Shown in pieces: positions 1-64,000 of a stretch of DNA of 64,000 bases. Source of the DNA: Candidatus Endolissoclinum faulkneri L5 (GTDB taxonomy: Bacteria > Pseudomonadota > Alphaproteobacteria > Thalassobaculales > Thalassobaculaceae); assembly GCF_000510265.1 (NCBI RefSeq), contig NZ_CP006745.1, positions 889,654 through 953,653 of the forward strand, given 5' to 3'. The notes under the pieces were generated by a model. The model saw only the letters and a list, made by a program, of their open reading frames with translations, ran no database searches and had not been told where the DNA came from. The translations under genes were made by a program, and so were the position numbers. Each line of letters opens with the position of its first letter. Positions within the stretch are counted from its first letter, which is position 1.

Positions 1-621
1 CATGAAAACTAAATTCCAGATTTCTATAAATCTATCCCCATTTCCGTTGGGCCTACCGGGCAAATCACCAGAGAGAGAAGGTCCATGATCAAAGAATATC
101 TCTGAACATGGACCACATGGACCAGTATCACCCATTGCCCAAAAATTATCTGATGTCGGAATGCAAATAATTCTTCGCTCTGGTAAACCAGCTATTTTGT
201 TCCAGAGCTTAGCAGCTTCGTCGTCTTCAGCATATACAGTTGCCAACAGCTTGTCCTTCGGCAAGCCTAACTCACTAGTTATCATTTTCCAAGCATACTC
301 GATAGCCTCAGCTTTAAAATAATCACCAAAAGAAAAGTTACCAAGCATCTCGAAAAACGTATGATGACGCGCTGTATAACCAACATTATCCAAGTCATTA
401 TGCTTACCTCCAGCACGCATGCATTTTTGTGAGGTAGCAACCCTTGTATGCTCGCTGGTTTCCTCACCAGTAAAGACGTTTTTGAATTGAATCATCCCAG
501 AATTAGTAAACATCAGCGTTGAATCGTTGCGAGGAATAAGCGAGCTGGAAGCAACCTCTAAATGTTGGCGATTAGTGAAATAATCGAGAAAAGCTCGGCG
601 TATATCTTTACTTGTAACCAC
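1..621 (-). CDS. alaS: Alanyl-tRNA synthetase, N-terminal part (runs off the window)
   Basis: AlaRS charges tRNA-Ala in the cytoplasm. The 207 codons seen give the class II catalytic core: RRAFLDYF near residue 8, [52 protein letters not shown] and the [18 protein letters not shown] loop, all typical of AlaRS and uninterrupted. The likely start is GTG at 621, six bases after a GGAGA Shine-Dalgarno; no in-frame ATG lies near it and the protein then begins [11 protein letters not shown]. The gene continues past position 1; the family is about 880 residues, so most of the protein is outside. It stands alone, with 1.1 kb of empty DNA upstream. Identity is secure from the motifs. Confidence 0.96.
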
Positions 622-627
622 AACATG

Positions 628-632
628 TCTCC
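628..632 (-). promoter_or_regulatory. Ribosome binding site of alaS
   Basis: GGAGA on the minus strand, six bases before GTG at 621. It decides the GTG start, since the reading frame has no ATG close to the conserved N terminus. Confidence 0.6.
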
Positions 633-1402
633 AAAGACTTTAGAAATATCGTTACATATTAAAACATGTAAAACGACTCGATCAAAATTCCTGAATTATA
701 CAAGCAAATTACTACGCACTACCATAAATTATTCGATAATTAAGAAGATTACTTTTATTGTTAAAAATACATAATTAAAAAGAAAACGTATATTATACGC
801 GGTTGGATATTTTATTAAAATTATAGTTCTAAATCCTGATAAGTAATTGATTAAATGCTTTTTTGTATAAAGTGATCTAAATAGAGAAATTTTATAATTA
901 TTAAATTTTTACCACAGAGTATGGTTAAGTATTCACATTGATAATTTTATTAATTTCCTTCTACCATATGTAGGGAATATTTTTTATAAGTTAGTTTATC
1001 AACTAAAGATCATAAAATTTATTAAACAAAACCAAAATTATCGTTTAATGACGAACAGAGCATAAATAGTAAAACATCATGATTATCTTATGTTAATTAA
1101 AACTCAAAGGATTATTATATCTATTAACTAAGCTTTCGCTAGCTACCGGGCTATATTAAAAATCTAATATGCTATATGTATCGCTGCTTCAATGTAAAAA
1201 ATGTTTACTTAATATAAGTAGAATCGGGCTAACAGAATAGTTATTTACTTTAGGATTAACAGCAATACATTGAGTATTACTTCATAATTTTTTCATAATG
1301 ACATTTTTAATTGAATTTGTTTAATAATAAGCTAATCAATGACAATAAGTTTATTATGTAACTATTGTACGATTAATAAATTCCTTAATTTCTCCAGTAG
1401 GT

Positions 1403-1438
1403 TAAATAATATTACTAAGATAAATAATATTACTAAGA
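1403..1438. repeat. 18-bp perfect tandem duplication
   Basis: Two adjacent identical 18-bp units, 1403-1420 and 1421-1438 (unit begins TAAATAATATTACT). Non-coding; one of many similar duplications in the window. Confidence 0.85.
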
Positions 1439-1719
1439 AATCGTTTGTTTTAAGGTTATTAAAATACAAATCGATATGTCTAGGCTGATAATTTAAAAAA
1501 TAAACTAGCCTAAAACTGCTAACGCATTAAATGTTAAAGATTATGAGTAATACAGAAAACAAATACAGACCTAATCCTACAAATGGGGTAGGGGGGTAGA
1601 AAAGTCACAGCAACATAATACCTATTTTGATCTATAAATTAGGTTACTTATCAACTTCAATTATTTTAATTTTAACAGAAGACTATAATATCTTGTAATA
1701 AATCAAATAAAGATAACAG

Positions 1720-1792
1720 TGCCGCAAGAGGGAATTGAACCCCCGCCCCACGCATTACGAATGCGTTGCTCTACCTTCTGAGCTATTGCGGC
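1720..1792 (-). tRNA. tRNA-Thr (anticodon CGT)
   Basis: The minus strand folds as a 73-nt cloverleaf: acceptor GCCGCAA with TTGCGGC, D arm GCTCAGAAGGTAGAGC, anticodon stem ACGCA/TGCGT around loop TTCGTAA (CGT), and T arm GGGGG TTCAATT CCCTC. The discriminator is A. The 3' CCA is not encoded (the next bases read CTG), unlike the other three tRNAs here, so this tRNA depends on the CCA-adding enzyme. It reads ACG codons. Confidence 0.95.
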
Positions 1793-2578
1793 AAAGAAAA
1801 AGTTAATAACCATTAAATTATTTCCCTACATAATTAATTAAAACTAAACGAAAATATAAAGCTTTGGCAATATTAGTAGATTTTTAAGTAGAATAACTTA
1901 AACAAATTCCCTCCGGAATACAATTCCGTATAAAGTAAAATACGTGACAATACATTATTAAATAAACTTATAGTTTATGCGTTAAAATAGTAAAGCTACA
2001 CACAGATTTAAATATAAATAAAAATGCTTCCTTGTATATCTAAAGCTTTTGCTGTTAAATAAATTATAAATAGCGTGCATAATATAACTCATTTATCGCT
2101 AATTTAAATATTAATTATGCATTTCTAAAAAATTACTTAGTTTATTACTAACCTTCCGCCTACCCCGCTGATAACGGTTTTCCCAGCCAAAAGGCAATGC
2201 AAAAAATAAATCAAACCAATGTCAAAAATATATAAATAAAACTAACAAATAAAGATCTAAGTTTCCTTTATATTCTCTTCCATTCAGCAATATAGAAATA
2301 ATAATCACTTCATACTGCATGAAAAAATTAGCAGGATTATCTTAAAAATTATTTACTATTTAGTAGATAAACTACGAACATTTTTAATTGAAACTTTATC
2401 CTAGTAAAAAATGCAATATTAGTTATAATTATATTAATGACCAGAAGCCCTTTTGACAAAAAAAAGTTTTTAATAGCTTACTAGCTTTTCTTCATACGAT
2501 TTAACGCCTAAGTTACGCTAAAAATAAATATCGCCTAACCTTAAAGCAAAATATTAAATAAACAAAAACTTAAGTTAG
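1793..2578. other. Non-coding gap tRNA-Thr to hemY
   Basis: AT-rich, no convincing reading frame or RNA. The edge near hemY holds a short hairpin listed separately. Confidence 0.6.
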
Positions 2579-2596
2579 CAAACAAATTTTTGTTTG
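2579..2596 (-). terminator. Weak candidate terminator after hemY
   Basis: CAAACAAA and TTTGTTTG form an 8-bp stem with a 2-nt loop, 10 bases after the hemY stop. The stem is AT-rich and only a short T run follows on the minus strand, so termination here is a guess. Confidence 0.3.
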
Positions 2597-2606
2597 TTTC
2601 AGAAAC

Positions 2607-3965
2607 TCAAGTGTAGATCATCGAAGATCTAGCCGGGTCTATACCATTTCGCGGAAAACTACTTAAGACTGGTGGAAAAATTACTACTGGCGGACGAATC
2701 CAAGTAATTGTTTCAAATGTACAGCAATTACTGCATACGAGAGTCCATAAGGGAGTAACTGAGCCACAAGAAATACAAGTCCATGCCGGATCGCTTAAAG
2801 AAGAAGATGCCCTTTCCATCCAGTTACGAGATTTCATTAAGTTTCCATGTTCACCCTCTTCTAATCTCGCCCAAAGCATGCATGCTCGAGGTCCAATGTT
2901 ATCCGGAGCTAAGGAAGCAAGTTGCGCCCTAGCCTCACCCCAAAAATCATTATCTAATGCAGTTTCAGCAACAGCTAAGCGGCTCTCAGTGTGTTCGGGT
3001 AAACTTTCCACCATCGCCTGTATTTTACTTAATAACATAGATCCAGCAATCTCATCTTTCCACAAGATACGCATTGATGTAGCCAGGTCTGGGTGAGGTG
3101 TTTGTTTCCACTCTTTAGATACTAGCGTGTAGGCTTTATCTTTACGTCCCATAGCCCCTAGTAGCTGCGCTTCTGCCACAATAGCAGGTACAAAATCCGG
3201 TTGACTTTCTCGAGCCTTAGCCGCAAAAATCAGAGACATGTCTTGGTTTTTAGCTAATCTTGAACGCTCTATAAGCAGAGCAGCCCGATGTCTTTTACTA
3301 GCTAACTTAGAAATAAGTCCTCTCTTAACAAAATCCTGAAGAACGGACTGCGATTCTTCCCATTGACCATCCTGAGCGAGAGCGAACACAATTGTAGTGG
3401 CTACTTTAACAGAGGTTGGCCGAAGCTTATTTGCCTTTTTAGCTAGCTGTAGAACATAAGGATAATCACCTCTTGCACTAGCCAACCGCATCAAGCCCAG
3501 TAACCCAAAAAATGCAGTATTTTCATTGTCTCTCATAGTAGCAAAATAACGTCCAGCAACAGCTAAATCCCCTCCTAGTACGGCCGCCTGAGTAGAAAGC
3601 AATCGAGTTAAACATGAATCGCTTAGAAGATAGTCAGCTTCACGCGAGAAACGTTTAGCATCACCTACTTCACCAACAGCAACTGCTGCCATGCCCTGAA
3701 CGAGAGCCTGATAGCCAGCTTTATCGCGATAAACTTTACGGTAGTGCCATACTGATAAGAAAATTTGTATAAGCCCATAAATAACCCTCCGCCCAATGAA
3801 TACTATCGCGATTATCATACTAATTGCTAATAAAAACAATGCGCATGAAGTCTCTAATTGCCAATCCAACCAATCTATCCTAACCCATCCGGGGTACTGG
3901 GATAGCCAAACTGCGATAGAGACAAAAGCAACAAGCTGAATAAGATAAAATAGTGATCCTCGCAT
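2607..3965 (-). CDS. hemY: HemY-like inner-membrane TPR protein
   Basis: Full-length alphaproteobacterial HemY (452 residues): an inner-membrane protein of the heme operon whose exact biochemical role is not settled. The N terminus carries two membrane segments (residues about 5-20 and 40-58), followed by a basic stretch and an alpha-helical TPR-like region. The C terminus (about 390-420) has the Cys pairs CISCGS and CSNCC typical of the family, a possible zinc ribbon. The start ATG at 3965 follows GGGAGA at 8 bases and lies 4 bp beyond the stop of the upstream mitofilin-like gene, so the two are translationally close. It is last in the hemC-hemD-mitofilin-hemY run. This is not the protoporphyrinogen oxidase also called HemY in Bacillus. 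Confidence 0.88.
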   Translation of the reverse strand: MRGSLFYLIQLVAFVSIAVWLSQYPGWVRIDWLDWQLETSCALFLLAISMIIAIVFIGRRVIYGLIQIFLSVWHYRKVYRDKAGYQALVQGMAAVAVGEVGDAKRFSREADYLLSDSCLTRLLSTQAAVLGGDLAVAGRYFATMRDNENTAFFGLLGLMRLASARGDYPYVLQLAKKANKLRPTSVKVATTIVFALAQDGQWEESQSVLQDFVKRGLISKLASKRHRAALLIERSRLAKNQDMSLIFAAKARESQPDFVPAIVAEAQLLGAMGRKDKAYTLVSKEWKQTPHPDLATSMRILWKDEIAGSMLLSKIQAMVESLPEHTESRLAVAETALDNDFWGEARAQLASLAPDNIGPRACMLWARLEEGEHGNLMKSRNWMERASSSLSDPAWTCISCGSVTPLWTLVCSNCCTFETITWIRPPVVIFPPVLSSFPRNGIDPARSSMIYT

Positions 3966-3969
3966 TTAT

Positions 3970-5520
3970 TCAATCTCCCAAGAGTACAGCAAGAGCTTGC
4001 GAATGCAAAGTATGCACTGCTTGATCTACAGCAAAACGCGCCTTTACCGCAGTGATCCATGGCTGTGCTGCCTCGGCAGATTTACCGACTAAAGCGTCCA
4101 AATAATTAGCTGCCATCAAAAGATCACCATGATCAGCGGCTGCTTCAGCTCGATTAATTATAGCGTCAAGAGAATTATATTCATCTGTTTTGGTGCGTCG
4201 CAATGTTACTAACGAAAATATACGTTTCATTACTTTGTCAACTATATTATTAGAATTACCGATTGAAGATGCGGATTTGATTATCGATTCGGCAAAAGAT
4301 GGGAAACTATACCGCAAGTCTGCCATCGAAGGTACACCATCCACATGATTGCGTAAAAAAACAATAGCGTCGGCAATTTTCAGCTGATCCCAAGCAGCAC
4401 CTTCTAATTCGTCGAGTTCTGTCGCAAAAGAAATACCTTTTTGATTAGCTTCCTGTAAAAGATCAATCGCGACCAAGAAAGCCCCAACCTTCTTTTTTTG
4501 ATTTCGGTATTCTTCTACTTTGTATTCTAGCTCTTTTTGAGCAACAGCTATATCGTCAAGTCGAGCGATCAGATTGGCATCCCTGTCTTCAAAAGAGTTT
4601 TGCAAAAATTTTATGCGCTCTTGCAAGATAACAAAATCATCAGAAGAGAAAAGCGGCCATCCAAAATTTTTTTGTCCTTTTATATCTAAAAAACTACGTT
4701 CTAAAATAGATAAACGATCCGACAAACCCCAAGCGGTTGGCAAAAATAAATTACTATCTTTCCCGCTGTTCTCTCTGTAGCGAAAAGTTGCTATAGTAGC
4801 AAATAGACTTTGAACTTTGCTATCCATCGCATCAATTTGCTCAGTTAGGCTATCGATACTTTTTTTTGTTGAATTAACCCATGCGGTTATTTTGGGCAAA
4901 AAATTAGTCTTAGTTTCCAAGACAACTAAGCGCGCTTGCAGCGACTCAAAATCTTTTTTCAACATTGCAAGAGAGTCGAAGAGAGAATCTAAAGATCCGT
5001 ATTTATTAGTTTGAGATCTAATATCTTCCGACGAATTAGATACATCTGGCTTTAAAAAGCCTATAATAGAATTGATCAATGCCAAAGGCGAGGTTACATC
5101 AACCATAGACACATATTGCTCTGCTTTTTCGCGCCACTCCGAATAACTGACATAACCAATGCTTATAGCCAACATAATAAATATAATAATAATTAAACGC
5201 ATGAAACCAACGCTTAGACTTTGATTCTCATTTGATAGTTTAGCTTTTTTATCACTTACGGTATTATTGCTAGTGTTTGCATCGTTCCCAGTCTGACAAT
5301 GAGAAACCTTTATCTTTTTGGTACTCGAAGCAGAATTCTGAGATGGCGTGACCATTAAACCCGCATTTTTTCTATCAAAATCACATTTATCATTATAGTT
5401 TGCTGTAGGAGAAACAACATTAGAGCTGACAGCTAATGAATCTTTATTACTAACAGATATTAGGCATCCTCTCGGATGCAGTCGGTTTACTAGTAAATAT
5501 ATGGAGCTCCTCCATTCCAT
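3970..5520 (-). CDS. Mitofilin-like (COG4223) inner-membrane coiled-coil protein
   Basis: A 516-residue protein with a long polar, low-complexity N terminus (1-105), one transmembrane helix (about 106-122, MRLIIIIFIMLAISIGYV), a long periplasmic coiled coil (about 160-340) and a C-terminal alpha-helical domain. The architecture and its place between hemD and hemY match the alphaproteobacterial mitofilin/Mic60-related family (COG4223), inner-membrane proteins linked in evolution to mitochondrial MICOS. The start ATG at 5520 is supported by a strong AGGGAGAGGA Shine-Dalgarno just upstream. The stop is 4 bp before hemY. The N-terminal 100 residues are poorly conserved in this family, so their sequence carries little information. 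Assignment rests on architecture and synteny rather than on strict motifs. Confidence 0.8.
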   Translation of the reverse strand: MEWRSSIYLLVNRLHPRGCLISVSNKDSLAVSSNVVSPTANYNDKCDFDRKNAGLMVTPSQNSASSTKKIKVSHCQTGNDANTSNNTVSDKKAKLSNENQSLSVGFMRLIIIIFIMLAISIGYVSYSEWREKAEQYVSMVDVTSPLALINSIIGFLKPDVSNSSEDIRSQTNKYGSLDSLFDSLAMLKKDFESLQARLVVLETKTNFLPKITAWVNSTKKSIDSLTEQIDAMDSKVQSLFATIATFRYRENSGKDSNLFLPTAWGLSDRLSILERSFLDIKGQKNFGWPLFSSDDFVILQERIKFLQNSFEDRDANLIARLDDIAVAQKELEYKVEEYRNQKKKVGAFLVAIDLLQEANQKGISFATELDELEGAAWDQLKIADAIVFLRNHVDGVPSMADLRYSFPSFAESIIKSASSIGNSNNIVDKVMKRIFSLVTLRRTKTDEYNSLDAIINRAEAAADHGDLLMAANYLDALVGKSAEAAQPWITAVKARFAVDQAVHTLHSQALAVLLGD

Positions 5521-5523
5521 GTT

Positions 5524-5532
5524 CCTCTCCCT
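5524..5532 (-). promoter_or_regulatory. Strong ribosome binding site of the mitofilin-like gene
   Basis: AGGGAGAGG on the minus strand, 3 to 11 bases before ATG at 5520. It is one of the few clear purine-rich sites in the window and fixes the start despite an unusual N terminus. Confidence 0.6.
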
Positions 5533-5618
5533 CTATTTTATCCTTGAGAGCATTTTTTTTATTCCCCGCCCTAGACTTCTTAACCATAAAATAATCCCTT
5601 TCTACAATTGTAGACCAA

Positions 5619-6335
5619 TCAACTAAGAATCATCGCCTGGATAAGAGAAGCTTTTGTCGGCATTTTACATACATGTATAGCGCCCCAGTTAAGTTCTGAA
5701 ATCACCTGAGCAATAGAATCGCTTAAACAATACGCCGATACCGTTGAACACGCGACCTCTAAAGATCGTTTCCCTACAAGAATCACAAAAGCCTCTGCAC
5801 TACGTGGAGAAAAAAATAGTATTCCATCTACTAAGCCTGCACGCAAGGCCTCTTCCACTCTTAATGGAATGTTTGTCGACATGATCGTATAGTATGCTAT
5901 GTGACGATACACTAAGAACCCATAGCCTGCTAAAGTTGCAACCAAATCTGTACTCACTGATTCTCCGCTTATCCAGATCAATGGTCCATTCTTTGGTTTA
6001 CATACTTTTATAGCCAAGTTGACTAAAGATAGAGAGTCACCTAATGCAGAAGTAACCGCAGTAAAACCTGCCTTAATAGCTACCTGCGCGGTAGCATAGC
6101 CAACTGTTAAAACACGCAAATCACGACTTATTCCTAGTCGTACCGCACCCTGCACCCCGTTTCCGCTAGTTAGCAAAACTGCCTGCACATTATCGGTAAT
6201 AGTTGGCATTTGAACAACTTGTTTAACCGATAACATGGGAGCTGGCAGCACTTCAATCCTATATCGCGCAAGCTCAGAGCGAAAATCATTTATCGCTGCT
6301 GCTGGTCGAGTAACTATAACCCGCCGTAATTGCAT
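5619..6335 (-). CDS. hemD: Uroporphyrinogen-III synthase
   Basis: Closes hydroxymethylbilane to uroporphyrinogen III, with inversion of ring D, in cytoplasmic tetrapyrrole synthesis. The 238-residue product has the two-lobed HemD pattern: N-terminal VIVTRPAAAINDFRSEL, AVLLTSGNGVQGA, LTVGYATAQVAIKAGF, then IWISGESVSTDLVATL, a YYT turn, ILFFSPRSAEAFV and CLSDSIAQVI. HemD enzymes are weakly conserved, so context matters: it starts 6 bp after the hemC stop and is followed by the mitofilin-like gene, the usual order in Rhodospirillales. No clear Shine-Dalgarno; coupling to hemC is likely. Confidence 0.92.
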   Translation of the reverse strand: MQLRRVIVTRPAAAINDFRSELARYRIEVLPAPMLSVKQVVQMPTITDNVQAVLLTSGNGVQGAVRLGISRDLRVLTVGYATAQVAIKAGFTAVTSALGDSLSLVNLAIKVCKPKNGPLIWISGESVSTDLVATLAGYGFLVYRHIAYYTIMSTNIPLRVEEALRAGLVDGILFFSPRSAEAFVILVGKRSLEVACSTVSAYCLSDSIAQVISELNWGAIHVCKMPTKASLIQAMILS

Positions 6336-6341
6336 AAGCTA

Positions 6342-7280
6342 TCAAACAAGAAAATTGCGCCCACAGCGAGATAGAATCTTCTCACCTACCCATCGACCAA
6401 GTGATTCTGCTTCACTAGCAATAGCGCTAGCAGTCACAGAATGGCGATGCATTCCATCCAATGACAACACCAAGCCGCTCAAAGTTAGCCGATTACCATT
6501 TAACACCGCATGACCGGAAATAGGTGTACGACACGAACCTTGCAATGTTGCTAACATCGAGCGTTCCGCTATTACCCTTGTACGACTTGCCCAATCATCC
6601 AAGGCAGAAAGCCACCGAGCAACATCAACCTCACGAGTCGAACTAGTGCCTATTCGGCACTGCACACCAATGGCCCCTTGGCTAACGGCTGGAGGAAATT
6701 CATCCGTCCCCATTATTCTAGTAATTTTATGCTCCATATTTAAACGTTTTAAGCCACAAACCGCTAAAAAAGTTGCTTCCGCTTGGCCTTCACGTAACTT
6801 ACGCAAGCGAGTATTTACGTTACCACGAAACAAAACTACTTGCAAATCTGGTCGTCGACTGCGCACTAAAGCGGCACGTCGGACTGAAGCAGTACCAACT
6901 CGCGCGCCACCCGGCAAAGAATCAAAACTATCGACACAGCAAGAAATAAATGCATCCCGCGGATCTGAACGCGGTAATACAGCTTGAAGTACGGTAGCTT
7001 TGGCGATAGTAGTTTCCATATCTTTCATCGAGTGTACCGCAGCGTCAATTTTTCCAGAAAGCAATTTGTTCTCCAGCTCCTTGATAAACATGCCCTTGCC
7101 ACCAAGCTCAATAAGCGGACGATCAATTACAGCATCTCCAGTTGTTTTCACCTTTTGTATTTCGATCGCTCCCTCCTCTCTTAGCTCAGGCCAAGTTGCC
7201 ATTAACCGTTCGCTAACTTCTCTAGTCTGTTCAAGAGCCAGCAACGATCCGCGCGAGCCAAGAATAATCTTAGCGGTCAT
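6342..7280 (-). CDS. hemC: Porphobilinogen deaminase (hydroxymethylbilane synthase)
   Basis: Joins four porphobilinogen units into hydroxymethylbilane. From ATG at 7280 (MTAKIILGSRGSLLALEQ) the protein has 312 residues, the usual size; the frame stays open further upstream, but those residues are not family-like. Key sites are present: substrate-binding arginines in GSRGS and GTASVRR, KGMFIKELE, AVHSMKDME with the catalytic Asp, FRGNVNTRLRKL, and LQGSCRTPISG, whose Cys (about residue 250) binds the dipyrromethane cofactor. It is the first gene of the heme run. In many alphaproteobacteria tsaD sits divergently next to hemC; here the neighbour is 1 kb of non-coding DNA. Confidence 0.96.
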   Translation of the reverse strand: MTAKIILGSRGSLLALEQTREVSERLMATWPELREEGAIEIQKVKTTGDAVIDRPLIELGGKGMFIKELENKLLSGKIDAAVHSMKDMETTIAKATVLQAVLPRSDPRDAFISCCVDSFDSLPGGARVGTASVRRAALVRSRRPDLQVVLFRGNVNTRLRKLREGQAEATFLAVCGLKRLNMEHKITRIMGTDEFPPAVSQGAIGVQCRIGTSSTREVDVARWLSALDDWASRTRVIAERSMLATLQGSCRTPISGHAVLNGNRLTLSGLVLSLDGMHRHSVTASAIASEAESLGRWVGEKILSRCGRNFLV

Positions 7281-8339
7281 GATTATTTCTATTATAAGCC
7301 CGCGATCTATAAAATATATCTGAAGATCGCTAAAGCAGCGTAAGCACAGCTCAATTAATGATTCGCAAACGAGGCTAAAAAGCATTGCTCAATCGAGCTA
7401 TCCTGGATTTTCATGTTCTTAATAGCATACAACCACTTAAGTAGTATCATTTACTAAACCAATCTATTTTTCATAAAGATACATTCTTGTATATTACTGC
7501 CTACTTGAGCACGAAGGAAATGATAAGTAAAAGGATTTTGAGCAGTTAATTGTCTTATTAGCACATCTAACAGAGTTGAACTTTAGCCTAGGGCTAGACA
7601 GTAAGTGAAGATAAATTGGAGTTTAGTTGTCATTACTAGTGCTTTATCAGCTTTTCCAGCTTTGCTGTTTCAGAATCGAAAATAATTCATTTTAAAAATA
7701 AAGTTTTATTTTTCTTGACATTTTGAAAATACGCACCGGTGCTACAATTTAGCTTTTTAAGGCAAAAAGTTATCTTCCAGAACTATTTTGTCACAGCGAC
7801 AAACAAACAAACAGCTAACTTATTGTACCAGCTTACGACTTTTTTTATAAACTGTAGAAATCATAAACATAAAATAAGGTAATCATTATAATTCCTAACG
7901 ATAAAAAGCCAAATTGAATAAAAAGCAAATAGAAGCAAACAAAATAAAACAAGCTACAATCAATCAAGTTACAGATAATACAATAGACTTAATTGTTGAA
8001 TAATTAGTGCTAACTGACCACTAAATAATTGAAATTTATTTCACCCAATAATTTGCCAGATGCAAAGAATAAAATTTTTTTGGTAAAACCACTACAGCAT
8101 AATCTAACAAGCTCTAAAGATACGACCCTTCTTTAATAACAAGAATACATTAATTATAGTATTTATTAATTACTAGTATTCTCAGCAGTTTATCTATCAA
8201 TGATTGATTACTTCTTTCTTTATAAAGTATCTTAAGGAGATTCTGACAACAATTCATAAAACCGTTCCAATCGATTTGAAAAGACGCCTAGCATAGCTAA
8301 TAATAAACAACTGCTAGTAGAGGATAAACAATAAAATTA
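7281..8339. other. Non-coding gap hemC to tRNA-Gly
   Basis: No gene recognised. The stretch 7520-7800 is slightly less AT-rich and could be an eroded gene, but no frame is readable. A TTGACA at 7715 and TACAAT at 7743 are 22 bp apart, too far for a normal sigma-70 promoter. Confidence 0.55.
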
Positions 8340-8414
8340 TGGAGCGGACGATGAGACTTGAACTCACGACCCCAACCTTGGCAAGGTTGTGCTCTACCAC
8401 TGAGCTACGCCCGC
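8340..8414 (-). tRNA. tRNA-Gly (anticodon GCC)
   Basis: Minus-strand cloverleaf: acceptor GCGGGCG with CGTCCGC, D arm GCTCAGTGGTAGAGC, anticodon stem-loop CAACC TTGCCAA GGTTG, T arm GTGAG TTCAAGT CTCAT, discriminator T and encoded CCA (8340-8342). It decodes GGC and GGU. Confidence 0.97.
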
Positions 8415-8933
8415 TTTATAAAATTGAAGACAATAACAGAGGTTTATTACAAAACTTTGCTAATACGTACTAGTTTTTTTAGTAAAAATTTTTATACGTA
8501 ACTGATTCATATAAATTAATACTTTATAATAGATACTCATCTGTATTTTTTATTAATGGCCAGTATCTTATCTTATACCTAAAGATCTAAATACAATCAT
8601 GATTACGCTTTGTTTTAGAGAGAGCACAAATCAATTATAAAATAAGCTATATTAATAAGAAAAATAAACGATAAAAAGCATACTATCAAAGTTTAGGTGC
8701 CACTAATCTCAGATTCCACAAAAGCTTGCATCGCGCTGAAAGCATCTTATTCTAGCAAAGCCTTTGATAAAGCTCACAGTATACCTAAATCTATTTTATT
8801 TAATTTCTTTAAAGTAAAGATACAAAAGCAAATCGAAATATCAAGCCAAACGTCTTATATCATACCAAATAAAATATGTCTATAAAAACCTTCTGGGTGA
8901 ACAAGTATAAAAATAAAAATCAAAATAAAAAAA

Positions 8934-8969
8934 ATTTTATATGCTTTATACATTTTATATGCTTCATAC
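8934..8969. repeat. 18-bp tandem duplication, one mismatch
   Basis: Units 8934-8951 and 8952-8969 (ATTTTATATGCTTTATAC and a copy with T to C at the fourteenth base). Non-coding. Confidence 0.8.
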
Positions 8970-9165
8970 ATAAAATCAACTTTAGTGGAATTTTAAGGTG
9001 TTAACGAATGCACAATTGTTAATCTTCGTAAGCTTATCAAGACTTTAGATAAGTAATTGATGTCATTTTATAGACAAAAATTATCTTATACAAACACAAA
9101 CCTTTCGACTGGCAGTGCAAGATGCAAAATATACCAACAAATAATTTTAAAAGTTAACCTAAATT

Positions 9166-9201
9166 AATATCATTCAATCATGGCTATGATTGAATGATAT
9201 T
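9166..9201. repeat. Perfect inverted repeat, 16-bp arms
   Basis: AATATCATTCAATCAT (9166-9181), loop GGCT, exact reverse complement 9186-9201. About 240 bp beyond the pgsA stop; no T tract next to it, so it is not a textbook terminator. Confidence 0.8.
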
Positions 9202-9437
9202 ATCAAACAAATCAAGCGCTAAATTATTTTCTTAGAGTAAACACTAAGATCATCAAAACAATGATAAAAGTAGTATTACGACACAATGCTCGCACTACGC
9301 TTACTACAATAGACGCAAGCACAAGCAACAGCAATCTATTGTAAGAATCAAAATATTTATTGATAAATTTAAGTTATTGACGAACTTGCAGACAGTTCCT
9401 TTCTATAAATGGGAAAATTCTCTATCTAAAATAAAAA

Positions 9438-10058
9438 TTATTCTATATTCCTCTTCGGAAAGCGCCTAAATTCTATATTCCTCTTCGGAAAGCGCCTAAA
9501 TTGATGAGAGGAAACATAACGTATTCCCTTAACTAAATAATCCTGACAAGTGAATAGTGTCAGGATTACACCTAGCCACAAACCAACTTCCCCTACTGTT
9601 GTGGAGTCTATCCATTTTGGGGAATCATCTCCAATAATTAAAAAGCCGATTGCTATTAAATGAACCGTTGTTTTCCACTTAGCTAAACGACTAATTGGTA
9701 TGCTAACTCTTAGTTCTGCTAAAAGCTCACGCAAGCCGGAAACTATTATCTCACGCAACATGATTACTAAAGCTGCCAAAACAGTTGTTCCAGAAATATG
9801 ATCAAGTGCTACTAGTGTCAGCAGTGATGCTACGACCAGCAGTTTATCCGCAATAGGATCAAGTAAACGCCCAATTCCCGACTGAACTTGCATAACTCGT
9901 GCAAGATAACCGTCAAAGTAATCGGTAACACTAGCTAATATATATGAGATCAAGGCAACCCATCGTAGAGTTTCTCCACCAAGCCAGAGACATATAGTAA
10001 TCGGCACTACAGCCAAAATGCGGAAAATAGTCAGCCAATTGGGTAATTGATCTAGCAT
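9438..10058 (-). CDS. pgsA: CDP-diacylglycerol--glycerol-3-phosphate 3-phosphatidyltransferase
   Basis: Integral-membrane enzyme making phosphatidylglycerophosphate, the committed step to phosphatidylglycerol and cardiolipin. The CDP-alcohol phosphotransferase signature D-x2-DG-x2-AR-x8-G-x3-D-x3-D is intact: DYFDGYLARVMQVQSG then RLLDPIAD. Several hydrophobic helices surround it. Start chosen at ATG 10058 (MLDQLPNWLTIFRI), which matches family N termini; an open extension of 16 codons upstream does not. Odd feature: the last 20 residues are FRRFPKRNIE twice, encoded by a perfect 30-bp tandem duplication (9441-9500) directly before the stop. PgsA normally ends soon after the DYLVKGIRYV-like segment, so the second copy is a recent basic tail of unknown effect. 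Confidence 0.94.
   Translation of the reverse strand: MLDQLPNWLTIFRILAVVPITICLWLGGETLRWVALISYILASVTDYFDGYLARVMQVQSGIGRLLDPIADKLLVVASLLTLVALDHISGTTVLAALVIMLREIIVSGLRELLAELRVSIPISRLAKWKTTVHLIAIGFLIIGDDSPKWIDSTTVGEVGLWLGVILTLFTCQDYLVKGIRYVSSHQFRRFPKRNIEFRRFPKRNIE
9441..9500. repeat. 30-bp perfect in-frame tandem duplication in pgsA
   Basis: Units 9441-9470 and 9471-9500 are identical; each encodes FRRFPKRNIE on the minus strand, and the stop follows at once. It is the only such duplication inside a gene here, and 30 bp keeps the frame. Confidence 0.95.
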
Positions 10059-10449
10059 CTTGCTGCAATTTATCACTTTTAAAGAGAAATTTTTTTTCGT
10101 CCACAACAGTATATCACAGCACAGAATCAGAGAAGAAGATCATAAAAATTATGATATTTGCCTTAAATTATGAACGGAAGCAATACATCCATCATAATTT
10201 TGTGCCTGCACTTAATATGCTATCAATTTGTTAGCAGCTTACTAAACATCGCATAAACACCAATGTTAGTTATGAAAGATTTAAAGTCAATCTGCAGCCT
10301 GTTGATTAAACATTTTAAGTTAACCCAAGTCCAAATTGTAAATTGGTAAAAGCTAAAACTATAAATTAAATAGATTTTCAGCAAAATATATTAGTTAACA
10401 TTCAATGAAATTTCGTATAAACAGAAATTTTTAAAATAATTTGTTTTCA

Positions 10450-10494
10450 ATGTTTATTATATGAATAAATAAGATGTTTATTATATGAATAAAT
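10450..10494. repeat. 24-bp tandem duplication, second copy incomplete
   Basis: Unit 10450-10473 begins ATGTTTATTATATGAATAAA; the copy from 10474 matches for 21 bases and then diverges. Non-coding. Confidence 0.8.
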
Positions 10495-10507
10495 TAAGAC
10501 GACGCAA

Positions 10508-10543
10508 TATAAGAATAAATAATATTATAAGAATAAATAATAT
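10508..10543. repeat. 18-bp perfect tandem duplication
   Basis: Units 10508-10525 and 10526-10543, TATAAGAATAAATAATAT. Only 14 bp after the previous duplication and partly similar to it (ATGAATAAAT versus AAGAATAAAT). Confidence 0.85.
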
Positions 10544-10817
10544 AATCTAATTACTCATTTGTAAGACTGGAATGATAATAAATTGATATCTATAATGTTA
10601 TAATTTTTTATTGAAATCTATTACATAATTTTATTATATTAATTATAATGTTATTGCTAATAGTTCGTATGATAATATATATTTAGTAGATTTTTCTTAA
10701 TCGAAATGCGTAATGTATTTCAATAAAGAGACCTGTTTTTAAGCAAGCATTTTTAACTTTTAAAAACATTTATTGTAATATTTTATTAGAAATAGCTGTC
10801 CTGATGGTTAAGAACTT

Positions 10818-10826
10818 TGTTATACT
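10818..10826 (+). promoter_or_regulatory. Candidate extended -10 promoter element for cca
   Basis: TG-T-TATACT fits an extended -10 hexamer 87 bp before the cca start. No clear -35 box at 17 bp, so confidence is low in such AT-rich DNA. Confidence 0.3.
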
Positions 10827-10912
10827 AACGATCCAGTAAAACCTACTATTCAGGTTCAATGTAACCTTTGCAAATTATACACTGTTCTTTGGAGCAGTGA
10901 GTTAGTATTCAC

Positions 10913-12142
10913 ATGAAACCGGTTGAAAGTATAGCATTTGCTGAATGGATGCATCATCCACCTTGTAGTCCCGTTTTATCTTTATTAACCAACAGTGGCT
11001 ATTTAGCGCGGTTTGTCGGCGGAGCAGTTCGCAATCATATGCTTGGCTTGCCGGTTGTTGATTTTGATATAGCCACTAATGCATTGCCTGCTAATATACT
11101 TGCTCTATGTACATCAGCGGGTTTGCACGCGGTTCCTACTGGAATAAGACATGGTACTATAACCATCTTTATCGATGGTGCTTTCGTAGAAGTTACTACC
11201 CTACGCCGAGATGTGGATACCGACGGCCGTCATGCCATGGTATCCTTCACAGAAGATTGGCTCGAGGACGCCTCCCGTCGAGACTTTACTCTAAACGCAG
11301 TTTATCTTGATATGGATGGCAATCTTTACGATCCAACTACTACCGGGATTGCTGATATTCGTGCCAGAAGAATTCGCTTTATTGGTAATCCGCAGATTAG
11401 AATTCAAGAGGACTGCTTGCGAATTCTTCGTTTTTTCCGCTTCTATGCTGAGTATGGGGATAAAGAGCTTGATATTGATAGCCTTAAAGCTTGTGTTGAT
11501 TTGGCGCCAAGTTTATCTTCGCTATCCGGCGAACGAGTATGGAAAGAATTTTCTCGGCTGTTAATTGCTCCAATGGCAGAAGAAGTGATAGTTATCATGG
11601 CAGAAAGTGGTGTAGCAAAGTATTTGTGGGATGGTCCATTTGATGCAAGCCAACTCGTAAAATTCATAAATATCGAGCGTTGCTACGGTATGAATCCAAA
11701 TCCTATTAGTCGTCTTGCTGCTTTACTAGCTGAGTCAAATACAGCTAGATCAGTTGCTAAAAGACTTAAATTTTCTAATGCTGATGCAAAACGCTTAACT
11801 GCTGCTATTGCGACACCGAAAAATCCTCTGATGAATACTTACGAGTGCAAAACAACAATATATCGCTTAGGCGCTAAAAACTTTATCAATGCTAGAATGC
11901 TTCTCGCAGCAAAAACGGGGAAGGATATTGAAAATGATCTCGCTATTGCCCGACATTGGACACCGCCTGTTTTCCCTCTAACTGGCATTGATATAGTTGC
12001 ACTCGGCGTTGAGCCTGGGCCAAAAATTGGGGAATTGCTACGTTTAGTAGAAAATTGGTGGATTAGAGGCGGTTTTACTGCAGATAAAAAAGCCTGCAAG
12101 TCAAAATTGCGCCGTATAGTATCCAACATCAAGATAAACTAA
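10913..12142 (+). CDS. cca: CCA-adding tRNA nucleotidyltransferase (class II polyA polymerase family)
   Basis: Adds or repairs the 3' CCA of tRNAs. The 409-residue protein has the class II nucleotidyltransferase head: FVGGAVRNHMLGLPVVDFDIA (about 34-54) with the GG motif and the metal-binding DFD pair (Asp50, Asp52), TLRRDVDTDGRHA, DASRRDFTLNAVYLDMDG and the EDCLRILRFFRFYAEYG neck. The C-terminal helical part is normal in length. The enzyme is needed here because tRNA-Thr(CGT) at 1720-1792 has no encoded CCA. PolyA polymerase activity in the same family cannot be excluded from sequence alone. The Shine-Dalgarno is weak; a GGAG lies about 20 bases upstream. Single gene, no operon partner. Confidence 0.92.
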   Translation: MKPVESIAFAEWMHHPPCSPVLSLLTNSGYLARFVGGAVRNHMLGLPVVDFDIATNALPANILALCTSAGLHAVPTGIRHGTITIFIDGAFVEVTTLRRDVDTDGRHAMVSFTEDWLEDASRRDFTLNAVYLDMDGNLYDPTTTGIADIRARRIRFIGNPQIRIQEDCLRILRFFRFYAEYGDKELDIDSLKACVDLAPSLSSLSGERVWKEFSRLLIAPMAEEVIVIMAESGVAKYLWDGPFDASQLVKFINIERCYGMNPNPISRLAALLAESNTARSVAKRLKFSNADAKRLTAAIATPKNPLMNTYECKTTIYRLGAKNFINARMLLAAKTGKDIENDLAIARHWTPPVFPLTGIDIVALGVEPGPKIGELLRLVENWWIRGGFTADKKACKSKLRRIVSNIKIN

Positions 12143-13483
12143 TGATTAATTTGATTACTGACAAAGAAGCTAAAAGCCAATCAGATAGAGCGTAGTAACA
12201 TTCTACTCTCAAGAAGGAGCTTCTTAACGATTGATGGTACGTAAAATTTTCTAAATTACCGATTGACTTTATTATTGCCTCAATTAAGCTTAATTATATC
12301 TTGCAAATCAAATCTAGACAAAATAGCATCCTTGTTAATTTAAAAAACAAATTCTCCTCATGGTTACCGTTATGCTAGGCGAATAAAAGGATCTGATTAA
12401 TGATAAGACAAAGCGATAGCAATTTATAGATAAGGACGTTAGCACATTCATTAGATTACTCGCTGAGAAATACATAGTCGTATAAGATTGTCAATCTAGA
12501 ATTTAATCTTAAACAAAATTACCTAACTAATAGACAGATCATTATTTTATGCTTGTGAATGCAGACAGTTTATAGATAAACTGGAAGCATTAGAAATAGC
12601 CAAAGTTTTATTTCATAATATATTAGACCGAAAATAAATCCACACTGCTAAAATGTATAGTTTTTAACAAACAAATGTATTAGTTAAACAAACCACTAAA
12701 CAGTGTTAAAACTTAAAATATAATGATTATTACTGAACCTAGGCTTATAATTTAATTGCGAAAATTTTTGAATAAAAATCGAAGGTAAAAAGCAAAATTT
12801 GCTATCTATTCACTACAATCAAACCAGAATTTTGACTAAGTAATTACATTAATTGATAAAAATCAATGATTTTTGACTTTTGTAGTCTATGCTATTGCTT
12901 TGTCATTGACAATGAATTATAAGCTTTGAAAGAAGGCTATCATATTTAATTTATCTTTCCTTCGTTCAAATTAGCATATTTACAAGTTTATATTAGTATG
13001 GATAATAAATACAAGAATTTATGAATTTAACTAATAATTGAATCTTATTTTTATACTTTAATTAAAAGTATTTTACTTTATGGTATATTATGCTAGGTGG
13101 ATTTGTACAATTTAAATTGCGAATTTATTCAATGAGAATCATATGACGATGATCTAATATAATTATTGTAACTTTTCGATAATCAATAATTATAGCGCTC
13201 ACATTCTTGGGCTTATCTTGCTAAAAAGATAGCGACAGCTGTATGGCAAGCTTATCTATTTACATAGATGACATTTAATTATTCGTTATGGTGAACCAAC
13301 AAAATTCTACCTTAAGAGGTACTTTACAAAGTAAAAGTATAGTTTGATAAAATATCAAGACATTGTTCTTCGTATTATTTAGTGTTTTTTAATGGTGTAA
13401 AAAAAATAATATTGATTTTGCTCTTAACTAGAATGCTACAAGTGCAAGCTTGCGGTCTGGAAATTGTTTATGCTAAGCGAAGG

Positions 13484-13529
13484 GTTGTTTTATTACGTTC
13501 TTTTTTTTTAAAGAACGTAATAAAACAAC
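13484..13529. repeat. Perfect inverted repeat, 20-bp arms
   Basis: Left arm 13484-13503 (GTTGTTTTATTACGTTCTTT), six-T loop, exact reverse complement at 13510-13529. An open frame runs through it, but the hairpin explains the sequence better than coding does. Confidence 0.85.
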
Positions 13530-14157
13530 AGAAATTTATCAAAAATTGTCATTTATTTATCAGTTCTCACTAATTAAAAACGATCAATGTTAGTCATTTC
13601 GAACAAAGCATTCCTATATTCATAGGACGATAAATTATAGAATATCCTCATCATAAAATATTTTTATTTCTATATTGTTTGACTGCACTGATCAGTCCAT
13701 TGAACTTAACATCTTAATCGTAAGATTAACGTAATTAGCTATTTTCGCTTAGCATGAATAACATTCAATAATGCCTTGATTAATACACTTTATTAAGGAT
13801 GCAGTAGAATAATTTGGATCTAGTGAAATATTTTTATCTACTAGTAATACATTAAAAATTACTAAGCATCTATTGGGGATAGTTGAATTTGCCTTTATAG
13901 ATGCTTCTAAGTATAAAACACTGACTAACTTCTCCACCTTATTTCTAACTATATATTTTTCGAATAAAGATCTCCATCTTACCAGAAACCAATGACATCA
14001 TTAACTCTTGAAACAATGAAAAGCTTGAAAATTACCTTGTTATAATAAACTTTTATGGCGTGATTAAAGCTTGAGACTATTATTTTATGAATTATCACTT
14101 AATCGCTTAATTATAACTGGTTATATTTAGCAAAATAGAGTAAAGTCTAACTTTAGA

Positions 14158-14210
14158 ATTAGACAATATTAATTAACAATGCCTAGCATTGTTAATTAAT
14201 ATTGTCTAAT
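14158..14210. repeat. Perfect inverted repeat, 25-bp arms
   Basis: Arms 14158-14182 and 14186-14210 are exact reverse complements with loop CTA. It lies about 280 bp upstream of efp and has no T tract. A stem this long with no mismatch in otherwise drifting DNA suggests recent formation or selection. Confidence 0.9.
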
Positions 14211-14454
14211 GGATAAATCAATAGTTTAGAATTTATATACAATATTATATTAGATATTCTATATTTAGCACGTAACTCTTAACAGGAAAATTTAATAGTT
14301 TAACAACGTTAAAATTTAGATTATAATAATTAATGAAATATAATGATCTGTTTTTTATTAAATCATTTGTATTGTCATTAAATTTTGATTTTTTTAGTAA
14401 AATGATCAATCTAGACATATTGCTCAACAATGTGCTAAAAAGCGATTTGCTTTA

Positions 14455-14460
14455 TATAAT
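14455..14460 (+). promoter_or_regulatory. Candidate -10 box for efp
   Basis: Consensus TATAAT 30 bp before the efp start; no good -35 hexamer at the right distance. Plausible by position only. Confidence 0.3.
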
Positions 14461-14490
14461 TTTTTTTCGTTAAATTATTCGGGAATCCTA

Positions 14491-15063
14491 ATGAAGTTTA
14501 ATGGAAATGCACTACGCATCGGCAACGTGCTGGAGCATAAAAAAAGACTTTGGATTATTACTAAAGCCCAGGCAGTAAAACCAGGCAAAGGTGGAGCCTT
14601 TAATCAGGTTGAGATGAAAGACATTAGAAATGGTACGAAAATAAACGAGCGTTTTCGTGCGGGAGAGCAGGTCGAAGTTATACGTCTAGAACAACGTGAA
14701 GCAACCTATCTATATGATGACGGCAATATCTTGTACTTTATGGATCCAACTACTTACTCTCAGATAGAGATTGATGCTGGAATGATAGGTGATAAAAGAT
14801 CATTCTTAAAAAATGGCTTAACGGTAAGTATCGAGTTTTTCGAGCAAGAGCCGCTATCTATTTCCCTACCACACACAGTAGTTATGAGAATTGTCGAAGC
14901 AGATTCTGTAATTAAAGGACAAACCTCTGCAGCCTCATATAAGCCTGCTCTTCTAGAAAATGGTTTGAAAATTTTAGTACCACCTTATATTGAAACTGGA
15001 GCTTGTATTATTGTGAAAACTGAAGACTTCAGCTACGTTGAGCGCGCGAAGAATGACAATTAA
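14491..15063 (+). CDS. efp: Translation elongation factor P
   Basis: Relieves ribosome stalling at polyproline stretches. 190 residues, the usual three-domain length: N-terminal KOW-like domain with the modification loop KPGKGGAFNQVEMKDI (lysine at residue 33), the middle OB domain (REATYLYDDGNILYFMDPTTYSQIEI) and the C-terminal OB domain (SVIKGQTSAASYKPALLENG, VPPYIETGACIIV). A GGGA lies about 9 bases before ATG. It is followed 48 bp later by a suhB-type gene, a common alphaproteobacterial pair, so co-transcription is likely. The lysine-modifying enzymes are not in this window. Confidence 0.97.
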   Translation: MKFNGNALRIGNVLEHKKRLWIITKAQAVKPGKGGAFNQVEMKDIRNGTKINERFRAGEQVEVIRLEQREATYLYDDGNILYFMDPTTYSQIEIDAGMIGDKRSFLKNGLTVSIEFFEQEPLSISLPHTVVMRIVEADSVIKGQTSAASYKPALLENGLKILVPPYIETGACIIVKTEDFSYVERAKNDN

Positions 15064-15097
15064 TGGTCTGGTTTTTTTTAAAATAATATTTAGCCAC

Positions 15098-15103
15098 AGA
15101 GGA
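15098..15103 (+). promoter_or_regulatory. Ribosome binding site of the suhB-type gene
   Basis: AGAGGA, 8 bases before ATG at 15112. Its good fit argues that the gene is still translated although its catalytic residues are lost. Confidence 0.6.
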
Positions 15104-15111
15104 ATATACTA

Positions 15112-15918
15112 ATGGCCGTTCATTCGGCCTTGTATAATGTAATTTTCAAGGCTTGCCAAAAAGCAGCACGCAACCTACGGCGAGACTTTGGCGAGATTGA
15201 AAATTTGCAAGTTTCTAAAAAGACCCCTATAGATTTCGTATTAACTGCCGACAGGCAAACCGAACGGTCACTATACGAAGAGCTGAAGCAAGCTAGACCA
15301 AAATACGGTTTCTTAATGAAAGCTAAAGGTACACTTCAAAGTACTGATCCGAATAAACAGCGTTGGATTATTGACTCACTTGACGGTGCCAAGAATTTCT
15401 TACATGGAATCCCGCATTTTGCCATCTCTGTTGCACTTGAAGAAAAAGGTGAGATAATTGCTGGTGCAATTTATCAACCATTAAATGATGAATTTTACTG
15501 GGCAGAAAAAGGTTCCGGAGCATATCTCAACAATCGTCGCTTACGGGTATCTAGCCGTAGTAACATTCGGCAAGCTTTGTTAGCTACTAACATTCCTACT
15601 TCTGCAATTAGTAATAATAAAAATTTATTTAGCATATCGCAAGCTAAACTGCGAGAAACAAGCGCTGGTGTGCGCTGCTTCGGTAGCTCAGCACTAAACC
15701 TTGCTTGGGTTGCTTCTGGCCGGCTTGATGGATACTGGGAGAAAAAATTAACCATCAGAAATACAGCGGCTGGTATTTTGCTAGTAAAAGAAGCGGGTGG
15801 CTATATTAGCGACTTTAAAGGTAGGGTTGCATTGCTAAAATCGGGAGATTTGATCGCAGCCAACAGCACTTTGCATACTACATTAGTCAATTCGTTAAGC
15901 GATATAAATATCTTTTAG
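15112..15918 (+). CDS. suhB: SuhB / inositol monophosphatase-family protein, catalytic site degenerate
   Basis: Family members are Mg2+-dependent phosphatases of inositol monophosphate and relatives; E. coli SuhB also acts in ribosomal RNA antitermination without needing catalysis. The 268-residue frame is full length, uninterrupted and family-like (DFGEIENLQVSKK, NFLHGIPHFAIS, GAIYQPLNDEFYWAEKGSGAYLN, RLRVSSRS, AAGILLVKEAGGYISD). The active site, however, is altered. The usual (G/M)EES is MKAK (69-72). DPxDGT is DSLDGA (88-93), keeping both Asp but losing the Pro and the catalytic Thr. WDxAAG is RNTAAG (215-220), losing the metal-binding Asp. Phosphatase activity is therefore unlikely (inference). 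It may be retained for a structural or RNA-related role or be in early decay. Good RBS; second gene after efp. Confidence 0.9.
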   Translation: MAVHSALYNVIFKACQKAARNLRRDFGEIENLQVSKKTPIDFVLTADRQTERSLYEELKQARPKYGFLMKAKGTLQSTDPNKQRWIIDSLDGAKNFLHGIPHFAISVALEEKGEIIAGAIYQPLNDEFYWAEKGSGAYLNNRRLRVSSRSNIRQALLATNIPTSAISNNKNLFSISQAKLRETSAGVRCFGSSALNLAWVASGRLDGYWEKKLTIRNTAAGILLVKEAGGYISDFKGRVALLKSGDLIAANSTLHTTLVNSLSDINIF

Positions 15919-16217
15919 ATTATAACTGACTAACATATTTAATTCACTTAGAGAATAAGATTTTATCAAGTTTATTTTATTGCAGTAGAGATAAATTAAT
16001 TAACAAGAGAACAATGTCTGTAGATTATTTCATATTAATTATTATTGCTTTAAAACATTGACTATCTTAACTCATCTGACAATCTGCTTATGTATGCACC
16101 CCTCCCCAATTTGGTCATTATTCGATTTTTATTTTAGATCAATAAGAATAACAAGTTTACGTTAAACAAAAAACTGCCTAGATTTGATTACTGCTCAGCT
16201 TAAAAGATAAAAATTGA
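15919..16217. other. Convergent gap suhB-type gene to dut
   Basis: About 300 bp between convergent genes; no gene and no clear terminator seen. Confidence 0.5.
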
Positions 16218-16667
16218 TTAATTCAATCCAGTAGAACCAAAACTACCAGTTCCGCGCTTAGTATCCTCTAAAGCATATACCTCTTCCCAAGCTACACTGA
16301 TGACAGGGGATATCACTAGTTGAGCAATGCGATCGCCGTGTTCAAATGTCACCACTTTCTTACCAAGGTTTATTAGCATCACCTTGATCTCACCACGATA
16401 ATCACTGTCTATGGTCCCAGGTGCATTATAACAAGCAATGCCGTAGCGAAGCGCTAAGCCTGAGCGTCCTCTTATCTGCCCTTCATAACCCTTAGGTAAA
16501 GCAATTGATAACCCAGTAGCAATAACCGCGCGCTCCATTGGCACTAGATTCAACGAAGCGCAAATAGCAGCATGCAAATCCATTCCAGCAGAACCACTAG
16601 TTTTATAGGATGGTAACGGTAAGTCCGCTCCATGGGCTAAGCGAACAACACGAATAAAAAGGCTCAT
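16218..16667 (-). CDS. dut: dUTP diphosphatase (dUTPase)
   Basis: Hydrolyses dUTP to dUMP and pyrophosphate, keeping uracil out of DNA and feeding thymidylate synthesis. All five trimeric-dUTPase motifs occur in 149 residues: GSAGMDLHA; GRSGLALRYGI; GTIDSDYRGEIKVMLIN with the catalytic Asp; GDRIAQLVISP; and the C-terminal RGTGSFGSTG that closes over the base. Its ATG overlaps the coaBC stop (ATGA, 16664-16667), so the two are translationally coupled, an arrangement common in proteobacteria. Confidence 0.97.
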   Translation of the reverse strand: MSLFIRVVRLAHGADLPLPSYKTSGSAGMDLHAAICASLNLVPMERAVIATGLSIALPKGYEGQIRGRSGLALRYGIACYNAPGTIDSDYRGEIKVMLINLGKKVVTFEHGDRIAQLVISPVISVAWEEVYALEDTKRGTGSFGSTGLN

Positions 16668-17881
16668 GTAAAATTCCTACTCTGAAAATACTCTGCTATG
16701 TTGGCGGCAAGACGATGAGCAATTTCAACTTTAGTCATAGTTGGCCAATTTTCTAGTTTATCGTTGCTAAGCAGATAAATAGTATTATTATCACTGCCAA
16801 AGGTATTAACTTCAGAAGAAACATTATTAGCTACAACCCAATCACAACCCTTGCGAGTCAACTTAGCCATAGCGTGCTCTAGTACATTTTCTGTCTCCGC
16901 TGCAAAACCAACCATTAAAGCTGGTCTACCCTCAGTCTTTTGGGAAAGGATCTGTAATATGTCTGCATTCTCAATAAGTTGTAAAGTTTTAATGCCGCCA
17001 GATTCCTTCTTGAGCTTATGTTTGCTTATAGTTTTTACTCGCCAATCACTAATTGCAGCAGCACATACCACGATGTCAACAGGCAAAGCTGCCTCACAAG
17101 CTGCTAACATGTCAGTAGCGCTTTCAATCAGTACAGTATTTACTCCGAGAGGATAAGGTTCGCTAGTGGGGCCACTAACTAGAGTAACGTCAGATCCTAA
17201 ATCTACCAAAGCCTTAGCGATTGAATATCCTTGCTTGCCAGAAGAACGATTAGCAATATAGCGAACTGGGTCAATAGACTCATATGTCGGTCCACTGGTT
17301 ACAATTGCCTTACGCCCAGCGAGAGAACCAGAGCGCTTGACAAAATAATTTTCCGCCTCCGTAACAATATCAGTTACCTCAGACATACGACCAAATCCAT
17401 GCTCGCCACATGCCATATATCCCTTATTTGGCCAAGCTATTCGTACTCCTCTGGATATTAGCCTCGTTAAGTTTGTCTTAGTTGCCGGATGCTCCCACAT
17501 ACGCAAATTCATTGCAGGAGCAATTAGCACATCATTATCAGTTGCGAGCAATAAAGTAGAAGCAAGATCTTCACACAATCCATTAGCCATTTTTGCAATT
17601 AAATCCGCAGTAGCAGGAGCAACAATAATAAGATCAGAAGAACGAGAAAGATTAATATGTTTCATTTCAGAATCTTCTGTTAATTCAAATAAATTTGTAT
17701 AAACCTTGTTTTCCGTCAATACTGACAACGATAACCGAGTAACAAAATGTTCAGCTGCCTTAGTCAATATTGCATGGACAATTGCACCACGATCACGCAA
17801 ACGACGAGTCAAATCAAGTGCTTTATAAGCAGCTATTCCACCGCCTACTATCAAAATAATTTTTTTATTACTTAGCTTCAT
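16664..17881 (-). CDS. coaBC: Bifunctional phosphopantothenoylcysteine decarboxylase / phosphopantothenate--cysteine ligase
   Basis: Carries out two successive steps of coenzyme A synthesis. In 405 residues the N-terminal CoaC flavoprotein (1-180) has GGGIAAYKALDLTRRLRD, the active-site His75 (KHINLSR), PAMNxxMW with Asn125, and the substrate clamp MACGEHGFGRMSE with Cys158, in the same numbering as the E. coli enzyme. The CoaB half has TSGPTYESIDPVRYIANRSS, AAAISDWR, the lysine motif near KHKLKK (Lys289), IENADIL and VGFAAETEN. No active-site residue is missing. ATG at 17881; dut follows with a 4-bp overlap. Confidence 0.97.
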   Translation of the reverse strand: MKLSNKKIILIVGGGIAAYKALDLTRRLRDRGAIVHAILTKAAEHFVTRLSLSVLTENKVYTNLFELTEDSEMKHINLSRSSDLIIVAPATADLIAKMANGLCEDLASTLLLATDNDVLIAPAMNLRMWEHPATKTNLTRLISRGVRIAWPNKGYMACGEHGFGRMSEVTDIVTEAENYFVKRSGSLAGRKAIVTSGPTYESIDPVRYIANRSSGKQGYSIAKALVDLGSDVTLVSGPTSEPYPLGVNTVLIESATDMLAACEAALPVDIVVCAAAISDWRVKTISKHKLKKESGGIKTLQLIENADILQILSQKTEGRPALMVGFAAETENVLEHAMAKLTRKGCDWVVANNVSSEVNTFGSDNNTIYLLSNDKLENWPTMTKVEIAHRLAANIAEYFQSRNFT

Positions 17882-19994
17882 AATTAAAAAAACCTAGGCA
17901 AATACACAGAATGATACATTCTACCCGATCTTTCTCGTGGTCAGAGATTAAATATTTGATATTTTAGCAGCAGCGATAGAAGTATCTATAGAATATAGAT
18001 TAAAAAAACTAAAATCCATTTCCTAGCCTAAGCAACCAATCGAATTAAAATGATGATTTTAACAAAAAAAAACTAATATTAAGTAAATAAAATATTACTA
18101 AAGGTTAATTTATTTTAGGTAGCTGAAGTAATAAACAAAAAAAAATTTTTGCCTAGTTGTATTAGATTTAATTTACTCACCTGAATTACTCTTACTTATA
18201 AATAGCTAAGTAATTGAAATACTTGTATAATGCTTGTTAAAGTCAATATATAGCTTACGAGAAAGTCTTAACAAAACTATTAAGAATTAGCTATTATTAT
18301 CTAATTTAAAGTAATTACTTACTTGAAAGTAACATAATTGAATGATCTGATTTACTCCACTTTGTATCACAAGAAATGCTGAACAACAAAAATATTCTTC
18401 GCTAATATCAATCTAGCATTACCGGAATAAGCATTTAGTTTAAAGATGGCTCTGAAATTAAATCAACAGCGCATTCGATATATGCACTTCAGCTGTAATT
18501 ATGTTTAACAGCTAATTATTTAGCCATATATTTGACATTATTAATTATACGCATAAATTATATTATTTATGTAAAAGTCAAAGTTATGACAAGCACCGTT
18601 TCTATTGTTTAGAATAATATATCAGCCAAAACAATTTTAAATTTTATCTATCCAATACCAAAACACAAATAACTTGATGTACGTACCAAAATTCACAATC
18701 GCAACTTGTCTGGGCTATAGCACTAATAAAACGCAATAGATAAACTAAGCTGATTATTTTTCTTTACTGGAATAGTCCAATAGTTACCCAAAAACTGAAT
18801 TACAGTAATCTGCTAAATGTGCATTTCACAACAATTAACAAAATATTGACTCCCTGCTCTAATTATGATGGCATGTCTATGCTGTTCATTGGGATGTATT
18901 TATGAGCATACACTTGTACCCTAATGACTACTATTGAAACATAGTGTGATTTACAATAGTGAAAAGCCAAGCGGATGGCCATAAACTAACTATCCAATTA
19001 ATCAACTATTAAGGCTAAAATAGAACAATAATCGGTAAAGAATTTTTAATTATCATATCTGAATGATGTAGTTTGCTAAAATTTCCTAAGTTTATATTCA
19101 TGAGTAGCTCTTTAAGAGCCAAACATTATAGTAATAGTGATAAATACTATGTAACACATGTTTTGAGTATAGTACCTTAATTTATATAATCAATTACTCT
19201 ATATGGATAGAGTAAAATCGACCTAGTATTTCTTTACACCTAAAGAATATAGGGTTTAACTAAACAATGCTATTAATACATTGGCTATAATAGTCTTGTT
19301 ATTTGAGTTTAATCTTTATGTAGCAAATTAGTAATTAAATTTTACTTACTCCTCATCACTTTATAGTCCCCCACCAATGACAGCACAATAGCCAATAGAG
19401 TCAATTTTTGAAGATTTCTTCCCAGCCTGTATGCATAAATGTTCCCCGATAGCAAAGTAGTATATTGCTGAACTAGCCAAGAAAATTAATACATTTAGCA
19501 GTAAATAAAGCAATAGGTAATTACAATTTCTAGCCTGTTAGATCATTATGAAATTATTTAATGAATACTTATTATTAAACATAATAAAAAACAAAATCAA
19601 TCTACCTCTTATAGATGATCATAACATGATTATGACCTTATAATTCGTCAAATAAAATGAAAAATATCTCCATAAAACTCAAAAAAATTCTTCCTATGCA
19701 TTCCATAATGGATCAGAAAAGAATTTGATATATAGACAAATATACCACTTCTTAATTGAAGTCATTGCTTAATGATAGCAATTACTTCAAACAACCTAAC
19801 AGCTTCAATAATACAATATTCTTTTAATAGGATCAGTAAAATAGTAAGCAAGAATCTCTAATATATTGCTCTATATAATTAATATAGCAATATAAATTAC
19901 TGTTTATTCAACTAGTTGACACATATATACAAAATATAGCGAAGATGCTAAAACTAATCAGCCTCTTAGATCATTACGTTTACTCTTTCCTTAT
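17882..19994. other. Non-coding gap mnmA to coaBC (2.1 kb)
   Basis: Mostly AT-rich drift. One patch, 19361-19537 on the minus strand, is more protein-like and is listed separately. Nothing else recognised. Confidence 0.55.
19361..19537 (-). other. Possible small membrane ORF or gene remnant
   Basis: A 58-codon open stretch without ATG (a TTG at 19480 is the nearest plausible start). It reads a hydrophobic segment (NYLLLYLLNVLIFLASSAIY) and then AIGEHLCIQAGKKSSKIDSI and a glycine-rich end before TAA. The second half is less AT-rich than its surroundings. I recognise no family; it may be the 3' end of an eroded gene or chance. Confidence 0.2.
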
Positions 19995-21179
19995 CTATTG
20001 CTCCACAGATTTTCTAGTTCTCATGATCCAACCACCTCCAAGCAGACGATTGCCAGCATCAGCGTCATAAAAGACTGCTGCTTGTCCTGCAGAAATGCCA
20101 AATTGCATCTCGTCAAGAATCAGCTTGACGCTATCCCCAGCCAAATACAAGGTACCCATAGTAATTTCTTGAGAAGATCGAAGTTTTACAAATACGCGAA
20201 GACTAGAAGATAGGTTAATATTTTCATCAAGTCCCCCTATAAGCCAGTTTAATTCACCAACCATAACATGATTCGTTCCCAATGCTGAGCGCGGGCCAAC
20301 AACAACTCGATGTGTTTCAGGAGATAGGCTAATCACGTAAAGAGGATCGGTATGAGATAAACCATCCATAGCTTTTCTACCGCCTATACCAAGGCCACGG
20401 CGTTGGCCAATCGTATAGTGAATAATACCCTCATGACGACCAATTACCGTACCATCCATATGTACTATTTCACCTGGTTCATATGCTCCAGGGCGCAATT
20501 TTTTAACTACTTCTGAGTATTTGCCATTAGGCACAAAGCAAATATCTTGGCTATCTGGCTTATCTTGCACATTTAGACCAAGCCGATGAGCGTAATCTCT
20601 AGTCTGACTTTTCCTAAAATCTCCTAGAGGAAAACGTAAAAATTCAAGCTGTTCTCTTGTAGTAGTAAACAAGAAATAACTTTGATCTTTAGCTAAGTCG
20701 ATAGCTCTATGAAGTTCAACACCATGAGATCCAAGAACTCTACGTGCATAATGGCCAGTAACCAGCGCAGATGCGCCCAAGCCTCGAGCTGTTGCCAATA
20801 AGTCTCTAAACTTAATTGTTTGGTTGCACTGCACACAAGGGATAGGAGTGATGCCTCGCAAATAGCTGTCAGCAAAATTTTCAATCACTCTCTCGCGAAA
20901 ACGGCTTTCGTAGTCCAACACATAATGCGGAATACCAACTACTTCAGCTACTAATCGAGCATCATAAATATCCTTACCAGAACAACAAGCACCAGCATTA
21001 CCAATCTTTAAACCATGATCGTAAAGCTGCAAAGTAATGCCAACAACGTCATAACCAGCATGCTTCAATAGACAAGCCGTTGTTGAGCTATCAACGCCAC
21101 CAGACATTGCTACGACAACACGCTGATCTCTACGCGGATTAGGTAAGTTTAAATCCAAATCAGGAAGCAAATCATTCAT
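19995..21179 (-). CDS. mnmA: tRNA-specific 2-thiouridylase MnmA
   Basis: Thiolates U34 of tRNA-Lys, -Glu and -Gln. Motifs: PP-loop VVAMSGGVDSSTTA, GxCCSGKDIYDAR, the catalytic Cys in PCVQCNQTIKF, TGHYAR, AKDQSYFLF, the second Cys in QDICFVPNGKY, and the C-terminal HYTIGQRRGLGIGG and GQAAVFYD barrel. Length (394 residues) is normal. ATG at 21179 preferred over TTG three codons upstream. Sulfur is delivered by IscS and, in many bacteria, Tus relay proteins; none is seen here. Stands alone between two gaps of 1.5-2 kb. Confidence 0.97.
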   Translation of the reverse strand: MNDLLPDLDLNLPNPRRDQRVVVAMSGGVDSSTTACLLKHAGYDVVGITLQLYDHGLKIGNAGACCSGKDIYDARLVAEVVGIPHYVLDYESRFRERVIENFADSYLRGITPIPCVQCNQTIKFRDLLATARGLGASALVTGHYARRVLGSHGVELHRAIDLAKDQSYFLFTTTREQLEFLRFPLGDFRKSQTRDYAHRLGLNVQDKPDSQDICFVPNGKYSEVVKKLRPGAYEPGEIVHMDGTVIGRHEGIIHYTIGQRRGLGIGGRKAMDGLSHTDPLYVISLSPETHRVVVGPRSALGTNHVMVGELNWLIGGLDENINLSSSLRVFVKLRSSQEITMGTLYLAGDSVKLILDEMQFGISAGQAAVFYDADAGNRLLGGGWIMRTRKSVEQ

Positions 21180-21198
21180 AAAGCACAAGCATATCTAT

Positions 21199-21232
21199 AC
21201 TGATAAAACTATAGAACTGATAAAACTATAAA
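21199..21232. repeat. 17-bp tandem duplication, one mismatch
   Basis: ACTGATAAAACTATAGA at 21199-21215 followed by a copy at 21216-21232 ending AAA instead of AGA. It sits just upstream of mnmA. Confidence 0.75.
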
Positions 21233-21786
21233 TAAAAACTAGGAAATCATTAGATGATTATAAAATTAATTTCAGCTATAACTGCCAAAGCTTAGTACCC
21301 ATCTCGAATAATTTTGATATAAAAGCTAAGTATCGTAGTCCCATGTGACATATTTTCAATAGTTCATTAAAAAGATCAACTAGCAATGCTGCAGATACTA
21401 GCAAGTTAAAACGACAATTTTAATCTAAGTTATAATTCTAATACAACAAAATTACGCTATTGCTAACTTACCAGCTACAGAATGATTGGTAAAATCTAAT
21501 ACTAACTAAAAATCTATAAAGCAAATTATCACAAAACAGCGCTAGTTAATTCATTAATATAATATGACTACGGATAAGTAATGATTGCTATAAATGATCA
21601 AGCGATAATCTTTCATCAATTGAATACATAATAAAATTTCCAAACGAGCGATATATTAGGTATTAAATAAAATTTTTTACAATTTAATCTTAAATAATTA
21701 CACAAATTACTTATCCTAAGGATAAGTATAAATTAGACAATCACTATCTAGCTAACTAGATAAGATTCCTTTAATGTACACAATAT

Positions 21787-21826
21787 ATGTTTTTGCATAT
21801 ATTTTTATGTTTTTGCATATATTTTT
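21787..21826. repeat. 20-bp perfect tandem duplication
   Basis: Units 21787-21806 and 21807-21826, ATGTTTTTGCATATATTTTT. Non-coding. Confidence 0.85.
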
Positions 21827-22692
21827 ACAAATTTTTACTTTGTAACTAATAACAAGCTTTAATCGTAAAAAATAGTAACTAAGATAGTTTGATTTAGCCT
21901 CCACCTAATATATTATTACGTACCAATGCAATATTGCCTAAGTTTATGATAATAATCATATCGAAGCGAATTTCATAACAGAAAGCAATATCTTACTGTC
22001 TATGATTAACAACAGTGCTCGCAAAAGCTTGAAATAATAAGTTCAATGAAATCTCTTTCAATCAGAGGAAATTTTATGGTAAAAATGGGGGGATATAGAT
22101 GGTGAGATATAAACAACGATAAAGTCAACCTACACAAAATTTATAACAAATAACACAAATTTGTAGCAAACATAAAGAGTTGCAATTATATTAAAACTGA
22201 TCTTAGCACTTTTGATGATATCGCCTTAATAGCTTTTGCAGAACATGATATTCACAAAAACACAAAACTGTGAATAACCTTGTTGGAATTAGGTAGGGTA
22301 TTGTTTGTGTCAATTAATTTCACTTCAAATTACTACTAGATAAATAATCATCCATATACTACCTTTTTGTGTAAAAAAACCTTGTTTATAGAGAAACAGA
22401 CAAAATATTATACTCTGATAGTAAAGTAAAAGCTTTTAACGAGCCATTTATAGACAGAATTATAAATCCGGATATGGATTTATTTTTTATAACAACTAGC
22501 AAAATTGCTCAAAAGAATTAATCGCTCGCCTAAGCAAAACCATCTTAATTATACTACTACGACCTCATGATAATGTCTTAATCTTAGAATCGATAAATGA
22601 TAGCTAGATAAATAATCGATAATATTTTACTTACAGCATTATTAATCATTATTATATAGAATAAAATAATATTATTAATCTAGCAATAATTT

Positions 22693-23352
22693 TTACTCGC
22701 GACGCAAAAGCCAGTCGATCAAAATATTGCTTACGCTTTTCTCTTTAAAAGCATTATCCATAGCATCACGATCGTAAATTGTTTCTACCCAATTGCGAAA
22801 AGTAATTCCACTTTCTTTTTCTGCCTGCAGGTATTGCTCATAAAAAAAATCAATAACTCCTGTTTTAGCTTGTCTGACATGTCCATAACGCAAAGATAAG
22901 TGGTTCTTCATAGCCTGGCGTAAAGGAACCTTTTTATGCTGCCATAAATACATCGTTGCCATAAATCCAGTTCTATCTGCTCCAGATTTACAATGCATCA
23001 ATACTGGATATTCTAAGTTTTTCCAAATATCTATGCTAGCTAGCATAGTTAGCTTGTTTGAGGCTGAGCGTGAACGAATAGGAAAATCGACTAAATTAAG
23101 TTTAAGTTCTGCACATGCAGCACGTTCCAGAGTATAGGTAGCGTCATTACGGAAACCTCGTAAATTCAAGATTGTTTTAAAGCCTTCTGCTTTTATTTTG
23201 CGCAAATGAGTAGGACTAGGTTGAGCAGAACGCCAAAGATCTTTATCAACCCTGCACTTATTCAAAAAAAATACACGCACAAAGCCATGATCAACTAACA
23301 TGAGATTCCACCAAGCTGCACGGCGAATAGTATCAGTTATAATATCCAGCAT
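22693..23352 (-). CDS. Dual-specificity/tyrosine-type protein phosphatase
   Basis: Cysteine-dependent phosphatase with the P-loop signature HCKSGADRTGF (Cys at about residue 121, Arg 127), preceded by WRSAQPSPTHLRKIKAEGF, ILNLRG and FPIRSRSAS, a pattern of the bacterial dual-specificity group. 219 residues from ATG at 23352; the frame is open 11 codons further, but that would overlap the promoter of the divergent exporter. The substrate is unknown; small relatives act on proteins or on lipid or inositol phosphates. Position next to an MsbA-like lipid exporter suggests, by inference only, a link to lipid A or envelope phosphate metabolism. No signal peptide; cytoplasmic. Confidence 0.85.
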   Translation of the reverse strand: MLDIITDTIRRAAWWNLMLVDHGFVRVFFLNKCRVDKDLWRSAQPSPTHLRKIKAEGFKTILNLRGFRNDATYTLERAACAELKLNLVDFPIRSRSASNKLTMLASIDIWKNLEYPVLMHCKSGADRTGFMATMYLWQHKKVPLRQAMKNHLSLRYGHVRQAKTGVIDFFYEQYLQAEKESGITFRNWVETIYDRDAMDNAFKEKSVSNILIDWLLRRE

Positions 23353-23398
23353 TTTAGCAATCTTTCGCAAGCCTACTGTCAACAAAATCAGAAATCAA

Positions 23399-25183
23399 AT
23401 GATCGGTATAAATCACAAAAAAATTAAAATTTTGCTAAAAGACACTTGTACCGACTTGCTATTGTTTCGCTTGTGGAAAACCTTCGTACAAGTATACGCA
23501 AAATGGTTAGTTTACGCTACTATTGCCATGGTGATGGTAGCTTTAACAACAGCTGTTACCGCTTGGTTAATGGATCCTATTGTTGATAAAGTCTTCGTAG
23601 AAAGAAACTATTCTATGCTATGGCTAGTTAGCTTTGCGGTAATGATAACCTTTGCGGTGAAAGCCTTAGCATCTTTTTTTCAGGAAGCTCTCCTTGCTAA
23701 AGTGGGAGGAAGAATTGTAGCAGACGTTCAACTTAGATTGTTCATTCATATCATCAATCAGGATATAGCATTCTTCCAAAGTCAATCTACGGGAGTACTA
23801 GTATCACACTTTACTGTCAACGTCCAGGCTTTACGTCAAACAGCTTCTAGTGCCATAGTTGGGTTAATACGTGACGGTTTATCGGCAATATTCTTGTTTG
23901 GAGTAATGATATACCAAGATTGGCAGCTATCATTAATCGCTTTGTTGATCACACCGATCACTATCTTGCCTATACAAAAATTAGGTAAACACATGCGGCA
24001 AGTTTCTAGTGTAGTACAAGTCTGTATGGGAAATTTAACAACACTGCTAAATCAGTCTTTTCAGAGTATTCGGGTGATCAAAGCCTATGTAATGGAGAGA
24101 TCAGAAACTAAACGCATTTACGCGTTAAGTAATGAAATTTATCAAATAACTTACCAGCAAAGCCTAGTACGTGCTGCTGTGCAGCCGATTGTCGATGGAT
24201 TCGGTGGTTTAGCTATAGCAGCCATAATCGTTTATGGAGGATATCAAGTTATTGAAGAAAGAACGACTCCGGGAGCTTTCTTCTCTTTCATTACTGCTAT
24301 ACTAATGATTTATCAACCGTTGCGCGGCCTTGGGAAAGTTAGCACAACTTTGCAGGAAGGTTTGGCAGCGGCTGAGCGGCTATTTGTCCTGTTTGATTAT
24401 CGTTCAAATACAGTCGAAGCACCTTATGCAAAAGCCATGGTACGAGCTCCAGCCGACATTGCTCTAAAGGATGTGAGATTCAGCTATTCCGAGGGAAATG
24501 AAGCGTTAGCTGGTATTAATTTAGTAGCTCCAGCTGGCAAAATTACTGCATTAGTTGGTCCTAGCGGTGCTGGCAAAAGTACTATTATTAATCTTATTCC
24601 ACGATTTTTTGACGTAGACAGTGGCTCAGTCACTATTGGTGGAAGCGATGTGCGTGCTTTAACTATAAATAGCTTACGTGATTCAATAGCTTTGGTAAGT
24701 CAAGAAATTGTCCTTTTTGATGATACCGTTGCTGAAAATATTCGTTTTGCTCGATCCGAAGCTACGGATGAGGAATTGCATGCAGCAGCTCAAGTTGCAG
24801 CACACTCTTTTATTACTTCCTTACCAAAGGGCTATAATACTCGAATAGGTGAATGCGGACTTAAGCTATCTGGCGGTCAACGACAACGCATTGCTATTAC
24901 ACGTGCTATACTGAAAAACGCACCAATTTTACTGCTTGATGAAGCAACTAATGCGCTAGATAGCGAATCAGAGCGGCAGATACATAATGCAATTGTAAAA
25001 CTTATGAAAAATAGAACCGTCTTGATTAGCACACACAGGATATCTACGCTGCTAGAAGCAGATGTCATTCATGCTGTTGAAGGCGGAAAAGTAGTAGAAA
25101 GTGGTAACCATCAAGCGCTAATGAAGATAGGAGGAACTTACGCTCAGCTTTACGCTAGACAATCCCAAAATTCTCTGAAGTAG
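23399..25183 (+). CDS. msbA: MsbA-like lipid exporter, ABC transporter with fused membrane and ATPase domains
   Basis: A half-transporter (594 residues) that works as a homodimer in the inner membrane, most likely flipping lipid A or a related lipid. N-terminal type I exporter membrane domain with six helices (about 20-320; VYATIAMVMVALTTAVTAW is the first) and C-terminal nucleotide-binding domain with Walker A GPSGAGKST (about 387), Q-loop VSQEIVLFDDTVAENI, signature LSGGQRQRIAITRAI, Walker B ILLLDEATNALD and H-loop ISTHRIST. ATG at 23399 chosen; an upstream in-frame start at 23300 would overlap the phosphatase. Only 46 bp separate the two divergent starts, implying a shared control region. 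Substrate assigned from family likeness only. Confidence 0.88.
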   Translation: MIGINHKKIKILLKDTCTDLLLFRLWKTFVQVYAKWLVYATIAMVMVALTTAVTAWLMDPIVDKVFVERNYSMLWLVSFAVMITFAVKALASFFQEALLAKVGGRIVADVQLRLFIHIINQDIAFFQSQSTGVLVSHFTVNVQALRQTASSAIVGLIRDGLSAIFLFGVMIYQDWQLSLIALLITPITILPIQKLGKHMRQVSSVVQVCMGNLTTLLNQSFQSIRVIKAYVMERSETKRIYALSNEIYQITYQQSLVRAAVQPIVDGFGGLAIAAIIVYGGYQVIEERTTPGAFFSFITAILMIYQPLRGLGKVSTTLQEGLAAAERLFVLFDYRSNTVEAPYAKAMVRAPADIALKDVRFSYSEGNEALAGINLVAPAGKITALVGPSGAGKSTIINLIPRFFDVDSGSVTIGGSDVRALTINSLRDSIALVSQEIVLFDDTVAENIRFARSEATDEELHAAAQVAAHSFITSLPKGYNTRIGECGLKLSGGQRQRIAITRAILKNAPILLLDEATNALDSESERQIHNAIVKLMKNRTVLISTHRISTLLEADVIHAVEGGKVVESGNHQALMKIGGTYAQLYARQSQNSLK

Positions 25184-26148
25184 ATTCATAATAAACAACG
25201 GACAAAGAGATCATTAAAGTCAAAATATAATCCTATAAAAATATTAATTTTAAGTATTAAGGTTTAGATACAAAAATTATAAATAATACTGCTGCAATTA
25301 ATAAAAATACGTTTTTATAATACGAGTAAATCTATCTGGATAATTTTGTTTTATAAATGGAAGTGTAGACTTCATTTATTTTATAATTAATAATGGGAGC
25401 GCTTAATAATTAACTTAAAGCACAAATCATAAATCAAAGAGTAGATAATCGTTTCTACAAAAACGTCTAGCTACCACTTTTCCAATGAACCAAGATAATA
25501 ACAATCCCCAAATATATAATACATAAGCTATTGCATTATCCTAATCATACATAGGTCTCTTCCGGAATATTTCTACCTTCTCCTCGGCTATCCTTAAAAG
25601 ATAACGATCAGAATAATCATTAGAATACCAAATACTGATATCAAAAATATATATCTTAAGTATACTGCCCAGTATTTATTGTCCTAGGTTTAAAAAATAA
25701 TTGAGTTAACAGCGTTAACTTCAACAAATGAAGCAATTATAATTATAAGTAAATACTTATACGCAATCAAAGTATTGTCTTAAAACATAATTTTTTAAGC
25801 TAGATCCCCTAAAATCCAAATAACCAAGTTGAGACATAAATAACTAAGAATATAAAAACAAAATTATAATCAAAAAAGTCACATTTTTGTTCTTTGACAT
25901 TTTAAGGTTTCAATCTAATTTTGAATAGCATTATCGGTTTATAGGCTTTGAATTTTAAAAAACAGAAAACCTCTCTCGCTGCCCTTCTCAAGGTATAAGA
26001 TTTAATCTTGATAATGTAATTCGAATTATCATTCTAAAGTAAAATTTAATCGTATCCAATACGGCTAATTTTAAGCAAAATATCGGGCAATATATTTTAA
26101 ATGTATAACAAATAGAATATAGCTGCTCCAGTACTATTATATTCCTGT
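25184..26148. other. Non-coding gap exporter to DUF2062 gene
   Basis: AT-rich, no credible gene, although the genes on both sides are often close together in relatives. This gap may be the site of lost sequence. Confidence 0.5.
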
Positions 26149-26691
26149 ATGGTGAGTAGGCCGAGATTGCAAATAAAAATAATCGGTAAGATATTACGTC
26201 AGTGGAAGAAAACAAGTATGTCGCCCGGAGTAATTTCCCGTTCAATATCTATGGGAATGGTAGTTGGATTTTCACCGACTGTCGGTCTGCAAGCGCTAAT
26301 ATGCTTCCTTATCACATTTATTTGCAACCGTTTATGGCGTCAGGATACTTTTGACTGGATAATTGCCTTAATTGGTTCGTTAGTAGTTAACCCATTAACC
26401 TTAGTACCAACTTACACGTTTTATTACTGGGTTGGATGCCACGCGATCAGATGCTCCAATGTGATGGAGGTACAAGATTTTAAAAATATTAGGTATTTTT
26501 TGTACGCTTTAAAAGAAGGTACCGCTGCAATATTTCTAGGATCAGTACCATTTATGATTATCGGCTTAGCGTTGGGATATTACATAGGAAAAATAATTGA
26601 GCGCCTGTTGGAAACTCGAATACAACGTCGTAAAGAACGTATGCTTAAGAAAAAGCTTAGCAACAAATCCAGTAAAACTGCATACAAATAA
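26149..26691 (+). CDS. DUF2062 membrane protein
   Basis: 180 residues with the DUF2062 pattern: basic N terminus, SPGVISRSISMGMVVGFSPT (charged helix plus GFSP turn), a first membrane stretch VGLQALICFLITFICNRLWR, then LIGSLVVNPLTLVPTYTFYY, a second hydrophobic stretch FLGSVPFMIIGLALGYYIG and a very basic tail (RIQRRKERMLKKKL). The function of DUF2062 is not established. In Rhodospirillales it can lie near lipid-related genes, and here it follows the MsbA-like exporter in the same direction, although 965 bp apart. ATG at 26149; no clear Shine-Dalgarno. Confidence 0.8.
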   Translation: MVSRPRLQIKIIGKILRQWKKTSMSPGVISRSISMGMVVGFSPTVGLQALICFLITFICNRLWRQDTFDWIIALIGSLVVNPLTLVPTYTFYYWVGCHAIRCSNVMEVQDFKNIRYFLYALKEGTAAIFLGSVPFMIIGLALGYYIGKIIERLLETRIQRRKERMLKKKLSNKSSKTAYK

Positions 26692-28759
26692 AATACTACA
26701 CAAAGTAAGTAACGAATGATTTACACCACCTAGATAAAAGTGCAATAGTTTCCCTGGAATATGATGCCTCGCATGCTACTCCAAAACTAGCTTACAAGCT
26801 ATCCAAAACGAATCTTTGGTATTAGCTTAAAGCTATTAATCACAGTATAAATTACAAATAACAAGTTAATTAAGCAGTAGTAATAAGCATAAATTATAAA
26901 ATACCAAGCAAAAATCTTACTTTTATAGAAAAGCACTTACATTTTCAAGTTTTTCTAAAATATAACTTAATCTTTAATACTATTAAGATATAATTATTAT
27001 CGAATTAAATTTAATAAAATTATTATGTACTGTAATTGAAATAGTGCAACTGTAGGAGCAATATTAACTTATAATATTTAATTATCTAGATGTTTATGAG
27101 AAGAAAAATAACTATTTATTATACTATCCACCAGGGTAAAAATAAAAAAAGCACTATTTTATGTTGTTTTACTAAATTTAGTATTAGATTAATTTTTTTA
27201 TTCAGACTAAGTTAAAATCAAGATCATTTCTAATTTAGATCAAAGTATTTGATTGAAGCTATTGCTAAAATATCCAGTAGTTTTGGTATTTCATTGCCTT
27301 AATCAGATCATAGCGTAATCATTATCAATTAACTAATAAGCAAAATTTATCTGACTGAAAAATTATTTAAAATAAAGATAGCTGAATTTCTTCTTATAAA
27401 GAAAAAATGCTTAATGAAAATGTTTGCTGCAAAATAAGCAATGATTATTGTAGAATACTAATGTCTGCAAGCATACAGCAAATCTTAATTAATTATTGAA
27501 TCACAAGCAAATATAGCAAAAGTCCACGATCTTGTTAAGATTTATCTAGTACAATATACGCTAGGAAACTTGTATTCGTTTGATTGTAGCACAATTTGCT
27601 AATTTAAAAAACATTTAATCGAGAAGGATGATAAAATTCTAAATTATGAATAAACTAGCCAAATAAACCTAAAAGAGTACATTAACAGAATAGCACTAAC
27701 AAAATAGGAGACAAGAGTATATGCGCTATTGCATCTACAATAATATTAAACAGATATTTCTTCTGTTTAGAGACAGCAAAATGACCAAAACGAAGGCTAA
27801 CTGGCCAGGTCATTAATAAGAATACTTTTCTTAACGAATTTTAGTTCCTTAAGCTTGTTATATGAAATAACTAGCTTAAGAGTGCACTCATAGCTATTTG
27901 ATATGGTTAAACCATAATTAAGATAATAGTGGTCTTAAAAAGCACTAGCCTATCACTATAATTAAATTGCTAAATGAAACAAAGCTAAGATCAATAAAAT
28001 AAGCGCTATAGATAGTACCCAGGATTAAAGTAAGCAACCTTACAAAAAACTACAGTAAACTCATTCTTGTTGTCGTTGAGATATACTAATGTTATATTCG
28101 ATAATGGGAATCTTGCAGCAAGATTCATTCAGCTCATCACCAAAAAAACACTAATAGAATCATTGAAGATCGCAGACTAAACTAGCTGATAAAATTCAGG
28201 TTGCTTACTATTATACTTATTTGCTCTCAATCTCATAGAAGTATCCTCGACTAAAAATAAAAATTAAGCTAGACTATAATGCTATTCTCCTTAAATGTAA
28301 TCTCCCATAATAATGCTACTAAAGATTGCTTTTACTCACCGGAAGATCTTTTGTTAAGTATAAATAAAATTCAGTTCAGTCCTCCTAGGATCAATTTTAT
28401 GTATGCTGAATTAAATTTTCCCAATAGCTAAGAAGTAGTTTAAAGAATATAAAATACTACGAAGATGATGTAAAATAAAACTTACCCAATGTAAGCATAG
28501 CACAGAATTCTGCTACTAATTAAATCAACATTGCTAGCTAAGCAATCATAGTGCAAGGATTTTTCAATAAAAAGCTACACTTTCAATTAGAATAGAAAGT
28601 TTGTTGAGCGAACATAATATTCTATAAAACATCAGATCTCATGTCCTAAATAATCAATATCGCGCAAATAAACATTGTTATGATTAGAAAGATTTTTATA
28701 GTGATAGGTTTGATTCAAAAAATACTAAACAAAGCAGTAAACTATTGCTTAGCCTAGAA
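26692..28759. other. Non-coding gap (2.1 kb) after the DUF2062 gene
   Basis: Convergent gap with no recognisable gene or RNA on either strand; many short stops in all frames. Confidence 0.6.
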
Positions 28760-29575
28760 CTATGACTTCTGAAGAGACCAAGGAATAATCAATACATCTT
28801 TATCTTCTTCGATAAACCGAGCCTCTATACCAAAAACAGAGGCCATAATTCCGATATCGAGTGCCTCAGAAGGAGGCCCCTCAGAAACTATCATCCCCTG
28901 ATGTAATACATAAATCCGACGGCAAAATCGGGCTGCCAATGTTATGTCATGCAAAACCACCAAGCTACTTCTACCAGTCATAGCAAGCTGATTAAGTAAG
29001 ATCATAGCTTCTAGTTGGTGACGTGGATCAAGACCTGTTACCGGCTCGTCTAATAGCAGTAGCGATTGATCTCCTGTTAGGGCACGTGCGAGCATAACCC
29101 GCATACGTTCGCCGCAAGACAGTGTAGTTACCGCTCTTTTAGTAAGATGTGCAGTATCTGTTGCCAGCATAGCCTTGTTGACTGCGATATGATCTGCTGC
29201 AGAAATTTTGGATAATGACGATAGAAAAGGAATACGACCAAGCATAACTACTTCACGTGCTGAAATCGGCCATTCACTATTAGCTCCCTGCGGTAAATAG
29301 CCTATCATTTGAGCAATTGATTTGCGATCTAATCCGATAATTGGCTTACCATTCAGTATGACCTCTCCTTCTGATGGCTCAGAAATACAAGCAAGAATTT
29401 TTAACAAGGTACTCTTACCAGAACCGTTAGGACCTAGCAAACCAACCACCTCACCTGTTCCTACCGACAAGGTAACTACTTCGAGTAATATTTTATCGCC
29501 GTCATATAAACTAATATTCTTTGCGTCAAGGCTAATTGAGGCAGGATTAGATATTAATGCTAGGGAGAAGCTCAT
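28760..29575 (-). CDS. ABC transporter ATPase, iron-siderophore/heme/B12 type, orphan
   Basis: ATPase subunit of the FecE/HmuV/BtuD type: Walker A GPNGSGKSTLL, DRKSIAQMIGYLPQG (Q-loop), WPISAREVVMLGRIPF, Walker B LLLLDEPVTGLD, H-loop VVLHDITLAARFC. The signature reads LSCGERMRVMLARAL; the third residue is normally Gly (LSGGE). About 271 residues from ATG at 29575; ATG at 29605 is also possible, so the start is uncertain. Such ATPases serve a FecCD-type permease and a binding protein, but none is encoded in this window, so the partner is distant or lost. Substrate not decidable beyond an iron chelate, heme or cobalamin. Isolated between two gaps of over 2 kb. Confidence 0.82.
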   Translation of the reverse strand: MSFSLALISNPASISLDAKNISLYDGDKILLEVVTLSVGTGEVVGLLGPNGSGKSTLLKILACISEPSEGEVILNGKPIIGLDRKSIAQMIGYLPQGANSEWPISAREVVMLGRIPFLSSLSKISAADHIAVNKAMLATDTAHLTKRAVTTLSCGERMRVMLARALTGDQSLLLLDEPVTGLDPRHQLEAMILLNQLAMTGRSSLVVLHDITLAARFCRRIYVLHQGMIVSEGPPSEALDIGIMASVFGIEARFIEEDKDVLIIPWSLQKS

Positions 29576-31770
29576 AAGATTAGCATTAGTAAATGCTCCT
29601 TCCATTACTAAAAACTTAATTTTAGCTATTGTCTTTATCAAGATACATATTTAAACCACTGCGATTAATAGTATTATCTAACCAGATAGTTAATCCAGCC
29701 TGTATAATTTTTCTTATAAGTATATTTCAGTTTGGTTGAAATAATCTTGAGACCTCAATTATTCGCTGCAACTAAGCTGCAAGCAATAAATAAGCTTTGT
29801 CGCACCAGCTGCGATAAAGCAGTACGATAACTTTACTAATCTCATATATGAAATATATAATATCATCCCTGGTATTAACAAATCAACTATATGGAAATTT
29901 GATTTTTCTTGTATAAAACAAAAGTTATAGTTAATGATATTACACAAGTTGTCTGATCAGCTTTTAAAATAAATATTCACAAATACTATTTTAATAAGGC
30001 TTAATTGTTGCATTGCTGCCTCTAGTAGTTCCTGAGAGGAATTAAAATGCTGGTTTGTGTAATGCTAAACCATAAAGGTATAGAGATTGTAGTACAATTT
30101 CCGCTTCATAGAAATCAAAAAATATTAAGTTATTTCTTAATGATAAAAATAAGTTTTACTAAACTATTTATCAAAAAATAGCGCATTATGCTAAATAAAT
30201 TTAGCAAAATTTTTTATTAAAATTGTATCTACTTAATTAATTACGATAATAATTACTGTAAAACACATTTGCCATAAGGAACAAATGATAGTTAAAGATT
30301 TAAAAGTTAAACAAAAACAATATAAATTGGATATATCATTAAAATACTTCGTCTACATTTTACTTTTTGATTTTATCAAGCGCGCTACACATGACCTCAA
30401 CACATTAGACTACATTTAAATGATTGTTATCCATCCAAAGCTGAGAAAACATTAGATGAAATATTAATTAAAATAGCAAATCAATCAAAGCATATAGGGA
30501 TATTTATAGGTATTGCTAATGTTTCGATTAATTACTACAAAAGAACTAGTTTTCAGGCAAACAACAGAAAGCTACCGCTTCGGTTTATTTATTTTTACAT
30601 CACTGCAACCTACTTAATCCTTTGCTCATAGCATTAAGCCTTAATTTATGTAATTTATTACTATTATGCAGTTATGCTTTATTACTATTATGCAGTTATG
30701 CTTTAATATAGTAAGCGAGTCAACTAATATTAATATAGAAGAAACCTAGAAAGTAGGTAGTGATTAAGATAAGCAAATTCATTAAGCTTTAGGTACAGCG
30801 GATTAAGCAATTAAAGAAGGTATATTGGGCTATATTAGAATAAATTTATATTAATTTTCCAGCACTACTGCTGTAATAGATTAAAGTTAATTTACTTCTG
30901 ATTATTTGTATAATTACTACATCAGATAACAAAATTTTGCACAAGGCGAGAAAACGTAGTAAAATACGGTTCGCGCGTGTATCGCGCACATCTATAAAAA
31001 AATTAGCTGTAAGCTGAACACTAAGTCGGTCAATATGGCAATTTAAGACAATGGTTGTCTATGGATAGAAATAAAAAAAAGAGCAAGAGATAATGAGAAT
31101 AATAGTCTGTTCTTTGCGCCTTTAATCTATCCGGCGAACAAGTTTGGGCTAAATCAATCGCCAATCGTAATTAAAGGTGAATAAGAAATTGTTAAAGTTA
31201 TTATACTATTTCTGATGCTCGGATATATTAAGCCATGCAAATTTTATGACATTTTGGTTGCTGATCATTAGAGCAGCAGAATAAGAATCAATAATCAGCA
31301 CTGAAAGGTTGTTCAAATACGCAGGAATCCTTTGCTAATTCTTAACAAGAATATTGAAATGCTATCAATGTAAAAGCGATGATAGGAATGCCCACACGTG
31401 TTAAGTTTGTAATATACCCCCTATTCTACTATTCAGGGTTTTGGTTTTAATAAGAGCAAGTACATCAAAGTTAGCGCTAATTAGTATTATGTTCAAGCGC
31501 TAACTACTCCATTGTAGACTGTGATACTTAATCATTTCAGTGCACCGATGTCTTGTGACAAGACCGCCACTTAATCGTGCTCTATAAGCAAGAGCAATTT
31601 TGGCTAAGTTTAGCTCAGACTGAAAATAATCCGCCTAGTTTATGAAAATAACAAAAAAGAATGATCTTTCAACGTTACCTTATAGTAGCACATCTAGTAA
31701 CAATTAACTATTAGGTTGACTAACTTGTGTAATATATCTCCGCTATTAGGAGCATTTCCCTAAGTTATTA
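29576..31770. other. Non-coding gap between the ABC ATPase and the fumC region
   Basis: No intact gene. Contains a perfect 24-bp tandem duplication at 30654-30701. The stretch 30950-31640 is a little less AT-rich with short broken frames, for example an ATG-led MRIIVCSLRL at 31093 that stops at once, and may be eroded coding DNA. Confidence 0.5.
30654..30701. repeat. 24-bp perfect tandem duplication
   Basis: Units 30654-30677 and 30678-30701 identical (begin TTTATTACTATTATGCAG); the match runs on a few bases. Non-coding. Confidence 0.85.
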
Positions 31771-31947
31771 ATTTGATGAAGAAGCTATCCTTGAATCGGT
31801 AACAACGGCAACGCGCAAAATTAATTGGCGTATTAAATTTATTTTTACTGGAATTGAATACCATTACTCGACGACTTGCCTCTCACAGTCCAATGCCTAG
31901 ATATAGATGTTAACGCAGAAAGTGTTCGAGTGATTCTTTCTCCTTAA
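31690..31947 (+). pseudogene. Possible frameshifted gene remnant, family unknown
   Basis: Three short open stretches in different frames read as if from one protein: NISPLLGAFP near 31725-31761, DEEAILESVTTATRKINWRI and KFIFTGIE (31775-31855), then, one frame off, PLLDDLPLTVQCLDIDVNAE and SVRVILSP ending in TAA at 31945-31947. Composition and amphipathic pattern are protein-like and the two shifts are small. I cannot name the family, and in DNA this AT-rich it could still be chance. Confidence 0.3.
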
Positions 31948-32284
31948 TACTACCAGTATCTACAGCGATCTAATTAAAAGATATATCCGCAACCTGTTTA
32001 CATAAACGTTGAGAAATGATGAAGTGTCTGGTTTTGATCTTGCTGTATTGTGAACAATTCATGCCCTAGAGCTAAAGCACAGACTGCGAGCAAAATCTCG
32101 ACAATTATGATGGGGTCTTCTCTTGCAAGTCTACAACCTTCATCTAAGATACCGTAATTATTAATAGAAGGCGGTTATTCACTAGAATAACTAATACCAC
32201 TTGATCAATTTTGCTGGTTTCACACGTTGGGCTTATTGCTATTTTTAGCGCTAATATCTTTTCTAATCTAATTAAGGAGTCTAA
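31948..32284. other. Leader region of fumC
   Basis: 337 bp with no intact gene. A short minus-strand open stretch (32034-32200; GCRLAREDPIIIVEILLAVC) is protein-like but lacks a start. The fumC Shine-Dalgarno is at its end. Confidence 0.45.
32274..32279 (+). promoter_or_regulatory. Ribosome binding site of fumC
   Basis: AAGGAG, 5 bases before ATG at 32285, the best Shine-Dalgarno match in the window. It fixes the fumC start. Confidence 0.7.
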
Positions 32285-33694
32285 ATGTCCATAAACCGTA
32301 AAGAAACTGACAGCATGGGAACCATGTACGTACCAAACGATAGATATTGGGGAGCCCAAACTCAACGCAGCTTGGAAAACTTTCCAATCAGTTTTGAACG
32401 AATACCTAGTGCACTAATACACGCCTTTGCCTTGCAAAAGCAAGCATCGGCCCGAGCTAACAGCAAACTTGGTACCTTAAAAATAGAGCTAGCTAAAGCT
32501 ATTGAGAAAGCTGCTGCAGAGATTGCGGCAGCAAATTATGACGACGAATTTCCTTTGGTAGTATGGCAAACCGGTTCCGGTACTCACACTAATATGAACT
32601 TAAACGAAGTAATTGCAAATCTGGCGAATAAATATCTAGGTAATTTGCCTGGTACAAAAAGCCCAATACATCCTAACGATCACGTTAATCTAGGTCAGTC
32701 ATCCAATGATAGTTTTCCAACTGCCATGCACATCGCCGGAGTGCGTGAGATTTACGCTCGACTATTGCCTGGACTAAATTGTTTACAAAACGCATTAGCT
32801 AAAAAAGCACAAAAATTTCAAGGTATTGTTAAGATTGGTCGCACCCATTTACAAGATGCTACGCCATTACAATTAAGTCAAACGGTCGGCGCCTGGCAAT
32901 TTCAAGTAAGTACTGGGATAGAACGTTTGGAGGCAGTTCTACCACGACTTTTACAACTTGCTCAAGGAGGTACGGCAGTAGGTACTGGTATAAATACTCA
33001 TCCGGCATTCGCCGAAAAATTTATAGAAGAGATTAGAGCTCTTACAGGGCTGCCATTTACTTCTGCCACTAACAAATTTGAAGCGCTTGCCGCCCATGAC
33101 GCCGTAGTAGAGATTTCTGGCGTACTTAATACTGTGGCAGTATCTCTAATGAAGGTGGCAAACGATGTACGCATGCTTGGTTCCGGCCCTCGTTGCGGTA
33201 TAGGTGAGCTGATTCTACCTACCAATGAGCCTGGTTCTTCCATTATGCCTGGAAAGGTTAACCCAACTCAAGCTGAAGCTATGACTCAAGTCTGTGCTAA
33301 GGTAATGGGGAATCACACTACCATCACTGTTTCTGGTTCTAATGGACATTTTGAGCTTAATGTATTTAAGCCAGTAATGGCAGATGCGCTATTGCAGTCA
33401 ATTCGTTTACTGGGCGACGCAGCAGCTAGCTTTGCTGAACGTTGCGTAGAAGGGATGGAAGCTAACAAAGGACGTATTGCCGATTTATTAAGCCGTAGTT
33501 TAATGCTAGTTACCGCCTTAGTACCACATATTGGCTACGATTCAGCAGCTAAGATTGCCCAAAAAGCACACCAAGACGGCATTAGTCTAAAACAGGCTGC
33601 TAACGCCCTTGGATTAGTTTCAGAAGCAGATTTTGACAAGTGGGTATGTACAGAAACAATGTTGGAATCGCGGAGACAAACAGCGTTCGATTAG
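32285..33694 (+). CDS. fumC: Fumarate hydratase, class II
   Basis: Iron-independent fumarase (fumarate to malate, TCA cycle; homotetramer in the cytoplasm). 469 residues with family blocks in order: [54 protein letters not shown], the [12 protein letters not shown]-like [17 protein letters not shown] with the catalytic His, the signature [17 protein letters not shown] with the catalytic Ser, and a complete C-terminal domain. It begins at ATG after a perfect AAGGAG. Intact, single gene, with long gaps on both sides. Confidence 0.98.
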
Positions 33695-34842
33695 AAGAAT
33701 TAATTAAAATTTCTCATAATATTATCTGTAAAAACTAGCGAAAGAAACACAAAAAACATTTTCATGCAATCATTGTATTCTTTTAGATGATGTACAACTT
33801 TCTTTTCAAATAAAATAGTTGTTTTAAGTTAATGCAACGATTACACCAGATAATAAATTTATCTATGGTGAACAAAAAATTTCTATTTCAGCAAAGGAAA
33901 TTCATGCTTGAAAACAGGTTAATTACCTAAACTCATCTAGCCATTACTAAAGAAAAGATCTAATAGGTGGATTTCTTCATGGATATTAAACAACGGCATT
34001 ACAATACTTAAAAAATAATTTAACTACAATTTATAGCACAAAAACAATTTAAAAATCCTAGAAGCTAGGATTATTGTAATAGTCAATAAAATCTATTAAA
34101 AATTACACAGTTTATTGAAAGATTGTTTTTGAATTCATTTACAGTACTAAAAAACAAATAAAGAATCGCTAATGACAGTAGTATTTTTCTCCTAATCAAC
34201 TAAAAGCTAAGTAAGATATGCTTGCCATAAAGTGACTGCGCTTGCTTTCTTGTAGATCATAATTTTTTAATTAAGTTGCTCGACATTTATCACTAAATTA
34301 TGATTATGCTGTAAAATTTAAAAAGTAATAAGTGATGAATCTGAAATGGTGGGTAATACTTGCAATTCTTTGCTTTATCATTAGCAAATTAATTTGCCGA
34401 TTAGTGTCCCGTGCTTTCGCAATGAAAAGATAAAATCAGGTATTAACAATTAAATTATAGTTTTTAAAATGATATTTTTATTATCCATTGTTAAAATTTG
34501 TAAATAGTGCCTAGAATAGAAAGCTTGATAGGTTATAACCAATCACATACAGAAAAGCGCTTTGTTATTGTATGATGCTTTTATCGTATTTTAATAAATA
34601 ATTTCCATAGAATCACTAAGGATTCTAGATTAGTAGAAATCTAATAAAGGTCATCTTATTGTTTGCATAAAATATTTAAAATAAATTAAAATTTAACTGT
34701 AACACTTAAAAAGATTTATTCTATAAGAATCATAGATAGTTATTTACCCTTATTCTTTGCATTATGTACCTGCAAATTGCAGCGCATTAATCATTAAACA
34801 AGCAATTTGGTAAATTATGTCGTATGATATGGCCAGCAATTA
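33695..34842. other. Convergent gap fumC to serS
   Basis: 1.15 kb, AT-rich, no gene or clear terminator seen. Confidence 0.6.
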
Positions 34843-36126
34843 TTATACTAAATTAATCAGATCCCTGCCAAAATATGGTTGTAAAACATCAGGAACCGAT
34901 ATTGAGCCATCTTCTTTCTGATACGTTTCCAGAATAGCTATCATCGTTCGTTCAATAGCAAGACCGGAACCGTTCAATGTATGGACAAAATCAGTTTTCT
35001 TTTTTCCCTTAGCTTTAAATCTGCTTTTCATACGTCGCGCCTGAAAAGAACCACAATTTGAGCAAGATGAAATCTCGCGGTACTGTCCCTTGCCTTCATT
35101 TTGACCCGGCAACCAAACCTCCAAGTCATAAGTGCGCTGAGCAGTAAACCCCATATCACCTGCAGATAACTTCATCACACGATATGCCAAGCCAAGCTTT
35201 TGTAGAATAGTCTCAGCACAATTAGTCATTCTCTCTAATTCATCGTCTGAATTGTCTGGATGAACTATAGATACTAACTCAACTTTAGTAAACTGACGTT
35301 GCCGAATCATACCACGAGTGTCTCTTCCAGCAGCACCTGCTTCTGAACGAAAGCACGGAGTATAAGCTGTAAAACGCAAAGGTAGTTCATTCTCATCAAC
35401 TATGCTATCTGCAACTAAGTTAGTTAAAGGAACTTCAGCAGTCGGAATCAACCAATATCCATCGATGGTTTGAAATAAACTGTCAGAAAATTTAGGTAAT
35501 TGTCCAGTGCCATAAACCGCAGCATCACGCACAATGAAAGGTGGAACAATCTCAGTATATCCAAATTCTTTTGTATGAATATCAAGCATAAAGGATGCGA
35601 TTGATCGCTCTAGTTTAGCTAGATGACTCTTCAATACAACAAATCGAGAGCCAGCAAGCGCAGCACCCAATGAAAAATCCATCATACCTAACCCTTCACC
35701 AAGCAAAACATGATCTTTTGGTAAAAAATTAAAACTGCGCGGGGTACCGAATGTACGCATTAAAATATTAGAATTTTCATCTAGGCCATCTGGCACATCA
35801 TCCGCTGGAATGTTGGGCAAAATCTCAAGCATAGCATTAACTTCAGCGGCAAGCTTCCGCTCTAATTCTTCCAGGTTAGCTATATAATGTTTAATTTGCG
35901 ATATCTCAGCAATAATGTCTTCAACACCTTCCCCTTTGCATTTAGCAACATATACTTGTCTGGATGCTTCATTACGACTTCGTTGAGCAATCTGTAGCTT
36001 AGTAATTATTGCTCTCCATTCTGAATCCTTAGCTAAGACAGCTTTAGAAGGTGAAGCTATGCCTCGTTTGATTAATCCTTTATCGAAAGCGGCACTATGT
36101 TTACGTATGCTTTGAATATCGTGCAT
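34843..36126 (-). CDS. serS: Seryl-tRNA synthetase
   Basis: Charges tRNA-Ser and tRNA-Sec. 427 residues: N-terminal antiparallel coiled-coil arm (about 30-100) and class II core with the motif 2 region FRSEAGAAGRDTRGMIRQRQF, EISSCSNCGSFQARRM and motif 3 LNGSGLAIERTMIAILE. Start at ATG 36126 (MHDIQSIRKHSAAFDKGL), a family-typical N terminus. It lies 118 bp downstream of tatC in the same direction, the common alphaproteobacterial tatABC-serS order; surE, which often follows serS in that neighbourhood, is absent from this window. Confidence 0.97.
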   Translation of the reverse strand: MHDIQSIRKHSAAFDKGLIKRGIASPSKAVLAKDSEWRAIITKLQIAQRSRNEASRQVYVAKCKGEGVEDIIAEISQIKHYIANLEELERKLAAEVNAMLEILPNIPADDVPDGLDENSNILMRTFGTPRSFNFLPKDHVLLGEGLGMMDFSLGAALAGSRFVVLKSHLAKLERSIASFMLDIHTKEFGYTEIVPPFIVRDAAVYGTGQLPKFSDSLFQTIDGYWLIPTAEVPLTNLVADSIVDENELPLRFTAYTPCFRSEAGAAGRDTRGMIRQRQFTKVELVSIVHPDNSDDELERMTNCAETILQKLGLAYRVMKLSAGDMGFTAQRTYDLEVWLPGQNEGKGQYREISSCSNCGSFQARRMKSRFKAKGKKKTDFVHTLNGSGLAIERTMIAILETYQKEDGSISVPDVLQPYFGRDLINLV

Positions 36127-36244
36127 GATTAAATTATAGGCTAATTACGAATCTTATAAATACATTCTAGGAATTCATCATGACATTTAGTTTAAAAAAA
36201 CCCCATTGTTTTAACAACTAGATAAGGATTAATAACTTATAACA

Positions 36245-37057
36245 TTAAACCACACCGCACCCTGTTGTCTCTAGATTTTCTTTACGCCTATTTTCGACAA
36301 ACTGGGCAACAAAAATAGAAAACTCATAAAGAAGAATAATAGGAACGGCAAGCAGAACTTGGCTAACGACGTCGGGGGGGGTTACTATAGCAGCTACTAT
36401 AAACGACAATACAATGAAATACTTTCGCTTTGCTTTAAGGATCCGAGAATTAACTATACCATACTTAACTAGCAAAATAAGCAATACAGGAAGCTCAAAA
36501 GCAACTCCAAAAGCAAAGATTAATCTCATTACCAAAGACAAATACTGATCAACTTTCGGCTCTAACATCATAGCTAAGCGACCATGCGAAGTGGCGATTT
36601 CAAAACTGGCAAAGAACTGCCAGGCAACTGGTATAACGACGTAATATACAATAGCTCCACCTAGCAAAAACAACAGCGGAGTAGCTACCATAAAAGGTAA
36701 TAATGCACGACGCTCCCTCTTGTATAACCCAGGAGCGATAAAAAGCCATATCTGCATCGATACTAACGGAAAAGATAAGCAAGTAGCAAAAAAAAAGCCT
36801 AACTTTATGTAAGTAAAGAAAGCCTCATGCAAACCGGTATAAATAAGCTGGCGCTCTGACTGACCAATCCACAATTCTCGTAGAGGCTCAACCAAAAACC
36901 AAAAAATCGGCTCAGCCAAATAATAGCCTAAAAAAAAACATGCTAGGAAAGCTGCAATCACATAGATCAACCGCATCCTCAACTCAAGTAAATGAGCGAC
37001 GAACGGCATTTTCGCATTATTTAGATCATATTTTTGATCTCTTAGAGAATTACTCAT
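36245..37057 (-). CDS. tatC: Twin-arginine translocase subunit TatC
   Basis: Polytopic receptor for twin-arginine signal peptides in the inner membrane. About 270 residues with six membrane helices; conserved MPFVAHLLELRMRLIYV at the N terminus (the family's P-x-x-x-H-L-x-E-L-R), FVEPLRE-like LVEPLREL, and the conserved Glu in AFGVAFELPVLLILL. ATG at 37057 preferred, 5 bp after the tatB stop; a TTG at 37066 would overlap it. Part of tatA-tatB-tatC-serS. The family-typical start and all helices are intact. Confidence 0.96.
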   Translation of the reverse strand: MSNSLRDQKYDLNNAKMPFVAHLLELRMRLIYVIAAFLACFFLGYYLAEPIFWFLVEPLRELWIGQSERQLIYTGLHEAFFTYIKLGFFFATCLSFPLVSMQIWLFIAPGLYKRERRALLPFMVATPLLFLLGGAIVYYVVIPVAWQFFASFEIATSHGRLAMMLEPKVDQYLSLVMRLIFAFGVAFELPVLLILLVKYGIVNSRILKAKRKYFIVLSFIVAAIVTPPDVVSQVLLAVPIILLYEFSIFVAQFVENRRKENLETTGCGVV

Positions 37058-37062
37058 ACCGA

Positions 37063-37560
37063 TCAATTACTTCTAAAATATTTATTCTCATCAACGCGAT
37101 GAGTATTAACAGAATCTTCCTCTGGCAGCATAGAAGATAAACTCAAAGTAGTTTTTTCCCGAAAAGATGATAATGTTTTATCAGAATCATCACATGCGAT
37201 ATCAAAAATTCGTGACGGATTATAAATGCCGTTATCAACCTCATTACTAGTGCTATCAAAGATCAATTTTGCATTTACTGACTTGTACATTTCCTTAAAA
37301 CTATTATGCATAAAACCCCTCTGCTCAGAGGGCACATCGAAGTTTTTGCTAACTATTTCCTCAAAAACCGAACGCATATCAAGTTGCATGCCATCAAGCC
37401 CAGGCTCTTCTATAATACGTTGAAATTCTCGTACCATCAAAGCTATTTTACGCATACACCGACCAATTGATCGCATTACGTAAGGCAATTCTTTTGGACC
37501 CAGCACAATAATTGTTACAATGGCTATCATAATGCATTCTTGCCATCCAAGTTCAAACAT
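37063..37560 (-). CDS. tatB: Twin-arginine translocase subunit TatB
   Basis: Single-span partner of TatC in signal-peptide recognition. 165 residues: N-terminal helix MFELGWQECIMIAIVTIIVL with the Glu at residue 8, the hinge GPKELP, an amphipathic helix (VMRSIGRCMRKIALMVREFQ) and a long, variable, polar C-terminal tail. Typical TatB architecture, clearly distinct from TatA. It is 111 bp downstream of tatA and 5 bp upstream of tatC. Confidence 0.94.
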   Translation of the reverse strand: MFELGWQECIMIAIVTIIVLGPKELPYVMRSIGRCMRKIALMVREFQRIIEEPGLDGMQLDMRSVFEEIVSKNFDVPSEQRGFMHNSFKEMYKSVNAKLIFDSTSNEVDNGIYNPSRIFDIACDDSDKTLSSFREKTTLSLSSMLPEEDSVNTHRVDENKYFRSN

Positions 37561-37671
37561 TTATATTTACTCACTCTGTTCGCATTACTATAATACTTCA
37601 AGCAGCAGCACTTTAAAAATTTAAGGTCAGCACTTAAAGATTTTTTGATCAAGTCACTTGTTAATCTTACG

Positions 37672-37866
37672 CTAATCTTTGGTCTTTTCGGATATTAACT
37701 TGTTTGTTTTTTGAGCACCAGAGCTATCAGATTCCATGCCTTGTTTAAGATTTTTTATTCCTTTACCGAAGTCACCCATTAAGCTAGAAATTTTACCCTT
37801 ACCTCCAAACAACAAAAGTAAAACTGCTAACACAACAAGCCAGTGCCATATGCTAAAGCTTCCCAT
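37672..37866 (-). CDS. tatA: Twin-arginine translocase subunit TatA
   Basis: Pore-forming Tat subunit. 64 residues, short but usual for alphaproteobacterial Tat[21 protein letters not shown] membrane helix, the FGG hinge with [16 protein letters not shown], an amphipathic helix and a charged tail. AGGA lies 8 bases before ATG at 37866. First gene of tatA-tatB-tatC-serS; with all three subunits present, a working Tat system is expected. Confidence 0.95.
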
Positions 37867-38005
37867 GAAATGTTCCTAAAAATTCTAGCCTAAAATGAAT
37901 TTATTTAACTGACTTTACCAACGATCTATAGCAAAATCATTATAATTTTAATGAAAGCAAAATATATAAAGCCAGATTATGTTTAGATACCATAGCCTTT
38001 CGCTT

Positions 38006-39103
38006 TTACTTGGGTTCACTATGCGCAAACACAAAAGTTTGAGAAGGATCGATCGTAATCCGTACACGAGTTCCAGGCAATGGCAAAAAAATTCCTGACA
38101 CACGCGCAATTAAATGCAATGTTTTACCAAATCTCGCATCCTCACTTCTAACACTAAGATTAATTAAGCTAACGCTACCCAGTAATCGGGATTGATTTAC
38201 TTCACAATAAATACCGCAATTAAATGTGTCAGATGCAGTCTCAATATGCACACCTTCTGGCCTCACAACTACAGTAACATGTTGATCATTAGGCAGTCCA
38301 CCAGAAGAAAATGCTCCGGCTATAGTATCGACCGTATCACCACGCACTCTACCCTCAATCAAATTCACCTCACCGAACAATGCAGCGACAAAAACTCCAG
38401 ATGGTGAACAATAAAGCTCAGCAGGACTACCACGCTGAACAATTTGCCCAGCTCTCATGACGACAATCTTGTCAGCCATAAACATAGCTTCCTCAGAATC
38501 GTGAGTAACCATTAAACAAGCAGAAAAACTTGATTTCAAAATACGTAGCATTTCTTTTCGTATACGATCCCGCAGTCGAGCATCCAGGCCAGAATACGGT
38601 TCATCAAGCAGCACTAAACGCGGCTTCGGAGCTAAAGCGCGAGCTAGTGCAACACGTTGCTGCTGACCGCCGGATAGTTCATGGGGAAAGGCTTTGGCAA
38701 CATCTTTCAGTCCGACTATTTCTAGCATATATGCCCCGCGAGCCTTACGATCACTAGCTCGCCAATCAATCAAACCAAAGGTTACGTTACCTATCACATC
38801 AAGATGCGGAAACAAAGCGTAATCCTGAAAAACTAGTCCAACTCCGCGCTTTTCCGGAGCCAAATTGTTGCCGTTTACCGCCACAACTTGTCCGTTCAGG
38901 GATATCTCTCCCTCTTGTATATCCTCTAGTCCAGCTGCCAAGCGTAAGATTGTTGTTTTTCCACAACCAGACGGGCCAAGTAAACAAACTATCTCACCAG
39001 GCCTAACAGAAACATTTAATCCATCAATAGCCTGTACCGATCCATAGGCATGGCGAATACAGGTCATGGAAAGAGCTAGAGGAATACGATGCTTGTATGT
39101 CAT
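38006..39103 (-). CDS. ABC transporter ATPase of the FbpC/PotA (ferric iron-type) family, orphan
   Basis: 365-residue ATPase of an importer: Walker A GPSGCGKTTIL, Q-loop VFQDYALFPHLDV, signature LSGGQQQRVALARALAPKP, Walker B RLVLLDEPYSGLDARLRD, H-loop VTHDSEEAMFMADKIVVM, then a regulatory OBD/TOBE-like domain (about 240-365). The length and C-terminal domain fit FbpC (ferric iron) or a relative such as polyamine or sulfate ATPases. No permease or binding protein lies nearby, so it either pairs with distant subunits or is a leftover. ATG at 39103 chosen over TTG 15 bp upstream. It sits between argS and tatA, where relatives often carry nagZ and scpA-scpB. Confidence 0.85.
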   Translation of the reverse strand: MTYKHRIPLALSMTCIRHAYGSVQAIDGLNVSVRPGEIVCLLGPSGCGKTTILRLAAGLEDIQEGEISLNGQVVAVNGNNLAPEKRGVGLVFQDYALFPHLDVIGNVTFGLIDWRASDRKARGAYMLEIVGLKDVAKAFPHELSGGQQQRVALARALAPKPRLVLLDEPYSGLDARLRDRIRKEMLRILKSSFSACLMVTHDSEEAMFMADKIVVMRAGQIVQRGSPAELYCSPSGVFVAALFGEVNLIEGRVRGDTVDTIAGAFSSGGLPNDQHVTVVVRPEGVHIETASDTFNCGIYCEVNQSRLLGSVSLINLSVRSEDARFGKTLHLIARVSGIFLPLPGTRVRITIDPSQTFVFAHSEPK

Positions 39104-41615
39104 ATTAGATGTAGGCAACCCAAAAGTGTCAGCAGCCGTGACTATTACATAAAAAATTTAGTCAAAGAATTGCTTAGATTTGTCTAAAGGATTAACAATT
39201 CACTAGTCAGCTATTAAGTAGTAGCTTACCGAAATATCCTAGTAGATAGTCTCCGAGCAAAATTCAAACTAAGACATTACCTTTATTATTGTTTCCTAAC
39301 AAAAGCATAATTAGGAACTGCCCATACAAGAATGTTTGTTATTGTATTAATAATAAAAATTAAGAATAATTATTAATTTACTGATAGTATTTTTTATTCA
39401 TTGATAGAGATCTTTTCGATTATTATAACTATAAAAATCTATAATGCAATCGCCAAATTAATAAAGCAAGCAAGCAATTATTTTTACTTACTGGAAAAAT
39501 TAATATAATTAAGATTATATTAAAGTGATGCTGTAGTGATCATCTAAAAACTAATTGTTAGGCTTATATTCCTAACTGCAATACATAATATTCGTTGTCA
39601 AAGACAAAAAAACAAGAATAATGATTTTGCTAGATGTAAAAAATCGCAACTATTAGATTATTGACAGATAGATCAAATCTGATAATAGGTTCTAGCACAT
39701 AAAAACATAAACTACTTAACATTGTGCAATCGTAAACATTCTCCTACCAATTTACGACTAATTTAAATATAAATTTTTAATAAAAATGATCTAAATTTTA
39801 GACCGGTTAATCTTATTAAAGGCGAGCCAGATAATTTTTCCTTACTTAATATGCGCTATAACGCATAACAGTATAAGAATTAATCTAACCTAAAGGAAAC
39901 TAATAAATCTTTACCTTAGCAACTTTTAATTTCACAGCAATTAGCAAGTTTATACTCATCGAGTGTTATCAAAAAATATTGCGTTAAGCTGCAATGTTTG
40001 CGATGCAATCCCCTAAATAGAGTACTTCAACGTAACACAGAATCGATGCGCTAAGAAATAACTAGATCTAAATAACTACAAATGAATTTGTACCTGAAAG
40101 AACCCAAACAGTAAATATTAACAACAAATACAAATCTAGATTATCCATCACAGGTCATAGACTTGCTCTGAAAAAAATTAATAACGCATATTGTTCCACT
40201 AACTACAAGTCCCTAGCTAATAAGCTAGTATAAGTTCACGAAATTGCAATCAAGAACAACAAGATTCTATCAGTGTAGAATTAAATTAACCTTATGGATT
40301 ACATAAATCAACGCATGCTTATCTTAATACTTATTATGGCCGTAAGCACAAGATCAGTAAAAAGCGTATTATTAGGATAAGCTCCGGAGACATCTTCTAA
40401 ATAATTTAATACAAAATATAAATACTTAGAAGTTTTTGGCATTTAAAAATATTCCATAATATAATGAATAATATACTCCATAATATAATAAATAATTAAT
40501 ATAATAAATAATTATTTATTAGCGACCAAACGCACTTTATGACATAAAAAGAGAACACAATTATATGACTATTAGGTCTTTAATAAGGATTTCTTGCTAT
40601 ATTAATCAATATTAATTATCCTAGAAAGATGAAGTATATTAAAAAAAACTTCTTTAGTGAAAGCAGATTTCTATAATTAAATGTAGAATTTTAGTAAATA
40701 AAATCTTTGGATTAGTTTGGAGTTAATTAAATTCTAATTACTAAAATAAGATAAAAAAAGTTAACTAATCCGCCTAAACATTTTTTATCTTGGGTGGCTA
40801 TACTACTGCTAAAGGCAAAAATGCTATTTTACAGACGCTATAGATTAAAAGGTAAAATATCAGCATTGTTTACGGCACTAAGAGGGATATTTGTTTGGCT
40901 CTCGTCATTTTGGTAGCATACTACTCTGCTCTTACAAAGGAGCGCATAGTTGTTTGAGCAATGTGCTAACGCTTAATAGCTTGCTTGCTTCCAAGCAATA
41001 GCATGCATTTAAGCCGTAAATATAAAATACCTTCACTTATAACAAGTGCTATTAATAAGATCTAAGTCAAGGAAGTTGTTTCTGTTATTAAGTTAAAATA
41101 TATCAACAAACTATCCTAAATTGAAATAATTTCTTAACCTGAATCTAGGCTAAAGCAAATGCTATTAAAATAAGGAATAATCTTATCCAAGGTCGCTCAT
41201 GTTAAACTTACTTACCAATTTTATCTGCTATTAGCTGTTGTATTGTTATCAATATACTAAGGTGTATATCAATATTCTTTTCTCATCCCAAGTAAAATAA
41301 TAACAGCATCACATGGAATAATTTTATACCACGATGATGGTGCAGTGTTAGAGTTTGAATAACTGATTGCATTGAATGTATTGATATTATGAACTATTGT
41401 CAATTTATCTTATATTACCACGTCGCGACTTCCTTGTCTTGCATATCGAAAATTGTAAGTTGTAACTATAAAATTCAAAATTCCACTTGTGTCAGTAAGA
41501 AATTACTGAATCTAATTGCCTCTAAGCTACATAGCTTAGTCCGTACAAATACCCGACGGTAGATCCAAAATAGTTATTATAAGGCTCTCTTGTGTAATTT
41601 ACTAATTATTCTTCT
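39104..41615. other. Non-coding gap argS to FbpC-type gene (2.5 kb)
   Basis: No recognisable gene. In many alphaproteobacteria the argS-to-tat interval holds a SPOR protein, nagZ, scpA and scpB; I see no intact copy of any. Weak AT-rich repeats lie at 40454-40512. Confidence 0.5.
40454..40512. repeat. Degenerate AT-rich tandem repeats
   Basis: Two imperfect 24-bp units beginning CCATAATATAAT (40454 and 40478) run into a 16-bp repeat (ATAATAAATAATTAAT). Copies differ at several bases. Confidence 0.5.
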
Positions 41616-43370
41616 TTATCCTCTGAGCTCATCCATAGGTGTAACACCAATGATTTTTAGTCCAGAGGCAATCACCGTAGCTGTTGCACGCACCAGGGCA
41701 ATCCGTGCCATAGTTATTTCTCGTTCATTTTTTAAAATAAAACGCAACCGAGCATTTTCTCTACCCTTGCTCCAGAGCTCATGAAAGGCAGCGGCAACAT
41801 TAGCAAGATAGAATGCAACTCGATGTGGTTCGTGTGATGACGCTGCGCTTTCTACGACTCGAGGCCAACTTGCAAGCAGCTTGCTAAGCTTTAACTCATT
41901 ATGGTCAGTTAATAAATTTATTTCAGCCTGAGAAAGTGCAAAATCCGAGAGATCTTCAGCAACAAAAATTTCCTTAGCGTTACGGATTACTGAACAAGCT
42001 CTGGCATGCGCATACTGTACGTAAAACACCGGATTATTTCGGCTTTGCTCGCTAACCTGCCGATAGTCAAATTCCAAAGTTTGATCGTTACGCCGAGTCA
42101 ACATAATAAAGCGTAGAACATCAGGTCCAACTGTATCTAGTACTTCGGACAAAGTAACAAAATTTCCGGAACGCTTTGACATACGCACCGGCTTGCCGCC
42201 GTCCAACATATGCACAATCTGACACAACTTAACGTCCAAATTACCCTGACCAGCAGTTATGGCAGAGACTGCCGCCTTTATTCGATTTACATAGCCTCCG
42301 TGATCAGCGCCAAAAACATCGATCATATCCATATAACCGCGTTCCACTTTATCCATATGATAAGCGATATCATTGGAAAAATAAGTCCAGGAACCATCAG
42401 GTTTTTGTAGTGGGCGATCAACGTCGTCACCAAACTTGGTTGACCTAAAGAGAAGCTGTGGTCGTGGTTCCCAATCGTCAGGACATTTTCCCTTTGGTGG
42501 GGTTAACACACCTCTGTAAACTAACCCAGCCTCTTCTAGTTTAGCTAATGCACGACTAATAACATTTTTTTTTACAATAGCACGCTCAGAGGAAAATCTG
42601 TCCATATGAATGCCCATCGTTAGTAGGTCTTTCATAATATTAGTCATTATAAGTTCGACGGCAAAAGTCCGAACAGGTTCTAGCCATTCCTGTTCTAAAG
42701 CATTTATCAAATTATCGCCCTCTCGCATTACTAATGCCTTACCAAGATCCTTTAAATATTCACCCGGATAATCGCATTCTGGAATGTTCGAGTTAGCATT
42801 CAGCGCTTCTAGATAACGAAAATAAACAGAGTGAGCCATCTTATCTATTTGTGAACCAACATCGTTGACGTAATACTCTCGTACAACTTGAAAGCCAGCT
42901 TTCTCTAGCAAGGATGCAAGTGCATCACCAAAAACCGCACCGCGGGCATGAGCAGCATGCAGTGGACCGGTAGGATTTGCAGAAACGTACTCCACGTTTA
43001 CTTTACGGCCAGCGCCCATCCTAGAGCTCCCAAAATTTTGGCCAAATTCGAGTATTTTGCTAACCTGGGCCAACCAAACACCTGATAATAAGCGAATATT
43101 GATAAAGCCTGGCTCGACAATCTCAACGCTTTTGACAGATTCAAGCTTTTTCAACCCTTCTGCCAGCGGTAAATAAATATCGTACGGATCAATCCCAATC
43201 GGCTTAGCCAATATCATGGCAGCATTCGTGGCAATATCGCCATTAGAAGCATCGCGCGGAGGCTCAACAGTAATTCGCTCAAATGGTAATTTTTCTGGCC
43301 ATTTTTTTGAAATAGCTGCGCTTCTTAAACAAGCTTTGATTTCGTACTTGATCCAATTAAATATATTCAT
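41616..43370 (-). CDS. argS: Arginyl-tRNA synthetase
   Basis: Class I synthetase for tRNA-Arg, 584 residues. N-terminal additional domain (1-110), then VEYVSANPTGPLHAAHARGA, where HAAH stands at the HIGH position (a variant I believe occurs in relatives), REYYVNDVGSQIDKMA, YFSNDIAYHMDKVERGY, DVFGADHGGYVNRIKAA, a KMSKS-like RMSKRSGNFVTL, and the C-terminal DALR anticodon-binding domain (QYAHARACSVIRNA and on). Start ATG at 43370. Uninterrupted. Single gene with a 2.5 kb gap downstream. Confidence 0.97.
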   Translation of the reverse strand: MNIFNWIKYEIKACLRSAAISKKWPEKLPFERITVEPPRDASNGDIATNAAMILAKPIGIDPYDIYLPLAEGLKKLESVKSVEIVEPGFINIRLLSGVWLAQVSKILEFGQNFGSSRMGAGRKVNVEYVSANPTGPLHAAHARGAVFGDALASLLEKAGFQVVREYYVNDVGSQIDKMAHSVYFRYLEALNANSNIPECDYPGEYLKDLGKALVMREGDNLINALEQEWLEPVRTFAVELIMTNIMKDLLTMGIHMDRFSSERAIVKKNVISRALAKLEEAGLVYRGVLTPPKGKCPDDWEPRPQLLFRSTKFGDDVDRPLQKPDGSWTYFSNDIAYHMDKVERGYMDMIDVFGADHGGYVNRIKAAVSAITAGQGNLDVKLCQIVHMLDGGKPVRMSKRSGNFVTLSEVLDTVGPDVLRFIMLTRRNDQTLEFDYRQVSEQSRNNPVFYVQYAHARACSVIRNAKEIFVAEDLSDFALSQAEINLLTDHNELKLSKLLASWPRVVESAASSHEPHRVAFYLANVAAAFHELWSKGRENARLRFILKNEREITMARIALVRATATVIASGLKIIGVTPMDELRG

Positions 43371-44674
43371 TATAACTTACTTATTATTTTTCTCTCTCAT
43401 TCCAATTATTTACATTAACAGCGCAAACTAAGCTTAGTAAAAAATCTTATGCAGGAAAACGAAGAGTGTCTACGTAAGAAATATACTCCTTTTGTACGTT
43501 TAGTCTTTAATAGCTTTATATTGTAAATTACTTACTTAAATTATAATCATATACAAAGTAATTTTTCTCAAGAAAAGTACTATAATTTAAAAAAGATAAG
43601 CTTTTGATAGATGATCAATGAAGTAAAATTGATCCTTAATCAAACTCTGATCCACTTCCACATTACTAGGTTAAAATTTTTAGCTTCTCTATTAGTCCGC
43701 GAAGAAAAATAAAAATATCAAAACAAACTCTAGTTAATAAGAAACAAACAATATGTATCAACCAGGTACTATGCTATCATAATTACAGTTTTATAGTATA
43801 AAATATAATCTTTAATAGCAAAATCTATCTAAGACAAAATGTTAATACAAACAAGTTGTTGTAATTGCTAACAATGCTTTTTATAGTTCATGATTAGCAT
43901 CTCATTACTGAGACAATTAGATTTTATAGCTCGCACTATTGATCTCAAATAATACAACTAGCAGATGTACGACTAAAATTTACTTTAACAAAATAACTTT
44001 CCTGGGCTCTATGCAGTGTAAAATTATAATTTTATAGTAAGTTATTTAAAATATGCTAAGTTTGTGGAATAAAAACCAAACGCTATTATTTAAATCACCG
44101 GCGTTTACTAAAAAAGACTTGCAACATTTTTCACTGAGCATTTAGCAAAGTTTTGCTTGTTGTTGTCCAACTATAACAAGAATCAAAAAGACTCAAAGCA
44201 TTTCTTATTGTCTCATCCCGTATATCTAAAATCCCAAGCATGATAGCTAATGCTTACTCCATCCGAGTACGATAAGTGTAACACATTTTAATTAAAAGTA
44301 ATTTTTACTAAGCTAAAGTAAAAGTTATTCTAAAAAATGAAAGTTAAATTAACTAAATCATGCTGACCAAAGCTATTGTATGAAAACTCAAAGAATTATC
44401 AATTTAACAAACCTATCAATATTTTTTATATCGTCTTATCGCACGTAATTATATAAAAGCTCCATATTACTAACGTTAGCACAAAATTTCAAGAGAACAA
44501 TTATGAATTATAAGCAGATAATTAATAAAATGATAAATATATTTATCATAAATCATTATTTATAAGCAATAAAAACTAGCAACGTGCATAATGCACACTT
44601 TAATAAAACACTTTAGACAACTTAAATCTTAACAAGAATAAAAATAATGCAGTATAATATTGCCGTTGCTGCTA
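43371..44674. other. Non-coding gap between divergent argS and lipoprotein gene
   Basis: 1.3 kb, AT-rich, no gene or RNA recognised. Confidence 0.6.
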
Positions 44675-45550
44675 ATGTTAACTTTACTATTCTTTTTGAT
44701 CAATAATAAATCAAGTTATCGTTTGATACCTAAACAGCTCTCAATTTTAAGCATTTTGGTTCTATTATCTGCCTGCGGACAAGTACCACAGCCATTTTCT
44801 AAGAACATAGCCAATATAGCTCATGATTCTTTCCTAATCCCCCCTTATACAGAAGGAGTATTGGTACGTCCAGTGATTGGTCTAGCGGATCCCGCTGTAA
44901 TGAGCCGAATTACAGCTATGGCCGTTAAAGAACTCCAAAAGCGTGGTATACCTGCTAGTTTGGTAGCATCAAACCAGTTAAGTTTAATTCTTATAGTACT
45001 AGTTGAGCAACAATCGGATGATAAACTAAAAATCAATTGGACTTTAAAAAAACCAGACGGCAAAGTGGTTGCGGTGCGGAAGGATATGATCGTAAGTAAT
45101 ATCAGTCTTAATCAAGCTCTAAATCAAATGACCTGTTGGATCATGCCAGAAATTATTAGTTGCATTAATATTAAGCCCGCGGATCTAACAATAACAATCA
45201 ATAAAATTATAGGTGCCCCGGGTAATGGCAACGATTTGCTGCATCATAGTTTGACTGATGCTATAAAAAAAGTTAATGTCAATATTACTAAGTTTCCTGC
45301 GAAAAATGGATTTGTGGTACAGGGAACAGTTATGCTAACACCAAATGATATCAATAATGATTTAGTTGTTATTTCTTGGAGTGTAGCAGATGCTTACGGG
45401 TACAATCTAGGTAGCATTAAGCAATCCAACGTTGTTGCTCACAAAAAGTTGCTGATGGATTGGTCAGCAGTTGCTTCACAGATTGCTACAGCTGCAGTTC
45501 CTGGTCTCTTACACCTTATTAGATCACACTTATATCTTATTGCAAGATAG
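44675..45550 (+). CDS. Putative outer-membrane lipoprotein, alphaproteobacterial conserved hypothetical
   Basis: About 290 residues with a hydrophobic N terminus ending in the lipobox LLSAC followed by Gly, so a lipoprotein attached through that Cys (about residue 34) is likely. The body reads VLVRPVIGLADPAVMSRITA, a region rich in beta-like segments (INWTLKKPDGKVVAVRKDMI), then IGAPGNGNDLLHHSLTDAIK and a second beta region (GFVVQGTVMLTPND, VVISWSVADAYGYNLGSIKQ, SNVVAHKKLLMDWSAVASQI). I recall similar proteins in Rhodospirillales but no known function. Start unsure: TTG 44660, ATG 44675 or TTG 44723, because two hydrophobic stretches precede the Cys. Isolated gene. Confidence 0.7.
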   Translation: MLTLLFFLINNKSSYRLIPKQLSILSILVLLSACGQVPQPFSKNIANIAHDSFLIPPYTEGVLVRPVIGLADPAVMSRITAMAVKELQKRGIPASLVASNQLSLILIVLVEQQSDDKLKINWTLKKPDGKVVAVRKDMIVSNISLNQALNQMTCWIMPEIISCINIKPADLTITINKIIGAPGNGNDLLHHSLTDAIKKVNVNITKFPAKNGFVVQGTVMLTPNDINNDLVVISWSVADAYGYNLGSIKQSNVVAHKKLLMDWSAVASQIATAAVPGLLHLIRSHLYLIAR

Positions 45551-47545
45551 ATAGGTTTAGCTGTCAATTTGACAATTATGTAATACACTTAATTTTTATA
45601 GATATCTTGAATAATAAATTAATGAGCAATAATGTCTGCATTGATGATTATGTAATTATCTAATGGCGACTAAAAGCACTGATATCGCTTTTACTAAAGT
45701 TATAAAATTACTCAATCATTCTAGGCTAAAAATTAGCAACAGAGCAATTTTATTATAGATTCAGGGATTAGCTTGCAGCAGATAAACTAGAGAAAAATTA
45801 ACTAATCTTCCCCAGTAGAGATATTTGTGGATCATTTAAGCACTTAATCTTTTCATAAGCCGCTCAAAATATAACAAAATTTAAAATCTTCGATAATTCT
45901 GTATTATCTCGAATTATATTTAATAAGATCTATTAGAGTAAAATATTCCACCTTTGTTACGTTACAGAGACCTTTAGTAACGTAACAAAGGTAGTAGATT
46001 AGGTGACTGCCTTGTCAAGTTTTCCAAGATTATTTCTAATTAAACATCTAAATACAATCTTAACAATCAAATTATCTTTATAGTACCCATCAATAAAATA
46101 ATTACATGAAGAATATTACATCCAATCGTTAGATAATTTGTACAATAAACTTTTTATACAACACTTTCTTAGATTATTAGTAACATCAATAAAAGTAAAA
46201 CTTAGCAATTGGATTTATATATACAGCAAAATTTAATGTTAATTTTATTAAGGCTAACTTGACTAAAGGGTTTTGCGAATTCATTCTGTAGCATACCAAA
46301 GACTAATGCTACTAAAACAATATTAAATTTTAACTAACGATTTTAGATAAATACTTCTAGCTACTTAGTGTGAAGCGATGCCAAATAGCTCTATAGCGTA
46401 AGAGACAAATATTTAATAAATCCTTCTTTTTGTATTTTACCTAATTTTTTATAATTACATAACTATAGCTAAAAATACATTTTATTGCTTATGTGCTATC
46501 CTATTACCAGACAAAAATACTAACAATATCCTAATACCCTAACATCAAGCTCACTAAAAATAAAATAATAAATAAATAATAAAACTATCATATAATTTTT
46601 TAAAAAGCAACAAAGCATTTTATTGCTGGTTTAATTAAGTGCATGAAAACTTAAAAATAGCAATAAGATCTAATTTTTATCACTAATTAATCGTTGTTTT
46701 AAGTAAAAATATGTTATCTTAACTAGCAGTACTATCGGTACATTAGCAGGTATCATTATACGATCAATCTTCACTAGATTTATCTTTTTAATAAAAAGAT
46801 TATTACTTTTACCAACAGCTATCTGCTAAAAATCTAACTATATGATACAACTAACAAAAACCTCTGTTCGATTTTTAGTAGATAATCAAATAAATTGAAA
46901 GCATAATATATTTCTCCAACTACAGTAACACAAAATTATGTACAAGATTACCTTATTGCTAGAAGCAAATGCATAAAAATAACTGTTTTTATTCTAAAAA
47001 AACAAAATTTGATTATTAAGATATCCAGATAGTTATAGATTAACGACTGATAAAATTATTTTCAACGCTTGTTAATTACAAATTAGGTAACCTAAAAGCC
47101 TATATATAGCTTATTGCTAAATCATAAAAACAATAGTTACGATTGCCAATCAAGGCAGCGCATTAAATTATTAATAGGATTAAATAGCGAATAAATTAAA
47201 AAATAATGATGACTCTATTGTAAGACGACAGATTGATTAGTTATCTTAGATAGATTTGAAATATAAACATTAGGTATACCCATAATCATTATACCGACTG
47301 GCTTGCAAAGCAAGCAATCATCCGATTACTTACCGCTAAATATTCAACATAAATATTAGTATTCTTAAAAAAAAGAAAATAAGCGAATTGCTAATCTATT
47401 AGCTCACCGGCAATTTATTTTTAATTACAACGCAAAAATACAATATATTAAAAAGCTGGTATGAGGTCTTTCTTCTTAGATTAAAAGCTAAGTTATATTT
47501 TGATTAAACTATTTGCTGATAAAGATAAAAACCGAGCAATTATAC
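45551..47545. other. Convergent gap lipoprotein to aminopeptidase P (2.0 kb)
   Basis: No gene recognised. Contains a perfect hairpin with 16-bp arms at 45950-45992. Confidence 0.6.
45950..45992. repeat. Perfect inverted repeat, 16-bp arms
   Basis: ACCTTTGTTACGTTAC (45950-45965), 11-nt loop, exact reverse complement at 45977-45992. It lies 400 bp beyond the lipoprotein stop with no T tract. Confidence 0.85.
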
Positions 47546-49468
47546 TTAGCTGCCCAGAGGCGCTGTCGCCTGTTTTAGCCAGTCCTGGTGAATTGGATCC
47601 AAATGCGGCAATATTGTGGCAAATACTTCTGCATGATAAGTGTCAAACCAGCTAATTTCCTCCTTTGTCATCAATGATACCTCGATTAACCGCCGATCGA
47701 TTGGTACAAAACTAATGATCTCAAAACCCAGCATTTCAGTTACTTGATCATTATCTGAAGGTATTGGTACAGTTATCATCAAATTTTCTATACGAATGCC
47801 ATAAGCACCAGGTTTATAATATCCCGGTTCATTCGATAAAATCATTCCAGCTTCGATGGGAATACTATTTGCAATGGCTATCCTCTGTGGTCCTTCGTGA
47901 ACACCAAGAAATACTCCCACCCCATGCCCTGTGGCATGATCGAAATCAAGCCCAGCTTTCCACAAAAACTGTCTAGCTAACGCATCAAGCTGACCACCAT
48001 TAGTTCCAACCGGAAAACGCGCTGAAGCAATGGCTATATGTCCCTTTAAGACCAAAGTAAAGCGCTCCTGTATCTCTTGATTTGGCTCACCTATAGCGAT
48101 AGTTCGTGTAATATCAGTAGTTCCATCAGAAAATTGAGCACCGCTATCAATCAAATAAAGATTATCATTATATAGCTGACGATTATTCCTTGATGTTGCT
48201 CGATAATGCACTATAGCACAGTTAGGGCCAGAGGCAGATATTGGGGGAAAACTAGGACCACGCCAATCAGCAATCTCAGAGCGAAATTTTTCCAATACCT
48301 CAATAGCACCTAATTCAGTAGTGTTATTAGCATTACCTTCTAACCACTTCAAAAAGCGTATTACCGCAACTCCATCGCGAATATGAGCATTACGAGTATT
48401 AGCTAGTTCAACAACATTCTTGCGCGCCCTAAACATAATACAAGGATCAGAAGCCAAGACAATAACGGCACCAACGTTTTTCAACTTACGACGCATCCAC
48501 TCAGTAGCGTAATTCGGATCAATTGCTATTTTATTATCCGGCCCTAAAGTAGCTATTTCGTTATTAATGTCCTCGAATGGCCGCAAAGAAAGCATCTTAT
48601 TATCCAAGATGGTGGATAAGCACTTCTTGCACTTTGCTTCTTCTAAAAATAGCTTAACATGTCCGGTATGATTAATAATAGCATAAGCCAATGGCAAAGG
48701 TGTGTACTCTATATCAGCACCACGTAAGTTTAGCAGCCAAGCGATTGATTCTAATTGATTTAATATCATCGAATCTACTTTATAGGTTTCCAGTGTATTT
48801 GCAACTAACTTTTGCTTAACTACCGCTTCTAAGCCTGTTAATGTAACTGGAAGTAAATCTACTGGACCAAACGGAGGATATGGTTGATTGGTCCATAACT
48901 CATCAATTGGATTGATTTCCAATGGAACCATAACACCGCCCACATCTTGGACTGCAGTAGTCAATTGCTTAATTGTGTTAATCGAATGTAGTTTAGGATC
49001 AAAGGCAAGAGATCGGCAGGCAAGATACTTCTGTAAGTAGCTGGTTAGGTTTTTGAGAGAAAAATTTTCCACTTTCCATAGATCAAGGTCAACTTGCTGA
49101 ACGACTTGATTAGTGTAGCGGCCGTCTACAAATATTACCGCTACATCAGCTAGTATTAACAACACAGCAAATGAACCAGTAAAGCCAGTTAACCAAGATA
49201 CACGCTCCGCTGAGTATGGGATATATTCACCCATATGTTCGTCCGCTCGAGGCAGAATAAATCCGTTAAGACCTATCTTTGTAAGTGCAGTGCGTAACTG
49301 ACTTAACCGAGATGAATAGGACTTTGGTCCTGCCTTATAGGTTGTTTGACGTAATGATTCCACCGCATAATCGAGATTATCTGCCAAGGTATTAGGCAAA
49401 GCAGAAGTGAAGATTAGCTGATGCCACGCACGAGTTGGATAAGTTCTGGGACTACTCGCGATTCGCAT
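47546..49468 (-). CDS. pepP: Xaa-Pro aminopeptidase (aminopeptidase P family, M24B)
   Basis: Removes N-terminal residues that precede proline. Three-domain, creatinase-like protein: two N-terminal creatinase folds (from LRTALTKIGLNGFILPRADE and the YSAERVSWLTGFTGS block) and a C-terminal pita-bread catalytic domain whose five metal ligands are all visible: Asp in LIDSGAQFSDG and in TTDITRTIAIG, His in HATGHGVGVFLGVHEGP, Glu in SNEPGYYKPGAYG and in RIENLMITV. The conserved part starts about 48 residues after ATG 49468; the frame is open further, to TTG 49558. The N terminus is therefore unusually long, and GTG near 49370 is another candidate start. No partner genes nearby. Confidence 0.93.
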   Translation of the reverse strand: MRIASSPRTYPTRAWHQLIFTSALPNTLADNLDYAVESLRQTTYKAGPKSYSSRLSQLRTALTKIGLNGFILPRADEHMGEYIPYSAERVSWLTGFTGSFAVLLILADVAVIFVDGRYTNQVVQQVDLDLWKVENFSLKNLTSYLQKYLACRSLAFDPKLHSINTIKQLTTAVQDVGGVMVPLEINPIDELWTNQPYPPFGPVDLLPVTLTGLEAVVKQKLVANTLETYKVDSMILNQLESIAWLLNLRGADIEYTPLPLAYAIINHTGHVKLFLEEAKCKKCLSTILDNKMLSLRPFEDINNEIATLGPDNKIAIDPNYATEWMRRKLKNVGAVIVLASDPCIMFRARKNVVELANTRNAHIRDGVAVIRFLKWLEGNANNTTELGAIEVLEKFRSEIADWRGPSFPPISASGPNCAIVHYRATSRNNRQLYNDNLYLIDSGAQFSDGTTDITRTIAIGEPNQEIQERFTLVLKGHIAIASARFPVGTNGGQLDALARQFLWKAGLDFDHATGHGVGVFLGVHEGPQRIAIANSIPIEAGMILSNEPGYYKPGAYGIRIENLMITVPIPSDNDQVTEMLGFEIISFVPIDRRLIEVSLMTKEEISWFDTYHAEVFATILPHLDPIHQDWLKQATAPLGS

Positions 49469-49610
49469 TAAAATTTGAGTTAATTCACAAGCATCAATTT
49501 CAATGCCTGTGGCATGCAAAGAAAAGCAAAGAGAAGAGATATAGCTAGGTATTTTCAATTAAAGAAAATCCATCCAAATATGCTTTTTTCTTATGATTTT
49601 GATAAAACAA

Positions 49611-49654
49611 AGAAGAAAAGCAACATTAAATTATTTTAATATTGCTTTTCTTCT
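49611..49654. repeat. Inverted repeat, 20-bp arms, one mismatch
   Basis: AGAAGAAAAGCAACATTAAA (49611-49630), 4-nt loop, near-exact complement at 49635-49654. It lies upstream of pepP, where no gene transcribes into it, so a terminator role is unlikely. Confidence 0.75.
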
Positions 49655-50778
49655 AACCAAGTAATAAATAAAGTAAACTCCTAAATAATTCAAACAACTT
49701 CATTGTCGATAACACTCTAATTACAAGCAAAACACTTATGGGTTTGCAAGATCTTTAAATTTTTTTTAAAAACATAACAGCCTATTCTAGCAAAAATCTA
49801 GGAAAATGAAACAAATATTCATAATTCTTATCTATTAAGGAAAATTAAATCACATCAAAGCATATGCTAACTTAGCTGCTGTCTATGGGTAATATTTAAT
49901 GCTCATCAACAACATATAAAAATATGGTTATTATAATTTGAGAGGTTTTTGTAATTTTTAAATACTATTGATATGATAAAAATCTATTGATTGATTTTCC
50001 TAAAAAATTTACCTGCTTTACATTACTTTTATTTACTCTCAAGAAAAATTAACGAAATAGATATTTCTCATTAAGAGAGCGAATAGGGTTACTTAATAAC
50101 TACTTTAGTTTAAAAGTAATATTGAAGCAAAATGTATTTTCTTCTTATTAGAACTTATTGATGATAAGCTCAATACTAATACGTAAGCAACATACAATAC
50201 TAATAAATATTTATACTGACAAAAATTATGAACAATGGAATATTAAAATCAGCTCATTCTCTTAATAGATAAATGAAACTTACTCATCTATAGAGTGTAA
50301 GCAAAGTTTTACAAAAGACTTGCATCTTATTATTAATTTAATTATAGAAATTTGTAAAATTATGTAATTTTATCCTTAGGTATATTTAACCTTCAAGCAG
50401 ATTAAATTGCGTTATTATTTAATAATTTAATTTGGCAAACTATAAATTTTAATATTTTTTAACATCTTGTTATACAACTAATACGCTGAAAAAACTAATG
50501 TGCCAGTAGATAAAAAGAAAAGTTAACCAACTAGTGAGTAAATTTAGTATTATACGAACATTAATCCTAAAATTTACTTGATAACAAGGTAAGGCATTAG
50601 CTTATGTGGAAAAATAATATAATATTTAATCTTATTAAAGTCTTTTTATTTTAACTGTTCATAGGCTCTCTGCTTAGTCAACTAGAGGTAAAAATTGCTA
50701 ATTAAGATTTGACAACAGACATTAGCTTACATAAGTAACAGAGTAGATCTATTGCAGTGCTTAACAATTACGATTCAT

Positions 50779-50808
50779 TTACTATGTTTCAAATTACTAT
50801 GTTCCAAA
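50779..50808. repeat. 15-bp tandem duplication, one mismatch
   Basis: TTACTATGTTTCAAA (50779-50793) and TTACTATGTTCCAAA (50794-50808). Non-coding. Confidence 0.7.
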
Positions 50809-50869
50809 GCAGATTGTTAGCTTAAATTTACATTTAGTAGTTAATCTATTTTTAGCTTCCTATTATTAC

Positions 50870-50907
50870 AACTAGTTATCTAGTTCATTAAAACTAGTTA
50901 TCTAGTT
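50870..50907. repeat. 16-bp direct repeat with 6-bp spacer
   Basis: AACTAGTTATCTAGTT at 50870-50885 and 50892-50907. The unit is itself nearly palindromic. CTAGTTAT also makes up the array at 57341-57390. Confidence 0.7.
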
Positions 50908-51353
50908 GTAATAATTTTTAATTATGCGAAATACAGTCTAGGACTACGATTGATTGTTCGACTTAAAACGCAATTTTAAAAATTGCATGAAGTATGTATT
51001 ACACAAAGCTCAATATAAATTCTAACACACCTTAACATTGATTTAACGTAGAAAGTTAGGATGTTATTACTTAATCCACATAACTAATAATTATTTTTTA
51101 CTAATGAGTAATTAATACATTTTTATAATCTTACTTAAGAAAACATACTATATCATTCTACTATAATAAATTGTCAAAAAAAACTATGCATTATCTTAAA
51201 TTACTTTAACTAGTATAATTACTGTTGATTAAATTATGTTGTATTACATAAAGAAAGCTATCAAAAATGTTTAATGATATAATCAGAACTTAAATTAAGC
51301 ATAGATGCTATATATTACTTATTAATTAATTCGAGCAGATAAACACCATTCAA

Positions 51354-52160
51354 ATGGTTGAATTTAAATTACCTATTATCTTTATAGGAGGAATTGGGGG
51401 CTCAGGCACTCGGGCTGTTGCTAATGCAATGATATCTTTGGGCTACTATGCCGGTGATTGCATTAATAATGCTAACGATAATTTGATTTTTACCGAGCTG
51501 TTTAAGAGACCTAACTGGATCCGCCGTGGTGTAGCGCCACAAAAAATTCACCAACGTCTTGCATTATTTGAACAAGTGATGCGGGAAGGTGTTAGCTTAA
51601 TGTCAATAGCTCGCTGGCCAGCATTGGGGCGATTTTGGCATCGACAACGAAAAGGTTTTGATAGGTTTAAAGATCCCGTTGCTTGGATGACTAAAGAACC
51701 AAACTGTCATCTATTTTTGGAACAAATTCTAGATCATTGGCCAAAGGCGCTATTTATTTATGTCACTCGTCATCCACTTGACATGGCTTATAGCAACAAT
51801 AAGGCTCAACTTGGAAATTGGGGTTGGTTGTTTGATATAGATTTAGATACTTATGCCACACCAGAAACTGCCCAACTTGATTACTGGATTCGTACTCAAA
51901 AGCGACTTAATAACATGACCGCACGATATAAAATGCGAATCTATAATTTAAAATTTGATACTTTTGCCGTCAATCCAATGAAAGATATGATTTCACTAGC
52001 TGAAAAGTTAAATACATCAATAGATAAAGCTACCTTGGTAAAGGCAACTAGTAAAATTACTGCGCCAGAAACCATTGCTCGATGGCGCAAACATGATTTA
52101 TCTATTTTTACTCCAGCACAAATTGATTTCTGTCGTACAACCGGATGGCCAGTTGACTAA
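51354..52160 (+). CDS. Sulfotransferase-like protein
   Basis: 268 residues with features of the P-loop sulfotransferase fold: an N-terminal phosphate-binding loop FIGGIGGSGTRAVANAM (about 9-25, the 5'-phosphosulfate loop position) and a central FIYVTRHPLDMAYSNNKAQL (about 136-155) that resembles the 3'-phosphate-binding Arg/Ser segment of PAPS-dependent enzymes. Also WMTKEPNCHLFLEQIL, in line with a K-x-P element. Substrate unknown: glycans, lipids or small molecules are all possible. No sulfate-activation genes (cysDN, cysC) or glycan genes are near. No signal peptide; start ATG at 51354 without a clear Shine-Dalgarno. An unusual accessory-type gene among housekeeping ones; intact, so probably under selection. 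Confidence 0.72.
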   Translation: MVEFKLPIIFIGGIGGSGTRAVANAMISLGYYAGDCINNANDNLIFTELFKRPNWIRRGVAPQKIHQRLALFEQVMREGVSLMSIARWPALGRFWHRQRKGFDRFKDPVAWMTKEPNCHLFLEQILDHWPKALFIYVTRHPLDMAYSNNKAQLGNWGWLFDIDLDTYATPETAQLDYWIRTQKRLNNMTARYKMRIYNLKFDTFAVNPMKDMISLAEKLNTSIDKATLVKATSKITAPETIARWRKHDLSIFTPAQIDFCRTTGWPVD

Positions 52161-52176
52161 AGATAGACTAAAGATA
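52155..52176. repeat. 11-bp perfect tandem duplication at the stop of the sulfotransferase-like gene
   Basis: GACTAAAGATA at 52155-52165 and 52166-52176; the stop TAA is in the first unit. It touches the last codon. Confidence 0.7.
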
Positions 52177-52657
52177 TTAGTCTTTAATGTCTAAGTTACT
52201 ATTTCAAGCTTAATTTGCATTTGCTCTCTAAAACATTATTATCAGAAGGCATCGATAAATAATTTATCAAGTATTCGATTAATAAGATTATAGGCTGTAG
52301 AAAAAATCATATTTATATTATAAATGTGATTTATATCAATTTCGTGTAATATGCAGACAAGTACAACACATCTACTCTACAATTACTTCTAACTAATGCA
52401 TAATTAAACGCTTCTTTATAAACCTTGCACTTTATTCTAGTTATTCTCCAACAATTAAAAAATTTAGGCCAACGGCAGAATAAAATAAGCAAGAAAAACA
52501 AACATCGCAATAATCTATTTAATTTGCTAGATTTAATTTACTTAGCTTATATTAAATATAACTAATTATCTGTTTATCTGAGATGATCCATATATTACAA
52601 AGTATCTAAGAATGATTTAGTATTTAAGTGATCATACTTCTTTAATGATTCAAACAC
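52161..52657. other. Convergent gap sulfotransferase-like gene to DMT transporter
   Basis: About 500 bp, AT-rich, nothing recognised. Confidence 0.6.
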
Positions 52658-53551
52658 TTAATTACCGAGAGCAATGACAAAAACAGAAATCACAACGATA
52701 AGCGTTGAGCACACAATTTTATTACTCAAACGTTCGCTATGAAATATTAGCACTGACAACAGCATAGTAAATATCGGTGAGGTTGCCGCCATAGGCGAAA
52801 TGAAAACCAAATCACCACGCAACAATCCAACATTCAAGCAAATTATACCAGCTGAGGTCGTTGCTCCACCCAACGCAAACCACTTTATTCCAGGAGCTCG
52901 CCAATCTATCAAAGTGGAATCACGGAGCAAGCCTTGTGCTGACCAAGTTATGATCGCGGAAACTGTAAAACCAACAATACTTGCGAAATAAGGATCTGGA
53001 ATGCCGGACTGCATACCAATTTTTGACAGTAAGTGACCTAAGGCACGTAGCAAAGCAGCACCGATCGGTAAAAATAATGCCCATAACGGCCAGTTGGCCT
53101 TAATCTCTCCACGTTTAGATAATAACAAAATGCCGATCATAATACCGACGGTTCCAATCGCCATTAGCCATGTAAATCTTTCTCCTAAAATTAAAACACC
53201 CATAACAGTATCGAATAATGGAGAAATAGAAGCTAAAGCATTACCCAATGTAGGCCCAAGATAGCGTATTCCAGCAGCAGCTAGATTTGCAGAGACAGCA
53301 GGACGAAAAAGACCAACTGAAGCAAATATCAATACTTCCGGTTCTAGCCAATATTGCCAATGCATAAAAAAAGGAGCAAAAAACCACAGGGTGCAAGTAG
53401 CTGCAGTAATTAAAACCATTGCTCCAGTAGACCAGTCTACAGTCGCTAAGCCAATTTTTTGCCATTGAGCCCCAAGGGCAAACATCAGTGATGCAGTTGT
53501 TGCTAGGATTATTTGTATATAATCAAAGGAAAAGTTCGTCACCTCTATCAT
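52658..53551 (-). CDS. EamA/DMT-superfamily transporter
   Basis: 297 residues with about ten hydrophobic helices in two repeated EamA halves (residues about 10-140 and 155-295), the drug/metabolite transporter fold of the inner membrane. The first half ends ILGERFTWLMAIGTVGIMIG, the second has a matching ending ILIFHSERLSNKIV, the GE/SER-like turn before the last helix being typical of EamA repeats. Exporters and nucleotide-sugar or amino-acid carriers share the fold; the substrate cannot be read from sequence. ATG at 53551. Convergent with the sulfotransferase-like gene 500 bp away; no operon partner. Confidence 0.85.
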   Translation of the reverse strand: MIEVTNFSFDYIQIILATTASLMFALGAQWQKIGLATVDWSTGAMVLITAATCTLWFFAPFFMHWQYWLEPEVLIFASVGLFRPAVSANLAAAGIRYLGPTLGNALASISPLFDTVMGVLILGERFTWLMAIGTVGIMIGILLLSKRGEIKANWPLWALFLPIGAALLRALGHLLSKIGMQSGIPDPYFASIVGFTVSAIITWSAQGLLRDSTLIDWRAPGIKWFALGGATTSAGIICLNVGLLRGDLVFISPMAATSPIFTMLLSVLIFHSERLSNKIVCSTLIVVISVFVIALGN

Positions 53552-55531
53552 CTTTTATGCTTTTGGCTAAATTATTTAGTATTTAGATATTATGAGATAT
53601 GGAATAAATATTAAATTTTATTAACGTAACTCGATTAAATTTTATTAACGTAACTCGAAACAACCTACGATTCGTACTAAATTTTCATACAATCACTCAT
53701 ATTGAAATGTCTTACTCAACTAATTCGCGTAACAAGAACACCAGTACTTTTTGTTATATTGAACATTCCTCGGCAGGATATTAAGTTTAAGTTGTATTTA
53801 TAGTTAAATGTTTTGTTTTTCAAATATATTAGCACCTGAGGACATAATTGCATATAGCCTTAATGGCTTTATAAAATTTTTACAAAAGATACAACTTTAG
53901 TCACAAGCAGACTAGCAAATAACTAAGAAATAGCCAAAAAAAAACATACAGAGAATTTTACTGAAACTCTATATCCAAGGCATCAATTTCCTTAGCTGAA
54001 TCAGAGCTGGTTCATTTTTAAGTCACCATATAGTATTACAGAATAATAATAAATACTTATCTTAAGTGCGATTTTATTTGTAAACGCACAATGATTATGC
54101 AATAGCGAATTACTCACAAGTAGAACAACAGCATTAGGATAGATACATACTCAATAACAGTGCTCAAATATAAAAAATATTAGCGGGTAAGTTACAGCAT
54201 TATATCCTAAAAATATTAGAAGTGATGACAATAGGATCTACGCAGTAAATTATTTTATCGTCTAGTCAATAACTAAAACAGTTCTCTTATTCCTAAGAAC
54301 TCAGACAACAATTAAGCTAAACAATTACTTATACGATTAACATCTTAAAATATCTGTCCTGTTTGTGGTTAAATTTTATACTTTTTTCTTAAAGAAAATT
54401 ACTTTAATGCTAGATGCATTGTTGGCAATTGTTTGGTAAAATAAATCGTTATCGGTAATTTTTTATTATTTATCTCAACTACTTAAATGATTATAACCTA
54501 ACATTAGACAATTCTAATCAGACATACCGCTCGTGTAATACAGTATAAGATATACTTACAAAAGTAAGCTTTTTAAGTGCGATTAGATAATTACCTTTTT
54601 ATATAAAATCGCATAATTGTTTTTTTATCTAAAAAGATCGATTGCTATTTTTAGAGTATTGTCACTGTAATTTGCTCATAATTTTTTTATTATTGTCTAC
54701 TTTTAACGACTTAAATTAAAACAATCATTAAATAAAAATCTCTCTGTACTTATGTTTAACTAATGCATATATAGCAAACATTGATTCGGACACATAGCTA
54801 ACAAGTTTATTCTTCTAGTAATAAACTATATGATCATTCGATTCTGATATCAACTTACAGTCTAGACTGATTTTACTGCCTATAATGTATTATTTGCTAA
54901 TAATTATCTTTAAAGACTTTAATAAAACCCATACTTAGGGGAATAAAGGTTATCTCATTAACTAGAGCTTACTCTTTATGTAAATACCTCAATTGTTTGC
55001 TATTAAGCTTACCTCATAATCATTATTTGTAATAATATACTAAAAATTAAATGTTAGTAGTTCATTGCCAAATTTGATCTTATAGCGCACCGCTAATAAC
55101 ATTTTGCTACTGCGATAAAAAATACATACATCAACGCTAGCTCAAAAAAAAGTAATTGTTATGCTGCTATTGACTATTTAGCACTCATATATTGAACGTA
55201 TACATCAGTTAGAATAGTTTTGTGAATGACTAAAAGTAAAAATAAATCTATATTAAGTTATTAGCTATAAAGCTTATCTATGACGGCATAATAAAATATT
55301 TTTACAAATCTCTAACAACAGGAAAACCGCTTGGAGTGCATGAGGAAATGCTATATTATGACATATGGGGTTATATAATGTTTTATTTCATTATGAAGTT
55401 TCTATCTAGAATAAGGATTGCTTTGTGCAAATTGACCATTAGTGTGAAGCACATAGGTAGTTTTGTTTAAAAAACGTAGCCTAAGAACTAGACAATGGTT
55501 CGATTTTGAAACAACAGGAAATGTGGTTGGC
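53552..55531. other. Non-coding gap between DMT transporter and DUF4167 gene
   Basis: 2.0 kb, AT-rich, no gene recognised apart from the upstream extension of the DUF4167 frame. Contains a perfect 24-bp tandem duplication (53610-53657). Confidence 0.6.
53610..53657. repeat. 24-bp perfect tandem duplication
   Basis: Units 53610-53633 and 53634-53657 identical (begin ATTAAATTTTATTAACG). It lies about 60 bp upstream of the DMT transporter start, so it may fall in its promoter region. Confidence 0.9.
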
Positions 55532-56281
55532 ATGAGACAAGGCCCGCATCAAAAGCGTAATCGCGGACGTAGTAATTGCCGTACGAACACGCCTAATCGT
55601 AATCAAACATTTGATAGTAATGGACCTGACGTGCGTATAAGAGGCAACGCTAACCAGGTCTATGAAAAGTATTTAGCTCTCGGACGAGATGCCGCAGCGT
55701 CCGGGGATCGGGTCCTTGCAGAAAGCTACTTCCAGCATGCAGATCACTATTATAGAATTGTTAGTGCATTTGCAGAAGATGAAGCTGACCGCCATGATCG
55801 TAATAATTTTCAAGTTCAACAGCACAATGGCGCTCCCCGTGATTCGAATGAGGAAGAAGTTGAGGATTCTCGCCTTGCATCTTGCAACAAAACAGGAAAT
55901 AACCGTATAAATAATAGCGATGATAATTACCGTTCTGAGCGACGATCTTATGATGGTCAATCATCTAGTTTTGAACGGGGTGAAAAACGTAACGTCAAAG
56001 CAGTTCCATTAGAACAATCTAAAAAAAAGGACACAAAAACGGCAGCTTCTATCCATCAACTTTCAAGCAAAACCTCTACAAAATCTAACGAGGTAGTAGA
56101 ATCCGTTAATGATAATGCTGCACAGCAAATACTTCGTGTCTCAAATAATAAGGAAGATGATTTGCTTGCTATTAAGGGTAGAGGCGAAGATGATGAGCCT
56201 CGACCGCGCCGAAAACGGCGACGTAGAGGCTCTAATATGGAACAGTCTGTTAACAAAGACATCATAGATACAAATAGCTGA
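55532..56281 (+). CDS. DUF4167 domain protein
   Basis: 249 residues. The N-terminal conserved domain reads MRQGPHQKRNRGRSNC, then FDSNGPDVRIRGNANQVYEK, YLALGRDAAASGDRVLAESY and FQHADHYYRIVSAFAED, a clear match to DUF4167, a family I know mainly from alphaproteobacteria. The rest (about 90-249) is polar, low-complexity and ends in a very basic run (RPRRKRRRRG), suggesting nucleic-acid binding, though no function is established. The start is set at ATG 55532 because homologues begin MRQG; a TTG-initiated 23-codon extension is open but not family-like. In relatives the gene follows prfA-prmC and precedes clpB; neither is here. Confidence 0.88.
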   Translation: MRQGPHQKRNRGRSNCRTNTPNRNQTFDSNGPDVRIRGNANQVYEKYLALGRDAAASGDRVLAESYFQHADHYYRIVSAFAEDEADRHDRNNFQVQQHNGAPRDSNEEEVEDSRLASCNKTGNNRINNSDDNYRSERRSYDGQSSSFERGEKRNVKAVPLEQSKKKDTKTAASIHQLSSKTSTKSNEVVESVNDNAAQQILRVSNNKEDDLLAIKGRGEDDEPRPRRKRRRRGSNMEQSVNKDIIDTNS

Positions 56282-57013
56282 TTAGCTTAAATGAGAATGA
56301 ATTGAATAATTTTACATAATCAAGCGGCTTGTTTTTTATTAAAAATCGTTGATTTAGCTTCATAATCTAACTTTCTATTTATATTCTAATTTATATAACT
56401 TTAAATTCTTTTTATAATTTTAGATAATTTATATTATTACTGTTTCTACAAAAACTTCTTCTAATGTGTCAAAAATAGATTTTAAAGCTACTGGTAATAA
56501 AAGTTAGTTATTTATCAGGAAAATTGCGCGATTAAACAGATTTTACGTATTAGATGCGTATTTTATACATAAATGATTATGTAATATATTACAAAATATT
56601 ATAATATGATGTACTGATATTGCTGTTCCTCCTATTTTTAGTATTGTTAATTATTCTATAAAAACTAAGTTAACAATCTGCATTAAGATGATATTAATAA
56701 AGAATATTTTAGATTTTGCCTTTGAAATTTTATTCATATTACGAAAATATATCAAATATCTCGTCTATTTATCAGTTTTATCTTGTAATAACAGCAGTGC
56801 TTTATTACATAACAATTGTTATGTGAAATTAGTTGTTCTGTTTTTCATATTTGCTACTTTATCCATAAAGTATTAGCCATTCATAATTTTTATCTAATTT
56901 AGATTGTCTTAAATCTTAGAAAGATTTTCAGCGTTATTGATTGAATAGTTTTTTTTAAAATTCTTTATGTAGAATTTATTTTTTATTTTACTTTAGTAAA
57001 TTTTAATTTTTAA

Positions 57014-57153
57014 ATTAGGCGCTTTGATGTATTAAGTGTTGTTCTTGGTAATTTTGAACATGATCAGTTTGATGCTGGTTTTTTCACGTATTAGCTAATG
57101 TTTTTGCTTCGATTAATGTTGATCAACTGTTACAGAAAAGCCAAATAGATTAA
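57014..57153 (+). pseudogene. Possible frameshifted gene 3' end, family unknown
   Basis: Frame one reads RRFDVLSVVLGNFEHDQFDA and GFF before a stop at 57092; frame two continues HVLANVFASINVDQLLQKSQ ID and stops at 57151. Together they look like the end of one protein with a single frameshift. No family recognised; may be chance. Confidence 0.25.
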
Positions 57154-57202
57154 ATATTTCTCTCTGGTTAAGCGTGTAAATATTTCTCTCTGGTTAAGCG
57201 TG
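57151..57202. repeat. 26-bp perfect tandem duplication
   Basis: Units 57151-57176 and 57177-57202 identical (begin TAAATATTTCTCTCTGG). The first unit starts at the stop of the possible remnant. Confidence 0.9.
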
Positions 57203-57340
57203 ATATCAACATGCATAATAAATACAGTAGCAATATGTCAAAATTAAAGATAAAGTAACCGCCATTACTTCTAGTTTAATAGATTTATATTTTAACAATT
57301 ATAAAGTTTAATCTTTAAATTTTAAGAAAAGCTAAAATAT

Positions 57341-57390
57341 AACTAGTTATATCTAGTTATATCTAGTTATATCTAGTTATATCTAGTTAT
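57341..57390. repeat. 10-bp tandem array, five copies
   Basis: ATCTAGTTAT four times (57351-57390), preceded by AACTAGTTAT, one mismatch. No spacers, so not CRISPR. It lies about 200 bp upstream of fdx. Confidence 0.9.
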
Positions 57391-57406
57391 ATTGATTTAT
57401 AAGACA

Positions 57407-57432
57407 GCAATTAACAAATGCAATTAACAAAT
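57407..57432. repeat. 13-bp perfect tandem duplication
   Basis: GCAATTAACAAAT at 57407-57419 and 57420-57432, 16 bp after the 10-bp array. Confidence 0.8.
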
Positions 57433-57584
57433 ATCTATTATTTTTAAACAGACTTATCCTTCTCGCGAGCAAGTTAAATAATTGCAATATTTAACTAAAA
57501 AAGCTACATGTTACTATCTAATAAAAAAGGTTAAAATTTATCTAAATCTAGCAAAAACTTTATGCTAGAGATACATACTCATCT

Positions 57585-57590
57585 GAGGGA
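57585..57590 (+). promoter_or_regulatory. Ribosome binding site of fdx
   Basis: GAGGGA, 6 bases before ATG at 57597; fixes the start. Confidence 0.6.
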
Positions 57591-57596
57591 AACAAG

Positions 57597-57905
57597 ATGA
57601 AAATTTATGTAATAGATAGGGAGGGTAGAGAGCACGAACTTGAAGCAACTCCGGGATGGCGAATAATGGAGATTATTCGTGATTCCGGTCTACCAATTAC
57701 TGCGGAATGTGGAGGTGCATGTGCTTGTGCTACTTGCCATGTCTACGTTGATCATGAATGGTTGGACAAGCTGGAACCACAAAGTGAAGAAGAGAACAAC
57801 ACGCTAGATCTTGCATTTGAGGTTAGTGGCTATTCTCGGCTTTCTTGTCAAATTTTGTTCAACAAACATTTAGATGGGCTCAAAATGAAACTAGCGCCTG
57901 AGTAA
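57597..57905 (+). CDS. fdx: [2Fe-2S] ferredoxin, adrenodoxin/ISC type
   Basis: 102-residue electron carrier with the adrenodoxin-type cluster motif: AECGGACACATCHVYV gives Cys38, Cys44 and Cys47 (C-x5-C-x2-C) and RLSCQI gives Cys84; Cys42 is an extra cysteine. Also VIDREGREHELEATPGWRIM at the N terminus and the acidic partner-binding helix EPQSEEENNTLD. In bacteria this type serves Fe-S assembly or P450-like systems. It often lies with iscS, iscU, hscA or hscB, but here stands alone between repeat-rich gaps. A good Shine-Dalgarno supports expression. Confidence 0.95.
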   Translation: MKIYVIDREGREHELEATPGWRIMEIIRDSGLPITAECGGACACATCHVYVDHEWLDKLEPQSEEENNTLDLAFEVSGYSRLSCQILFNKHLDGLKMKLAPE

Positions 57906-60231
57906 CTAGTGAATTTAAATAAATAACGATTTGATAACGCATGAGGGAGTATGTTTATCGAGCGATAAAATACAAAAAATAATTCAGCAACATCATAAAG
58001 TTATTGTTTATCTAGTGATTATTTTAGCTTATTAATTAATGTCCTATTCGATTTGTGAATTTAAACGATGATTGATTATAAATACCTTATTAGTAAAGTT
58101 TTACATCTACTAAGAGCTAAGCTTCTTATACCTTGATTATATTCATATAAAAAACTAATCTTTAACTAATCTTTATTGTTAAATAAAATCGCTTAATTAG
58201 CTTGCATAATCTATTATGCAAGCCTTTGATTTTACTATTAAGTAGTAGTTCGTTCTATTGATAGGGAGAAATTAAATTCACTTTTTATAAATGCACCTAT
58301 CGTGACTTTGCTTTATATTTTAAAAATGAAGAATTTGTGTTTGAGTATGAATTCAACAATAAATACGATAAGTTGAAGATTATTCAATATGAATAAGTTA
58401 CTGTATTTCATGCAAATAATATATTGTCTGCATTAAGCGATGTGTTTGGTAAAACTGCATATTGTTCTTGAAGAAAAATTACAGTAAAGATTTTGTATGC
58501 CATGATAATATTTTCTTGCTTATTACAATGAGGAATATTGTTTATTGATACTGTAAGCTAATCAATCTGACCTATAATATAGCTACAATATACAATACTG
58601 ATGGAAGCTATCACGAACTATAGTACTATACTACCTTGTGATTTTGTCTTACAATCAAGTTAGTAATTTAATCAAGTATAGGGGCATGAATCTTATACTC
58701 TCAAGAATATATGGAAAAGTACGATGTAAGTATTTTGCTTTTCATAGAAAGAGATTTCTAATTCACATTTTTGTCAGATCATTGCAAGATCCAAATCAAT
58801 GTATCAAAAAGCATTTGATCCATTTGTATCACATAAATATATAACCTATTATTCATCAAAGTTAATATCAAACAGTTTTTTTAGAGTACTAAAAATTAAA
58901 TTGCTTCATTATTACTTTAAACACTTTGATAATATCATTTCTATTACATTATTTCAAGATATAATATAAAGCTACAGTTTTGATAAATGATATAAACTAT
59001 ACAAAAAAAATTATTTCTTATTAATAAATTCTATTTAAAGCTAGATAATAGCTCTGCTTTTACAATTATTTATTTAACTACAAAGCTTTAAAAATATAAT
59101 TTTAGATTTTTATATAATTAAGCTCAACTTGAGTGTAGTATTTTAGTAGTAAACTTGATTATTAATTTTTATTGGTACAAAGATATTTTGAATACTGTTT
59201 CTAGAAAAAGATTTTGTGAAGCGATAATGATTTAATGAAATAATAAAATTAGATTTTCATAAGAAACATTATACTGGTCAAGATAGAGTTTTGTTATTTT
59301 ATTATTTAAAAATGTAAATAATAAAATAAGTTAATATCTTTACTTGATTCATATACACAAATAATACTTATTTAGGTAATTGAATTTACTATTAAAATAT
59401 AAATATACTAGCTTTAGAAATGAAATTTTGAATCTTCTATGATCAATGTACGGGCTAAATCAAAAAATAATATTGTATTTTGCATCTAACATTATTAAGC
59501 TCTACCGCTTAAAAACGTAATTAGCCATTTTATTTTTGCATCTCTGATACAAAAATTTAGGTCAGTTATGTAAACTAGTATTTTCTGATAAAATCATTTT
59601 AATTGGTTGTTAGTTTATTTCTTATTTAAAACAGAATTGTAAAAAACATATGTTTTGCTATATTAGCTACTTAGAAATTGCTATAATTACCCTTGATGAG
59701 TTAGTGTTTACTATTTTATTTGTGATTAAGTTAGGCAATTATTATAGGAATAACAAGTCCAATTACTCATTATATTAATTGGTCATGGCTAGTACTAGTG
59801 ATTAACAAAATCAAGGACAAAAACATCATACTTTTGGTATTATCATAGCCTAGCAGATTAACATTCAAAGGTAACTCTGATTTATCAAAAATTAATTTAA
59901 TGGGATTTAGTAAGTAACAACCGTTCATTCTTAGTATAAAATAGCTATCTGTTGTTAAATAACTACCATGATCAATTAACCATATTAGGGAAAATATATA
60001 TTTTATCTTTATTCAACAAGAGTAATCTTTGCATGTGCTTGAAATAATTGCATATTGTTTAATATGCAATTACCAAAAGAATTCTTTAGGCTGTATTATA
60101 TACTATATGATGAACATAAAAATTGTTAATTTTATTTAACAGCCGCTTTGTATGCTATCGATTTTTTAAATTAAGAAAAGATCTTATATTTTCCTACTAC
60201 TTTAAGTATCAATTTGTATTAGCCTCTAGAT
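57906..60231. other. Non-coding gap fdx to tRNA-Cys (2.3 kb)
   Basis: Very AT-rich. Short open stretches around 58260-58390 in two frames look mildly protein-like, but no family is recognised. A 14-bp-arm hairpin lies at 59295-59328. No intact gene. Confidence 0.55.
59295..59328. repeat. Perfect inverted repeat, 14-bp arms
   Basis: TATTTTATTATTTA (59295-59308), loop AAAATG, exact complement at 59315-59328. Pure A/T stem, so less surprising than the others. Confidence 0.6.
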
Positions 60232-60305
60232 GGCCCCGTGGCAGAGTGGTTATGCAAAGGACTGCAAATCCTTGTACATCGGTTCGATACCGGTCGGGGC
60301 CTCCA
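60232..60305 (+). tRNA. tRNA-Cys (anticodon GCA)
   Basis: 74-nt cloverleaf: acceptor GGCCCCG with CGGGGCC, D arm GCAGAGTGGTTATGC, anticodon stem-loop AGGA CTGCAAA TCCT (GCA), T arm ATCGG TTCGATA CCGGT, discriminator T and encoded CCA at 60303-60305. It lies 69 bp upstream of tRNA-Asn in the same direction. Confidence 0.97.
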
Positions 60306-60374
60306 AAGAAGAAAGATAAGTTGTTTATCTTAAGCTATAATTTTAGAAACAACTTGTACAACCTTGACATCTAA

Positions 60375-60449
60375 TCCCGGGTAGCTCAGTGGTAGAGTCG
60401 GCGGCTGTTAACCGCTTGGTCGGGGGTTCGAATCCCTCCCCGGGAGCCA
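60375..60449 (+). tRNA. tRNA-Asn (anticodon GTT)
   Basis: 75-nt cloverleaf: acceptor TCCCGGG with CCCGGGA, D arm GCTCAGTGGTAGAGT, anticodon stem-loop GGCGG CTGTTAA CCGCT (GTT), T arm CGGGG GTTCGAAT CCCTC, discriminator G and encoded CCA at 60447-60449. Likely co-transcribed with tRNA-Cys. Confidence 0.97.
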
Positions 60450-61721
60450 TTTGTCTATTAGATACCGTAGGTCGTTAAATTAGTTTTTTTGTTTTCGAAA
60501 ATTGATATCATCTTAGTACTAAATTAGTAAAATATTATTTTGTTAAAAATTTTAACTTTAAAGAATAATTAAAAGCCTATCAAACCAATTGATACTATGC
60601 TATTAGTGGTATCAGAAAATGACGTAGAATCTTTTATAATGAAGATAATCGTCAAGCTATATTGTTTCTATATTTAGACAACAGCAAGAGTGAGTTACTC
60701 TTAGTGAAACACTCAATACTAGATTATTTAAAACTTAATTTGCATGTAAGTTAAAGATTATTTTGAAATATAACTACATTATAAATAAAAAATTTGGAGA
60801 ATATATTAGCTTTATCAAGGCTAGATTTTAAATTAGTTGAATATTATTCACATAGCATCATGCCAAGAACATCAAAATCATATTCTATGATGATTAGTAA
60901 ACTTCAGTTAGCAGCTAAAATCTTAGCCAATCTTAAGTTTTGATTATTATTGGCTATGTACGAACAGTTAATATAACAAATATACAACTAGCTGTCTTTA
61001 ACTAATACTAATCTTATATAAGATTAGTATTAGTTAAAGACAGTGATTTATTTGCATTATATTGGGAAGCATATCAAAAATGATATTGCCATGTAAAAAT
61101 TAGTGATAGATGATTCAAATTCATACTTACATAGTTGTTAATTAAAGCCATAAGTATACTTAATCCAAGAGGGATTTTTTAAAAAGGCAAGCCGCTAATC
61201 ATGTAAGAGATGAAAGAGCAGCTTTTATCTTGCTAGAAGATTATCTGGAAAACACGATACTGCGATTAACTACTGCTCAAATCGAATTGTATACCTGAAG
61301 ACTATGGTTTATTAGATAAATACTCTAATAAACCACTCGTTGCATTATAAAGAACAATAAATATTATAATATTGATCATGATTTTTCGATTCTCTCTGCA
61401 GAGCAGAAGTGTATCTAAGCAACAACAGCGTCTAATTATTTTTATAGTATAACCCAGAGTCAAAGTTTAATTCATAGTTAAGAAAGTTCTATTATACTGT
61501 AGGCAAGTGTGCAATTTTACACGTGACGATCAAAAGACTACAGCAGAACTAGTGTAAAACAAGAACATAACACGATACAAGCTATATTTCCTTAATTTGC
61601 TAATGGATATAGATTCATTTAAGATAATTATCAATTATAATATGCCACACATATTTAAACCTTTAACTTGTGTATTCTACGAATGTATGGTTACAATACA
61701 AAAAAAATTACGGCGGATTAA
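60450..61721. other. Non-coding gap tRNA-Asn to msrB
   Basis: 1.3 kb without a recognised gene; contains the longest perfect palindrome of the window (60992-61043). Confidence 0.6.
60992..61043. repeat. Perfect 52-bp palindrome (26-bp arms, no spacer)
   Basis: Positions 60992-61017 and 61018-61043 are exact reverse complements with no loop (left arm begins CTGTCTTTAACTAATAC). Long loopless palindromes are normally unstable in bacteria with active SbcCD. No T tract, no adjacent gene. Confidence 0.92.
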
Positions 61722-62123
61722 ATGATAAATAAAATCAATAAGTCTAATTCTGAGTGGAAATCTGAATTAACTCCTGAGCAGTATAAAGTCACACGAGAGC
61801 ATGGAACTGAGCAGCCATTCGTGAATAAATATTACACAACCACAACACAGGGAATATATGCATGCGTATGCTGCGATCAGCCATTATTTGACAGCAATAC
61901 TAAATACAAAAGCGCTTCGGGTTGGCCTAGTTTCTCGTCTCCAATTGTAGACAGCGCAATCGGTACTAAGATAGACTACTCTTTCTCTATGAAACGCAAA
62001 GAGATACACTGCAGTAAGTGTCGAGCTCATCTTGGACATTTATTCTCAGATGGCCCCCCGCCCACAGGGCTACGGTACTGTATAAACTCAACCAGTATAA
62101 ATCTAAAAAAATCGAAAATATAA
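61722..62123 (+). CDS. msrB: Peptide-methionine (R)-S-oxide reductase
   Basis: Repairs methionine R-sulfoxide in proteins. 133 residues: ELTPEQYKVTREHGTEQPF, the structural zinc pairs CVCC (Cys48, Cys51) and CSKC (Cys97, Cys100), SGWPSF, HLGHLFSDGPPPTGLRYCIN with the catalytic Cys120. All key residues are present. Start ATG at 61722 with a GGCGGA-like site 5 bases upstream. Reducing partner is thioredoxin (not in this window). Last gene of the window. Confidence 0.97.
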   Translation: MINKINKSNSEWKSELTPEQYKVTREHGTEQPFVNKYYTTTTQGIYACVCCDQPLFDSNTKYKSASGWPSFSSPIVDSAIGTKIDYSFSMKRKEIHCSKCRAHLGHLFSDGPPPTGLRYCINSTSINLKKSKI

Positions 62124-64000
62124 TACACAAATTGGCGCACAAATATGCTAATAATTTTATTATTAGTGAGTTGTCTATATGATAAATTTAAAATCTTATT
62201 CTAAACTAGCCTTAGATTAACACATCAAATCTATTAATCGAGATGATTAATAGAAATTAGTAATATTTTTGCATTAAAATGAATTAAACTTAATCCTTGA
62301 TTAATTTTTGCTTTTCCTTAAAAACACACTCTATTTGATTTAATATTTGTAAAAGATATTTTTTGATATATACAATACGCTTCGGCTATATTTTGAAAAG
62401 AAATTATACAATTTTAATGGAACCTAATAAATCTTTTTATTTAAAAGTCCTAGACCTAATATAAGAGTTTAAAATAAACTGTGATTGAAATTATTATTTT
62501 AAATGCAGTGCCTATTTTCTCATTTGTATAAAACACCAAGCAACTTAAGAAATATATAAATAAAAAATTTCTTATAATTTGCAATAACCGGATTATTTAG
62601 ATAGTTTTTGATATTTCGCTTGAGTAAATAGGATTAATCAAAAGAACTTTATCTAAATAAAAGATTCAGATAGTTGTTTTTATGCTTAATTAAAGGCGCA
62701 TGACTGCACTAAGTACCATAATGTACAAATAGTAAATACTAATTTATCTGTTACTAAAACAACCTAACAGTTATACAATTAGCCATAAGTGAATATCTAA
62801 ATTCAATAGAGACAATTTGCTATAATCTTAAGTTATAAAAAATCTCTGATAAAACATTACAATAATTAACTTCGTTACGTAATGATATGCGAATGCACTT
62901 AAGCTATTGCAAATCATAAAAAGTTAGTTAAATTATTCGTTAATTATTAATTAAAACTCGCTATTCGCGTAAATACCCTATCCAATAAAAGTATAGTTTT
63001 TGTAAAAGATTAAAGAAAATTAAGAAGAAAAATCTTAATTTATCTAGCTAAAAGAAGTATTAATGCCCATAATATCAATTATATCTAACGTACAAAAGTA
63101 TCTGAAAATTATTTTTTACTAATGAATACTTCCGTCGATTATTAAGATTATATGTTCATAAAATCAACTTCTAATACTGATTACTTCTTGTTTTAAGTAT
63201 TACTCGTTATATGAGTAATACTTAAAAATATGAATTTATGTGTAGAAGATAATACAATAGTCTAATAAACACAAGAGCTGAGCTAATAAATAATTGGCAT
63301 TATAAATTTATTAAGCCTAACCTTATTAACTACTAAAATTTTTGCCCTTTAGTTAAAGCACGCCATTAACACTCTAATATCAATAATCAAAAATATATCA
63401 ATGATTGACTGTATCAGATATTATAACAGGTCAAAGGCAATCAGAATAACAAACAACTTATTATTAATACAATAATAAGTTGTGAAACAAATATAAACAG
63501 CATTATACCAAATAATTTTGATTACTTAATTTGATTGAATACGATCATAGAATTTAGTTAATCTCATTAGTCTAATAAAAAAAAATAATTTTAAAATTTT
63601 AAATTAATTTAAACATAGAATAATCTTTATTTTAGGTTCGAATTATATACAGCTATTTAATAGCTCACTTCTCAAGTTCTATTCTAAATTAGAATATATT
63701 TTTTGCACTGTAATTGCTTGGTGGAGAGGATAATCTAAAAAAAATACAACAATATTTAATCAATCCGATTAAATAAGACTTAATTTTACTTTAACAGCAA
63801 AACTATGCTTTATCTGCTTAGCGCCCAAGCCGTAACAGTGCAAAAAAAATAAAATAGCTTAAAACATTATTTTAATAAATAAGCAAGTATAAAATAGCTC
63901 AACATATTTTATACTATTTTTAAGAAAAAAATCAAATGTAATTATATTACATTTGGCTATAATTGCTTATAGCTCGCCTAATAAGGGATACTATCCATTT
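62124..64000. other. Non-coding end of window (1.9 kb)
   Basis: AT-rich with no recognised gene or RNA. A perfect hairpin with 15-bp arms lies at 63191-63227. Confidence 0.6.
63191..63227. repeat. Perfect inverted repeat, 15-bp arms
   Basis: TTTTAAGTATTACTC (63191-63205), loop GTTATAT, exact complement at 63213-63227. No gene nearby; one end of the stem is T-rich, so a terminator-like fold is possible. Confidence 0.75.

Follow-up and report, generated by a model that had tools for sequence, protein, structure and literature searches.

Retention of SuhB after loss of its catalytic site in Candidatus Endolissoclinum faulkneri and other Alphaproteobacteria: a probable non-catalytic scaffold

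In strain L5 of Candidatus Endolissoclinum faulkneri, a bacterium symbiotic with a sea squirt, we find that the efp-linked ortholog of SuhB has lost most of its inositol monophosphatase (IMPase) metal site while the gene itself remains under purifying selection, and that the same pattern occurs in several unrelated alphaproteobacterial groups with mostly small genomes. The explanation that we favour, with a probability of roughly 60%, is that this presumably inactive protein is a pseudoenzyme kept as a non-catalytic scaffold, most likely of the rRNA NusA/boxA complex, partners suggested by comparison with Escherichia coli. The phosphatase site would have been lost in the common ancestor of L5 and its sister strain L2, and the SuhB fold and its conserved non-catalytic surfaces would be held by purifying selection, as proposed here because the required role would be that of a protein- or RNA-binding scaffold. 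The likeliest such role would be to hold NusA, NusB/E and boxA RNA together on the RNA polymerase while rRNA is being made, without catalysis.

The efp-linked SuhB and its catalytic residues

The gene lies in the window (the whole 64,000-nucleotide stretch of L5 DNA that was analysed), and its features are collected in Table 1; the L5 genome is one contig of 1,518,636 bases and the L2 contig measures 1,481,191 bases. As the original prediction had stated, the frame is open and encodes a full-length SuhB-family protein preceded by a Shine-Dalgarno sequence: the Pfam PF00459 profile matches residues 7-263 of 268 (195.7 bits, cut-off 27, E 1.4e-57), the predicted fold has an AF2 pLDDT of 87 and a pTM of 0.88, and the top Foldseek match is the SuhB of Bartonella henselae (3lv0/3luz, TM 0.85-0.87). 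The L5 gene is located directly downstream of efp, and its best sequence match is the SuhB of genus-mates. In all 30 loci of one compared set (L005-L034) efp and suhB are adjacent, a pairing that supports the orthology of L5 SuhB. The two genes are probably co-transcribed.

Table 1. Features of the efp-suhB locus, in window coordinates
Feature	Position	Strand	Basis or comparison
efp-like gene, immediately upstream of suhB	14491..15063	+	gene order
Shine-Dalgarno-like AGAGGAA ahead of the suhB ATG	15098..15104	+	similar in L2
suhB ortholog with IMPase fold (268 aa) and a lost catalytic site	15112..15918	+	PF00459, AF2, best PDB match
RDFGEIE, residues 24-30, alphaproteobacterial SuhB motif	15181..15201	+	still conserved in orthologs with a lost site
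(M/L)EES replaced by MKAK, residues 69-72; Lys at metal-ligand position E70	15316..15327	+	MKVQ in sister strain L2
DPLDGT replaced by DSLDGA, residues 88-93; Ala at the water-activating Thr93, Ser at Pro89; D88 and D91 kept	15373..15390	+	identical in L2
WD replaced by RN, residues 216-217; Asn at metal-ligand position D217	15757..15762	+	NN in sister strain L2

Elsewhere in the window, the intergenic stretch of about 2.3 kb at 12143-14490 holds no convincing ORF, in keeping with published accounts of a low coding density in this species. A Mitofilin-like protein of the bacterial Mic60 type (3973-5520, minus strand; PF09731, E 1e-12) persists in the reduced genome, and its gene is fast evolving between L5 and L2 (dN/dS 0.52, identity 66%).

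The replacements at residues 69-72, 89 and 93 lie where the original prediction had placed them, and the change of WD to RN is equally real, although it falls one residue further on than the 215-216 first given. The description of most of the catalytic metal site as replaced is a fair one: E71 and W216 are also substituted, and the five scored positions E70, D88, D91, D217 and T93 read K, D, D, N and A in both L5 and L2, with D88, D91, G92 and K37 retained in both strains and D47 kept in L5 but E in L2. Restoration of the catalytic residues in a sister strain, named at the outset as a sign to the contrary, was not found, as L2 shares the losses in an open frame with MKVQ, DSLDGA and NN at the matching sites. 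The residues K70, S89, A93 and N217 common to L5 and L2 are E, P, T and D in four genus-mates with genomes of about 5 Mb, which have MEES, DPLDGT and WD. The same three motifs distinguish from both E. faulkneri strains the efp-linked SuhB of free-living Thalassobaculum litoreum, an ortholog with 69% identity to L5 and the same efp-suhB order.

We also compared both strains with 224 catalytically intact alphaproteobacterial orthologs. This reference set has 32 columns with an identity of 97% or more, and six of these are altered in both E. faulkneri strains: E70, E71, P89, T93, W216 and D217. All six lie in the active site, which is not a chance outcome (hypergeometric p = 5e-4, with 11 columns chosen by the analyst as the active-site set). 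On these grounds L5 SuhB is predicted to be devoid of phosphatase activity.

Losses across the class

Orthologs were drawn from a class-wide genome sample and from relatives of E. faulkneri, and were scored at E70, D88, D91, T/S93 and D217. The census retained 258 orthologs, of which 224 have all five residues, four lack one and 30 lack at least two (hereafter dead orthologs). The dead orthologs span 21 GTDB families, and they make up 28 of the 236 orthologs in the class draw outside the family of E. faulkneri, a frequency that is somewhat overstated by a sampling that was not fully random, in which all weak matches were chased and tens of strong matches, mostly from larger genomes, were left unread. 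Confusion with paralogs was addressed, and rejected, by means of efp adjacency, paralog-like matches without efp (L171, L172, L176, L236, L237) being omitted from the census together with one fragment (L207). Within the DNA examined efp adjoins suhB in 24 of the 30 dead orthologs; for some of the other six the DNA retrieved had no flanks or just 1.5 kb of them, and L170, L167 and L169 are the least secure as orthologs.

Intact and dead orthologs coexist in five families, and in two cases within a single genus. On a gene tree built without the catalytic columns, in which many dead rows form long branches that make its detail unreliable, the intact or dead label changes at least 11 times by parsimony, and the starred branches alone force four changes. 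The losses arose independently, at least four to five times and 11 times by parsimony on this tree, with loss taken as the direction because an intact site is near-universal. Judged from these comparisons, the separation of function in SuhB is a repeated one that extends beyond E. faulkneri.

The dead orthologs also indicate which parts of the protein are conserved. Intact orthologs have 49 columns with an identity of 93% or more. Only seven of these drop under 50% in the dead set, namely D47, E70, E71, D88, T93, W216 and D217; each belongs to the active site, and three of them (D47, E71 and W216) had no part in defining the set. In contrast, 32 of the 49 are kept in at least 70% of dead orthologs, notably D25, F26, E28, N95, G136, R143, V146, R188, G191, G203, E227 and G229; D25, F26 and E28 are identical in 93% of the 30, and the conserved AGG columns are retained alongside DFxE, G136 and R143. 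Against the scaffold reading, L2 has Leu at R188, the counterpart of E. coli R184. The dead orthologs of the 20 other families therefore resemble E. faulkneri in the catalytic residues lost and in the conservation of DFxE, G136, R143 and AGG, and differ from it in that many are far more diverged and in that the replacements vary by lineage. Constraint is also evident in congeneric dead pairs, with a dN/dS of 0.037 for L167/L169 and a low value, at saturated dS, for L097/L157.

Genomes with a dead SuhB have a median size of 1.5 Mb, against 2.75 Mb for those with an intact one, and 26 of 28 of the former but 109 of 204 of the latter are smaller than 3 Mb (Fisher p = 2.7e-5, relatedness ignored). 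Loss is not limited to strongly reduced genomes, because two in which most of the SuhB catalytic residues are gone measure 4.0 Mb (L206, genome G102) and 3.9 Mb (L225, genome G242). In one genus with genomes of 2.8 and 3.5 Mb, L204 (G069) lacks E70 and D217 (GDDTN) and L231 (G294) is intact, a second instance of loss within a genus. No clear SuhB ortholog was seen in some reduced alphaproteobacterial genomes (G067, G083, G107, G127 and others, some of them incomplete), at least one of which keeps the NusA acidic repeats. In Buchnera, suhB is among the genes that distinguish one group of lineages (PMC11188193).

Candidate roles of the retained protein

E. coli SuhB binds the second acidic repeat of NusA (AR2) and nut RNA and is required for the rRNA antitermination complex, a role in the Nus complex that is backed by structure and assays, and rescue of E. 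coli suhB mutants has established that the phosphatase activity is dispensable (PMC6614801, PMC4807359). The E. coli protein (PDB 6ib8, 6tqn) has family and fold in common with L5 SuhB (30-34% identity, Foldseek TM about 0.87), but it is an active phosphatase with an intact site, whereas that of E. faulkneri has been lost naturally. The alphaproteobacterial proteins further differ from it in having the class-specific RDFGEIE motif and in lacking an equivalent of K251. The E. coli NusA-AR2 contacts K251 and L254 correspond to T256 and V259 in L5 and to A and L in intact T. litoreum, so that a lysine here is not characteristic of Alphaproteobacteria and the two contacts are uninformative for the class. 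By these residues, the E. coli SuhB-NusA interface is apparently not conserved in detail in the class.

Elements of such a complex are present in E. faulkneri. NusA has both acidic repeats intact in L5 and L2, and NusB is encoded. Most dead-SuhB genomes encode the NusA acidic repeats, but so do several without a recognisable SuhB, and the repeats discriminate weakly for this reason. Upstream of the 16S rRNA in both strains lies a boxA-like TGCTTTTTGACAT, picked by eye, which resembles the E. coli boxA TGCTCTTTAACA and is followed in the leader (L054:1229-1295 and L053:1216-1282) by a conserved segment ending in GGGCGGCGG. L5 and L2 have almost the same element as a whole (TGCTTTTTGACAT...GGGCGGCGG), and a Thalassobaculum-group genome has part of it, whereas the rest of the leader has diverged. 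A boxA is expected in any alphaproteobacterium with NusB, whatever SuhB does. The acidic repeats, NusB and the boxA-like leader are necessary, not sufficient, for a Nus-factor role of SuhB, and it is from these together with the E. coli precedent that we infer rRNA antitermination as the retained role.

The same evidence leaves room for a pseudoenzyme with some other non-catalytic job, for instance as a partner of EF-P or translation, or as the inactive regulatory subunit of an intact IMPase paralog. This alternative, which we consider unlikely though it deserves serious attention, is favoured by the efp pairing in nearly all loci examined, and by the DFxE motif (residues 25-28), which is common to alphaproteobacteria and has no match to the known E. 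coli NusA-AR2 contact. It draws further on the three other IMPase-family genes of L5 and L2, one hisN-like, one cysQ-like and a third, divergent IMPase; on inspection, L5 and L2 both retain the metal ligands of these genes' products, omega is 0.10-0.18, and all three look catalytically intact. A second intact IMPase in the genome, combined with absence of this copy from transcripts, had been named in advance as evidence against a separation of function in SuhB; intact paralogs do exist, but they belong to these other types. Against another job stand the E. coli precedent, which points to transcription, and the fact that the sequence suggests no partner; a general heterodimer role is further countered by several dead-SuhB genomes (G166, G267, G103, G222, G052) in which a SuhB query yields a single candidate.

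It could also be that SuhB keeps an altered enzymatic activity in a rebuilt site, for example with Lys70 instead of a metal ion, given that D88, D91, G92 and K37 survive and that Lys70 is common to both strains. We regard this as improbable, since L5 and L2 differ at residues 47, 71, 72 and 216 within the old site and dead orthologs elsewhere have no common replacement, as expected if constraint were lost rather than changed.

Returning to the scaffold, a bolder and more tentative extension, which we would put somewhat short of an even chance, is that the function of efp-linked SuhB is wholly non-enzymatic across Alphaproteobacteria, the site being repeatedly lost once the enzyme is unneeded. 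DFxExxxLQ and the kept columns would then form the real working surface, a new interface for rRNA transcription or ribosome assembly unlike the NusA-AR2 contact.

Selection on suhB and its meaning for the family

The divergence of L2 and L5 has been put at 6-31 million years (PMC3851785). A maximum-likelihood codon comparison of suhB between the two gives dN 0.088, dS 0.51 and omega 0.17, with omega = 1 rejected (2dlnL = 70) and with similar values, mostly 0.08-0.33, for neighbouring gene pairs. The two proteins differ at 43 amino acids, four of them in the old active site, and are identical over residues 83-136. The gene is not a decaying one, because its omega resembles that of its neighbours and neutrality is rejected, and the relaxed dN/dS that would have spoken for decay is absent. 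That suhB is an early pseudogene, open by chance, would suit the very low coding density and many gene losses of this genome (PMC3851785), as would the fit of the E-to-K and D-to-N changes to an AT mutation bias; we nonetheless reject it as very improbable on the strength of the dN/dS and of the sister strain, the frame being open and the Shine-Dalgarno sequence kept in both strains at that dS, and losses recurring in other lineages under strong constraint such as that of L167/L169. An assembly or consensus artefact, conceivable for an uncultured symbiont with a genome assembled from a metagenome, is hardly credible and is likewise rejected, L5 and L2 having been assembled separately with the same changes and intact frames.

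The original prediction that a reduced genome has kept SuhB for a non-enzymatic role is partly supported: it holds as regards purifying selection for something besides catalysis, and gains from recurrence in the class, with rRNA antitermination as the putative role. Earlier work had shown E. coli SuhB to act in rRNA transcription independently of its phosphatase activity (PMC6614801, PMC4807359), and the generality of this non-enzymatic role and the surface responsible for it had been open. No earlier report of SuhB pseudoenzymes was found in the literature searched, the coverage of which is incomplete, so novelty is not proven. Overall, loss of the active site alone in many lineages is evidence that selection protects a non-enzymatic role of SuhB in alphaproteobacteria, and the dead orthologs supply a residue-level map of the parts of SuhB that matter, as well as natural variants for testing them. 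The pattern also calls for caution in annotation, as many genes labelled inositol monophosphatase in reduced alphaproteobacterial genomes probably do not encode phosphatases.

Follow-up and report, generated by a model that had tools for sequence, protein, structure and literature searches.

The chromosome of Candidatus Endolissoclinum faulkneri L5—an obligate tunicate (sea-squirt) symbiont with 55.6% coding DNA—carries a 52-bp perfect palindrome that is probably a mutational scar without function, left when template switching corrected a quasipalindrome in neutral DNA. Decayed intergenic DNA would first have contained an inverted repeat whose arms probably did not match perfectly (a quasipalindrome). 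A stalled replication fork would then have briefly copied the other arm in place of the normal template and so made the repeat perfect, with existing bases being replaced and no arm being added. The perfect hairpins of both E. faulkneri strains (L5 and L2), dozens in number and unrelated to each other, may have arisen by the same process, and substitutions would later have eroded them. Such hairpins would accumulate in sequence that is largely neutral, in cells in which SbcCD and RecA are undetectable and mutSLH is reportedly missing. Taken alone, the palindrome is ordinary; the genome-wide hairpin pattern is moderately interesting.

The palindrome and its surroundings

The palindrome lies in the window, i.e. 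the 64-kb stretch of L5 DNA that was analysed (chromosome positions 889654-953653; Table 1). An earlier, sequence-only reading had reported a loopless 52-bp palindrome there, and the palindrome is real: its arms, of 26 nt each, are 100% complementary with 0 nt between them. It is confirmed to be exact, single-copy, and far beyond chance. The 1,518,636-bp chromosome contains one copy (the other match being its own reverse strand), and the chance expectation for loopless 26-bp arms at the L5 intergenic base composition is ~3e-9 per 64 kb. As single-stranded DNA, positions 60982 to 61053 have a folding energy of -22.7 kcal/mol (z -10.0, 200 shuffles).

The gap that contains the palindrome is 1.27 kb long and is bounded by tRNA-Asn and an msrB-like (SelR) gene; no open reading frame longer than 53 aa is present in it. 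The tRNA gene ends at 60449 (ARAGORN), 542 bp before the palindrome, and the msrB-like gene starts at 61722, 678 bp after it, in agreement with the earlier statement that the surrounding 500 bp are free of genes.

Table 1. The palindrome, neighbouring genes, and other perfect hairpins of the 64-kb window, in window positions.
Feature	Positions	Strand	Remarks
Perfect loopless palindrome, 52 bp	60992-61043	.	arms 60992-61017 and 61018-61043
tRNA-Cys	60232-60305	+	upstream neighbour; ARAGORN, Rfam
tRNA-Asn	60375-60449	+	nearest upstream gene; ARAGORN, Rfam; conserved in L2
msrB-like (SelR) gene	61722-62123	+	nearest downstream gene; 84% identical in L2
Perfect hairpin	14158-14210	.	arm 25, spacer 3
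Perfect hairpin	13484-13529	.	arm 20, spacer 6
Perfect hairpin	9165-9202	.	arm 17, spacer 4
Perfect hairpin	45950-45992	.	arm 16, spacer 11
Perfect hairpin	59294-59329	.	arm 15, spacer 6
Perfect hairpin	63191-63227	.	arm 15, spacer 7
Perfect hairpin	40486-40521	.	arm 13, spacer 10
Perfect hairpin	63453-63483	.	arm 13, spacer 5
Perfect hairpin	60045-60072	.	arm 12, spacer 4
Perfect hairpin	61305-61335	.	arm 12, spacer 7

Palindromes are hard to sequence, and the L5 genome was obtained from a short-read metagenome, which would favour an assembly or amplification artefact. As an explanation, such an artefact is nevertheless very improbable. The Velvet k-mers used (61 and 67) exceed 52 bp, reads mapped back onto the L5 assembly revealed 96 variant sites genome-wide, and none of the primers for PCR-closed gaps lies near the palindrome (PMC3851785); of the primer coordinates, three were tested and 3/3 fell on the published base of the L5 chromosome. 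Additionally, the separate assembly of L2 contains the same class of hairpins at similar density, and some hairpins sit within open, conserved genes. An assembly artefact at the palindrome itself is unlikely.

Perfect hairpins in E. faulkneri and other alphaproteobacteria

Perfect hairpins (arms of at least 12 bp, spacers of at most 10 nt) are in great excess in both strains: a 464-kb sample of L5 contains 90 of them, compared with a mean of 1.0 in five block shuffles, and a 400-kb sample of L2 contains 82, compared with 2.6 in block shuffles. These totals vary with the spacer limit and the removal of overlaps (89, 90, or 97 in L5; 82 or 86 in L2). Spacers are mostly 0 to 11 nt, with fewer beyond, and L5 arms reach 37 bp. 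Ten L5 hairpins have arms of 26 bp or more, the palindrome being one of them; by length, it is the fifth of twelve loopless L5 hairpins. The window itself contains 11 perfect hairpins (arms of at least 12 bp, spacers of at most 12 nt), of which the six with arms of 15 to 25 bp have no sequence kinship to the palindrome. Arms of at least 15 bp occur at 10.8 and 12.8 per 100 kb in the L5 and L2 assemblies, respectively. E. faulkneri genes contain ~4.7 hairpins per 100 kb (9 in 190 kb, arms of at least 12 bp). In one of the placements of hairpins relative to genes, genes were called only where both strains were sampled, such that a few L5 hairpins beyond these areas are counted as intergenic without evidence.

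Imperfect hairpins are likewise present. Among 20-bp arms in L5 intergenic DNA, 19 are fully paired (shuffled: 0), 9 are paired at 19/20 positions, 12 at 18/20 (shuffled: 0.2), and 17 at 17/20 (shuffled: 1.4); the corresponding L2 counts are 18, 4, 15, and 15. That perfect arms outnumber those with one mismatch suggests recent birth or continued correction.

Two further features of the class are unpredicted by a simple template-switch model. In L5, C outnumbers G in the 5' arms (53 versus 20 hairpins, p 1.4e-4), an excess that is non-significant in L2 (37 versus 27, p 0.26), and hairpins with long arms are more often loopless than those with short arms (13/44 versus 14/139, p 0.003; L5 alone 0.009, L2 alone 0.10). 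The C excess hinted at strand-biased switching, for which a test of arm polarity gave no support: neither arm was preferred as the source (23 versus 16 in L5, 19 versus 25 in L2).

For comparison, 36 other alphaproteobacterial genomes were sampled, 34 of which had readable bases (1.09 Mb in total). With arms of at least 15 bp, these yielded 7 hairpins, including 3 in the 46.7 kb called non-coding, compared with 101 in all 864 kb of L5 and L2, including 92 in 426 kb of non-coding DNA. Per non-coding kilobase, such hairpins are thus ~3 times denser in E. faulkneri than in the pooled other alphaproteobacteria (p ~0.01), with the comparison sample of non-coding DNA being small and consisting of stretches that lack long open frames, which undercounts real intergenic gaps. 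Much of the per-genome contrast is due to the large amount of non-coding DNA in E. faulkneri. From each of two same-genus relatives with large genomes (G002 and G004), 40 kb was sampled, and no hairpin there reached an arm length of 12 bp; these genomes have almost no non-coding DNA. A separate observation concerns another alphaproteobacterium (G166; L101 or L102), which carries a loopless perfect palindrome of 56 bp (arm 28) with an inner part that looks like a bidirectional terminator.

The sequence-only reading had offered, as one option, that the palindrome works as a site, i.e. as a functional element under selection (a protein-binding site, a bidirectional terminator, or a bidirectional hairpin RNA). 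The stem is indeed perfect and stable, and a simple terminator scan of positions 59500 to 62300 picks it up on the + strand, where it counts 20 pairs, with 5 GC pairs, and finds 5 or more T among the 8 bases past the stem. Shuffles of the same region, however, contain a mean of 1.0 such sites—the same as the one reported—and an intrinsic terminator is expected just after the 3' end of a gene, which a position 542 bp past tRNA-Asn is not. The gene on the other side is also distant (678 bp), the longest stem at the L2 counterpart site is 6 bp, and an Rfam search of 59500 to 62300 up to E = 1 matched only the two tRNAs. An operator site found no support either, as one copy per genome and an L2 stem of at most 6 bp do not make a recurrent or conserved motif.

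The class as a whole shows no positional pattern either. Only 1/45 L5 intergenic hairpins with arms of at least 14 bp has a gene 3' end within 60 bp (4.1% of random points do), and a T-tract (at least 6 of 8) accompanies 1/45, versus 8.6% at random, so terminators are rejected for the class on both position and T-tracts. Distances from these 45 hairpins to genes do not differ from random, whether measured to 3' ends (p 0.14) or to 5' ends (p 0.90). With no stem in L2 and neither a positional nor a sequence pattern in the class, the option of a working site found no support, and we consider a functional role of the palindrome improbable. One hairpin stands apart, in that it is found at a gene 3' end in both strains (L5 chromosome [G000] ~1259282-1259329; L2 ~1232262-1232307) with paired changes on both arms; it could have a real function or could reflect ongoing correction of its arms.

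As one genome contains many similarly sized hairpins, the palindrome could be suspected of being a copy of a palindromic element that is dispersed in it, such as a REP, a MITE, or an element of the Rickettsia type. This is the least credible of the explanations considered. The palindrome is single-copy, an all-against-all comparison of 183 hairpins found only 11 pairs sharing at least 16 bp at E <= 0.01 (two of which are strain orthologues), and no mobile elements were reported in L5 (PMC3851785). A repeat family is therefore rejected, given a single-copy palindrome and hairpins without sequence relatives.

Origin of the hairpins

To compare the strains, 126 syntenic intergenic regions of L5 and L2 were aligned (63% identity over aligned columns). 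A test for stems at the partner site kept 70/97 L5 and 68/86 L2 hairpins. Partner stems of at least 12 bp were found for 2/70 and 2/68 of these, respectively, similar in extent to control sites (1.6% and 1.8%). Nearly all hairpins thus appear to be private to one lineage. For two hairpins, L5 and L2 each have a stem, and changes in one arm were accompanied by changes in the other. At the palindrome, 49 L2 bases align under the 52 L5 bases, and on a comparison of two strains, the palindrome seems to be found in L5 only. Intergenic identity between L5 and L2, obtained with the same aligner, is 0.71-0.72 for orthologous and 0.64 for non-orthologous regions, and because it is so low, the ancestor of the palindrome cannot be reconstructed.

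Complementarity at the partner sites was 0.43-0.47 versus 0.31-0.32 (58 L5 and 57 L2 hairpins). We dropped these values as proof of quasipalindromic ancestors, as conversion of unrelated arms gives ~0.51 when simulated and aligned with the aligner of the simulations described below. At the palindrome, 14/23 partner columns are paired, which is not clearly above the same simulated ~0.51.

Simulations run on the actual L5 and L2 sequences modelled three ways in which hairpins could originate: an unrelated arm is converted, an imperfect repeat is converted, or a new arm is inserted. The outcomes were compared with 39 L5 and 45 L2 hairpins (arms of at least 14 bp, enough flank). The observed identity of the worst arm was 0.528 in L5 and 0.576 in L2; the simulated values were 0.494 and 0.510 for conversion, 0.514 and 0.537 for quasipalindrome correction, and 0.366 and 0.368 for insertion. 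The partner span was 0.92 (L5) and 0.97 (L2), compared with 0.80 and 0.84 under simulated insertion; on average, hairpins occupy the place of sequence of the same length. In L2, the identities of the two arms (0.718 and 0.576) are about those of unaltered control sites (0.717 and 0.570), as would be expected only of precursors that were nearly palindromic to begin with. As a statement about the class, the arm identities appear to fit conversion, and somewhat better conversion from imperfect repeats; the weakness of the intergenic alignments is the reason why this reading of the origin is restricted to the class. According to PMC7202029 and PMC8794818, template switching at quasipalindromes would leave changes that are clustered, complementary, and length-neutral.

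A rather unlikely origin of the palindrome is de novo inverted duplication, in which new DNA is added as a copy of an arm (fold-back insertion, itself a form of template switch). Deletion of one arm raises the alignment score for 6/34 L5 and 11/40 L2 hairpins with arms of at least 15 bp (controls: 17% and 19%, respectively), a rate that in L2 is above its control; examples are the hairpins at 85890 of the L5 sample and 66066 of the L2 sample. The insertion simulation nevertheless fits the hairpin class badly, and at the palindrome itself, the score of 167.5 drops to 150.2 or 143.2 when one or the other arm is deleted, a cost of 17 or 24 points. Whole-arm insertion is thus disfavoured by simulation as a general route, although single cases may have arisen in this manner.

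Hairpins inside genes give a clearer view of the origin than intergenic ones. Averages for these were calculated over 18 rows, in which one locus occurs twice (in the lists of both strains) and aligned partner bases are scarce or lacking for two L2 rows. For several coding hairpins, the partner strain has a partial stem. A hairpin in L5 murD (L5 sample 228366-228399; L5 chromosome 1118019-1118052; L035 ~4366-4399) has a right arm that is identical in L5 and L2 at 16/16 sites; it encodes part of a stretch that is WIAGG in 8/9 relatives and WIVGG in both strains. The left arm of L5 is the exact complement of the right arm and differs from L2 at 5/16 sites. In the left-arm region, the relatives mostly have ALACYD(T/P), L5 has ALATYNP, and L2 has ALSYYNT. 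Some of the left-arm differences may therefore be changes in L2, and polarity is partial there. A second murD hairpin starts 140 bp upstream of the first.

In glpX of L2 (L061 ~11415-11450), four residues inside a hairpin are absent from L5 and from eight relatives, and unusual residues are also found just outside (before) the hairpin. Template switching possibly altered the conserved enzyme GlpX in L2. Both the murD and the glpX hairpins appear to agree with conversion in place.

We infer from these comparisons that template switching was the physical step and that the palindrome arose by the route common to the class. The sequence-only reading had proposed, among other options, that the palindrome arose recently by template switching. 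This proposal is supported for the hairpin class and may apply to the single locus, with ‘recent’ being supported only in the sense of after the split of L2 and L5. More tentatively, a raised rate of template switching could combine with weak counter-selection, such that hairpins would arise, stay perfect through further rounds of switching, and disappear more quickly than their flanks diverge; we hold this possible, with some doubt.

Repair genes, known systems, and significance

SbcCD is a hairpin nuclease with an in-vitro lower limit of about 20- to 36-bp palindromes, and recombination-deficient Escherichia coli dies on SbcCD expression if it carries a 246-bp interrupted palindrome, a palindrome that is tolerated by recombination-proficient cells (PMC4245961, in the part consulted). 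The earlier suggestion that SbcCD is absent agrees with profile searches, in which SbcD had no match in L5 or L2 and SbcC had no match in L5 (the AAA_23 model had only three sub-cut-off matches in L5, over 20 to 23 positions). Its absence is not diagnostic, however, because only 5/191 alphaproteobacterial genomes, the window's own being among the 191, have SbcD above the curated cut-off (47 have some match). Additionally, the same-genus relatives G002 and G004, in which no hairpins were found, also have no SbcD match. SbcCD absence as the sole cause is rejected on these grounds. RecA had no match in L5 or L2 and was found in two large-genome relatives of the same genus, and mutSLH was reported as lost in L5 (PMC3851785). 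Missing SbcCD is plausibly permissive, because a cell without RecA could hardly tolerate SbcCD together with many hairpins, and the missing repair genes may have a causal role in hairpin accumulation.

Three elements of this account are already known: the correction of quasipalindromes by template switching, the excess of inverted repeats in prokaryotes, and the perfect palindromes of nematomorphs. For each of the following sources, our statements refer to the portions consulted. Quasipalindrome template-switch mutation has been described in E. coli with lacZ reporters and at a thyA hotspot (PMC7202029). There, as proposed for E. faulkneri, an imperfect inverted repeat becomes more perfect by being copied from the other arm; in E. 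faulkneri, in contrast, the process is deduced from two strains, and arms extend to 37 bp and occur by the dozen. Similarly, in template switching at RNA hairpins (PMC8794818), a single event makes a perfect stem and keeps the arms in step, but those hairpins belong to RNA genes under selection, whereas the E. faulkneri hairpins are mostly in apparently neutral DNA.

Nematomorph mitochondria likewise have many perfect inverted repeats that are gained and lost, for which the authors suggest template switching and lax DNA maintenance (PMC6649704). The nematomorph repeats are up to 284 bp long and are found inside genes, with no excess of imperfect forms described in the sections consulted. The E. 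faulkneri hairpins, in contrast, are shorter and mostly intergenic, with a visible tail of decaying forms. Finally, surveys of prokaryotes found a general excess of inverted repeats, with genomes of high frequency more often being those of endosymbionts (PMC4060949, PMC10434271), and one of them discusses sequence-directed mutagenesis by template switching (PMC4060949). The excess in E. faulkneri is in the same direction; the survey thresholds begin at arms of 6 to 12 bp, and arms of 15 to 37 bp are not singled out in the consulted parts of either survey.

The character string ‘palindrom’ is absent from the main text of the L5 genome paper (PMC3851785), and we found no description of the hairpin pattern of E. 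faulkneri in the literature searched, which covered few subscription journals.

One palindrome in junk DNA matters little; the genome-wide pattern is useful. Two diverged symbiont genomes rich in neutral DNA provide 172 perfect hairpins in two samples, and these could show the lengths, spacers, strand preference, and decay of template switches in nature, without key repair genes. They also serve as a warning that long perfect hairpins in reduced genomes need not mean function. If the more tentative reading, with a raised rate of template switching, is true, template switches in a lineage that has no RecA, mismatch repair, or SbcCD would be naturally recorded in the E. faulkneri chromosome, and long loopless palindromes would be the end product.
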